The notes below the pieces were generated by a model. It was given only the letters and a program-made list of their open reading frames with translations, did no database searches and had not been told where the DNA came from. From positions 1 to 38,331 of the forward strand of contig JAOQAP010000218.1 of the NCBI GenBank assembly GCA_025963465.1: a DNA stretch of 38,331 bases, read 5' to 3'. Shown here one piece after another: positions 1 through 38,331 of the stretch. The stretch's first letter is position 1. Each line of letters opens with the position of its first letter. This stretch comes from Flavipsychrobacter sp. GTDB taxonomy: Bacteria; Bacteroidota; Bacteroidia; Chitinophagales; Chitinophagaceae. The translations under genes and the position numbers were made by a program.

Positions 1-3000
1 ACTGTAGGCAGAGAATCAACTGATGCTACAGCTGTAGTGATACAGCCTGTAGGTAATGTATAAGTGATCGTAGAAGTACCATACATGATACCACTTACCA
101 CACCACCACTTACCGTTGCTACACTCATGTTGCTGCTGGTCCATGATCCGCCGCCTGTATTTGTCAGGGTGGTCATGCTGCCTGCGCACACCTTCAGTGT
201 ACCGCTGATAGTTCCCGGTAATGGATTAACCGTTACAACCGAAGTCATGATACAGCCTGTTGGCAATGTGTAAGTAATGATCGCAGTACCTGCGAGTACA
301 CCTGTCACTTCACCAAGGCTTGCATCTACTGTTGCTATGGCAGTGTTGCTGCTGCTCCAGCTACCACCCAGTGTTGTAGTACCCAGTGGAGTTGTAAGAC
401 CTACGCACACCTGTGTAGTACCGGTGATAGTAGCAGGCAGTGGATTAACAGTTACCATATCTGTCATGATACAACCTGTAGGCAATGTATAAGTTATTGT
501 TGTTGTTCCTGCCATTACGCCGGTTACTACACCGGTTGAGCTGTTCACTGTAGCTATTGTTGAAGAACCTACAGTCCACATACCGCCTGTTGAGCCATTG
601 CTCAACGCAGTTGTTAAACCCGCGCATACATTCAGTGTACCTGATATTGCCGTTGGCAATGGGTCAACTGTGATCACCCTGGTCATGATGCAACCTGTAG
701 GCAGCATATAAGTGATGATAGAAGTACCTGCAGTTACACCGTTAACAACACCAGTTGATATATCGATTGTAGCGTTTGCATTGCTGCTTGTCCAGCTACC
801 ACCCGGAGTTGCATCAGACATTGATATTGTTAAGCCGGCGCATACATGTGAATTACCAATGATACCCAGTGGCAATGGATTAACTGTAGCTACCGATGTA
901 GTGATACAACCTGTAGCCAGCGTGTATGTAATTATATTAGTACCGGCTGTAATTCCTGTTATAACGCCGCCCGGAGTTATTGTCAGTGGTGTTACCAGTA
1001 CGGTCATGTCATTGGTGAATGTACCGCCTGCGTCCACATCACTCAGTGTTGTTGTAAGGCCTGCACATACATTCAATGTACCACTTATAGGCGCAGGTAA
1101 TGGATTAACCAGTACGATCGCAGTCATGATACAGCCTGTAGGCAATGTATAAGTGATCGTTGTAGTTCCTGCTGATATACCGGTTACCACATTTCCTGCT
1201 ATTGTAGCTACAGCTGTGTTGCTGCTGCTCCACGTACCTGATGGTGTTGCATCGCTTAACGTTGTCGTTAAACCTGCGCACACAGCCATAGTACCTGTTA
1301 TAGATGCCGGTAACGGGTTAACCGTTACAACCGAAGTCATGATACAACCGGTAGGTATTGTATAAGTAATAGTCGCAGTACCTGCTGCTACACCTGTTAC
1401 TACGCCTGTACTGCTGCCTGCGGTAGCTACAGCTGTATTGCTGCTGCTCCATACGCCCGATGGTGTAATGTCACTCAGGGCTGTTGTAAGTCCTGCGCAC
1501 ACATTCATAGTACCTGTTATAGATGCAGGTAACGGATTAACTGTTACCGAAGTTGTCATGATACAACCTGTAGCAGTTAACTTATAGGTCATTGTTGCAG
1601 TACCTGCTGTCAGGCCATTCACAAGGCCGGTACCGCTGCCTATTGTTGCTATTGTTGTATTGCTGCTGCTCCATGTACCTAATGCAGTTGCATCGCTCAA
1701 CGTTGTTGTTAAGCCTGCGCATACACTAGTAGTACCTGTTATTGTCGCCGGTAACGGATTAACCGTTACTACGGCAGTCATGATACAGCCTGTAGGTAAT
1801 GTATAAGTAATTGTTGCAGTACCTGCTACCACACCCGTCACCACATTTCCTGCTACTGTAGCTACAGCCGTATTGCTGCTGCTCCATGTACCTGATGGTG
1901 TTGCGTCGCTAAGCGTAGTTGTTAAACCTGCGCATACACTCATAGTACCTGTTATTGTAGCAGGCAACGGATCAACTGTAATGACCGTTGTCATGATACA
2001 GCTTGTAGGCAGTGTGTAAGTAAGTGTCATTGTACCCGGCGCTATACCGTTTACAACGCCTGTCGATGAATTAACTGTTGCTATACCTGTGTTACTGCTG
2101 CTCCACACACCAGGTGTCGTAGCATCACTCATTGTGATACTTAGTCCCTGGCATACGTGAGTTGTTGCACCTGTTATTGCAGCCGGTAATGGATTGACCG
2201 TTCCGGTCATTGTTATCATACATGTTGTAGGCAATGTATAAGTTATAGTAGTAGTACCCACAGCCATACCGCTCATAACACCTGAAGTGCTACCAATTGT
2301 TGCTACGGTTGTGTTGCTGCTGCTCCATGCACCCAGCGGCGTTGCATCGCTGAGAGTAGTTGTTAAGCCCAGGCATACTGCACCATTACCCAATATTGAT
2401 GTTGGCAATGGATTAACAGTGAATGCAAGTGTAGAGATACAACCTGTAGACAGCTGGTAAGTAATTGTAGTAGATCCTACTGTCAGACCACTAACAAGAC
2501 CTGTACCTGAACCGATAGTAGCTACAGTAGTATTGCTGCTGCTCCACAGTCCGAATGGCGTAGGATCGTTAAGAGACGTCGTCAGTCCGAAACATACATT
2601 ATTAAGACCACCTATTGGTGATGGTAATGGATTAACCGTTACTATGGTTGTAGTGATACAACCTGTAGGTAATGTATAGGTAATGGTAGCAGTACCCGCA
2701 AGCACCCCGTTTACCAGGCCTAGCACGTTTACTGTAGCTATTGCAGTATTGCTGCTGCTCCATGTACCGCCGCCGGCATCTGTCAATTGTGTCGATAGAC
2801 CTGCGCACACATTCATTGTGCCGGTAATCGCTGATGGCAATGGGTTAACGGTTACAGGAGTCGTCATGATACAACCTGTAGTAGTTAATGCGTAAGTAAC
2901 TGTCGCTGTACCTGCCGCGAAACCTGTAACGATACCGGAGCTTGTGCCAACTGTCGCTACCGATAGGTTGCTGCTCGCCCATGTACCCGATGGCGTTGCG

Positions 3001-6000
3001 TCACTAAGCGTTGTAGTTAATCCTACGCATACATTAGTAGTACCTGCTATTGCAGCTGGCAATGGATTTACCGTAACCACTGTTGTATTGATACAACCGG
3101 TTGCTGTCAGTGCATAAGTTATTGTAGTAGTGCCTGCTGTATTACCTGTCAGTCCGCCTGTGAGAGAATTAATTACTGCAACTGTAGAATTGCTGCTGCT
3201 CCATGTACCACCGGCTGTCGCATCGCTCATATTGATGCTCAGACCGTTACAAACAGTGTTAAGGCCAGTAATACTTGCCGGTAACGGATTCACGGTTACT
3301 GTTGCCATTGCTGTACAACCGGTAGGCAATGTATAAGTAATAGTTGTAGTGCCTGCTAAAAGGCCGTTTACAATTCCCAGGCCGGTCACTGTAGCTACAG
3401 TAGTGTTACCGCTGCTCCAGGTACCACCACCTACATCTGTAAGTGCTGTACTTAAACCGGCGCATACTGTGAATGTACCTGTTATAGAAGATGGCAATGG
3501 ATTAACTGTTACAGGGGTTGTTATCAGGCAACCCGTGTTCAATGTATATGTAATAGTAGTAGTGCCTGCAAGCAAACCGCTTACCACACCCGTTGGTGCT
3601 ACCACGGTAGCTATAGATGAGTTGCTGCTGCTCCATGTACCGAATGGTGATGCATCAGCAAGTGCTGTTGTAGAACCCACGCATACATTAGTAGTACCTG
3701 ATATTGCAGCAGGTAACGGATTAACTGTAACTACAGCAGTATTGATACAGCCTGTAGGCAATGTATAAGTTATTGTTGTTGTTCCCGCAGTCGCGCCTAT
3801 AACAATACCACCCACTACAGGCGCTACAGTTGTGTTGCTGCTGCTCCACACACCGGACGGTGTAGCATCACTTAATATTGTGAACGAACCAACGCAGACA
3901 TTCATAGTACCGGTTATAGCCGCAGGAAGCGGGTTAACCGTAACTATTGTTGTAGCGATACAGCCTGTAGCCAGCATATAAGTAATAGTTGGTGTACCTA
4001 CTGAAAGGCCGCTAACAATACCTGTTGATGCGCCTACAGGGGCAAGTGTAGCATCGCTGCTGCTCCATGTACCGGTTCCTGTAGCATCGCTCAGTGTAGT
4101 TGTAAGACCGATACATACAGAAGTAATACCTGCAATGTTCGCCGGTAACGGATTAACCGTGATCACTTTCGTATTGATACAGCCCGTAGGTAATGTATAT
4201 GTAATGGTAGATGTACCTGCTGCAACGCCAAACACCGCACCTGTTAATGAGTTAACAGTTGCTGCACTTGTATTACCGCTTGTCCATGCACCGCCTGTTG
4301 AACCGTCACTGAATGTAGTTGTTAAGCCCGCACATACCGTAGCTGATCCGGAGATAGCTGCAGGCAGTGGGTTAACTGTAAGCTGGGTGGTCATGATACA
4401 ACCTGTACCCAGTGTATAAGTAATAGTGGTAGTACCCGCCAGTACGCCTGTTACCACACCCGAACCTGAAACCACAGTAGCTACCGAAGTAACACTGCTG
4501 CTCCATGCGCCCGATAATGTAGCATCGGTCAATGCTGTGGTTAAGCCCACACACACGTTAGTAGTACCGCCGATAGCAGCAGGTAACGGATTGACCGTAA
4601 CCGTAGCTGTACTGATACAACCTGTTGGTATCATATAAGTAATGGTAGATGTTCCGGCAACCAGGCCATTTACAAGGCCGGTAGCAGAACCTACTGTTGC
4701 TACAGATGAAGTGCTGCTGGTCCATGTACCGGATCCGGTTACATCAGACAAGCCTGTTGTTAAGCCTGCACACACATTCAGCGTTCCGCTGATAGGTGCT
4801 GGTAATGCATAAACTGTTACTGCCGCCATAGACTGGCAACCGGTACCAAGCGTATAAGTGATAGTAGTAGTACCTGCAGATACACCGCTCACGATACCGC
4901 TTACAGAGTTAACAGTAGCTACTGTAGTATTATTTGTGCTCCATGTGCCGCCGCCTGCATCAGATAATCCTGTTGTCAGACCAGCACAAACGGTCATTGT
5001 ACCGCTTATAGCCGATGGCAAAGGATTTACTGTTAATGCTGCCGTTATGCTGCAACCTGTAGATAATGTATAAGTAATAGTAGTAGTACCCGCAGCAACA
5101 CCGCTCACGATACCTGTACCCGAACCAATGGTAGCAACAGAAGTATTGCTGCTGCTCCAGTTACCGAAAGTAGATGCATCAGCAAGGGCTGTTGTAGCAC
5201 CAGGGCATGTATTCATTGTACCTGTTATTGCAGATGGGAACGGATTCACTGTGAATATACCCGTCATTGCACAACCGGTAGCTGATAATGTATAAGATAT
5301 AGTAGTAGTACCTGCTGTCACACCGGAAACAATGCCCGAAGAAGAACCAACAGTAGCTACAGACGAAACGCTTGTAGTCCATACACCGCCTGCTGTTGCA
5401 TCGCTCAGTGCAGAAGTAGCACCTATACAGCTGCTCATAGTACCTATGATAGCTGTAGGTAATGGATTAACCGTAGCAACTTTTGTTGCAAAGCAACCTG
5501 TTGCCAGCGTATAGCTGATATTAGGATAGCCTGCAGATACACCGGTTACGATACCTGTGCCGCTGCCAACTGTTGCTACAGCTGTGTTGCTGCTGCTCCA
5601 GTTACCAAAGCCTGAACCTGTAAGTGTTGTTGTTAAGCCTACGCATACAATACCTGTACCTGCTGTAATAGCCGGTGTAGGATTGATCGTTACTATCGCC
5701 GTAGCGATACAACCTGTAGTTAATGTGTAAGTAACCGTTGCAGTACCGGCGGCAACACCTGTCACCACGCCTGATACTGAATTTACCGAAGCAGTAGTAT
5801 TAGCTGTGCTCCATGCACCAAAACCTGTAGCATTGGCAAGTGTTGTAGTTGCTGCTTCGCACACTACCTGTGTACCAGTTATAGATGCAGGTAATGGATT
5901 AACTGTTACTACAACTGTATTGATACAGCCTGTAGGTAATTTATAAGTAATAGTAGTAGTACCTGCGGCTACACCTGAAACAATACCTGAAGAAGAACCG

Positions 6001-6812
6001 ACAGTAGCAACAGAAGATGTGCTGCTGCTCCATGTACCGCCTGTAAGTGCATCAGTAAGCGCAGTTGTTAAACCTGCACATACGTTCGTAGTGCCTGATA
6101 TTGCTGCCGGCAATGTATTTACTGTTCCTGTTACTATAGCTATACAGCCTGTCGGCAGCATATAAGTAATAGTAGTAGTACCTGCTGCAAATCCGGTCAT
6201 GATGCCTGATGTAGTACCTATGCTCGCAACAGTTAAGTTGCTGCTGCCCCAGTTACCGCCTGCAGTTGCATCGGTAAGTGTAGTAGTTAAGCCTGCACAC
6301 ACTACAGGAGTTCCTGATATTGCTGCCGGATTAGGATTAACGGTAACTACAGCCGTATTGATACAACCTGTAGATATTGTATAAGTTATTGTTGTTGTAC
6401 CTGCTGCTACGCCGAACACGGCACCCGTAGATGAGTTCACTGTCGCCACAGAAGAAGTACTTGTTGTCCATGTGCCACCTGCGGTAGCATCAGTAAGTGC
6501 AGTAGTTAAACCTACGCACACATTCATTGTACCTGTTATTGCAGCCGGTAACGGATTAACTGTTGCTACGGTTGTAGTTGTACAGCCTGAAGCTGTGGTA
6601 TAAGTTATAATTGGATTACCTGCCAGTACGCCGGTCATTACACCTGTACCTGAAACGATAGTAGCAAGGCTTGTATTGCTGCTCGTCCACGCACCGCCTA
6701 AAGTACCATTGCTCAGTGTAGCTGTTAAACCAACGCAAACAACACCTGTACCAGTTATTGCTACCGGTAACGGATTAACTGTAAGTGCTGTAGTTGCATA
6801 ACAACCTGTAGG
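1..6812 (-). pseudogene. In-frame continuation of giant Ig-repeat adhesin beyond an internal stop
   Basis: This stretch continues the reading frame of the gene that starts at 9572, after the TGA at 6813-6815. I read the minus-strand codons of this frame from 6812 to the left edge and found no further stop, so it encodes about 2,270 residues and runs out of the window. It consists of about 31 tandem units of 71-74 codons. Each unit has the pattern VCxGLTTxLSDAT, GGxWSSSNTxVATV, TGxVTGVxAGTTTITYTLPTGC, then a VTVNPLPAxITGT linker, which resembles bacterial Ig-like group 2 (BIG_2) domains. Most units carry two cysteines. There is no ATG-initiated gene of its own at the break, so it is either the untranslated remainder of a gene broken by a point mutation or one gene split by a sequence error. 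The C-terminal end, where a type IX secretion sorting domain might lie, is outside the window. Confidence 0.85.
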
Positions 6813-6970
6813 TCATGTATATGTTATAGTTGTAGAACCTGTTGCTACGCCGCTTGCAACACCAGTTGCAGAACCGATAGTAGCTACCGCAGTATTGCTG
6901 CTGCTCCATGCACCGAATGCCGTAGCATCAGTTAAAGTAGTTGTTGAGCTTTTGCAAACGCTGCTTGCAC
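1..6970 (-). repeat. Tandem BIG_2-type coding repeat array
   Basis: About 32 tandem units with a period near 213-221 bp lie here, all in one phase. The phase can be followed by the recurring plus-strand string for the Trp-Ser-Ser core (gctgctgctcca), seen near 358, 1230, 1449, 1670, 1882, 2323, 2544, 2760, 3200, 3632, 3846, 4062, 4502, 5157, 5598, 6030 and 6907 among others. Some copies vary: the unit near 1030 has Phe in place of the conserved Trp. Three further units lie near 8146, 8367 and 8583, beyond the glycine-rich domain. The high identity suggests recent duplication or gene conversion, and it makes the array prone to assembly collapse. Confidence 0.9.
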
Positions 6971-9572
6971 CGCTTATTGCTGATGGTAAAGGGTTAACTG
7001 TTACCGTTACTGTTGCTGTATTCTGACAGCCAGGAATTGCGTAAGATATAGTAACAATCCCGTTACCAGTATTACCTACACTGTTCGACTGTGAAGTACC
7101 CGCGTTGTAAGATCCGCCGCCGCCGCCTGGATAAGCAAGATTTGAGGGAAAGTCGCCACCAGCGCCGCCGCTATAACCGCCGCCGCCGCCGCCGCCTACC
7201 CACGAACATATACCCTGGCCGCCACCGCCGCCGCCAAAACCGCCATTTCCATTCACACCGGCAGTTCCGCCATATACACCACCTGCACCGCCTGTTAAAG
7301 GTGTTGAACCACCGGTAGAATTTGAGCACCCGCCACCATAACCACCAGCGCCCGCTGAGAACCAACCGGTTCCGCCAGCGGCATAATAAAAGGCTGAAGG
7401 TGTCGTTCCACCATTACCGGAAACGCCGCCACCGCCGGCAAAACCGCCGCCATCTGTTCCGTTGTTTGTTGTCACAGCATTTATTCCGTTGACGCCATTA
7501 TTAGTATTACCATCGTAGCCTGCTCCACCACCGCCACCGGCAGCTATTAATAATGTATTACCTGTTGTAACATTCCACACGAATGATCCGCCGCCGCCGC
7601 CGCCGGTATGTTGAACTGCGGCTGGCTGCTCGCCTGTTAATACTTTAAGGACATCTCCCGGTGTTACACTGAACACACCACTCATATTTGCACCTGCACC
7701 ACCAGGAGCAGAAGTTGTCGTCTGGCTTCCGCCCTGGGCGCCACTTGCTGCTATTGTAATCGAAGTAACACCGGCAGGAACTGTATAGGATACAATCGAA
7801 CCAGTATAACTAAATGGCACTGTCGCAGAAGTTGCATTAGATCCGGTAACGGTGTAAGTAGTAGTTACCGTAGGGCTTGCTGTTACCGATGTTCCCGCCG
7901 TAGACGACAGGCCTGTAGCCGGAGACCAGGTATATAATACAGCACCCGAACCGGTAAGCGTAGTACCTGTGCCTGCACATATCGCAACATTCGAACCACC
8001 ACTAACTGTAGGCAGAGCAGTTACGCTCACCGCAAGTGTGCTGATGCAACCTGATGCCGATGTATAGGTAATAGTTGTTGTGCCCCCGCTAACACCTGTA
8101 ACAGTTCCGCCGGATACCGTAGCTACAGCAGTGTTGCTGCTGCTCCAGGCACCGCCGCTTGTAGCATCACTGAGTGTCATTGTATTCGTAACGCACAATA
8201 AACCACCGCCGCCTGTTATTGCAGCAGGTGTCGCATTTACTGTAAACGTTTTGTTTACCGCACAACCTGTATTTAATGTATAAGTTATAGTTGTAGTGCC
8301 CGCAGCAACACCGGTAACAATACCAGTGCTGGAACCTACAGTAGCTACAGAAGATGTGCTGCTGCTCCATGCACCGAATGCTGTAGCATCAGTTAAAGTA
8401 GCTGTAGTACCGGGGCATGCAGTAGCAGTTCCTGATATGGCAGCAGGGAAAGCACCTACTGTTACTGTTTGTGTAACATCACTGCCGCATCCTGTGCTGT
8501 AAGTAATGATAGTGGTGCCTGTAGCAACACTGGTAACAACACCTGATGATGTACCAACTGTAGCAACAGCAGTAGTACCACTTGTCCATGTACCACCTGT
8601 TACAGCATCAGATAAAGTTGTTGTATTACCCGTTCCGCATATTATCGCATTGCCGGTTATGCTTGCAGGTGGTGCCTGTACATTTACATTTATTGTTGTG
8701 TTTGTTGTGTTTGTACCATCTGAAACCTGTATGGTGTACGCATCTGGACCTGAATATCCTGTTGTAGGTGTATATGTCGTTCCTGTAGGCGATACAGATG
8801 TTCCTACAGATGCAGTAGCAGGAAAGCCACCTAATGCGCCATGAGAAGGGCCTGAAACCACAGACCATGTAAATGTAGTACCAAAGGTACCCGTTGCTGT
8901 AAGCAGTGAATTTATTGAGGTTGCGCTTGCATTCTGGCAAACTTTTGTGTTCTGAGTAGTGCCATTATCAAAATTAAGAACTAGTGGAGCAAAGAATGCG
9001 CCTAACCACGATGCACTGTTACCATTATGAGTTATTGATATAGAGTTAATAGTACCATTGATCTGAACAAGGCCGCCCAACTGAGCGTTATTACCAGAAT
9101 TAGTCAACACGCCACCGGAAACAGACAAAAGGCCACCATAACATCCATCAGATGGGGCGCCAATAAGCTCTGCAGGAGAAAGTGAATATGGAGAACCGTT
9201 TACACTGTAACTAAAGAAACTGGTCCCGGATCCTCCTCCGAATTGGCACGCAAGCTGGATACTGGATATCGGGCTTGAAAACGTAAAGGTTATAACATCG
9301 AATGATCCGGAGGAACGGAAAGGATCTGCCTGCCCTCCGCAAAATGGACTATTAGAATATCCTGAGGTAGTTGTTGTTACCGAAACAGCTCCGTAAGAAG
9401 TTGTTCCCGATACATTCGTGATCTTAGTGTACGTTTGGGCAAAAACATTACTACCTAATAATGTAGCCGCAATTACTAATATGCTCAATAATCCCAGTTT
9501 TCTGGCTATTGAAGCGCTTTTTTCGTGTGCGGTGAAGATCGACTGGAGTAAATTCTGTTTCATAAGCTTCAT
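6813..9572 (-). CDS. Giant secreted Ig-like repeat protein (adhesin-like), N-terminal 919 residues
   Basis: This is a predicted secreted or surface protein of 919 residues up to the first stop. A signal peptide covers residues 1-45 (hydrophobic core LGLLSILVIAATLLG, cleavage near VFA-Q). Residues 47-205 form an N-terminal domain I do not recognise. Residues 206-300 resemble a cadherin/Big_9-like domain (TYTPTTGYSGPDAYTIQVSDG). Three BIG_2-type units follow (about 300-510), then a PKD/Ig-like unit (about 515-580). A glycine-rich domain covers 581-847 with many Gly runs and a VPAGVTSITI opening typical of the ALK-type Gly_rich family. One more BIG_2 unit leads into the stop. The start could be Met1 or Met4. 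The TGA falls in the ITYTLPTGC motif where sister units carry TTA (Leu), so one T-to-G change explains it. Function in adhesion or matrix is inferred from architecture; no partner gene is adjacent. Confidence 0.85.
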   Translation of the reverse strand: MKLMKQNLLQSIFTAHEKSASIARKLGLLSILVIAATLLGSNVFAQTYTKITNVSGTTSYGAVSVTTTTSGYSNSPFCGGQADPFRSSGSFDVITFTFSSPISSIQLACQFGGGSGTSFFSYSVNGSPYSLSPAELIGAPSDGCYGGLLSVSGGVLTNSGNNAQLGGLVQINGTINSISITHNGNSASWLGAFFAPLVLNFDNGTTQNTKVCQNASATSINSLLTATGTFGTTFTWSVVSGPSHGALGGFPATASVGTSVSPTGTTYTPTTGYSGPDAYTIQVSDGTNTTNTTINVNVQAPPASITGNAIICGTGNTTTLSDAVTGGTWTSGTTAVATVGTSSGVVTSVATGTTIITYSTGCGSDVTQTVTVGAFPAAISGTATACPGTTATLTDATAFGAWSSSTSSVATVGSSTGIVTGVAAGTTTITYTLNTGCAVNKTFTVNATPAAITGGGGLLCVTNTMTLSDATSGGAWSSSNTAVATVSGGTVTGVSGGTTTITYTSASGCISTLAVSVTALPTVSGGSNVAICAGTGTTLTGSGAVLYTWSPATGLSSTAGTSVTASPTVTTTYTVTGSNATSATVPFSYTGSIVSYTVPAGVTSITIAASGAQGGSQTTTSAPGGAGANMSGVFSVTPGDVLKVLTGEQPAAVQHTGGGGGGSFVWNVTTGNTLLIAAGGGGGAGYDGNTNNGVNGINAVTTNNGTDGGGFAGGGGVSGNGGTTPSAFYYAAGGTGWFSAGAGGYGGGCSNSTGGSTPLTGGAGGVYGGTAGVNGNGGFGGGGGGQGICSWVGGGGGGGYSGGAGGDFPSNLAYPGGGGGSYNAGTSQSNSVGNTGNGIVTISYAIPGCQNTATVTVTVNPLPSAISGASSVCKSSTTTLTDATAFGAWSSSNTAVATIGSATGVASGVATGSTTITYT

Positions 9573-9680
9573 TTCAAAAGTTATTCAAGATTGTTTTCAG
9601 GTGTTTCTTAGAATTATTATAAATTTTTACCCTAATATCTAATTTGGAGGGCGAAAGTACACAATATATGGTTCTATCTG

Positions 9681-9725
9681 TTAATTGGATTTTGTTAACG
9701 AATTGTTATTAACAATACCAATTAA
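9681..9725. promoter_or_regulatory. Nested AT-rich dyad between the divergent adhesin and ruvB genes
   Basis: The gap between the adhesin start (9572) and ruvB contains an 8-bp inverted repeat, TTAATTGG at 9681-9688 and CCAATTAA at 9718-9725. It encloses a 13-base palindrome, TTGTTATTAACAA at 9703-9715. It could be an operator shared by the two divergent promoters. In AT-rich DNA such palindromes can also arise by chance. No protein-coding ORF is convincing in this gap. Confidence 0.35.
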
Positions 9726-9776
9726 TTATCATTAACCTCCATAAGTAATTTATAGCCAGTCCTCCACCTTTTTTCC

Positions 9777-9784
9777 TAACTTTA
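9777..9784 (+). promoter_or_regulatory. Probable -7 element of ruvB
   Basis: TAACTTTA matches the Bacteroidota -7 consensus TAnnTTTG at all but the last base. It overlaps the first possible ATG of ruvB (9784), so transcription would begin near 9790, where the second ATG lies. This favours the second ATG as the true start, with little or no 5' leader. I see no clear -33 TTTG at the right distance. Confidence 0.4.
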
Positions 9785-9789
9785 TGCCG

Positions 9790-10812
9790 ATGTCTGACTC
9801 AAATATAAGGCCCACAGGCAACCTGACAGTACAGGAAAAAGACTACGAAAACACCATACGGCCGCAAACCATAGAAGATTTTGCCGGCCAACCCAAGCTC
9901 ATAGATAATCTCCGCATATTTATTAAAGCAGCAAATATGCGTGGCGAGCCGTTGGATCACATCCTCTTCCACGGCCCTCCCGGCCTGGGAAAAACGACGC
10001 TTTCCCGCATTGTTGCTAATGAGCTGGGAGTAGCCATAAAGGAAACCAGTGGCCCGGTAATAGAAAAACCCGGAGACCTTGCGGGCCTGCTCACCAGCCT
10101 GGAACCACGGGATGTGCTGTTCATAGACGAGATACACCGCCTGAGCACTGTGGTAGAGGAATACCTCTACGCTGCCATGGAAGATTTTAAAATTGACATT
10201 ATGATAGACTCCGGCCCATCGGCCAGGTCTATACAGCTTACCCTTAATCCCTTTACCCTGGTAGGGGCTACCACCCGTAGCGGCCTGCTTACGGCACCGC
10301 TGTTATCCAGGTTCGGCATCAAGTCGAGGCTGGAATACTATACAACAGAAGTATTGCAACGCATCATACAGCGTGCCGCAGGTGTGCTCAATGTAAAGAT
10401 CACCTCTGATGCAGCAGGAGAAATAGCGCGCCGCAGCCGTGGCACGCCACGTATTGCCAATGGCCTGCTGCGCCGCATGCGCGACTTTGCACAGGTGCTG
10501 GGCAATGGCGTTATAGACCTGGGCATTGTAGAACACGGACTGAAAGCCCTGAACGTAGATGAAAGCGGCCTGGACGATATGGACAATAAGATACTGGCCA
10601 CGCTGATAGATAAATTCAAAGGAGGCCCTGCCGGTATCAATAATATAGCTACAGCAGTAAGCGAGGAGGCCGGTACCATAGAAGAGGTATATGAACCATT
10701 CCTGATACAGGAAGGCTATATTATGCGTACTCCACGTGGCCGTGAGGCTACCGAAAAGGCATACAAGCACCTTGGCCGCACAAAAGAAATAACGGGCAAC
10801 ACATTATTTTAA
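9790..10812 (+). CDS. ruvB: Holliday junction branch migration DNA helicase RuvB
   Basis: RuvB is the AAA+ motor that, as hexameric rings with RuvA, drives branch migration of Holliday junctions in recombination and repair. The 340-residue product has the normal family length. Visible motifs are Walker A GPPGLGKT, Walker B FIDEIHRL, the sensor I GATTRSG segment and the sensor II region [15 protein letters not shown]. The winged-helix C-terminal domain includes the [15 protein letters not shown] stretch and ends near [10 protein letters not shown]. An upstream in-frame ATG at 9784 would add two residues (Met-Pro), but a -7-like element overlaps it, so I chose the ATG at 9790. The gene stands alone, divergent from the adhesin, and is closed by a strong hairpin at 10834. 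Confidence 0.97.
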
Positions 10813-10833
10813 CGCTATAACATAGCGCATAGA

Positions 10834-10861
10834 AAAAGCCGGATGATATCATCCGGCTTTT
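10834..10861. terminator. Bidirectional hairpin terminator
   Basis: A perfect 14-bp inverted repeat, AAAAGCCGGATGAT followed directly by ATCATCCGGCTTTT, lies between convergent ruvB (ending 10812) and the small lipoprotein gene (ending 10881). The A and T runs at the base allow intrinsic termination in both directions. Confidence 0.9.
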
Positions 10862-10880
10862 CATTTATTATTATCTTGTC

Positions 10881-11102
10881 TTAGTACCTTACTTGTCCCC
10901 TGTTTTTGTATGGGCGCATACCTGAGCGGTGCTTGCCCCAGTACATACGCCTTACATTCGTATGCCTTTCACGACCATAGTGGCGATGAGTATGTTTAAG
11001 CTGGTGATAGCTTCTCGGCTCTCTTACCTGGCGCATCACACAGCTGCTGGAATTCAGCAACAAAAGCGAAAGCCCTACGGTTATTATGATCTTATTTCTC
11101 AT
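10881..11102 (-). CDS. Small basic His/Arg-rich lipoprotein
   Basis: This is a 73-residue protein I cannot assign to a named family. It begins MRNKIIITVGLSLLLLNSSSC, a short lipoprotein-type signal with the candidate lipid-bearing Cys at residue 18, though the NSSSC box is weak. The mature part is very rich in Arg, His, Lys and Tyr (for example HTHRHYGRERHTNVRR). Such a charge pattern could bind nucleic acid, phosphate-rich polymers or metal, but this is speculation. I chose the ATG at 11102; an in-frame GTG at 11111 would add three residues. A TAGCTTTG -7-like element lies at 11136-11143. Transcription ends at the shared terminator at 10834-10861. Confidence 0.65.
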   Translation of the reverse strand: MRNKIIITVGLSLLLLNSSSCVMRQVREPRSYHQLKHTHRHYGRERHTNVRRMYWGKHRSGMRPYKNRGQVRY

Positions 11103-11159
11103 GACGGGCACTAAGATATAAAATTATTCGATAGTCAAAGCTACCCTTGATCATCGGTC

Positions 11160-11801
11160 TTATTCTTCTGTTTTCTTTTTCTTAGGCGCTGCTTTCTTAG
11201 CCGGTTTTTCTTCTCCTGCCGCTGCATCGTCAGCTTCTGCTTTCTTGGTCGCTTTTTTAGCTGCTGCTTTCTTTGGCTTTGCCTCACCTTCTTCAGCTAC
11301 CGGTGCTTCTGCCTTCTTAGCCGCTTTTTTAGCTGGCTTTTCTTCAGGCGCTGCTTCTGCTGCAGGTGCTTCTTCAGGTGCGTTAGCTGCTGCATCGTCT
11401 GCATCCTGCTGTTCAAAGCGGAGCAGATCGTTTGCTTTCAGTATCTCGTACCATTTCAGCATTTTCTTCATGTCGCTCACATACACACGCTCCTCGTCAA
11501 ACTCAGGAAAAATGCTCTTGAAGTAGGACTTGATAGCTGTGTTATCAGCACTCTTTGCATCGGCCAGGGGTATTTTAGTTTCCTGGTCTTTCATCTTCTG
11601 AAATACATTGTGCAGGCGCACATTGTCACCTGTAGTATATACTTCTATACTCTCCAGCGGGGTTACATTATGCTGGCGGGCAGATATGAATCTTGTTGTC
11701 TTGTCAGCAACATTGCGCACAATAGCGCCATCGCTTTTTGTTGTCAATAACTGGTAAAGTCCACCAAGGCCGGTAACGGCTACTATTTCTCTGTATTCCA
11801 T
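11160..11801 (-). CDS. DUF5606 family protein with Lys/Ala-rich C-terminal tail
   Basis: The first ~135 residues match the pattern of DUF5606, a conserved Bacteroidota family of unknown function (opening MEYREIVAVTGLGGLYQLL, with the motif ERVYVSDMKKMLKWYEIL near residues 104-121). The last ~75 residues are a low-complexity tail of Ala, Lys, Glu and Pro with repeated KKAAKKA-like blocks, similar in composition to histone H1-like tails. The tail may bind nucleic acid or be a disordered linker; nothing here proves either. The product is 213 residues and predicted cytoplasmic. A perfect -7 element TATTTTTG lies at 11822-11829, 20 bases before the ATG. Confidence 0.85.
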   Translation of the reverse strand: MEYREIVAVTGLGGLYQLLTTKSDGAIVRNVADKTTRFISARQHNVTPLESIEVYTTGDNVRLHNVFQKMKDQETKIPLADAKSADNTAIKSYFKSIFPEFDEERVYVSDMKKMLKWYEILKANDLLRFEQQDADDAAANAPEEAPAAEAAPEEKPAKKAAKKAEAPVAEEGEAKPKKAAAKKATKKAEADDAAAGEEKPAKKAAPKKKKTEE

Positions 11802-11821
11802 AAAGTATCTTAAAAGGGTGG

Positions 11822-11829
11822 CAAAAATA
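11822..11829 (-). promoter_or_regulatory. -7 promoter element of the DUF5606 gene
   Basis: TATTTTTG on the minus strand fits TAnnTTTG exactly and lies 20 bases upstream of the ATG. No clear -33 TTG is seen at the usual spacing. Confidence 0.5.
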
Positions 11830-11923
11830 TCATTTTTAAGATAATTAACACGTAATTTTTTAATGGTTTACTATTTATGTTCCCATTCCTGTGCTAAAGA
11901 CCGCTCATAGTGTGGAAAAAAAG

Positions 11924-11956
11924 TTGTGAACGAGCGCAATAAGGGCTTTATATTTG
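11924..11956 (+). promoter_or_regulatory. Promoter of dcd (TTG-N22-TATATTTG)
   Basis: A TTG at 11924-11926 and a perfect -7 element TATATTTG at 11949-11956 are separated by 22 bases, in line with the Bacteroidota sigma-ABfr promoter. The ATG of dcd follows the -7 element by only 4 bases, so the transcript is expected to start at or next to the start codon and be leaderless. Confidence 0.65.
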
Positions 11957-11960
11957 CCGC

Positions 11961-12497
11961 ATGATCCTTTCTGATACACTCATACTTGCTGAAATAGAAA
12001 AAGGCACCATTGTAATAGAACCTTATGACCGTTCTAACCTGGGCTCTAACTCTTATGATGTGCACCTGGGTAAATATCTCGCTGTTTACAACGAGAGCAC
12101 CCTGGATGCACGTAAGCATAATACTATTTCACATTTCGAGATACCGGATGATGGATACGTGCTGCAACCCGGCACGCTGTACCTGGGCGTAACCGAGGAA
12201 TATACCGAAACGCACGGCCATGTGCCGTTCCTGGAAGGAAAATCATCTACTGGCAGGCTGGGCATCAATATCCATGCTACTGCGGGCAAAGGAGATGTAG
12301 GTTTTTGCAATGCCTGGACACTGGAAATATCCTGTATTCAGCCGGTGCGCATCTACAAGGGCATGCCTATAGGCCAGCTCATCTACTTCGTTACAGAAGG
12401 CGATGTGATCAACAAGTACAACAAAAAGGAAAATGCCAAGTACACAGGTCGCACAGATAAGCCTGTAGAAAGCATGATGTGGAAGAATAAATTCTAA
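11961..12497 (+). CDS. dcd: dCTP deaminase
   Basis: Dcd deaminates dCTP to dUTP, feeding dTMP synthesis in pyrimidine deoxynucleotide metabolism in the cytoplasm. The 178-residue product has the trimeric dUTPase-like fold signatures: EGKSSTGRLGI (residues 92-102, with the conserved Ser and Arg) and TLEIS, whose Glu122 matches the catalytic glutamate of the family. The C-terminal Gly/Tyr-containing region (AKYTGRTDKP) fits the nucleotide-covering tail. Length is close to the family norm. The start is fixed by the -7 element four bases upstream. Confidence 0.95.
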   Translation: MILSDTLILAEIEKGTIVIEPYDRSNLGSNSYDVHLGKYLAVYNESTLDARKHNTISHFEIPDDGYVLQPGTLYLGVTEEYTETHGHVPFLEGKSSTGRLGINIHATAGKGDVGFCNAWTLEISCIQPVRIYKGMPIGQLIYFVTEGDVINKYNKKENAKYTGRTDKPVESMMWKNKF

Positions 12498-12501
12498 GCC
12501 T

Positions 12502-12960
12502 TTACCATTTCAATCCGGAACGTATGTCCTGCTTACCCTCGTAATTCACGGGGATATGTACGAATATGCCATGCCGGCCAGCTTTTACATTACCTGCCAG
12601 CTTCACCGTTACTTCGCTATTCATGAACAGGGCCAGCGCATTAGGTAGTGCGTTGCTCATATCCACATTGATCACCACAGGCAGCGAAAAAGTATCCATG
12701 CGGGGCACGGTGTATTTCTTCGTTACATTCATTTTGCCCAGGTGGCTGCCGTTAAGGTATACGTCCAGGTCAGCCTTTTTCAGCTTCATCCGGTAGTTGT
12801 TCGTATTGTACAACTTCACGTCCATAGACAATTGGGTTTGCTGCAGGTCTGCCTTTCCTAACGAGAAATTCTCCACGTTCTGAAACACAAAGTCCTTCGG
12901 TGCCCGGCAGGAAGAGGCTGTGAGGATTATTAGCAGTATGAAATAAGTTAGCTTGTTCAT
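12502..12960 (-). CDS. LEA-type-2-like lipoprotein
   Basis: The 152-residue protein begins MNKLTYFILLIILTASSC, a lipoprotein signal with the lipid-bearing Cys at 18. The remainder (FSLGKADLQQTQLSMDVKLYN, then KKADLDVYLNGSHLGKM) resembles the LEA type 2 (LEA_2) beta-sandwich family found in many bacterial envelope lipoproteins. I chose the ATG at 12960; an in-frame upstream start at 12981 would place extra residues before the signal and overlap the -7 element TATTTTTG at 12967-12974. The gene converges on dcd with only four bases between their ends and no visible terminator. Confidence 0.8.
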   Translation of the reverse strand: MNKLTYFILLIILTASSCRAPKDFVFQNVENFSLGKADLQQTQLSMDVKLYNTNNYRMKLKKADLDVYLNGSHLGKMNVTKKYTVPRMDTFSLPVVINVDMSNALPNALALFMNSEVTVKLAGNVKAGRHGIFVHIPVNYEGKQDIRSGLKW

Positions 12961-12966
12961 GATTTT

Positions 12967-12974
12967 CAAAAATA
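12967..12974 (-). promoter_or_regulatory. -7 element of the LEA-type lipoprotein gene
   Basis: TATTTTTG on the minus strand fits TAnnTTTG exactly and ends six bases before the chosen ATG at 12960. This supports that start and predicts a leaderless or near-leaderless mRNA. Confidence 0.5.
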
Positions 12975-13017
12975 CGCACATGGACGCATAATGCTTTTAT
13001 TATTGTCTTAATTTTTA

Positions 13018-13025
13018 TAAATTTG
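13018..13025 (+). promoter_or_regulatory. -7 element of the small ORF at 13033
   Basis: TAAATTTG fits TAnnTTTG and ends seven bases before the ATG at 13033. No TTG lies at the usual 17-23 base spacing upstream. Confidence 0.4.
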
Positions 13026-13032
13026 GAGAGGT

Positions 13033-13185
13033 ATGGATATCAATAAGGACATTACGGATGAACTTACGCCTGATGAGCTGCAAGAGCTAATTATGTTAGC
13101 AAATGAGGAGTCAGATAAAGATGTAGTTCCCTTAGAAGAATATAAAACAGCTACTGAAAGATGGCGTACAAGTAGCGACAAATAG
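13033..13185 (+). CDS. Small acidic protein, antitoxin-like
   Basis: This 50-residue ORF starts MDINKDITDELTPDELQELI and ends EYKTATERWRTSSDK. The LTPDELQELIMLANEE helix followed by an EEYKxxxERW segment resembles the short antitoxin or addiction-module proteins of Bacteroidota, whose C-terminal part usually wraps a RelE/ParE-like toxin. No toxin gene is adjacent: the next gene downstream is on the opposite strand. Support for a real gene comes from the -7 element directly upstream and the strong terminator at 13211-13242 directly downstream. The antitoxin assignment is tentative. Confidence 0.55.
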   Translation: MDINKDITDELTPDELQELIMLANEESDKDVVPLEEYKTATERWRTSSDK

Positions 13186-13210
13186 TTGTTTCTCAAAAGC
13201 ACTTAATACA

Positions 13211-13242
13211 AAAAAGCAGGATGATATTTCATCCTGCTTTTT
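13211..13242. terminator. Bidirectional hairpin terminator
   Basis: AAAAAGCAGGATGA at 13211-13224 pairs perfectly with TCATCCTGCTTTTT at 13229-13242 over a 4-base loop. It ends both the small plus-strand ORF and the minus-strand transketolase gene. Confidence 0.9.
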
Positions 13243-13265
13243 GCTTTTATCACTATCCTTTCTAA

Positions 13266-14228
13266 TTATTTCTTTTTCCTCGCCAGTGCTTTTTCTGCTG
13301 CAGCTACTATGTTAGCAGTAGTAAGGCCATATTTGTCCAGCAGTTGCTTAGGGGTGCCGCTTTCGCCAAATGTATCCATTACCGCTACATACTCATGCGG
13401 TGCAGGGCATTCGCGGCTGGCTACGCCAGCTATGCTGTCGCCAAGGCCTCCGTTTATCTGGTGCTCTTCAGCTGTTACTATGCAGCCTGTTTTCTTTACA
13501 GACTTTATTACCGCAGCTTCGTCCAGCGGCTTTATAGTGTGCATGTTGATGAGGTCAACAGAGATGCCTTTTTCTGCCAGTATCTTAGCTGCTTCCACAG
13601 CCAGCCATACCAGGTGGCCGCATGCGAAGATGCTGATATCAGTACCTTCTGCAAGCACCTGCGCCTTGCCTATTTCAAATTTCTGGTCTTCTGCCGTAAA
13701 GTTCGGCCACTTCGGGCGGCCAAACCTGAGGTATACAGGGCCTTCATATTCTGCTACAGCTATTGTAGCTGCTTTGGTCTGGTTAAAGTCGCATGGCACT
13801 ATTACCGTCATGCCCGGCAGCATTTTCATCATGCCTATGTCTTCCAGCACCTGGTGCGTAGCACCATCCTCGCCCAGGGTCAGCCCCGCATGCGATGCAC
13901 ATATCTTCACGTTCTTGCCGCTATAGGCCACGCTCTGGCGTATCTGGTCGTATACACGTGATGTAGAAAAGTTAGCAAATGTAGTGGTGAACGGTATCTT
14001 ACCACCTATAGTAAGACCTGCAGCCACGCCTATCATGTTGGCCTCAGCTATACCGCACTGTACAAAGCGGTCAGGGAATTCCTTGATAAAAGCATTCAGC
14101 TTCAGGGAGCCTGCAAGGTCAGCCGTAAGGGCTACCACATTAGGGTTCCTGCGGCCTGCTTCCAATATGCCTTCACCAAAACCACCACGGGTTTCTTTCT
14201 CGTTTAATATCTTTATATCCTGTAACAT
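13266..14228 (-). CDS. Transketolase, C-terminal subunit
   Basis: This 320-residue protein is the C-terminal half (pyrimidine-binding plus C-terminal domains) of a split transketolase, a thiamine diphosphate enzyme of the non-oxidative pentose phosphate pathway. It starts GGFGEGILEAGRRNPNVVALTADL. The CGIAEANMIGVAAGL segment carries Glu62, equivalent to the glutamate that activates the cofactor. The ICASHAGLTLGEDGATHQVLED segment is also typical. The N-terminal half with the diphosphate-binding motif is needed for activity and usually sits next door, but here the next gene upstream is an unrelated YciH-type gene, so it must lie outside the window. A -7 element TATTTTTG lies at 14279-14286. 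Confidence 0.92.
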   Translation of the reverse strand: MLQDIKILNEKETRGGFGEGILEAGRRNPNVVALTADLAGSLKLNAFIKEFPDRFVQCGIAEANMIGVAAGLTIGGKIPFTTTFANFSTSRVYDQIRQSVAYSGKNVKICASHAGLTLGEDGATHQVLEDIGMMKMLPGMTVIVPCDFNQTKAATIAVAEYEGPVYLRFGRPKWPNFTAEDQKFEIGKAQVLAEGTDISIFACGHLVWLAVEAAKILAEKGISVDLINMHTIKPLDEAAVIKSVKKTGCIVTAEEHQINGGLGDSIAGVASRECPAPHEYVAVMDTFGESGTPKQLLDKYGLTTANIVAAAEKALARKKK

Positions 14229-14233
14229 GAAGT

Positions 14234-14422
14234 AAAGTGAAAAGTTAAAAGTTAAAACCTGAAAGTGGCTTTCGGGCGCAAAAATACGTTTATAGTTTGG
14301 AATTGATATATCGCAAAAATGTTTTTTATCCTCTTTATAACAAAAAAAGCAGACTGAGTTCTGTTGCTTTTCCTGTTATACAATAACTCACTTTCAGGTT
14401 TTCAGTTATGCCTTTTCACTTA
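14234..14422. repeat. Imperfect inverted repeat flanking an intergenic segment
   Basis: AAAACCTGAAAGTG at 14254-14267 is repeated perfectly in inverted form as CACTTTCAGGTTTT at 14389-14402. Similarity continues outward: AAGTGAAAAG near 14235 matches CTTTTCACTT near 14413, giving arms of about 33 bases with a mismatched centre. The segment spans the whole transketolase-yciH gap and reaches the last codons of yciH. It could be a small non-autonomous mobile element or an intergenic repeat. Confidence 0.5.
14279..14286 (-). promoter_or_regulatory. -7 element of the transketolase C-subunit gene
   Basis: TATTTTTG on the minus strand fits TAnnTTTG. It predicts a leader of about 45 bases that would include the left arm of the 14235-14422 inverted repeat. 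Confidence 0.45.
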
Positions 14423-14754
14423 GTTAAAACATATCCCCAATCCTTCAACCACGCAATAATTTTTTCTTTATAATCTCCCTGTATAATGATGAACCCGTCT
14501 TTTGCACTGCCACCTGCGCCGCACTTGGTCTTCAGCTGCTTGCCCAGCGCCTCCAGGTCATCATTTGTGCCTGAAAAACCGTCTACCAGCGTCACTATTT
14601 TGCCCGCACGCTGTTTTGTATCCAGCTTTACCCGCAGCTTTTGCTTGTCTTTGGGCAGCGTCTCCGTTGCTTCCTCCTCCGGAAAATCATTGAAGAAATC
14701 CTTGTTGGTAGAATAGGCAAGGCCATCGGGGCGGGTAGTGTTCTTTTTAGACAT
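14416..14754 (-). CDS. yciH: SUI1/YciH-family translation initiation factor homologue
   Basis: The 112-residue protein carries the SUI1 (eIF1-like) domain in its second half: LRVKLDTKQRAGKIVTLVDGF, then LKTKCGAGGSAKDGFIIIQGDYKEKIIAWL. In bacteria this family is a stress-related homologue of eIF1 thought to act at the small ribosomal subunit. The first ~40 residues are a polar extension. A -7 element TAATTTTG (14777-14784) lies 22 bases upstream of the ATG. The gene ends inside the right arm of an inverted repeat. Confidence 0.9.
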   Translation of the reverse strand: MSKKNTTRPDGLAYSTNKDFFNDFPEEEATETLPKDKQKLRVKLDTKQRAGKIVTLVDGFSGTNDDLEALGKQLKTKCGAGGSAKDGFIIIQGDYKEKIIAWLKDWGYVLTK

Positions 14755-14776
14755 AGCGGCAATTCTGAGTACGCAT

Positions 14777-14784
14777 CAAAATTA
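14777..14784 (-). promoter_or_regulatory. -7 element of yciH
   Basis: TAATTTTG on the minus strand fits TAnnTTTG exactly. A TTTG-like -33 candidate (minus strand, 14809-14812) is 24 bases away, slightly long. Confidence 0.45.
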
Positions 14785-14850
14785 GAAAAGCATTTGTTAT
14801 AATTCTACCAAAAATGGCACGCTTTGTGTGTTATTATTAGCACATCGCCA

Positions 14851-15690
14851 ATGGCTACACGGTCTTTAAGGAAAATACTATTGTTCTGCCTGCTGGCAGT
14901 GTTGGCAGCAGGCTGCCAACACCATGCACCACAGCATGCCGCTAAACCATTAGATGTTTACAACCTCGCCAAATATGTAAAATGGCCCGACAGCCCCGAT
15001 TTTCACAAGCATATTACCCCCCTGCTATCGTATTTTGACCGCCATAAAGACCAGTCAGCCTTTGATACCGCAATTTCCTTTGAAGACCAAGGATTTGGGC
15101 CAATAGACAATTACTACAATTTCATCACCGCAGGGCATCTATTCTCCCGAACGCAGGTACATGCCGTACTGTTCTTTGATATAGACCTGAGGGAAGGAGC
15201 GCCACTTGCCTGCTTGGAGGCATATAGGAAAAGCGATACCTCATGGGAAAAGGTGTGTGAGGATACTATTGAGAACGCCATAGGCCGCATACGTTATAAA
15301 GACTGGAACTGTGATGGCATAAAAGACCTTTCATATGTAATGAATGGCTGGGAAGTAGGTGGGCATGGCCCCATAGAATGGGAGCTGTGGCTGGCAGATA
15401 AGAGCGGAAACTTCAAAAAGGTAAAAGGATTTGAAAACCTGGATGACCCGAAGATAGACAGCATTACTCACCATATCTTTACCAATACTGTCATCAATCA
15501 CCAGGGCGATGAACATATTGAATACAAATTTGCAGGAAACAAAATCGTACTACTGGATAAGGTATACATCGACTTCAACGGAGAACCGATAAATCCTTAC
15601 TACAAGAAGGTGAACAATGTCAGGGAAGTGAAGCTAAAACCCGGACAGGAGCTATTTGTGCCATTGTTTGATCCTGAGGATGATTTCTGA
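14851..15690 (+). CDS. Lipoprotein of unknown function
   Basis: I do not recognise this 279-residue protein. It starts MATRSLRKILLFCLLAVLAAGC, a clear lipoprotein signal with lipobox LAAGC (Cys 22). I chose the ATG at 14851 because the ORF's earlier ATG (14824) would put nine extra residues before a normal signal. The mature part has no transmembrane segment. A segment near residue 155 (DWNCDGIKDLSY) has the D-x-N-x-D-G-x-x-D spacing of a calcium-binding EF-hand or FG-GAP-type loop, and the surrounding WELWLADKSGNFKKV would fit a beta-propeller-like or VCBS-like repeat. The gene has no close operon partner. Confidence 0.75.
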   Translation: MATRSLRKILLFCLLAVLAAGCQHHAPQHAAKPLDVYNLAKYVKWPDSPDFHKHITPLLSYFDRHKDQSAFDTAISFEDQGFGPIDNYYNFITAGHLFSRTQVHAVLFFDIDLREGAPLACLEAYRKSDTSWEKVCEDTIENAIGRIRYKDWNCDGIKDLSYVMNGWEVGGHGPIEWELWLADKSGNFKKVKGFENLDDPKIDSITHHIFTNTVINHQGDEHIEYKFAGNKIVLLDKVYIDFNGEPINPYYKKVNNVREVKLKPGQELFVPLFDPEDDF

Positions 15691-15772
15691 TGCTTTAAAG
15701 AGCAGAATTTTTAATTATGTTTAGAAAAACGTGGCCGATCCCACGCCTTCTCTAACTTATTAACCTATTAAC

Positions 15773-15803
15773 TTGTCAACCTATCACTTATCCCCTAATT
15801 TAG
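15773..15803 (+). promoter_or_regulatory. Probable promoter of scoA (TTG-N20-TAATTTAG)
   Basis: TTG at 15773-15775 and TAATTTAG at 15796-15803 are 20 bases apart; the -7 element has one mismatch to TAnnTTTG. It lies 19 bases before the scoA ATG. The gap upstream also holds AT-rich near-repeats (cttattaacctattaac, cttgtcaacctatcac) between 15756 and 15790. Confidence 0.45.
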
Positions 15804-15822
15804 CACTCTCAAATTTTCAATA

Positions 15823-16527
15823 ATGAAGAAAGTTGTTTCCGGCGCCGATGAGGCGATAAAGGATATAAATTCCGGCGCTACCATATTGTTTGGCGGCTTC
15901 GGACTATGCGGCATACCTGAGAACTGTATTGCAGCTATAGTAAGGAAAGGCATCAATAACCTTACCTGCGTGTCTAACAATGCGGGTGTCGATGATTTTG
16001 GTATAGGCCTTATGCTGCATGGCAAGCAGGTGAAGAAAATGATCTCTTCCTATGTGGGTGAGAACGCCATATTCGAGCAGCAGCTACTGAGCGGCGAGCT
16101 GGAGGTAGACCTGATACCACAGGGCACACTGGCCACACGCGCACTGGCAGCCGGCTATGGTATGCCTGCAGTATGGTTGCTGGCCGGTATAGGTACGGAA
16201 GTAGCTGAGGGCAAAGAAACACGTACGTTCAATGGCAAGGAATATGTGCTGGAAGAAGCTTTTGACGCTGACTTCGCCATAGTAAAAGCATGGAAAGGCG
16301 ATACACAGGGCAACCTTATCTTCAAAGGCACTGCCCGCAACTTCAACCCCATGATGGCCATGGCCGGCAAAATAACCATTGCCGAGGTAGAAGAGCTGGT
16401 ACCTGCGGGTGAGCTGAACCCGGACCACATTCATGTACCCGGCATCTACGTAAAGCACATTTTCCAGGGCGTTAATTATGAGAAAAGAATAGAAAATAGA
16501 ACAACAAGAAAACCCCCAACCCCCTAA
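15823..16527 (+). CDS. scoA: 3-oxoacid CoA-transferase subunit A
   Basis: Subunit A of succinyl-CoA:3-ketoacid CoA-transferase, which with subunit B moves CoA between succinyl-CoA and acetoacetate in ketone-body and short-chain acid metabolism. The GGFGLCGIPENC motif at residues 24-35 is the family I CoA-transferase signature, and the rest follows the family pattern (HVPGIYVKHIFQGVNYEKRIENR at the end). The product is 234 residues. Its last residues, KPPTP, and its stop codon are encoded by a CCCCC-rich palindromic element inserted here, so the native C-terminus was probably a few residues different. scoB follows after 98 bp. Confidence 0.95.
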   Translation: MKKVVSGADEAIKDINSGATILFGGFGLCGIPENCIAAIVRKGINNLTCVSNNAGVDDFGIGLMLHGKQVKKMISSYVGENAIFEQQLLSGELEVDLIPQGTLATRALAAGYGMPAVWLLAGIGTEVAEGKETRTFNGKEYVLEEAFDADFAIVKAWKGDTQGNLIFKGTARNFNPMMAMAGKITIAEVEELVPAGELNPDHIHVPGIYVKHIFQGVNYEKRIENRTTRKPPTP

Positions 16528-16625
16528 AGGGGGCTTCCCCTCATTTAGTGGAAGAATGGAATAGATATTTTTTGCAAAACATTTTTTACAAAACAAAGAG
16601 AAGTCCCTTTAGGGATTTAGGGTTT
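16509..16625. repeat. Palindromic intergenic element with inverted ends between scoA and scoB
   Basis: The left end reads AAACCCCCAACCCCCTAAAG then GGGGCTTC (16510-16536). The right end, read on the minus strand, is AAACCCTAAATCCCTAAAG then GGACTTC (16625-16600). The two ends are therefore imperfect terminal inverted repeats around a 117-bp segment, and each end contains its own CCCTAAAGGG palindrome. Similar C-rich palindromes are common between genes in Bacteroidota. The left end encodes the last scoA residues and its TAA; the right end abuts the scoB ATG. Confidence 0.75.
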
Positions 16626-17282
16626 ATGGCACTTACTAAAGAACAAATCGCAAAACGCATAGCGCAGGAGTTACAGGATGGTTTCTATGTGAACCTGGGC
16701 ATAGGTATACCTACCCTCGTGGCCAATTATATTCCTGAAGGTGTGGACGTAGTGCTGCAAAGCGAGAACGGCCTGCTGGGCATGGGTCCCTTTCCATTTG
16801 AAGGAGAGGAGGACGCAGATATGATCAATGCAGGCAAGCAGACGGTTACATTCCTGCCGGGCTCGGCAGTGTTCGACAGTGCCATGAGCTTTGGTATGAT
16901 ACGCGCAGGAAAGGTAGACCTTACCGTACTGGGCGCTATGGAAGTGGCAGACAATGGCGACATAGCCAACTGGAAGATACCTAAAAAACTGGTAAAAGGC
17001 ATGGGCGGCGCTATGGACCTCGTAGCTGCGGCCAAGAATATCATAGTAGCTATGCAGCACACTAATCCTAAGGGGGAAAGTAAATTGCTTCCACGCTGTA
17101 CGCTACCGCTTACAGGTGTTCATTGTATCAGGAAAGTAGTTACTGACCTGGGCGTGTTCGACATTACTCCCGATGGCTTTAAATGCCTGGAATATGCTCC
17201 CGGCGTAACTATTGATGAGATAAAGGCAAAGACCCTTGGCCGCCTGGTAATAGCTGATGATGTAAAAGAAATGGCAGTATAA
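16626..17282 (+). CDS. scoB: 3-oxoacid CoA-transferase subunit B
   Basis: Subunit B, carrying the catalytic residue of the CoA-transferase. In the 218-residue product, QSENGLLGMGPFP places Glu47 at the site that forms the acyl-CoA intermediate. IGIPTLVANYI near residues 26-36 and the C-terminal TLGRLVIADDVKEMAV also fit the family. An in-frame ATG at 16548 would add 26 residues, but these fall in the intergenic repeat element and do not resemble the family, so the ATG at 16626 is the start. The stop codon overlaps the next gene's ATG (TAATG), which suggests translational coupling. Confidence 0.95.
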   Translation: MALTKEQIAKRIAQELQDGFYVNLGIGIPTLVANYIPEGVDVVLQSENGLLGMGPFPFEGEEDADMINAGKQTVTFLPGSAVFDSAMSFGMIRAGKVDLTVLGAMEVADNGDIANWKIPKKLVKGMGGAMDLVAAAKNIIVAMQHTNPKGESKLLPRCTLPLTGVHCIRKVVTDLGVFDITPDGFKCLEYAPGVTIDEIKAKTLGRLVIADDVKEMAV

Positions 17283-17629
17283 TGTCTGACCTCATCATAT
17301 ACCACAACGGACAATGCAGCAAAAGCCGTGGTGCACTGGAAATACTTATGGAAAAAGAGATACCACACACAGTAAGGTGGTATCTCACAGATCCCCTGAC
17401 TAAAACAGAACTGGAAGTACTGTTGCAAAAATTAAAAATGCGGCCTTCAGAACTGGTGCGTAAAAGTGAGCCTGTCTACATAGAGCAATTCGAAGGAAAA
17501 GAGCTGTCTGAAACTGACTGGCTGACCATACTTGTAGAAAATCCGCAACTTATAGAGCGCCCGATACTGGAGCACGGCGATAAAGCCATAATAGCCCGCC
17601 CGCCTGAAAGAGTATTTGAAATGATATAA
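17282..17629 (+). CDS. ArsC/Spx-family thioredoxin-fold protein, probable arsenate reductase
   Basis: The 115-residue protein has the ArsC fold signature: IYHNGQCSKSRGALEIL with a single Cys12 at the active-site position, and the C-terminal RPILEHGDKAIIARPPERV motif that matches the arsenate reductase family (RPxxxxGDKAxxxRPPE). Glutaredoxin-linked arsenate reductases use this Cys to reduce arsenate to arsenite. A YfgD-like reductase of other oxyanions or a disulfide reductase is also possible. There are no arsenic transport or regulator genes nearby. It overlaps the scoB stop codon and is likely co-transcribed with scoAB. Confidence 0.8.
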   Translation: MSDLIIYHNGQCSKSRGALEILMEKEIPHTVRWYLTDPLTKTELEVLLQKLKMRPSELVRKSEPVYIEQFEGKELSETDWLTILVENPQLIERPILEHGDKAIIARPPERVFEMI

Positions 17630-17710
17630 GCTATGTCAATCAGGGTATTGCATCTTTTAACATTATAACCCACCTAAATGCCTAACTTTATTCGCTCGGA
17701 ACAGCTACGA

Positions 17711-19063
17711 ATGAAGTATTTTTTGCTTATCATTTTATCGTTTTGCCTCATCTTAAGTTCGCAGGACAGCCATGCCCGTAAGCGCAGGGCCAGGGGAGTG
17801 CCCACTACAGAAGTAGAGCTAATGACCAATGTGCTTCACTGCCTTACTACTAAAGACTCACTCAGTTACTTTTATCTGTTCCCCCCGTTCGATACGCTGT
17901 GGAACCGGGTAATGCACAACCCCGATCGCAGCCCGGAAACCACTAAGGCACTGGAAGAACTGAAAGAACACCCACAGGCGCTGCTGCGCTTTGATCCGTA
18001 TTACAATCACGAGATCATGTCCCGCTTTATTCATGTGCTCGAAAAAGGCGAGGACTCCGGCATTCACTGGAATGCTACCGTGATGCAACGCTATGAGCTG
18101 CAGAAGGAAACACCTACGCGTGACCTTGCAGGCTATGATAAAATTGCACCGGAACGTTTCAAGGGCTACCTTTTCGTAAGAGATGTGCTTGGCAGACTTA
18201 CTTTTTGCATCACCATCACAGAGATACAGAAGATCAACGGTTACTTTTTTGGCGGACAGGTCATCAATATACTCGAAGCATCCAGCATAGACCAGTACAT
18301 CATCAAAGAGCATGAGGAGCGCAAATATTATGAGTGGCTGGAGAAGAACAAGAGTAAAGAAATGGCAAGGTTGGACTCCCTTAAATCCGTTGATACATCT
18401 AAAGGAAAGAAGAACCTGCTGTCAATAACTAATACCACGGAGGATGAAAAGAAACAGGTAAGAAAGCAGGTAATAGACAGGAAGTACTACGAAGGTAAAT
18501 TTGATGACGAGATACCGGTTAAAATGTTCATCCGCTACCTGCGGGATGTGAAGTCGGGCAACCTGCAGTTCTATGAAGGGCTGTACCGTTTTGGCGATCA
18601 GAAAAACTATGTGAAGCTGAACATTACCAAGGATGCCGAAGGAAAATGGATGATGGAAGACGACCCGCCGGTGGGTATACTGGAGCTGGAACTATCAGCA
18701 AAGACCTACACGGGCTCATGGACCAACAACGAGAATGGTACAGGGTATGACGTGGTGCTTAAACAAACAGACATAACAGAACACAAACTGGAACAGCTGG
18801 ACAACATGCTGGAAAAGGGCATCTACGGCAGGGTGGATGAAGAAATAACCGATGCACCTGTAAAAACAGAGAACGGTGACGAAGGAAAAAGTCCACGGGT
18901 AATAAGACTGGAGAACAAAATAAAAAGGCAGAAAGAGCGCGAGCTGGAAAGGGCCAAAGAAAAGGAACAGGAAGCAAAAGCAGAAAAAGCAGAGCAGGAA
19001 GCACAGAAAAAAAGCGCTCCGCCACCGAAGCCTAAGAAGAACCTGACGAATGACGATCTGTAA
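17711..19063 (+). CDS. Secreted protein of unknown function with charged C-terminal coil
   Basis: I do not recognise this 450-residue protein. It starts MKYFLLIILSFCLILSSQDSHA, a signal peptide with cleavage near SHA, followed by a basic RKRRARG segment. I prefer the ATG at 17711 over the in-frame one at 17678, which would add 11 residues before the signal and precede a -7-like TAACTTTA (17683-17690). The middle is mixed alpha/beta with no clear motif. Residues ~385-440 are a highly charged Lys/Glu/Arg helix (KIKRQKERELERAKEKEQEAKAEKAEQEA in pieces) that probably forms a coiled coil, ending in a Pro/Lys-rich tail. It precedes an AAA+ ATPase by 69 bp. Confidence 0.75.
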   Translation: MKYFLLIILSFCLILSSQDSHARKRRARGVPTTEVELMTNVLHCLTTKDSLSYFYLFPPFDTLWNRVMHNPDRSPETTKALEELKEHPQALLRFDPYYNHEIMSRFIHVLEKGEDSGIHWNATVMQRYELQKETPTRDLAGYDKIAPERFKGYLFVRDVLGRLTFCITITEIQKINGYFFGGQVINILEASSIDQYIIKEHEERKYYEWLEKNKSKEMARLDSLKSVDTSKGKKNLLSITNTTEDEKKQVRKQVIDRKYYEGKFDDEIPVKMFIRYLRDVKSGNLQFYEGLYRFGDQKNYVKLNITKDAEGKWMMEDDPPVGILELELSAKTYTGSWTNNENGTGYDVVLKQTDITEHKLEQLDNMLEKGIYGRVDEEITDAPVKTENGDEGKSPRVIRLENKIKRQKERELERAKEKEQEAKAEKAEQEAQKKSAPPPKPKKNLTNDDL

Positions 19064-19077
19064 CAATTACTTAATCG

Positions 19078-19102
19078 GTTACCTGTATTATTACAGGTTA
19101 AC
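19078..19102 (+). other. Hairpin in the gap before the AAA+ gene
   Basis: GTT-ACCTGTA pairs with TACAGGT-TAAC over a 4-base loop (7 continuous base pairs plus 3 across a bulge). There is no T run after it, so it is more likely an mRNA structure or attenuator than a terminator. Confidence 0.35.
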
Positions 19103-19132
19103 TTCAATGAATAAAACAGGAACAAGAGCATT

Positions 19133-20650
19133 ATGAAACAACCGGGAATTACCACATTAGGCGCATTAAAAAAAGCAGGCTACCAACCAAAACAGGTGAA
19201 AGAAGAGATCAGGAATAACCTCGTGCAGTTCATACAAAAAAAAGAAAGCCCGTTCCATACGGTACTGGGATTTGAAGATACAGTGATCCCCGATGTGGAA
19301 CGCGCATTATTGTCGCGCCACAATATATTGTTCCTTGGCCTTCGCGGGCAGGCCAAGACACGTATGGCTCGTGAAATGATCAACCTGCTTGACGAATGGA
19401 TACCGGTAGTAGATGGCAGCGAAATTAATGATGACCCTTTTGCACCGCTCTCCTTATATGCCCGCAAACTGGTAGAAGAAAAAGGAGATGACACGCCGGT
19501 AACATGGCTGCACCGCAGCCAGCGCTATGGCGAAAAGCTGGCAACGCCAGATGTATCTGTAGCTGACCTGATAGGCGATATAGATCCTATTAAGGCCGCC
19601 AATATGCGTCTTAGCTTTGCTGATGAGCAAGCGCTGCACTATGGTATCATACCACGCTCACACCGCGGTATATTTGTTATTAATGAGCTGCCCGATCTGC
19701 AGGCACGTATCCAGGTATCCCTGTTCAACATACTGCAGGAAGGCGATATACAGATACGTGGCTTTAAGCTGCGCCTGCCGCTGGACATCCTCTTTATTTT
19801 TACAGCTAACCCGGAGGATTATACTAACCGTGGCAGCATTGTAACCCCGCTTAAAGACCGTATAGAGAGCCAGATAATTACCCACTACCCAAAGACCATA
19901 GAAATATCGCGAGCTATTACTGCACAGGAAGCGGACATACTACCAGAACAATCGCAGAAGGTAGAAGTGCCGGACATTTGCAGCATGCTGGTAGAGCAGA
20001 TAGCTATGGAAGCCCGCAAGAGCGAATTTGTAGACCAGAAAAGCGGTGTATCAGCAAGGCTTACCATCTCAGCTTATGAGAACCTGGTGAGTACTGCCGA
20101 ATTGCGTGCGCTGTACAACGGCAACAAGCATACCCGTGTACGCATAGCCGATTTTATAGGTATCGTTCCCTCCATTACCGGCAAGATAGAGCTGGTGTAT
20201 GAAGGCGAGCAGGAAGGCCCGCTAAATGTGGCGCACCGCCTCATGGGTATGGCCATCCGTACCACATTCCTGCAATATTTCCCCGATCCACAATCTTTCA
20301 AGAAGACCGCAGGCAATGCAAAAGTGAAAGCAAAACCAAGTCCTTATCAGCCCATAATAGACTGGTTTGGAAAGGGCAATGACCTGTCGCTGATGCAAGG
20401 CGATATCGATGACACTTATATCGCCAATCTCTACAAGGTGGACGGGCTATATGCTGCGGTAAAGCAATTTTACCCCACTGCTGATGAAGCACAAACCTGT
20501 CTGCTCATGGAGTTTTTACTGCACGGCATCTCTGAATTTTCGCTCATCAGCAAAAAAGGCATAGAAAAAGGCGGTTATGCCTTTGGCGATATGCTGGGCA
20601 GCATGCTCAATTTCAACCTGGGTGGCGATGAAGAAGATGACGATGAATAG
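19133..20650 (+). CDS. MoxR/Mg-chelatase-type AAA+ ATPase
   Basis: The 505-residue protein is an AAA+ ATPase related to the MoxR and magnesium-chelatase I subunit group. The P-loop is GLRGQAKT (residues 69-76). The Walker B-like segment is GIFVINELPDL (180-190), with Asn185-Glu186 where most AAA+ proteins have Asp-Glu. The sensor I-like segment FIFTANPEDYTNRGSIVTPLKDRIESQI follows, with a likely arginine finger in PLKDR. The C-terminus is acidic (GGDEEDDDE). Such ATPases usually work with a von Willebrand A-domain partner in metal insertion or protein maturation; no VWA gene is seen next to it here. Automated annotation as a sigma-54 regulator would be misleading, as no activator or DNA-binding domain is visible. 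Confidence 0.88.
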   Translation: MKQPGITTLGALKKAGYQPKQVKEEIRNNLVQFIQKKESPFHTVLGFEDTVIPDVERALLSRHNILFLGLRGQAKTRMAREMINLLDEWIPVVDGSEINDDPFAPLSLYARKLVEEKGDDTPVTWLHRSQRYGEKLATPDVSVADLIGDIDPIKAANMRLSFADEQALHYGIIPRSHRGIFVINELPDLQARIQVSLFNILQEGDIQIRGFKLRLPLDILFIFTANPEDYTNRGSIVTPLKDRIESQIITHYPKTIEISRAITAQEADILPEQSQKVEVPDICSMLVEQIAMEARKSEFVDQKSGVSARLTISAYENLVSTAELRALYNGNKHTRVRIADFIGIVPSITGKIELVYEGEQEGPLNVAHRLMGMAIRTTFLQYFPDPQSFKKTAGNAKVKAKPSPYQPIIDWFGKGNDLSLMQGDIDDTYIANLYKVDGLYAAVKQFYPTADEAQTCLLMEFLLHGISEFSLISKKGIEKGGYAFGDMLGSMLNFNLGGDEEDDDE

Positions 20651-20759
20651 TCTGTATTAAGACTGTAAAACATATTGGCAAACATTTGATTGCGTATGGA
20701 ATTATAGGGCTTGTTAAAGGTTTTTTGCCTGATTTCTTTCTTTCGCACCAAAATTTACT

Positions 20760-20767
20760 TAGATTTG
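20760..20767 (+). promoter_or_regulatory. -7 element of the outer-membrane barrel gene
   Basis: TAGATTTG fits TAnnTTTG exactly. A TTTC at 20737-20740 lies 19 bases upstream as a weak -33 element. The ATG at 20797 follows by 29 bases, which supports that start over the longer ORF at 20686. Confidence 0.5.
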
Positions 20768-20796
20768 ATTCTAATTTTAAAAAAATAGCTCCAAGT

Positions 20797-21519
20797 ATGA
20801 AGGCATTTTTACTCACCGCAGCTACTATATTGGCGTTTGCGGGCAGTATGTTTGCGCAGAATCTGCCACCTGATTATCGTTGGGAAGTTGGCGTGAATGC
20901 TGGCCTTAGCACATTTACAAGGCCTTTGGGCCCTGCTGACGCATACCAGGGCACGAGGACAAATGTCTCGCATGATTACTCACTGCGTGCCAACTTCTTT
21001 TTCAACGAACACTGGATGCTTTCTGCTGATTTCGGCACAAGACAATGGATCTCTTACGGACAGTGGGAACAAAATGATCTTTTAGGAAGAACACTGAAGC
21101 CACGCGATGTAACTTTCCTTGTTGCAGATTATGCTATTACAGAGTCATTCGGTATGAATTATATAATACCGTTCTACACAAGATACAACACGTTCAACAG
21201 GGCTAATATCAATTTCGGAGCTAACATTGGCCTGATCAATACTATTAACGATGGCTCTATTTCATATAGCAAGTATAAAGTAGATCCAAACCCTGATTTT
21301 ACTTATGTTTCCCGTTATGACTACGGATATGGTATAGGTACTACATGGGGTCTGCAGATGGGCTTTACCTACTACATCATCCCTCGGTTGGCTGTAAACC
21401 TGGATCTGTCAATGCGCTATGCATCTGTGCATACCAACGACACCCGCTACAATCACGCTAATTCCAATTTCCATACCCTGTATTTCCCGGAGACATTAGG
21501 TCTCAGGTTCAGGTTTTAA
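20797..21519 (+). CDS. Outer-membrane beta-barrel protein
   Basis: The 240-residue product begins MKAFLLTAATILAFAGSMFA-Q, a type I signal peptide. The mature part alternates aromatic and polar residues as in membrane beta strands, and it ends in the barrel-type signal LGLRFRF with a terminal Phe. It resembles the small porin-like barrels common in Bacteroidota (OMP_b-brl families). Substrate or partner is unknown. An in-frame ATG at 20686 would add 37 residues before the signal and lie upstream of the promoter element, so it is rejected. Confidence 0.85.
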   Translation: MKAFLLTAATILAFAGSMFAQNLPPDYRWEVGVNAGLSTFTRPLGPADAYQGTRTNVSHDYSLRANFFFNEHWMLSADFGTRQWISYGQWEQNDLLGRTLKPRDVTFLVADYAITESFGMNYIIPFYTRYNTFNRANINFGANIGLINTINDGSISYSKYKVDPNPDFTYVSRYDYGYGIGTTWGLQMGFTYYIIPRLAVNLDLSMRYASVHTNDTRYNHANSNFHTLYFPETLGLRFRF

Positions 21520-21557
21520 TTGAAACGATCTGTTAATCTCTGTGCCATTTGTACACA

Positions 21558-21687
21558 TTGGTACAGTTTTTGAACATTATATTTTGCATTTCCTGACTAG
21601 TGTGTGTTTGATGGAAGTTTAAGGAAGCGGAAATGCCCAATAATTAGATTTCCACAAGAGAGTGCCTGTCGAGGTACTCTTTTTTTT
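21558..21687 (+). ncRNA. Candidate small RNA (promoter-like element to terminator)
   Basis: TTG at 21558-21560, then 17 bases, then TATATTTTG at 21578-21586 resemble a promoter with one extra base in the -7 element. A transcript from about 21592 would run ~95 bases to the terminator at 21659-21687 without a credible ORF. The same terminator would also end the barrel mRNA, so the segment may be only a 3' untranslated region. Confidence 0.25.
21659..21687 (+). terminator. Rho-independent terminator after the barrel gene
   Basis: AGAGTGCC pairs with GGTACTCT (8 bp with one G-U) over a 6-base loop and is followed by a run of seven or more T. Confidence 0.85.
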
Positions 21688-21718
21688 ATGCCCGGAACTC
21701 TGTTTACAAGCAAAAAAT

Positions 21719-21741
21719 AACCCCGGCAAATAGCCGGGGTT
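21719..21741 (-). terminator. Terminator of the minus-strand barrel gene
   Basis: AACCCCGGC and GCCGGGGTT form a perfect 9-bp stem over a 5-base loop. On the minus strand it is followed by ATTTTTTG, so it ends the gene at 21767-22486. Confidence 0.85.
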
Positions 21742-21766
21742 GTAAATATTCTATCTAAACCAATGA

Positions 21767-22486
21767 TTACAGACCTGTAAGACAGATACCCACAGATGCC
21801 GGAGTAATAGGAGGACCTACGTTGTCTTTAAATACCGGTGTCAGGTTGTATGATGCAAACAGGGAGAAATTGCCCCAGCCTACACGTGCTGTAGCGGCAA
21901 AGTTCCATGAGCTTACATACCTCTTGGTGTTTATCTTGTCTTTTACATTCGTTCCTTCTACAGCATACAGTCCTTTGGTATGTGAACCCAGCAGTGTACC
22001 TACCTGCAGCCCTACAGCAGCTTTAAAGCCTTTATTCCTATTCTGTATGTTGCCATAGTACCTGAGCTCAAATGGTGCCTGTAAATAGGCAGTAACGAAT
22101 TTATAGCGCTTGTACGTTTTGGTATCAGGAATAAAGCGGGCAGCGCCACCTAGTGCACCGGTGTCTGTATTTGCCAGCACCTGTTGGTTAAGGTAAATTA
22201 CTGATGTGCTGATACCCGCCCCTGTTGCAAAACTCAGGTGCGACTTCTTAATAGGAAAGTCGTAACACATATACCCGTTAAAACCGTAGTTAAATGACTT
22301 GGTCTTTACGCTGTCTGGTTTGGTGATCCAGTTGTTATAGGTAAACTGCAACATCAAAAAGTCCCTTGACGGCTTTACTATTGGCGGCGGCGTAGCACTG
22401 CTGTTCACCTTCTCGGTAGCATCCTGAGCCAGAAGCGTGGAAGATGGAATTAACGAAAGCGCCAGTAAGGCTATGATCTTTTGCAT
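21767..22486 (-). CDS. Outer-membrane beta-barrel (porin-like) protein
   Basis: The 239-residue protein has a signal peptide (MQKIIALLALSLIPSSTLLA-Q) and a mature part with barrel-like strands (FLMLQFTYNNWI, SFNYGFNGYMCYDF, SHLSFATGAGISTSVI, FSLFASYNLTPVF). It resembles the outer-membrane beta-barrel domain families of Bacteroidota. It sits downstream of the SusCD operon but has its own promoter (TATATTTG at 22504-22511) and lies beyond the operon's terminator, so it is probably an independent unit. Confidence 0.82.
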   Translation of the reverse strand: MQKIIALLALSLIPSSTLLAQDATEKVNSSATPPPIVKPSRDFLMLQFTYNNWITKPDSVKTKSFNYGFNGYMCYDFPIKKSHLSFATGAGISTSVIYLNQQVLANTDTGALGGAARFIPDTKTYKRYKFVTAYLQAPFELRYYGNIQNRNKGFKAAVGLQVGTLLGSHTKGLYAVEGTNVKDKINTKRYVSSWNFAATARVGWGNFSLFASYNLTPVFKDNVGPPITPASVGICLTGL

Positions 22487-22503
22487 AAATTGAAATTAGT
22501 GCG

Positions 22504-22511
22504 CAAATATA
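22504..22511 (-). promoter_or_regulatory. -7 element of the porin-like gene
   Basis: TATATTTG on the minus strand fits TAnnTTTG exactly and is 17 bases upstream of the ATG. It predicts a leader of only about 10 bases. Confidence 0.5.
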
Positions 22512-22598
22512 ATGGCTGCGCAATGGAAAATTTGTTAAAAAGTGAAATAGTACGATAATTTATGGCCAAAATCGCTGATTGCCGCTCATCCATAAAAA

Positions 22599-22622
22599 AT
22601 CCCGCAGCATAGGCCGCGGGAT
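22599..22622 (-). terminator. Terminator of the SusCD-lipoprotein operon
   Basis: ATCCCGC and GCGGGAT form a 7-bp GC-rich stem. On the minus strand the stem is followed by TTTTT, 27 bases after the lipoprotein stop. Confidence 0.8.
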
Positions 22623-22648
22623 CTGTTTATAACTATCTGTGTTGCAGA

Positions 22649-23323
22649 CTAGTGTGTTTTAGTAAACACTCTCTGCTGCGTACCAAAGTTCGGGTTGTCA
22701 GCTATGCTGAGGGTAATGGTAGTATCTGTAAGAGAAGTAACCTCGTCATACGTACCCTGACCTGAGAACATGCCCAGGCTCTTGGTAGGCTGAGTAGGTA
22801 TATCCAGCGTCGTACCATCTGCTTCCATTACAAAATAGCCAGGCGTGATATATTGCGGGGTAGCTGCTGCCACACCTGCTATATTATCGCTCCTGTACAG
22901 GCCGGTACCTAGTTTGGTGATGTTTACCGTTACTCCATTTGCTACGCGCTCATATTTACCTGATATATCTACTGTATCAGCTATGTCGGTGATGGCTACA
23001 TACACATATGCGTAACCTATAAAGCCATAAGAGTTCTTTGCAGATACTGTGGCTATGAACAGGCCGGGAACAAGGCTTGATAATTTGCTGGCATCAACTA
23101 CAGGCTTCAGATTTTCATGATAAAATGAATCGTATGCTGTAGCAATAATCGTATTTGCATTAGGCATCGGGCCACCGTTCACAGGAAAACTGTAAAATTG
23201 AGGCGACGTGATGATGACCGTAGGATAAGATACAGTAACAAGCTTTGAAACAGTATCTTCCTGCTTTTTACATGCGGTAAATGTAACTGCTGCAAAAACT
23301 GATAACATTAATATTTTTCTCAT
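22649..23323 (-). CDS. SusCD-linked surface lipoprotein of unknown function
   Basis: The 224-residue protein begins MRKILMLSVFAAVTFTAC, a lipoprotein signal with Cys18 followed by KKQED. An Ig-like N-terminal part (TVSYPTVIITSPQFYSFPVNGG) and a later beta-rich domain (ISGKYERVANGVTVNITKLGTG) resemble the lipoproteins often encoded third in SusC/SusD operons (DUF5011/5012-like). These may assist substrate capture at the cell surface. The gene starts 28 bases after the SusD stop, so it is very likely co-transcribed. The family assignment is tentative. Confidence 0.78.
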   Translation of the reverse strand: MRKILMLSVFAAVTFTACKKQEDTVSKLVTVSYPTVIITSPQFYSFPVNGGPMPNANTIIATAYDSFYHENLKPVVDASKLSSLVPGLFIATVSAKNSYGFIGYAYVYVAITDIADTVDISGKYERVANGVTVNITKLGTGLYRSDNIAGVAAATPQYITPGYFVMEADGTTLDIPTQPTKSLGMFSGQGTYDEVTSLTDTTITLSIADNPNFGTQQRVFTKTH

Positions 23324-23351
23324 TCTCTAATTTTTTATATAATATATACTA

Positions 23352-24875
23352 TTAGTTAACGTCCCACCAAACTTTAGCAGTTAATGGTTTTAGGCCAGGG
23401 AACCCTGCATTTACAGTACTTTCTGTTGTCGGGTACAGGAACCTTGCAGGCTTATTAGCACCTATAGCGCTACTTGCAGGGTTTACAAGGAAGTCAGGAA
23501 AACCTGTACGGCGCCATTCTGTCCATGCTTCAAAGCCTTGGTTACCGCACATCGCGAACCATTTCTGGGTAATTATGAACCTTAACTTATCGTATTTATT
23601 ACCCGTTGCAGGATAGTGAGACCAGTAAGCAGAAGGGATCGAATTTGTGACATCTCCGTTTACATATATATCATATGCTTCAGATCCTGTTGCTCCTGTA
23701 GTAGCGCTGATGCCGCTGCCGTAATATTCGAAGCTTGCTTTGATACCATTCATAAACAAGGTCTCATCGTTGCCTACGTCGGTACCTAAGTTCCTTGCAG
23801 CCGCTTCCGCCTGCAGGAAATAGCTTTCTTCCGCAGTAAGGAAGTTTACCGGTGCACTAGCAGATGCTGCATCGTTTGCGTCGCCTGCTACATAAGCAGT
23901 AGGTATCGCATAGCCGCTTCCTGGTTTTGCCGTAGCATAAGAGCCTTGTGCAAGACCGTTGCTGCCGCTATAGAATACCGCAGCACGGTAGTCATTATTG
24001 CTGTTCATGCTGTCCAGGCAGGTATTGCTCGCTGCCAGGTTCTGAACACCTGCCAGCTGCGAAGAGCTTTCTTCAGCATACAATGGGTTCTTGTTAGTAG
24101 ATCCGAAACCATAAGCGATCTTGGCGTCATCGCCATCTCCTATGAAGGCAGGATTGGTGTTATAGAACGAATCGATCTTAGCTGCTGCCTTAAAGCCCGG
24201 AGCATCTATTGCGCGGAGCAGTATTTTCAGCCTTAAAGTATTAGAAAATTTTTTCCATTGGTTCATGTCTCCGCCGTACATCAGGTCATCAGCACCCGGC
24301 TTTGAAGGGTCAGATGCATTGATCCATTTGTTGGCAGAATCAAGGTAAGCGAGGATACCGGTATAGATGGAAGATTGCGCGTCATATTCCGGGTTGATCA
24401 TGTGCCCCTGGTTGTACTCACCTTTCAGTGCCTGTTTGAACGGAGCATCGCCCCATCCGTCAGTAATTACCTGGAAGGTATATGCCTGCATGATGAGCGC
24501 TATTGCCTTATACTGTTTCTTATGCAGCGAATCTGCAAGATTGTAGAGCTGGTAAAAATTTTCTGCGCCTGCATAAACATTTTTCCACCCGTAAGTGAAC
24601 TGGTCCTGTCCCGGTGCAAATTGCTCCAGCACAGCATACTGGCTGGATACAGGTGCCTGTGTCCAATACTGTGCCCAAATAGAACCGTATATCTGTAAGT
24701 CTGTACCTACAGCCGATCCGACATACAACTGGGCTGCAGGCAATAATGTCTGCACCGTAGCTGTCTGAGATACGTTCGGGTTAGTATTTACATCTGAAAA
24801 TTTCCTGCACGATGATGCACCTAGTGTAAGGCCTGCCACCGCTGATGCAAGAATTATTTTTTTATTTATCAACAT
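23352..24875 (-). CDS. SusD/RagB-like outer-membrane lipoprotein (SusD-like_2 type)
   Basis: The 507-residue protein has a lipoprotein signal with lipobox ASSC (Cys23) and the opening KFSDVNTNPNVSQTATVQTLLPAAQLYVG. This and the helical TPR-like regions (NFYQLYNLADSLHKKQYKAI, SNTLRLKILLRAI) fit the SusD-like_2 subgroup. The ITQKWFAMCGNQGFEAWTEWRRTGFPDF segment is a hallmark of the family. SusD proteins bind the substrate at the cell surface and close the SusC channel. It follows susC by 27 bases. There is no glycoside hydrolase nearby; members of this subgroup may serve peptides or other nutrients rather than glycans. Confidence 0.94.
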   Translation of the reverse strand: MLINKKIILASAVAGLTLGASSCRKFSDVNTNPNVSQTATVQTLLPAAQLYVGSAVGTDLQIYGSIWAQYWTQAPVSSQYAVLEQFAPGQDQFTYGWKNVYAGAENFYQLYNLADSLHKKQYKAIALIMQAYTFQVITDGWGDAPFKQALKGEYNQGHMINPEYDAQSSIYTGILAYLDSANKWINASDPSKPGADDLMYGGDMNQWKKFSNTLRLKILLRAIDAPGFKAAAKIDSFYNTNPAFIGDGDDAKIAYGFGSTNKNPLYAEESSSQLAGVQNLAASNTCLDSMNSNNDYRAAVFYSGSNGLAQGSYATAKPGSGYAIPTAYVAGDANDAASASAPVNFLTAEESYFLQAEAAARNLGTDVGNDETLFMNGIKASFEYYGSGISATTGATGSEAYDIYVNGDVTNSIPSAYWSHYPATGNKYDKLRFIITQKWFAMCGNQGFEAWTEWRRTGFPDFLVNPASSAIGANKPARFLYPTTESTVNAGFPGLKPLTAKVWWDVN

Positions 24876-24902
24876 ACAAATGATATTTATAATTAAATAA
24901 GG

Positions 24903-27900
24903 TTAGAAATTAACTTTTAAGAATGCACCGTAGTTCCTCAAAGAAGGACGTGCGCTATAGTTAAATCCTTGTCCGTTTCCTGCTGATCCTGCAGATGTTG
25001 CTTCCGGATCATCATATTTGTTGCTTTCTGCTGTCCATAACAACAGGTTGTTGCCGAAGATACCTGCTTCAAGACCACCAAACGGACTGCGCTTGTAGTA
25101 CTTGGTAGGTATTTTGTAAGACAATGCAACTTCCTGCAGCCTTACATAGCTTGCATCTACTAAACCCTGTGCAGGCAATGACTGCTGCTCTGTGCTTGTA
25201 TAGTAAGTGTAAGGAGAGAACTTAGTTGTGTTTGGCAGGTATATGGTTGTGTTAGGTACGTTATATACCGAGTTGGCCCATACATAAGACTGGCGGTTGT
25301 TCACCACTGTTTCTTCAGATGTACCGTTGAAGTCCATGATCATCTTATTGCGGCTATAGAATTGGCCACCTTGTTTTGTGGTAAACAACACATGCAGTTT
25401 CAGGCCTTTGTAAGTAAGGTCTGTACCCCATGATGCCTGGAACTTAGGCTGGAAAGAGCCCCTGTAAACAGGTTTCTTTGTAGCTATCGGTAAACCTGTT
25501 GCAGGATCTACCACAGCATGCCATGTACCATCTTTAGGGTTTTTCCAGTATTCTATATCAGCACCGTAGAAGGTACCGAATGGCTGTCCTACTGCAGCAA
25601 CGATGTCAAGGCCGTTATAGCCACCCATTACTACGTGGTCCAGGCCATTTGTCAGGCTTACTACGTTGCTCTTGTTGTGCGTGTAGGTACCAAACAGTTC
25701 CCATTTCAGGCCCCATCTTGTAGATATAGGCGTACCTCTCATGGTCAGTTCCACACCCCTGTTGGTAATATTACCAATGTTTGCGTAGTTGAATCCGAAA
25801 CCTGTTGAGTTAGGCAATGGCACCGCAGTGATCAGGTTGTTCGTTGTCTTACTGTAGTAAGTAAAAGAAGTTGTCAGACGGTTCTTTAAGAAACCAAGGT
25901 CTATACCTGCTTCAAATTCACGTGTTTGTTCCGGTTTCAGGTTCTTGTCACCTATTGTTGTATTAATAGAGTAAGCAGGGTTGCCGTTGAACGGAGGAAC
26001 TATAGAACCAAAACCGGTTCCTATAGGATTCTGGAAATAGCCAGGGTTGTTATTTGCATAAGCAGCCGCATCATGACCTACAGCAGCAACACCCATACGC
26101 ACTTTACCATAGTTCAGCACCTTCTCTTTAAAGCGTGTACCGTTCAGGCGCTCAGTGAATACCCATGAAGCATTTGTTCCCGGGTAGAAATAAGAGTTGC
26201 GGTCCAGGTTCAGCGTAGAAGACCAGTCGTTACGGCCTGTAAGCTCCAGGTACAATTCTTTCTGGTAGTTCAGTACGATATCTGTGTACAGGCCAAAGTT
26301 CCTGCGGTTGAACACATTGTTATATGCTATTACCGGCCCCTGGTTGTTCTGCAGGTTGTAGAAGCCTGGTATTACAAGACCATTAGTACTTGGGTCTATT
26401 ACGCCACCCAGGCCTTCGTCATGGTTGATGCTTACATTGTGACCAGCCAGCGCTTTGATACCAAAGTTGTTGCTCAGCTCATGGTCCCAGTTTACGATCA
26501 GGTCATTATATATACGTGAACTGAAGTTAGACGTCTGTGTGAAACCACCTGCAGATGTCATGTTGATACCAGTGTAGAAAGGATCAACCGGTTGAGAATT
26601 GAACTGGGGTGTATTATATGTAGACCTGTCAGAAGTTGCATCTACACCTATACGATCAAAAACATTGAACTCACCTCTCTTGTAGCCGATCTTGGTAGTA
26701 CCCAGGATCCTGTCAGATTTGTTACGGTTATCATAGTACTTAGCTACCCAGTATGGGTTCTTTGCATATGCGCCATACTGACCGTAGCGCTGAACGCCAC
26801 CTGTATCGAAATAGCTCATAGAGTAGTACTTGTTATTATAGTCTTTCAGCTCCCAAACCGGTATATCGCGGGCAGTCTGGTACAAGTTGTCTATTACACC
26901 ACCTGCACCCTGGCCACCTGTCTCAGCACGTGAGTAAGTGTTCAGGTAGTTAACGTCTATTGTAGAATAGAAATGATTGCTCAGCTGGGTTGTTCCGTTA
27001 AAGCGCACACTGTACCTGTTGTAGAATGTATTAGGTACTACGCCTGAACTGTTCAGTGAATTCAGCGACAACAGGTAAGTAGATGTTTCAGTACCACCTG
27101 ATACAGATACAAAGTTGTTCAGGTCTTTACCATGATTGAAGAAGCTCTTGATATTACCGGGAAGATCAGAGTATGGTTTTACCATTTGCTTGCCATCTAT
27201 GATCTGTCCCCATGGGCGAAGTGCACCATCGAAAGGTAAGCCCCAGCTGAAGTTCTCACGACGGTCATCGTCCACACCGCCATACTGGTTGCCTTGTCCG
27301 TACTGGTGCTGCACATCAGCATATTTCAGGATGTCTGATTGCGTGTACGTTGCTTTGTAAGTAACGTCCATTTTGGTAGGCGTGTTAGACGTTCTGCGCT
27401 TACCATGTTTAGTAGTAACGATGATGGCACCGTTAGCGCCTATAGATCCGTAAAGTACAGATGCAGATGCACCGTTCAATACTGTTGCTGATTCTATTTC
27501 ATCCGGGTCAATATCATTTGCGCTGTTACCGAAGTCTACCTGTGTCAGTTCAGAGAATGAGCTGCTCAGGTCAGTAAGTTTGCTTTGTGTTCTGTCGAAG
27601 TTATTTGTTACGATACCATCTACTACAATGATCGCATTGTTGTTGCCGATGATAGAATTCTCACCTCTTAATACTACACGTGTAGAGCCGCCCGGGCCGC
27701 CTGTAGAGCTGGTTACGTTAGCTCCTGCTACCTTACCTGCAAGGCCAGACAGCGCACTTGTATTATTAGCAGCAGTCAGTTCATCTGCGTTCACTGTGGT
27801 CACGTTGTAACCCAGTTCTCTTTTCTCTCTTCTGATAGCCTGTGCCGTTACCACAGTGCCTTCCAGCTCTCTTGATATCGGCTGCAGTTTCACAGATATA

Positions 27901-28166
27901 GTGCCGTCTGTTTCAGTTACCTGGCGTGTATTGTAGCCAAGCGCCTGTATGATGAACGTACCACTGCCATCCGGCACATCGAGCATAAAGTCTCCATTCA
28001 CATCAGAAACAGTACCTATCTGCGTCCCCTTTACGGTGATGCCCGCACCCGGAAATCCCTGCCCGTTCTGATCCAGGATCTTTCCTGTTACAGTATGGGT
28101 CGTTTGCGCTAAAGCGGTAAAACTCACTGTAAGTAGTAATGCAAATAGTAACAGAACTCTTTTCAT
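24903..28166 (-). CDS. SusC/RagA-family TonB-linked outer-membrane transporter
   Basis: The 1087-residue protein is a TonB-dependent channel of the SusC family, which imports nutrients with its SusD partner. It has a signal peptide (MKRVLLLFALLLTVSFTALA-Q). A carboxypeptidase-regulatory-like domain at ~23-100 (VTGKILDQNGQGFPGAGITVKG) is followed by a plug domain at ~115-250 (GKVAGANVTSSTGGPGGSTRV, IIVVDGIV). A 22-strand-type barrel ends in FLKVNF with terminal Phe. It is first in a three-gene operon with the SusD-like and lipoprotein genes. No TonB-coupled sigma/anti-sigma pair is adjacent, so control is unknown. Length is normal for the family. Confidence 0.97.
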   Translation of the reverse strand: MKRVLLLFALLLTVSFTALAQTTHTVTGKILDQNGQGFPGAGITVKGTQIGTVSDVNGDFMLDVPDGSGTFIIQALGYNTRQVTETDGTISVKLQPISRELEGTVVTAQAIRREKRELGYNVTTVNADELTAANNTSALSGLAGKVAGANVTSSTGGPGGSTRVVLRGENSIIGNNNAIIVVDGIVTNNFDRTQSKLTDLSSSFSELTQVDFGNSANDIDPDEIESATVLNGASASVLYGSIGANGAIIVTTKHGKRRTSNTPTKMDVTYKATYTQSDILKYADVQHQYGQGNQYGGVDDDRRENFSWGLPFDGALRPWGQIIDGKQMVKPYSDLPGNIKSFFNHGKDLNNFVSVSGGTETSTYLLSLNSLNSSGVVPNTFYNRYSVRFNGTTQLSNHFYSTIDVNYLNTYSRAETGGQGAGGVIDNLYQTARDIPVWELKDYNNKYYSMSYFDTGGVQRYGQYGAYAKNPYWVAKYYDNRNKSDRILGTTKIGYKRGEFNVFDRIGVDATSDRSTYNTPQFNSQPVDPFYTGINMTSAGGFTQTSNFSSRIYNDLIVNWDHELSNNFGIKALAGHNVSINHDEGLGGVIDPSTNGLVIPGFYNLQNNQGPVIAYNNVFNRRNFGLYTDIVLNYQKELYLELTGRNDWSSTLNLDRNSYFYPGTNASWVFTERLNGTRFKEKVLNYGKVRMGVAAVGHDAAAYANNNPGYFQNPIGTGFGSIVPPFNGNPAYSINTTIGDKNLKPEQTREFEAGIDLGFLKNRLTTSFTYYSKTTNNLITAVPLPNSTGFGFNYANIGNITNRGVELTMRGTPISTRWGLKWELFGTYTHNKSNVVSLTNGLDHVVMGGYNGLDIVAAVGQPFGTFYGADIEYWKNPKDGTWHAVVDPATGLPIATKKPVYRGSFQPKFQASWGTDLTYKGLKLHVLFTTKQGGQFYSRNKMIMDFNGTSEETVVNNRQSYVWANSVYNVPNTTIYLPNTTKFSPYTYYTSTEQQSLPAQGLVDASYVRLQEVALSYKIPTKYYKRSPFGGLEAGIFGNNLLLWTAESNKYDDPEATSAGSAGNGQGFNYSARPSLRNYGAFLKVNF

Positions 28167-28202
28167 ACTCTTTGTTTTTCTTTATAAAAAAGCGGTTAGG
28201 TC

Positions 28203-28235
28203 CAAACATTATACACCCATTGAGCATAGCCCAAC
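28203..28235 (-). promoter_or_regulatory. Probable promoter of the SusC operon
   Basis: On the minus strand a TTG lies 20 bases upstream of TAATGTTTG, a -7 element with one extra base relative to TAnnTTTG. It would give a leader of about 30 bases before the ATG at 28166. Confidence 0.4.
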
Positions 28236-28462
28236 AGACGGAATAAGGGGTGAATTTATTACAACATTGTGAATAATCAAAGCTTTCCTTTGACTTTTCT
28301 TAACATTCTCTTTACCGCGCCCGTCATATATCTTGCATTGCCATGAGTGAGTGGCTATATAATTACATAATACACGGTCTGATTCCTGTAACAGTATCAC
28401 CACTTTTTGACAATACCTGTAGCCTGATGAATGCATTTCAAATTGCGACAGTTCTTACGTCC

Positions 28463-28495
28463 TCGTCGGGTCTCTGCGATAGCCGGACCCGACGA
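28463..28495. other. GC-rich hairpin in gene-poor region
   Basis: TCGTCGGGTC and GACCCGACGA form a perfect 10-bp stem over a 13-base loop. No T run follows on either strand, so it is not a standard terminator. It lies about 300 bases upstream of susC, outside any convincing gene. The small ORF at 28343-28549 that spans it has no family signature. Confidence 0.5.
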
Positions 28496-28584
28496 TACTC
28501 ACGCAGGGCTGCTTATTCTCCTTTAGCGTCGTCGGCTTTCCATTTGTGACACCCTAAGAATTCGAACATTCCGGCGTTAAGACT

Positions 28585-28880
28585 ATTTGCATTTCCGGTT
28601 TCACTGAAGTAACTCCATTTTTGACTAATACAATTGATAATCAAATAGCTACACAATGTAAGCTGCGGAATTCACTTCCAGTTTTTTCTGGTATGATCTC
28701 AAATTAGCGGAGCGTTATGGAATAAATGAAAGTGTGTCGACATCCATTTGCTGCAGCCGGATTGCGGGAATCACTTCCGGTTTCTTCCGGAGTGAAGAAT
28801 GGGAGGCTCAAGCCCAGCAACTACTTTAGTATAGATGTGCGACTTCTATACTACTTCCGGTTTTTTCCGGTACCGGAATC
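28585..28880. repeat. Spaced array of four short hairpin repeats
   Basis: A core of the form CACTTCCGG-N6-CCGG recurs at 28590 (half copy CATTTCCGGTTTC), 28673-28691, 28772-28790 and 28852-28870, spaced 80-97 bases apart. The last three form a 4-bp stem with a T-rich 6-base loop. In the second copy the stem is CCAG/CTGG, where the others have CCGG/CCGG. This paired change suggests selection on structure. The fourth copy runs into the palindrome TTCCGGTACCGGAA (28865-28878), and a 9-bp inverted repeat TAGTATAGA/TCTATACTA (28827-28853) precedes it. Copies are too divergent and the spacers too variable for a CRISPR array. Confidence 0.55.
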
Positions 28881-28948
28881 ATTTGCCTGATGTGGTCGGA
28901 GAATTGGACACATCTCCCTCTAGATGACTGTCCCGGCCTGAATGTTGA

Positions 28949-29140
28949 TCAGGAGCTGACTATGTGAGTTATTTCTTCAAAGAAAAACCAAAAGTAAATA
29001 AGTGCCCAGACAGCAATAAGTATAGTGTACAGATAAAACGCATCCTTATGCTGCCTGATATCTTTTTTGACGAGCCCTCTATATATTATCCACACAGCAT
29101 ATAGCAACAGGAATACAAATCCAATATGAAACCGGGTCAT
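28949..29140 (-). CDS. Small two-helix membrane protein
   Basis: This 63-residue ORF encodes two clear membrane helices (FHIGFVFLLLYAVWIIY and FYLYTILIAVWALIYFWFFF) joined by a charged loop RGLVKKDIRQHKD. I recognise no family. The topology and composition are those of a real small inner-membrane protein rather than a random ORF. No -7 element of good quality is seen upstream, and it has no operon partner. Confidence 0.6.
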   Translation of the reverse strand: MTRFHIGFVFLLLYAVWIIYRGLVKKDIRQHKDAFYLYTILIAVWALIYFWFFFEEITHIVSS

Positions 29141-29436
29141 GGTTTAGTTTAATAAGATAATTAAAGACTGTTTTTCTGCACTAATTTGTCATGGTCATTC
29201 TTTGTGATGCATAGCACAATAACTGCGCCAGACTGACTTATTGGGAACGAAAGTTATCTCATTTTTTTACAGGTCTTATCTTATTGTACCGGTGCGATGG
29301 CCTGTTTAAGTGCAATAAAACAGTCTTTTGCAGCACCATTTTAATCACAACAACTCGTTCTCCTAAAATATTTTTGCTCCAATTTCGTTGATAATCAATA
29401 GATTGCAGCGGCACCTTAAAAAAAAGTAATGAATTT

Positions 29437-29468
29437 TTTGGTGCTGTCACCAGTTGCGTTTACTTTTG
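29437..29468 (+). promoter_or_regulatory. Promoter of the rplM-rpsI-rpsB operon (TTTG-N20-TACTTTTG)
   Basis: TTTG at 29437-29440 and TACTTTTG at 29461-29468 match both elements of the Bacteroidota promoter with a 20-base spacer. Transcription would start near 29474, leaving a leader of about 73 bases before rplM. The remaining bases between 29141 and 29436 hold no convincing gene. Confidence 0.8.
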
Positions 29469-29477
29469 CACTCCCAA

Positions 29478-29516
29478 TTTTACCGGACACAGCAGGTTAA
29501 CGCGGGAACGGTAAAA
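29478..29516 (+). promoter_or_regulatory. Candidate structured leader of rplM
   Basis: TTTTACCG at 29478-29485 pairs perfectly with CGGTAAAA at 29509-29516 over a 23-base loop. The stem begins only a few bases after the predicted transcription start. Ribosomal operons often carry such a leader, bound by one of their own products (here L13 or S9 would be candidates) to reduce expression. That role is inferred from position and shape. Confidence 0.55.
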
Positions 29517-29546
29517 GAATTTTAGCAATAAAAACATTAAAAAGTA

Positions 29547-30005
29547 ATGAGACACTTAAGTTTTAAAACACAATCAGCCAACGAAAAGATCGTAACTCGT
29601 GATTGGCACGTTGTTGACGCTACTAACCAGACCCTGGGCCGTATGACATCCCAGATCGCATCTATACTGCGTGGTAAGAACAAAGCTTATTATACACCGC
29701 ACTTCGACTGCGGCGATTACGTAATTGTGATCAACTCTAATAAGGTAGTGCTTACAGGCGCAAAGCTTGATGACAAAGAATACCAGACGTATTCTATGCA
29801 CCCGGGTGGCCAGAAGATAGAAATGGCACGCGAAATGATCAGCCGTCGTCCTAACCTGATGATAGAGCGCGCTGTAAAAGGCATGCTGCCTAAAAATCGC
29901 CTGGGCCGTGCGATGTACAAGAAACTCTTCGTTTACGAAGGTGCTGAGCATCCGCATAAGGCGCAGAACCCTAAGACATTGGTAACTAAAGGTATCGCTA
30001 AGTAA
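29547..30005 (+). CDS. rplM: 50S ribosomal protein L13 (uL13)
   Basis: The 152-residue protein carries the L13 core: RDWHVVDATNQTLGRMTSQIASILRGKNKAYYTPHFDCGD, then the GMLPKNRLGRAMYKKLFVYEGAEHPH signature. It is a 50S subunit protein needed early in assembly. It is about ten residues longer than the E. coli protein, mostly at the N-terminus. It opens the ribosomal operon and is followed by rpsI after 59 bp. Confidence 0.98.
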   Translation: MRHLSFKTQSANEKIVTRDWHVVDATNQTLGRMTSQIASILRGKNKAYYTPHFDCGDYVIVINSNKVVLTGAKLDDKEYQTYSMHPGGQKIEMAREMISRRPNLMIERAVKGMLPKNRLGRAMYKKLFVYEGAEHPHKAQNPKTLVTKGIAK

Positions 30006-30064
30006 TTAAGCCCGTATCGGGATAAGACATAATATTAAAATAACAAAAACCATTCATAAATAAA

Positions 30065-30454
30065 ATGGAAAAACAGAAAAACGCCGTCGGCCGCCGTAAG
30101 GAAGCAGTAGCTCGTGTATACCTGAGCAAAGGCACCGGTAATATCACGGTTAATGACAAGGAATATAAAGCATATTTTCCGATCATGTACCTGCAGAACC
30201 AGGTAGAACTGCCGTTGAAAACAATTGATGTGCAAACCTCGTTTGATCTTGTGATCAATGTACAGGGTGGCGGTCCTAAAGGACAGGCAGAAGCGATCAA
30301 GATGGGTATTGCCCGCGTATTGTGCGAGGTAAACCCTGAATATCGTCCGGCTTTGAAGAAAGAAGGATTGATGACGCGTGACAGCCGTAGCGTAGAGCGT
30401 AAGAAATTCGGTAAAGCTAAAGCACGCCGTAGCTTCCAGTTCTCTAAACGTTAA
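30065..30454 (+). CDS. rpsI: 30S ribosomal protein S9 (uS9)
   Basis: The 129-residue S9 protein shows the family pattern: NAVGRRKEAVARVYLSKGTGNITVN, GGGPKGQAEAIKMGIARVL, and a basic tail with DSRSVERKKFGKAKARRSFQFSKR. The C-terminal KR end reaches the P-site tRNA in the ribosome. It is co-transcribed with rplM, and rpsB starts 51 bp downstream. Confidence 0.98.
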   Translation: MEKQKNAVGRRKEAVARVYLSKGTGNITVNDKEYKAYFPIMYLQNQVELPLKTIDVQTSFDLVINVQGGGPKGQAEAIKMGIARVLCEVNPEYRPALKKEGLMTRDSRSVERKKFGKAKARRSFQFSKR

Positions 30455-30505
30455 TCGCAGCATTTTTGTACTATTTTATTTTTTAATCAACAAGAAATTA
30501 TTCAA

Positions 30506-31489
30506 ATGGAAGATAATAAAACATTACACCAGCAGCTTCTTGAGGCTGGCGTGCACTTCGGCCACCTGAAGAAAAAATGGAACCCAAAGATGTTGCCTTA
30601 CATCTTTGCTGAAAAGAACGGTATCCACATCATAGACCTTAATAAAACTATTGAAGGCCTTGATGAAGCAGCAGCTGCATTGAAATCTATCGCTAAGAGC
30701 GGTAAGAAGATCATGTTCGTAGCTACTAAGAAACAAGCTAAAGAAATAGTAGCTGAAGCAGCAGCGAAGGTAAACATGCCTTTCGTTACTGAACGTTGGT
30801 TGGGTGGTATGCTCACTAACTTCCAGACTATACGCAAGAGCGTAAAGAAAATGTTGAGCATTGAAAAAATGCTGCAGGATGGTACTTTGGACAGTGTAAC
30901 TAAAAAGGAAAAACTGACCCTTACCCGCAGCAAGGATAAAATGGAAAAAGTATTAGGTGGTATCTCCCAGATGGGCCGTACTCCTGCAGCATTGTTCATG
31001 GTTGATATCAGCCACGAGCATATCGCTCTTGCAGAAGCTAAGCGCCTGGGTATTGCTACTTTTGCTATGGTAGATACGAACAGTGACCCTACAAAGGTTG
31101 ATTTCGCTATACCTGCAAATGATGACGCTACAAAGTCGATCGCTATCATAGTTACTTATCTTACTGCAGCTATCATGGAAGGTCTCCAGGAGCGCGCGCA
31201 GCAGGTGAAAGAAAACGAAGAAGATAACGCTGATGATAATACAGACAGCAGGGGCCGTGGCCTTGAAATTACTGAAGAAGATGGCGAAGGTGGCCGTCGC
31301 GGAGGTCGTGGCAAGGGTCGTGGTGCAGCAGCTCCGGGTGCAGGCGGACCAGGTCGTGGACCAGGTGGTGGCCGTGGTAACGCAGGCGGTGGCGCAGGCA
31401 GCCGTCCGGGTGGTGCAGGCCGTGGACCAGGTGGTGGCGGTAGCCGTCCCGGTGGACCAGGTGGCAGACCAGCTCCTACAAAACGTTAA
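30506..31489 (+). CDS. rpsB: 30S ribosomal protein S2 (uS2) with RGG-rich tail
   Basis: The S2 core (residues 1 to ~235) is normal: LLEAGVHFGHLKKKWNPKMLPYIFAEKNGIHIIDL, FVTERWLGGMLTNFQTI, PTKVDFAIPANDDA. The protein then continues for about 90 extra residues, far beyond the usual 230-260 residue S2. An acidic linker (ENEEDNADDNTDSRGRG) is followed by a Gly/Arg/Pro tail with repeated GRGPGGG and SRPGG blocks, ending PAPTKR. RGG-type tails often bind RNA. The same frame is open through the whole segment, so it is not a read-through artefact. tsf follows after 118 bp. Confidence 0.97.
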   Translation: MEDNKTLHQQLLEAGVHFGHLKKKWNPKMLPYIFAEKNGIHIIDLNKTIEGLDEAAAALKSIAKSGKKIMFVATKKQAKEIVAEAAAKVNMPFVTERWLGGMLTNFQTIRKSVKKMLSIEKMLQDGTLDSVTKKEKLTLTRSKDKMEKVLGGISQMGRTPAALFMVDISHEHIALAEAKRLGIATFAMVDTNSDPTKVDFAIPANDDATKSIAIIVTYLTAAIMEGLQERAQQVKENEEDNADDNTDSRGRGLEITEEDGEGGRRGGRGKGRGAAAPGAGGPGRGPGGGRGNAGGGAGSRPGGAGRGPGGGGSRPGGPGGRPAPTKR

Positions 31490-31522
31490 TTAGTTGATAA
31501 AACAACTGAACGATAATAAGAC

Positions 31523-31550
31523 ATTAAAGCCCCATATTTGGGGCTTTAAT
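31523..31550 (+). terminator. Hairpin between rpsB and tsf, partial terminator or attenuator
   Basis: ATTAAAGCCCC and GGGGCTTTAAT form a perfect 11-bp stem over a 6-base loop. The following sequence (AATAAAATAC) lacks a clean T run, so termination may be incomplete and tsf may be partly co-transcribed. A weak promoter-like ATTTTGC lies at about 31563-31569. Confidence 0.6.
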
Positions 31551-31607
31551 AATAAAATACGAATTTTGCACTCTTATTCAAATTCATAAAAGGATAAAAA
31601 TAATACA

Positions 31608-32447
31608 ATGAGCACAGTAACAATATCAGCAGCAGAAGTAAATAAGCTGCGTCAGCAGACAGGAGCCGGCATGATGGATTGCCGCAAGGCCCTGACAGAA
31701 AGCAATGGTGATTTTGAAGGCGCTATCGACTACCTGCGTAAAAAAGGACAGAAAGTAGCTGCTAACCGTAGCGACCGTGAAGCTAAAGAAGGTGTGGTAA
31801 TAGCTAAGGCTAATGCAGACAACACTTATGGCATAGTGGTAAACCTGAGCTCTGAAACTGACTTCGTAGCTAAGAACGAAGACTTCATCGCTTTCGCACA
31901 GAGAGTAGCTGACATAGCACTGGAAACAAAATCAACTACAGCTGACGAACTGAAAGCAGCACCAATGGACGGCGCTACAGTAGGCGAAAAACTACTGGAA
32001 ATGGTAGCTAAAATAGGTGAGAAAATAGACGTAACACGCTTTGAGCAGTTATCTGCTGCTGCAGTGGTACCTTACATACACAGCGGCTACCGTATAGGTG
32101 TGCTGGTAGGTATGAACCAGGCAGCTGACGAAGCTGTAATAGTAGCAGGACGCGACGTAGCTATGCAGATAGCAGCGATGAACCCACTGGCTGTAGATTC
32201 AGACAGCGTAGCTCCTGAAATGATAGAGCGCGAAAAGAAAATAGCTGTTGAGCAGATCATGGCAGAAGGCAAGCCTGCTGATATGGCTGACAAGATAGCT
32301 GTTGGTAAACTGAACAAATTCTTCAAGGACAATACTTTGTTGCCTCAGCCTTTCGTAAAGGACAACGGCAAGACTGTAGGCGAGTACCTTTCTTCTGTAG
32401 CAAAGGGCCTTACTGTTCTTTCTTTCAACCGTATAGCTGTAGGATAA
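31608..32447 (+). CDS. tsf: Elongation factor Ts
   Basis: EF-Ts recycles EF-Tu by exchanging GDP for GTP. The 279-residue protein has the N-terminal UBA-like segment (VNKLRQQTGAGMMDCRKALTESNGDFEGAIDYLRKKG) and the core NLSSETDFVAKNEDF motif, whose TDFVAKN contacts EF-Tu. The later PFVKDNGKTVGEYL and HSGYRIGVLV segments also fit. Start and length are standard. It ends the ribosomal gene cluster and is closed by a terminator at 32469. Confidence 0.98.
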   Translation: MSTVTISAAEVNKLRQQTGAGMMDCRKALTESNGDFEGAIDYLRKKGQKVAANRSDREAKEGVVIAKANADNTYGIVVNLSSETDFVAKNEDFIAFAQRVADIALETKSTTADELKAAPMDGATVGEKLLEMVAKIGEKIDVTRFEQLSAAAVVPYIHSGYRIGVLVGMNQAADEAVIVAGRDVAMQIAAMNPLAVDSDSVAPEMIEREKKIAVEQIMAEGKPADMADKIAVGKLNKFFKDNTLLPQPFVKDNGKTVGEYLSSVAKGLTVLSFNRIAVG

Positions 32448-32468
32448 TTCATCCCGATTTATATAATT

Positions 32469-32503
32469 CAATGGTCGGCCCTGTGCCGGCCATTGTTGTT
32501 TTT
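32469..32503 (+). terminator. Terminator after tsf
   Basis: CAATGGTCGGC (32469-32479) pairs with GCCGGCCATTG (32485-32495), 11 bp with one G-U, followed by TTGTTTTTA. Confidence 0.85.
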
Positions 32504-32599
32504 ATAAAAATGACGGCCGGATAACAAGGGGTTTCCTTTTTATTATTATATTTATCTGCTTGCCTCTAACGGCATTATTAAGAACAAATACCTGGCATA

Positions 32600-34561
32600 A
32601 TGATCCATTCAAAAAAACACTTCCTGGCGCTGCTGACTGCCGGCCTGCTGGCAGGTACCGGCGCCTTTGCCCAACCCAACAAGGAACGGCGTCACTATGA
32701 TAGTATAGCCGCGAAATACAGCGCTGCAAATGCCGTTTACACCAACTACAACAAACAACTGGTGATCAAACAGGACGGCGGTACACTGACCGCAGAAAGC
32801 CATATAACCATGGAGAAGCTGCTGATCAGCGACCTGTCGCCACGCATCAGCAACAAGGACGATTTCAGCTACAGCGATTTTAATACATTGGCCGACTACT
32901 CGGCAAATGCACGGATACCTTCAGGACAAGGTTACAAAACAGTACGCTGCAACAACTTTGGCGAAGGCGGATCGGGCGATGATATATTTTATGATGACTT
33001 CAGGGAAGTAGAAGTATACTATACAGGCCTGCAGAAAAACTCAGTGACAGAAACAAAGTACTCGCTGGAACATACTGACGTGCACCTGCTGCCACCGCTC
33101 TTTATGCAGGAAAACATACCGATAGCAAAAGCTACCTGCCAGGTAGTGGTGCCTAAGTTTGTGAACATGAAATTTGTATTGCAGAACACAGGCAATATTA
33201 CCATCGTGCAAACAAAGGAAGAGAAGAACGATAATATTATCTACACCTTCACCGCATCTGATGTACCGGCCATCAAGTCTTACAGCAATGTACCTTCTGT
33301 ATGGCTGTATACAGCGCCGCACATTATACCATACATTGCTTCTTACCGCCTTACCGGCGCCAGCAAAGACTCGTCGGTACTGGCCAATACGGACGACCTG
33401 TACAGGCACGTATACCGTTATGTGCGCAATATGAACATGAGGACAGATACAGGGCTTACCAACCTTGTAGCCCGCCTTACAGAGAACGATAAAACACAGA
33501 AAGAAAAAGCTGCGCATATCTATAACTGGGTACAGAAGAACATCCACTATATAGCATTTGAAAAAGGACTGGAAGGATTTATACCACGTCCCGCAGACAG
33601 TGTGTACAAAAGGAAGTATGGTGACTGTAAAGACATGTCGAGCATACTGGAGGCCATGTGCCGCAAGGCAGGCCTTGATGCCCACTTCGCATGGATAGGC
33701 ACACGCCATAAGCCATACACTTATGGGGAAACTCCGCTGCCGATGGCCAGCAATCACATGATATGCGCACTGAAGCTGGACAATGAATGGGTATTCATGG
33801 ACGGCACTCACCCTACGCTGCCATTTGGCCGCAACAGGGATGATATACAGGGCAAAGAAACAATGATAGCCATAGATGCTGCCAACTATAAAATAGTGAC
33901 CATACCGGTAGAAACCGCCGATATGAGCATGACTGCAGATACTACCATTATGAGCATCAACGACCTGGCGGTTGCAGGAAAGGTGAAGGTGGCCTATAAA
34001 GGATACAATGCCTGGGACCTGAACATGAATATGATGTACCACAAAGGCCAGGACAGGGAGAAGCAGATAAAAGCACTCACCCAAAGAGGATCGAACAAGT
34101 ACATAATGACCCGCTATGACCTGGATATGGACAACAGTGGCAACAGGAACGCACTTGTGAACGCAGACTTCAACATCGACGACTATGTGCACAAGGCAGG
34201 CAAAGAATGTATTGTGAACATGAACCTGAAACGCGACTTTGAAGACAGCCGCATCAATGAGCAGGACCGCAAAGTGCCTTACTTCTACGACTTTAAGCAA
34301 AAGAAAAATGAAGTAGTGGTGCTGAACATACCCGCAGGCTACAAAGTAACTTACCTGCCAAAGGATGCAAAGGGCAGTGTGGATGGTTTATGGAACTATA
34401 AGATATCTTACAAGGCCACCAAAAACACCATTACGCTTACCAAGCAATTCGAGCTGAATACGCTGGAGGTAAGTAAGCAACAGTTTGCCGCAAATAACAA
34501 GCTGGTGGACGACCTGAAAAACAATTATAAAGAATCTGTGGTACTCACAGCAACCAACTGA
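32600..34561 (+). CDS. Secreted DUF3857 protein with active transglutaminase-like domain
   Basis: The 653-residue protein has a signal peptide (LALLTAGLLAGTGAFA-Q). An N-terminal beta-rich DUF3857 region (~30-260) is followed by a transglutaminase-like (papain-fold) domain (~300-410) with the full triad: Cys343 in KYGDCKDMSS, His386 in ASNHMI and Asp401 in FMDGT. The C-terminal third is beta-rich and resembles DUF3858. Such proteins are exported in Bacteroidota; the reaction may be peptide hydrolysis or amide transfer, but the substrate is unknown. The next gene, a homologue without the triad, begins six bases after its stop, so the two are co-transcribed. Confidence 0.88.
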   Translation: MIHSKKHFLALLTAGLLAGTGAFAQPNKERRHYDSIAAKYSAANAVYTNYNKQLVIKQDGGTLTAESHITMEKLLISDLSPRISNKDDFSYSDFNTLADYSANARIPSGQGYKTVRCNNFGEGGSGDDIFYDDFREVEVYYTGLQKNSVTETKYSLEHTDVHLLPPLFMQENIPIAKATCQVVVPKFVNMKFVLQNTGNITIVQTKEEKNDNIIYTFTASDVPAIKSYSNVPSVWLYTAPHIIPYIASYRLTGASKDSSVLANTDDLYRHVYRYVRNMNMRTDTGLTNLVARLTENDKTQKEKAAHIYNWVQKNIHYIAFEKGLEGFIPRPADSVYKRKYGDCKDMSSILEAMCRKAGLDAHFAWIGTRHKPYTYGETPLPMASNHMICALKLDNEWVFMDGTHPTLPFGRNRDDIQGKETMIAIDAANYKIVTIPVETADMSMTADTTIMSINDLAVAGKVKVAYKGYNAWDLNMNMMYHKGQDREKQIKALTQRGSNKYIMTRYDLDMDNSGNRNALVNADFNIDDYVHKAGKECIVNMNLKRDFEDSRINEQDRKVPYFYDFKQKKNEVVVLNIPAGYKVTYLPKDAKGSVDGLWNYKISYKATKNTITLTKQFELNTLEVSKQQFAANNKLVDDLKNNYKESVVLTATN

Positions 34562-34567
34562 TAACTG

Positions 34568-36565
34568 ATGAAAAAACTACTCGCATATATTTTCCTGTTC
34601 TCTGCTGCGGCAGGTACAGTATCGGCACAAAAGAAACTGTCACGTAAGGCCGTTTACTCTGAATGGGAAGCAACACCAGCACTGCACCCCGTGCCCGGTG
34701 AATACAAAAATGAACCTGCATTCTATGTGATCAACAATGTAGAAATGGACTATCGCTACGAAGGGCGCAGCATGAACCTGTACTACACCCTGCATCGCAT
34801 TATAAAGGTGCTGGACAATAAAGGCATTGAATCTTACAATAAGGTCATCATCCCGGTAAGCCGCAATACACGTGTGCCGCTCATACGGGCACGTACCATT
34901 CTGCCAAACGGCAAGGTATACGAAGTGGCTAAGGAAATGATGAAAGTGACCAAGGATGAAAGCGGCCGCAACACCGTGGTAATAGCCATGGAAGGTGTAG
35001 AACGCAACGCAGAAATAGAACTATTGGTAAAACAGATACGCCCCGGATCTATGTTTGGCGATATAGACTTCCAGTATAATGTACCCGTGCAGAATACCGT
35101 ATTCGAATTGTCGAGCCCTGCAGACATACCATTTGAAGAAAAAGGATACAATGGCTTTCCTGATGCAGAGAGTGTAATAGAGAATAACAGGCAGCACATT
35201 ACCATTACTAAGGAGAATATACCTGCAATGCGCCCCGAGCCACACGGCTATTCCAACCTGTATAGCATGCGCGCAGAATACCGTGTGAAGAATTTTATAG
35301 ACAAGAATGAAAATGACAACAAACAGATATACACCTGGGACGACCTGGGCAAAACGCTGTACAACAACCACTGCAAAATAACAGAGAAAGAAAGAACGGC
35401 GGTGAACAAATACCTTACTTCACTTGGCGTAGCCGGAAGAGGTGATGAAGGTGATAACATCAGGAAAATAGAAGACGGCATAAAAAACAATATAGTACTA
35501 TATGCATACCTGGAAGGTGATAAAACAGATGACCTGGACAGTATCATCAGCAAAAGGTCGGCTACGGAGAATGGTTATATAAAGCTGTTTGCAGCATGTC
35601 TTACACAGGCCGGTGTAAAGAACGAGCTGGGCATTACCACCGACCGCACTGAACACGTATTCGACAGCAAGTTTGTGAACTGGGGCAATATGGAGCATTA
35701 TGTATTCTACTTCCCTAACCTTAAAAGGTTCCTTGCGCCGGCAAGCATTTACACGCGCTACCCTTTTGTGCCTGACGAGTTGCTGACCACCAAGGGTGTG
35801 TTCTGCACTATACCGCCGGATGGATTCGTAACAGGTGGGCTGTGTGAAATAAAGACCATAAGCCCGTTGCCTGCCAGCGAAAGCCGCAGGAACATTACCG
35901 CCAAAGTGAATTTCTCCAATGATATGAATGCTGCGGTAGATGCTACCTATAGCTATTCCGGCTACCCTGCCGCAGAACTGCGTGAAGAGCTGGCCTTGCT
36001 GCCTAAAGAGAAAACGAAGGACTGGATAAAGAAACTCGTACAGTCGGAAAAAGCAGAGGACATCAATAAGTATACCATATCAAACGAAGGTTTTGAGCAC
36101 CTTTACAGTAATAAACCGCTGGAAATAAATGCATCGATGAATACTCCTCAATTGGTGGAACATGCAGGTTCTAAATACCTGTTCAAACTGGGAGATGTGA
36201 TAGGCGACCAGGGAGAGCTGTACAGCGAGAAAGAACGTGTGATGCCGGTAGATCTTTCGTATCCTTATTCGCTCAACAGGACGATCACCATAAAGATACC
36301 CAAGGGGTATAAAGTACTGAACCCTGAGTCGATCCGCATTAATGCAGACTATACAGACAAGAACGTGAAACCTGTTATCGGCTTCAAATCGGACTATGTG
36401 CTGAAGACAGATAAGGTAAATGGCGATGCACTGATCATTACGGTAAGTGAGTTCTACTCACAGATACACTTCTCCACGCAAGAGTACCAGCAATACCGCA
36501 AGGTATTCAACGCAGCAGCCGACTTTAACAAGGTTACGCTGATCATGGACAAGAAGAAAGCATAA
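34568..36565 (+). CDS. Secreted DUF3857-type protein with degenerate transglutaminase domain
   Basis: The 665-residue protein has a signal peptide (LLAYIFLFSAAAGTVSA-Q) and the same overall plan as its upstream neighbour. Where the neighbour has YGDCKDMSSILEAMC, this one has TENGYIKLFAACL, so the catalytic Cys is replaced by Gly. The His is kept in MEHYVFYF, but the Asp position reads FLAPAS. It is therefore probably not an active transglutaminase or protease and may serve as a binding or regulatory partner of the first protein. The two genes are six bases apart. A terminator follows at 36586. Confidence 0.82.
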   Translation: MKKLLAYIFLFSAAAGTVSAQKKLSRKAVYSEWEATPALHPVPGEYKNEPAFYVINNVEMDYRYEGRSMNLYYTLHRIIKVLDNKGIESYNKVIIPVSRNTRVPLIRARTILPNGKVYEVAKEMMKVTKDESGRNTVVIAMEGVERNAEIELLVKQIRPGSMFGDIDFQYNVPVQNTVFELSSPADIPFEEKGYNGFPDAESVIENNRQHITITKENIPAMRPEPHGYSNLYSMRAEYRVKNFIDKNENDNKQIYTWDDLGKTLYNNHCKITEKERTAVNKYLTSLGVAGRGDEGDNIRKIEDGIKNNIVLYAYLEGDKTDDLDSIISKRSATENGYIKLFAACLTQAGVKNELGITTDRTEHVFDSKFVNWGNMEHYVFYFPNLKRFLAPASIYTRYPFVPDELLTTKGVFCTIPPDGFVTGGLCEIKTISPLPASESRRNITAKVNFSNDMNAAVDATYSYSGYPAAELREELALLPKEKTKDWIKKLVQSEKAEDINKYTISNEGFEHLYSNKPLEINASMNTPQLVEHAGSKYLFKLGDVIGDQGELYSEKERVMPVDLSYPYSLNRTITIKIPKGYKVLNPESIRINADYTDKNVKPVIGFKSDYVLKTDKVNGDALIITVSEFYSQIHFSTQEYQQYRKVFNAAADFNKVTLIMDKKKA

Positions 36566-36585
36566 ACAGAAATCATAGGAATAAC

Positions 36586-36612
36586 AAAGCCCCGCAATAT
36601 GCGGGGCTTTTT
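36586..36612. terminator. Bidirectional hairpin terminator
   Basis: AAAGCCCCGCA and TGCGGGGCTTT form a perfect 11-bp stem over a 3-base loop with T's beyond it. It lies between the converging DUF3857-type gene and the AIM24-family gene. Confidence 0.9.
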
Positions 36613-36639
36613 CTTGTAGTATACTTATCGTTAGTACGA

Positions 36640-37434
36640 TTAAAAGCTATTGTCGCCGTCTATCAGTTTGCCCAGGCCGCCGAGGATGCTGCCTTCTTCC
36701 TTGCCACCCCTTCTTCCGGCATAGCTGAGTATGCGCCCTGCCAGCCTGCTTATAGGCAGCGTCTGTATCCATACCGTGCCGGGGCCTCTCAATGTCGCGT
36801 AGAATACGCCCTCACCGCCAAACAAAGTATTCTTGATGCCACCTACGTACTGTATGTCGTAATACACGCTGTTAGTGAATGCCACTATGCAGCCGGTATC
36901 TATTTTCAACAGTTCATTCATGGCCAGGTTGCGTTGTGTTACATGGCCACCGGCATGCACGAATGCCATACCATCACCTTCGAGCTTTTCCATGATGAAA
37001 CCCTCACCGCCAAACAAGCCGGTGCCCAGTTTCTTCTGAAACTCTATACCTATGGATACTCCTTTGGCAGCGCACAGGAACGCATCTTTCTGGCAGATGA
37101 CCCTGTTGCCCAGCTGCTGCAGGTCAAGCGGTATTATCTTGCCGGGGAAAGGCGCTGCGAATGATACTCTTTTCTTGCCCTGTCCCACATTGGTATAGGC
37201 GGTCACAAACAGGTTCTCACCCACCAGCAGCCTTTTACCTGCTGAGAATAGTTTATTCATGAGGCCGCCCTGTTGCTGGCTGCCATCTCCAAAGATGGTC
37301 TCCATCTGTATACCATCCTCCATCATCATAAAGCTACCCGGCTCAGCAATGGCGGTTTCCATAGGATCCAGCTCTACTTCCACATACTGCATTTCTTCAC
37401 CGTGTATGATATAGTCTATTTCATGATTCTGCAT
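36640..37434 (-). CDS. AIM24/TIGR00266-family protein
   Basis: The 264-residue protein matches the AIM24 family (TIGR00266): an opening HGEEMQYVEVELDPMETAIAEPGSFMMMEDGIQMET, a middle CAAKGVSIGIEFQKKLGTGLFGGEGFIMEKLEGDGMAFVHAGG, and GRGG-like repeats toward the end. These proteins form trimers with a double beta-prism fold. The bacterial function is unknown, and the mitochondrial relative affects inner-membrane organisation. No signal peptide is visible, so it is likely cytoplasmic. A -7 element TACGTTTG at 37449-37456 lies 14 bases before the ATG. Confidence 0.9.
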   Translation of the reverse strand: MQNHEIDYIIHGEEMQYVEVELDPMETAIAEPGSFMMMEDGIQMETIFGDGSQQQGGLMNKLFSAGKRLLVGENLFVTAYTNVGQGKKRVSFAAPFPGKIIPLDLQQLGNRVICQKDAFLCAAKGVSIGIEFQKKLGTGLFGGEGFIMEKLEGDGMAFVHAGGHVTQRNLAMNELLKIDTGCIVAFTNSVYYDIQYVGGIKNTLFGGEGVFYATLRGPGTVWIQTLPISRLAGRILSYAGRRGGKEEGSILGGLGKLIDGDNSF

Positions 37435-37448
37435 GGTCGTTTTTTTCT

Positions 37449-37456
37449 CAAACGTA
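37449..37456 (-). promoter_or_regulatory. -7 element of the AIM24-family gene
   Basis: TACGTTTG on the minus strand fits TAnnTTTG exactly. No -33 TTG is at the expected spacing. Confidence 0.45.
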
Positions 37457-37545
37457 CGGCAAAAACAAATTACCCGATATGACTAAAAGGTATTTGGCCA
37501 GATAGCGGCGATGAATTGCCGAAAATAGTCGGTGAATGGCTACCG

Positions 37546-38331
37546 CTAAAAGACCTTCACGGTAATTCCCGGGAATATCTGTTTAAAATTGTTGGTGAAG
37601 ATAATCTCCGGGGAGATCGTAAACCTGGACACTACCTCAAGGTCTGTAAATAACTTGAACGTGTTATTCCTGAAATATCCACCTTTGTTAACCACCAGGT
37701 AACTGATGCCGGTGGAAGCTTTTTTACCCAGCCATCTTCCGGCATTAGACTCATACACACTTCCTATGTCCAGGTTCAGGAACCAGTTATCATTCATCAG
37801 GTAGTTACCTTGCGCATCCCTGTCAAACAAGAAGTAGGGAGTAACGGATACTTTGAAATAGTCGTAGTTCTTATGGTTCCACTTAGTGTATTTGCTGAAT
37901 TGCATAGACAGCTCACCCAGTGGCGCTACTGTATTCCTGATCAGGCCTGCACCAATATTTACACCCATCGTGAATGTGTTTCTTTTGTTGGGCGTAGGGA
38001 ATACATCGTATTCATCACTGATCAGCCTGTTAAACTGCTGCATCCTGTTCTTTCCATTGTAGTATGGATTATATACTATGGAATGTGGGAATCCATAAGG
38101 TTCCTTACTCCACTTTTTTGCCATAGGTGCTCCCTCCAGGGTATCTACTATTCCTTTTAGCTGCTTCTCCGCTATCACTTTGTCTATATCGTAGTAATTA
38201 CTCAGTATGAATGTTGCCTGAACTGTATACGGTATCATACATGGCGCGTCTTTTCGCCTGCTCAGCCCCGGTCTTGATTTTTGCATAATGATCCTTATTG
38301 TATCCTGATCAAATTTCAACTTCGATATATC
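37546..38331 (-). CDS. Outer-membrane beta-barrel protein, 5' end cut by window edge
   Basis: At least 261 codons are open to the right edge. The first start-like codon inside the window is a TTG at 38319, but the frame continues in (DISKLKFDQD), so the true start is probably outside. The C-terminal ~170 residues have barrel-like strands (TFTMGVNIGAGLIRN, FKVSVTPYFLF, NWFLNLDIGSVYE, FKLFTDLEVVSRFTISPEIIF) and end in ITVKVF with terminal Phe. The N-terminal visible part (YTVQATFILSNYYDIDKV) is not recognised. It is probably a surface protein with a periplasmic N-terminal portion. Confidence 0.7.
   Translation of the reverse strand, partial: DISKLKFDQDTIRIIMQKSRPGLSRRKDAPCMIPYTVQATFILSNYYDIDKVIAEKQLKGIVDTLEGAPMAKKWSKEPYGFPHSIVYNPYYNGKNRMQQFNRLISDEYDVFPTPNKRNTFTMGVNIGAGLIRNTVAPLGELSMQFSKYTKWNHKNYDYFKVSVTPYFLFDRDAQGNYLMNDNWFLNLDIGSVYESNAGRWLGKKASTGISYLVVNKGGYFRNNTFKLFTDLEVVSRFTISPEIIFTNNFKQIFPGITVKVF

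Follow-up and report, generated by a model that had tools for sequence, protein, structure and literature searches.

A single in-frame TGA in a giant Big_2 repeat gene of Flavipsychrobacter, probably a recent nonsense substitution

A giant gene encoding an array of Big_2 repeats is interrupted by one TGA codon in the window, the whole stretch of 38,331 nucleotides that was analysed and the entire contig C112 of its assembly. We consider it probable that this codon arose by a recent nonsense substitution in a gene belonging to a large group of giant Big_2 proteins, or that it marks a truncated allele of that gene in the population sampled. In support of this reading, the frame holds a single stop, the stop is a singleton among the repeat units scanned, the sibling genes are open, and UGA is a normal terminator in this genome. 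The presence of one lesion only counts against it. The earlier note had left three options for the TGA, namely inactivation of the gene, readthrough of the stop, or a sequence error. Of these, recent inactivation fits the sole, singleton stop and the open siblings best, an error of the assembly is the less likely alternative, and readthrough found little support. Most likely the explanation is an ordinary one, loss of function by a recent change or an error of assembly, and not a new genetic mechanism.

Results

One stop codon in an otherwise open giant frame

On the minus strand, the frame that starts with the ATG at 9572 runs to base 3 of the window and comprises 3190 codons, in which the sole stop is codon 920 (read as tca on the plus strand). 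It is preceded in frame by 919 codons and followed by 2270 codons up to the contig edge. The remaining five frames over the same stretch contain 56 to 371 stops each. This bears out the earlier claims of a single TGA in an otherwise open giant frame and of no second stop leftward from position 6812, across about 31 repeat units of about 73 residues in one phase. GC content by codon position is similar on either side of the stop (47/66/32% before and 43/65/32% after it), and conservation extends past it: 23 overlapping two-unit rows, taken entirely from downstream of the stop, are identical in 26 of 161 columns. Coordinates of the features are listed in Table 1.

Table 1 Features of the interrupted gene and its neighbour in the window.
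Feature	Position	Strand	Remarks
In-frame TGA stop	6813..6815	-	Codon 920 of the frame with start ATG 9572
In-frame continuation	3..6812	-	2270 stop-free codons, about 31 Big_2 units, leaves the contig
5' ORF, 919 aa	6813..9572	-	Signal-peptide-like N-terminus, N-terminal region, Ig-like repeats, Gly-rich segment, start of the Big_2 array
Signal-peptide-like segment, residues 1-46, ending ...VFAQ	9435..9572	-	Assigned by eye
Gly-rich segment, residues ~651-850	7023..7622	-	Defined by 100-residue windows that contain 30 Gly or more
ruvB, divergent neighbour	9784..10812	+	Adjoining gene

The TGA occupies the Leu column of the motif ITYTLPTGC, as had been noted from the sequence. The accompanying statement that sister units carry TTA or TTG at this codon stood for 17 of the 30 other motif copies matched by the search pattern used; the remaining 13 comprise 8 with another Leu codon, 4 with an Ile codon and 1 with a Ser codon. 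Of all 28,710 single-base changes that the frame could undergo, 713 would create a stop, and the giant gene is a large target for such changes.

Both parts of the frame match Big_2 repeats. Big_2 (PF02368) scores 369.4 bits in the part after the stop and 39.6 bits in the 919-residue part (Pfam gathering cut-off 22.8), and PF25354 (Ig_NUP210_16th) likewise exceeds its cut-off in both. A structure prediction for two units reached a mean pLDDT of 38, too low for use. The longest exact repeat spanning the stop, considered with regard to unit exchange by recombination, is 25 bases long.

The gene leaves the left edge of the window within the repeats, so that its 3' end lies off the contig. The assembly consists of 277 contigs totalling 4.18 Mb and is 97.5% complete with 2.46% contamination. 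A continuation of the contig was sought with its first 200 bases, for which the longest exact match in the fetched stretches of the same genome was 18 bases, and a DNA search likewise gave none. In order to find a syntenic orthologue, the three nearest upstream ORFs (at least 200 aa) next to ruvB were compared in 20 genus genomes, some of whose flanking stretches span merely 2-7 kb, and no comparable giant was present among them. This suggests that the giant is an accessory gene. One of the ruvB stretches (L156) contains a single repeat unit elsewhere.

The stop is a singleton among the repeat units that were scanned

To place the stop among the repeats of the genome, a unit profile was built from 26 units of the window and hits were counted at a score of at least 15 bits. 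The window and 48 fetched stretches of the same genome gave 429 unit hits (29,663 residues), 35 of them from the window, and one in-unit stop, which is that of the window. This count omits L101, which partially overlaps L070, and L066, which lies inside L097; a wider scan including both found no stop except copies of the window's. The part after the stop gave 98 matches on 46 contigs of its own genome, two of which are the window's own, and none has an internal stop.

The earlier note had proposed a comparison of the base in related strains. In 35 genus genomes, a pattern test that covers this one codon position found a stop at the motif codon in four places, of which that of the window alone lies in the repeat frame, and the TTA/TTG version of the pattern in 1481 places. 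At this codon, a stop in the repeat frame is unique to the window in this set.

Among the matches listed, the nearest N-terminal homologue outside the genome (G027:C2) shares 50% identity over residues 30-393. It is 4562 aa long, its frame is open without internal stop, and its C-terminus matches Por_Secre_tail (PF18962) with 29.1 bits (cut-off 27). Absence of the stop from homologues, as expected for a nonsense pseudogene, is thus seen both in this protein and in the remaining units of the genome, of which none contains an in-unit stop. The frame of a paralogue on contig C5, in the same genome, stays open as far as the contig end; this paralogue resembles the window gene in the order of a signal-like segment, repeats and Gly-rich segments, of which it has two. 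Most siblings with their 3' end inside the fetched stretches finish in tails resembling those of type IX secretion (T9SS), as judged by eye, and the others leave their contigs.

The family consists of giant Big_2 repeat surface proteins that are probably exported by the T9SS. With known tandem-repeat proteins of bacterial Ig-like group 2 (Big_2) that are T9SS cargo (PF02368 plus PF18962), the window gene shares a Big_2 array far over the cut-off, and tails of this kind are found in most completed siblings (by eye) and in the nearest homologue (by Pfam). Unlike those proteins, the window's member is interrupted by a single in-frame TGA, and its 3' end lies off the contig.

Proposed consequences of the nonsense change

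If the base is real, as we consider probable, translation would stop after codon 919. The product would retain the putative export signal and the Gly-rich part, and would lose nearly all repeats as well as, by analogy with the siblings, a T9SS tail, which may be located on the missing 3' end. Such a truncated protein would be expected to reach the periplasm without being displayed on the surface. The earlier description of a 919-residue product that keeps a signal peptide and a glycine-rich domain holds for its length, for a signal-peptide-like N-terminus recognized by eye and for the Gly-rich segment; the loss of a sorting domain, also claimed there, fits the siblings and G027:C2, the gene's own 3' end being off the contig.

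A young nonsense pseudogene in a bacterium looks much the same: it likewise has one stop, a frame that is otherwise open, and open homologues elsewhere. Taken as a nonsense allele, the gene does no more than illustrate how large a target for loss a giant repeat gene presents.

A possible consensus error in the assembly

The TGA might instead be a consensus error, in which case the gene would be one intact giant ORF. We regard this as possible, though less likely than a real substitution. It is in keeping with an assembly of many contigs and some contamination, as well as with a contig that, like several others, ends within repeats. No second stop follows downstream, which means that either the mutation is young or the base is wrong; the missing downstream decay is just as compatible with an error or with a working gene. 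If errors at a uniform rate were its cause, the one stop in 29,663 repeat residues would correspond to a rate of 1.1e-5 to 2.5e-3 per base, the low end of which is believable. However, the absence of any other in-unit stop from the 429 units indicates that such errors are not common here, and an assumed rate of 1e-5 to 1e-4 per base predicts just 0.002 to 0.024 nonsense errors in the gene. Pseudogenes are common in bacteria, where they often make up a few per cent of genes. Since real broken genes are this common, a real nonsense change is favoured over an error, although not strongly.

Improbable readthrough by an unusual tRNA-Trp

A third explanation is leaky readthrough of a real UGA at a low rate, probably as Trp by an unusual tRNA-Trp; the short product would predominate, accompanied by some of the giant protein in full length. 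It starts from the sole tRNA-Trp(CCA) found in the genome (L186:1501-1572, equal to G000:C43:8410-8481, where G000 is the genome of the window), which carries a C27-U43 mismatch at the top of the anticodon stem. Across 30 genus genomes with one tRNA-Trp gene each, C27-U43 occurs in G000 and G025, whose 72-base genes are identical, while 26 genomes have G-U and two have A-U; five genus genomes (G001, G006, G023, G027 and G030) gave no match and therefore lie outside the 30. Of twelve further tRNA-Trp genes, one is a second gene of G005, within the genus; the other 11 come from genomes outside the genus, and two of these (G035 and G055) have C-U.

According to one paper (PMC13092985), a tRNA-Trp with a 4-bp stem raises UGA readthrough in E. 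coli, such stems occur patchily among standard-code bacteria, and the effect of these tRNAs at native levels is still to be assessed. The Blastocrithidia tRNA-Trp described in the same text has a C-U mismatch at the top of the stem, as does the gene with C27-U43 here. We thus take the latter as a possible UGA decoder, which says nothing of actual readthrough. The case differs from the reported one in several respects. Position 24 is A in all 30 genus genes including this one, and A24-bearing genes are set apart in PMC13092985. Moreover, the UGA stops of the genome are not clearly depleted, and no other in-frame stop occurs in the repeat units. The tRNA-Trp of the window's genome has G26 and C44, which may form a closing pair above the mismatch. 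Given the C-U in two of the 11 genes from outside the genus, C27-U43 may also be drift.

The terminators of ORFs that begin with ATG and span 150 aa or more were counted to see how UGA is used. TGA terminates 75 of 498 ORFs (15%) in the sample from G000, the window's own genome, with the window's among them; the corresponding figures are 56 of 245 for G025 and 74 of 417 for genus controls. Against the controls, p is 0.28 for G000 and 0.13 for G025. As this usage is not clearly depleted, UGA acts as an ordinary terminator, and the counts argue against readthrough.

The repeats speak against it as well. G025, which has the same tRNA, gave 63 repeat matches without a stop, in the window's own genome the one stop among 429 units is that of the window, and Trp is found at the motif column in none of 236 own-genome motifs. 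Programmed readthrough would call for conservation of the stop in homologues or for a stimulatory RNA fold. At this codon, a stop in the repeat frame was detected in the window's copy only, and the fold after the stop is unremarkable (z -0.35; z -1.66 for a stretch centred on the stop). The base at +4 is C; according to a second paper (PMC5289835), TGA-C raises readthrough in yeast, whereas the leaky context for tRNA-Trp in E. coli is +4 A, not C.

We also collected same-frame ORF pairs split by a single stop. TGA accounts for two of 28 such splits in G000, one being the window's, for four of 14 in G025 and for none of 25 in the controls. The excess in G025 was followed up as a lead for readthrough and rejected, since by Pfam all four pairs consist of two different, complete-looking genes each. 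The second TGA-split pair of G000 also represents two different genes; one example of a TGA-split pair is Nramp followed by an FMN reductase. As the partners belong to different Pfam families, these pairs are ordinary neighbours terminated by UGA. Three of the four G025 pairs have C at +4, the same as the window. Among the TGA splits found, that of the window is the only TGA within a gene.

In summary of the evidence at the site itself, nothing positive points to readthrough except the +4 C and, elsewhere in the genome, the unusual tRNA-Trp, and we consider readthrough improbable. Marginally less credence is given to its extended form, in which a bacterium whose sole tRNA-Trp found has an unpinned anticodon stem would tolerate the UGA and make two products from the gene, a short one in the periplasm and, through leaky decoding of UGA as Trp, a rare one of full length on the surface, as an early step to ambiguous UGA decoding. 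Were readthrough shown, it would link a natural stem mismatch in tRNA-Trp to the use of a UGA within a reading frame by a bacterium with the standard code.

Evidence against genome-wide reassignment of UGA or selenocysteine insertion

The weakest explanation, genome-wide reassignment of UGA or insertion of selenocysteine, has nothing in its favour beyond the codon being UGA and can be dismissed with near certainty: RF2 is over the cut-off in the genome while SelB is below it, no tRNA with a UCA anticodon and no tRNA-Sec is among the 35 tRNAs typed by ARAGORN out of 36 RF00005 matches, 15% of ORFs terminate in UGA, and the stop sits at a Leu column, neither at a Trp nor at a Cys column. The release factor, SelB, tRNA and terminator tests thus refute it, save for the one untyped tRNA match, which is partial and lies where contig C118 ends.

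Giant Big_2 genes elsewhere in the genome and the genus

The genus carries many giant Big_2 proteins, and the assembly analysed here often breaks inside them. In the genome of the window, giant Big_2 genes are strongly expanded (46 contigs), and several contigs break inside one, which leaves the lengths and the number of the genes uncertain. The listed literature on giant, Ig-like or Big_2 proteins showed nothing on a gene of this type with an internal stop. Among the matches listed, an N-terminal homologue from another species (G021:C132:10234-11415) contains an internal TAA, so that broken members of the family may not be rare. The first repeat frame of L075 (G000:C27) has 771 codons and ends without a visible T9SS tail directly before another giant gene. 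L083 (G000:C233) and L069 (G000:C242) each show neighbouring Big_2 genes in tandem with similar T9SS-like tails, a sign of local gene duplication.
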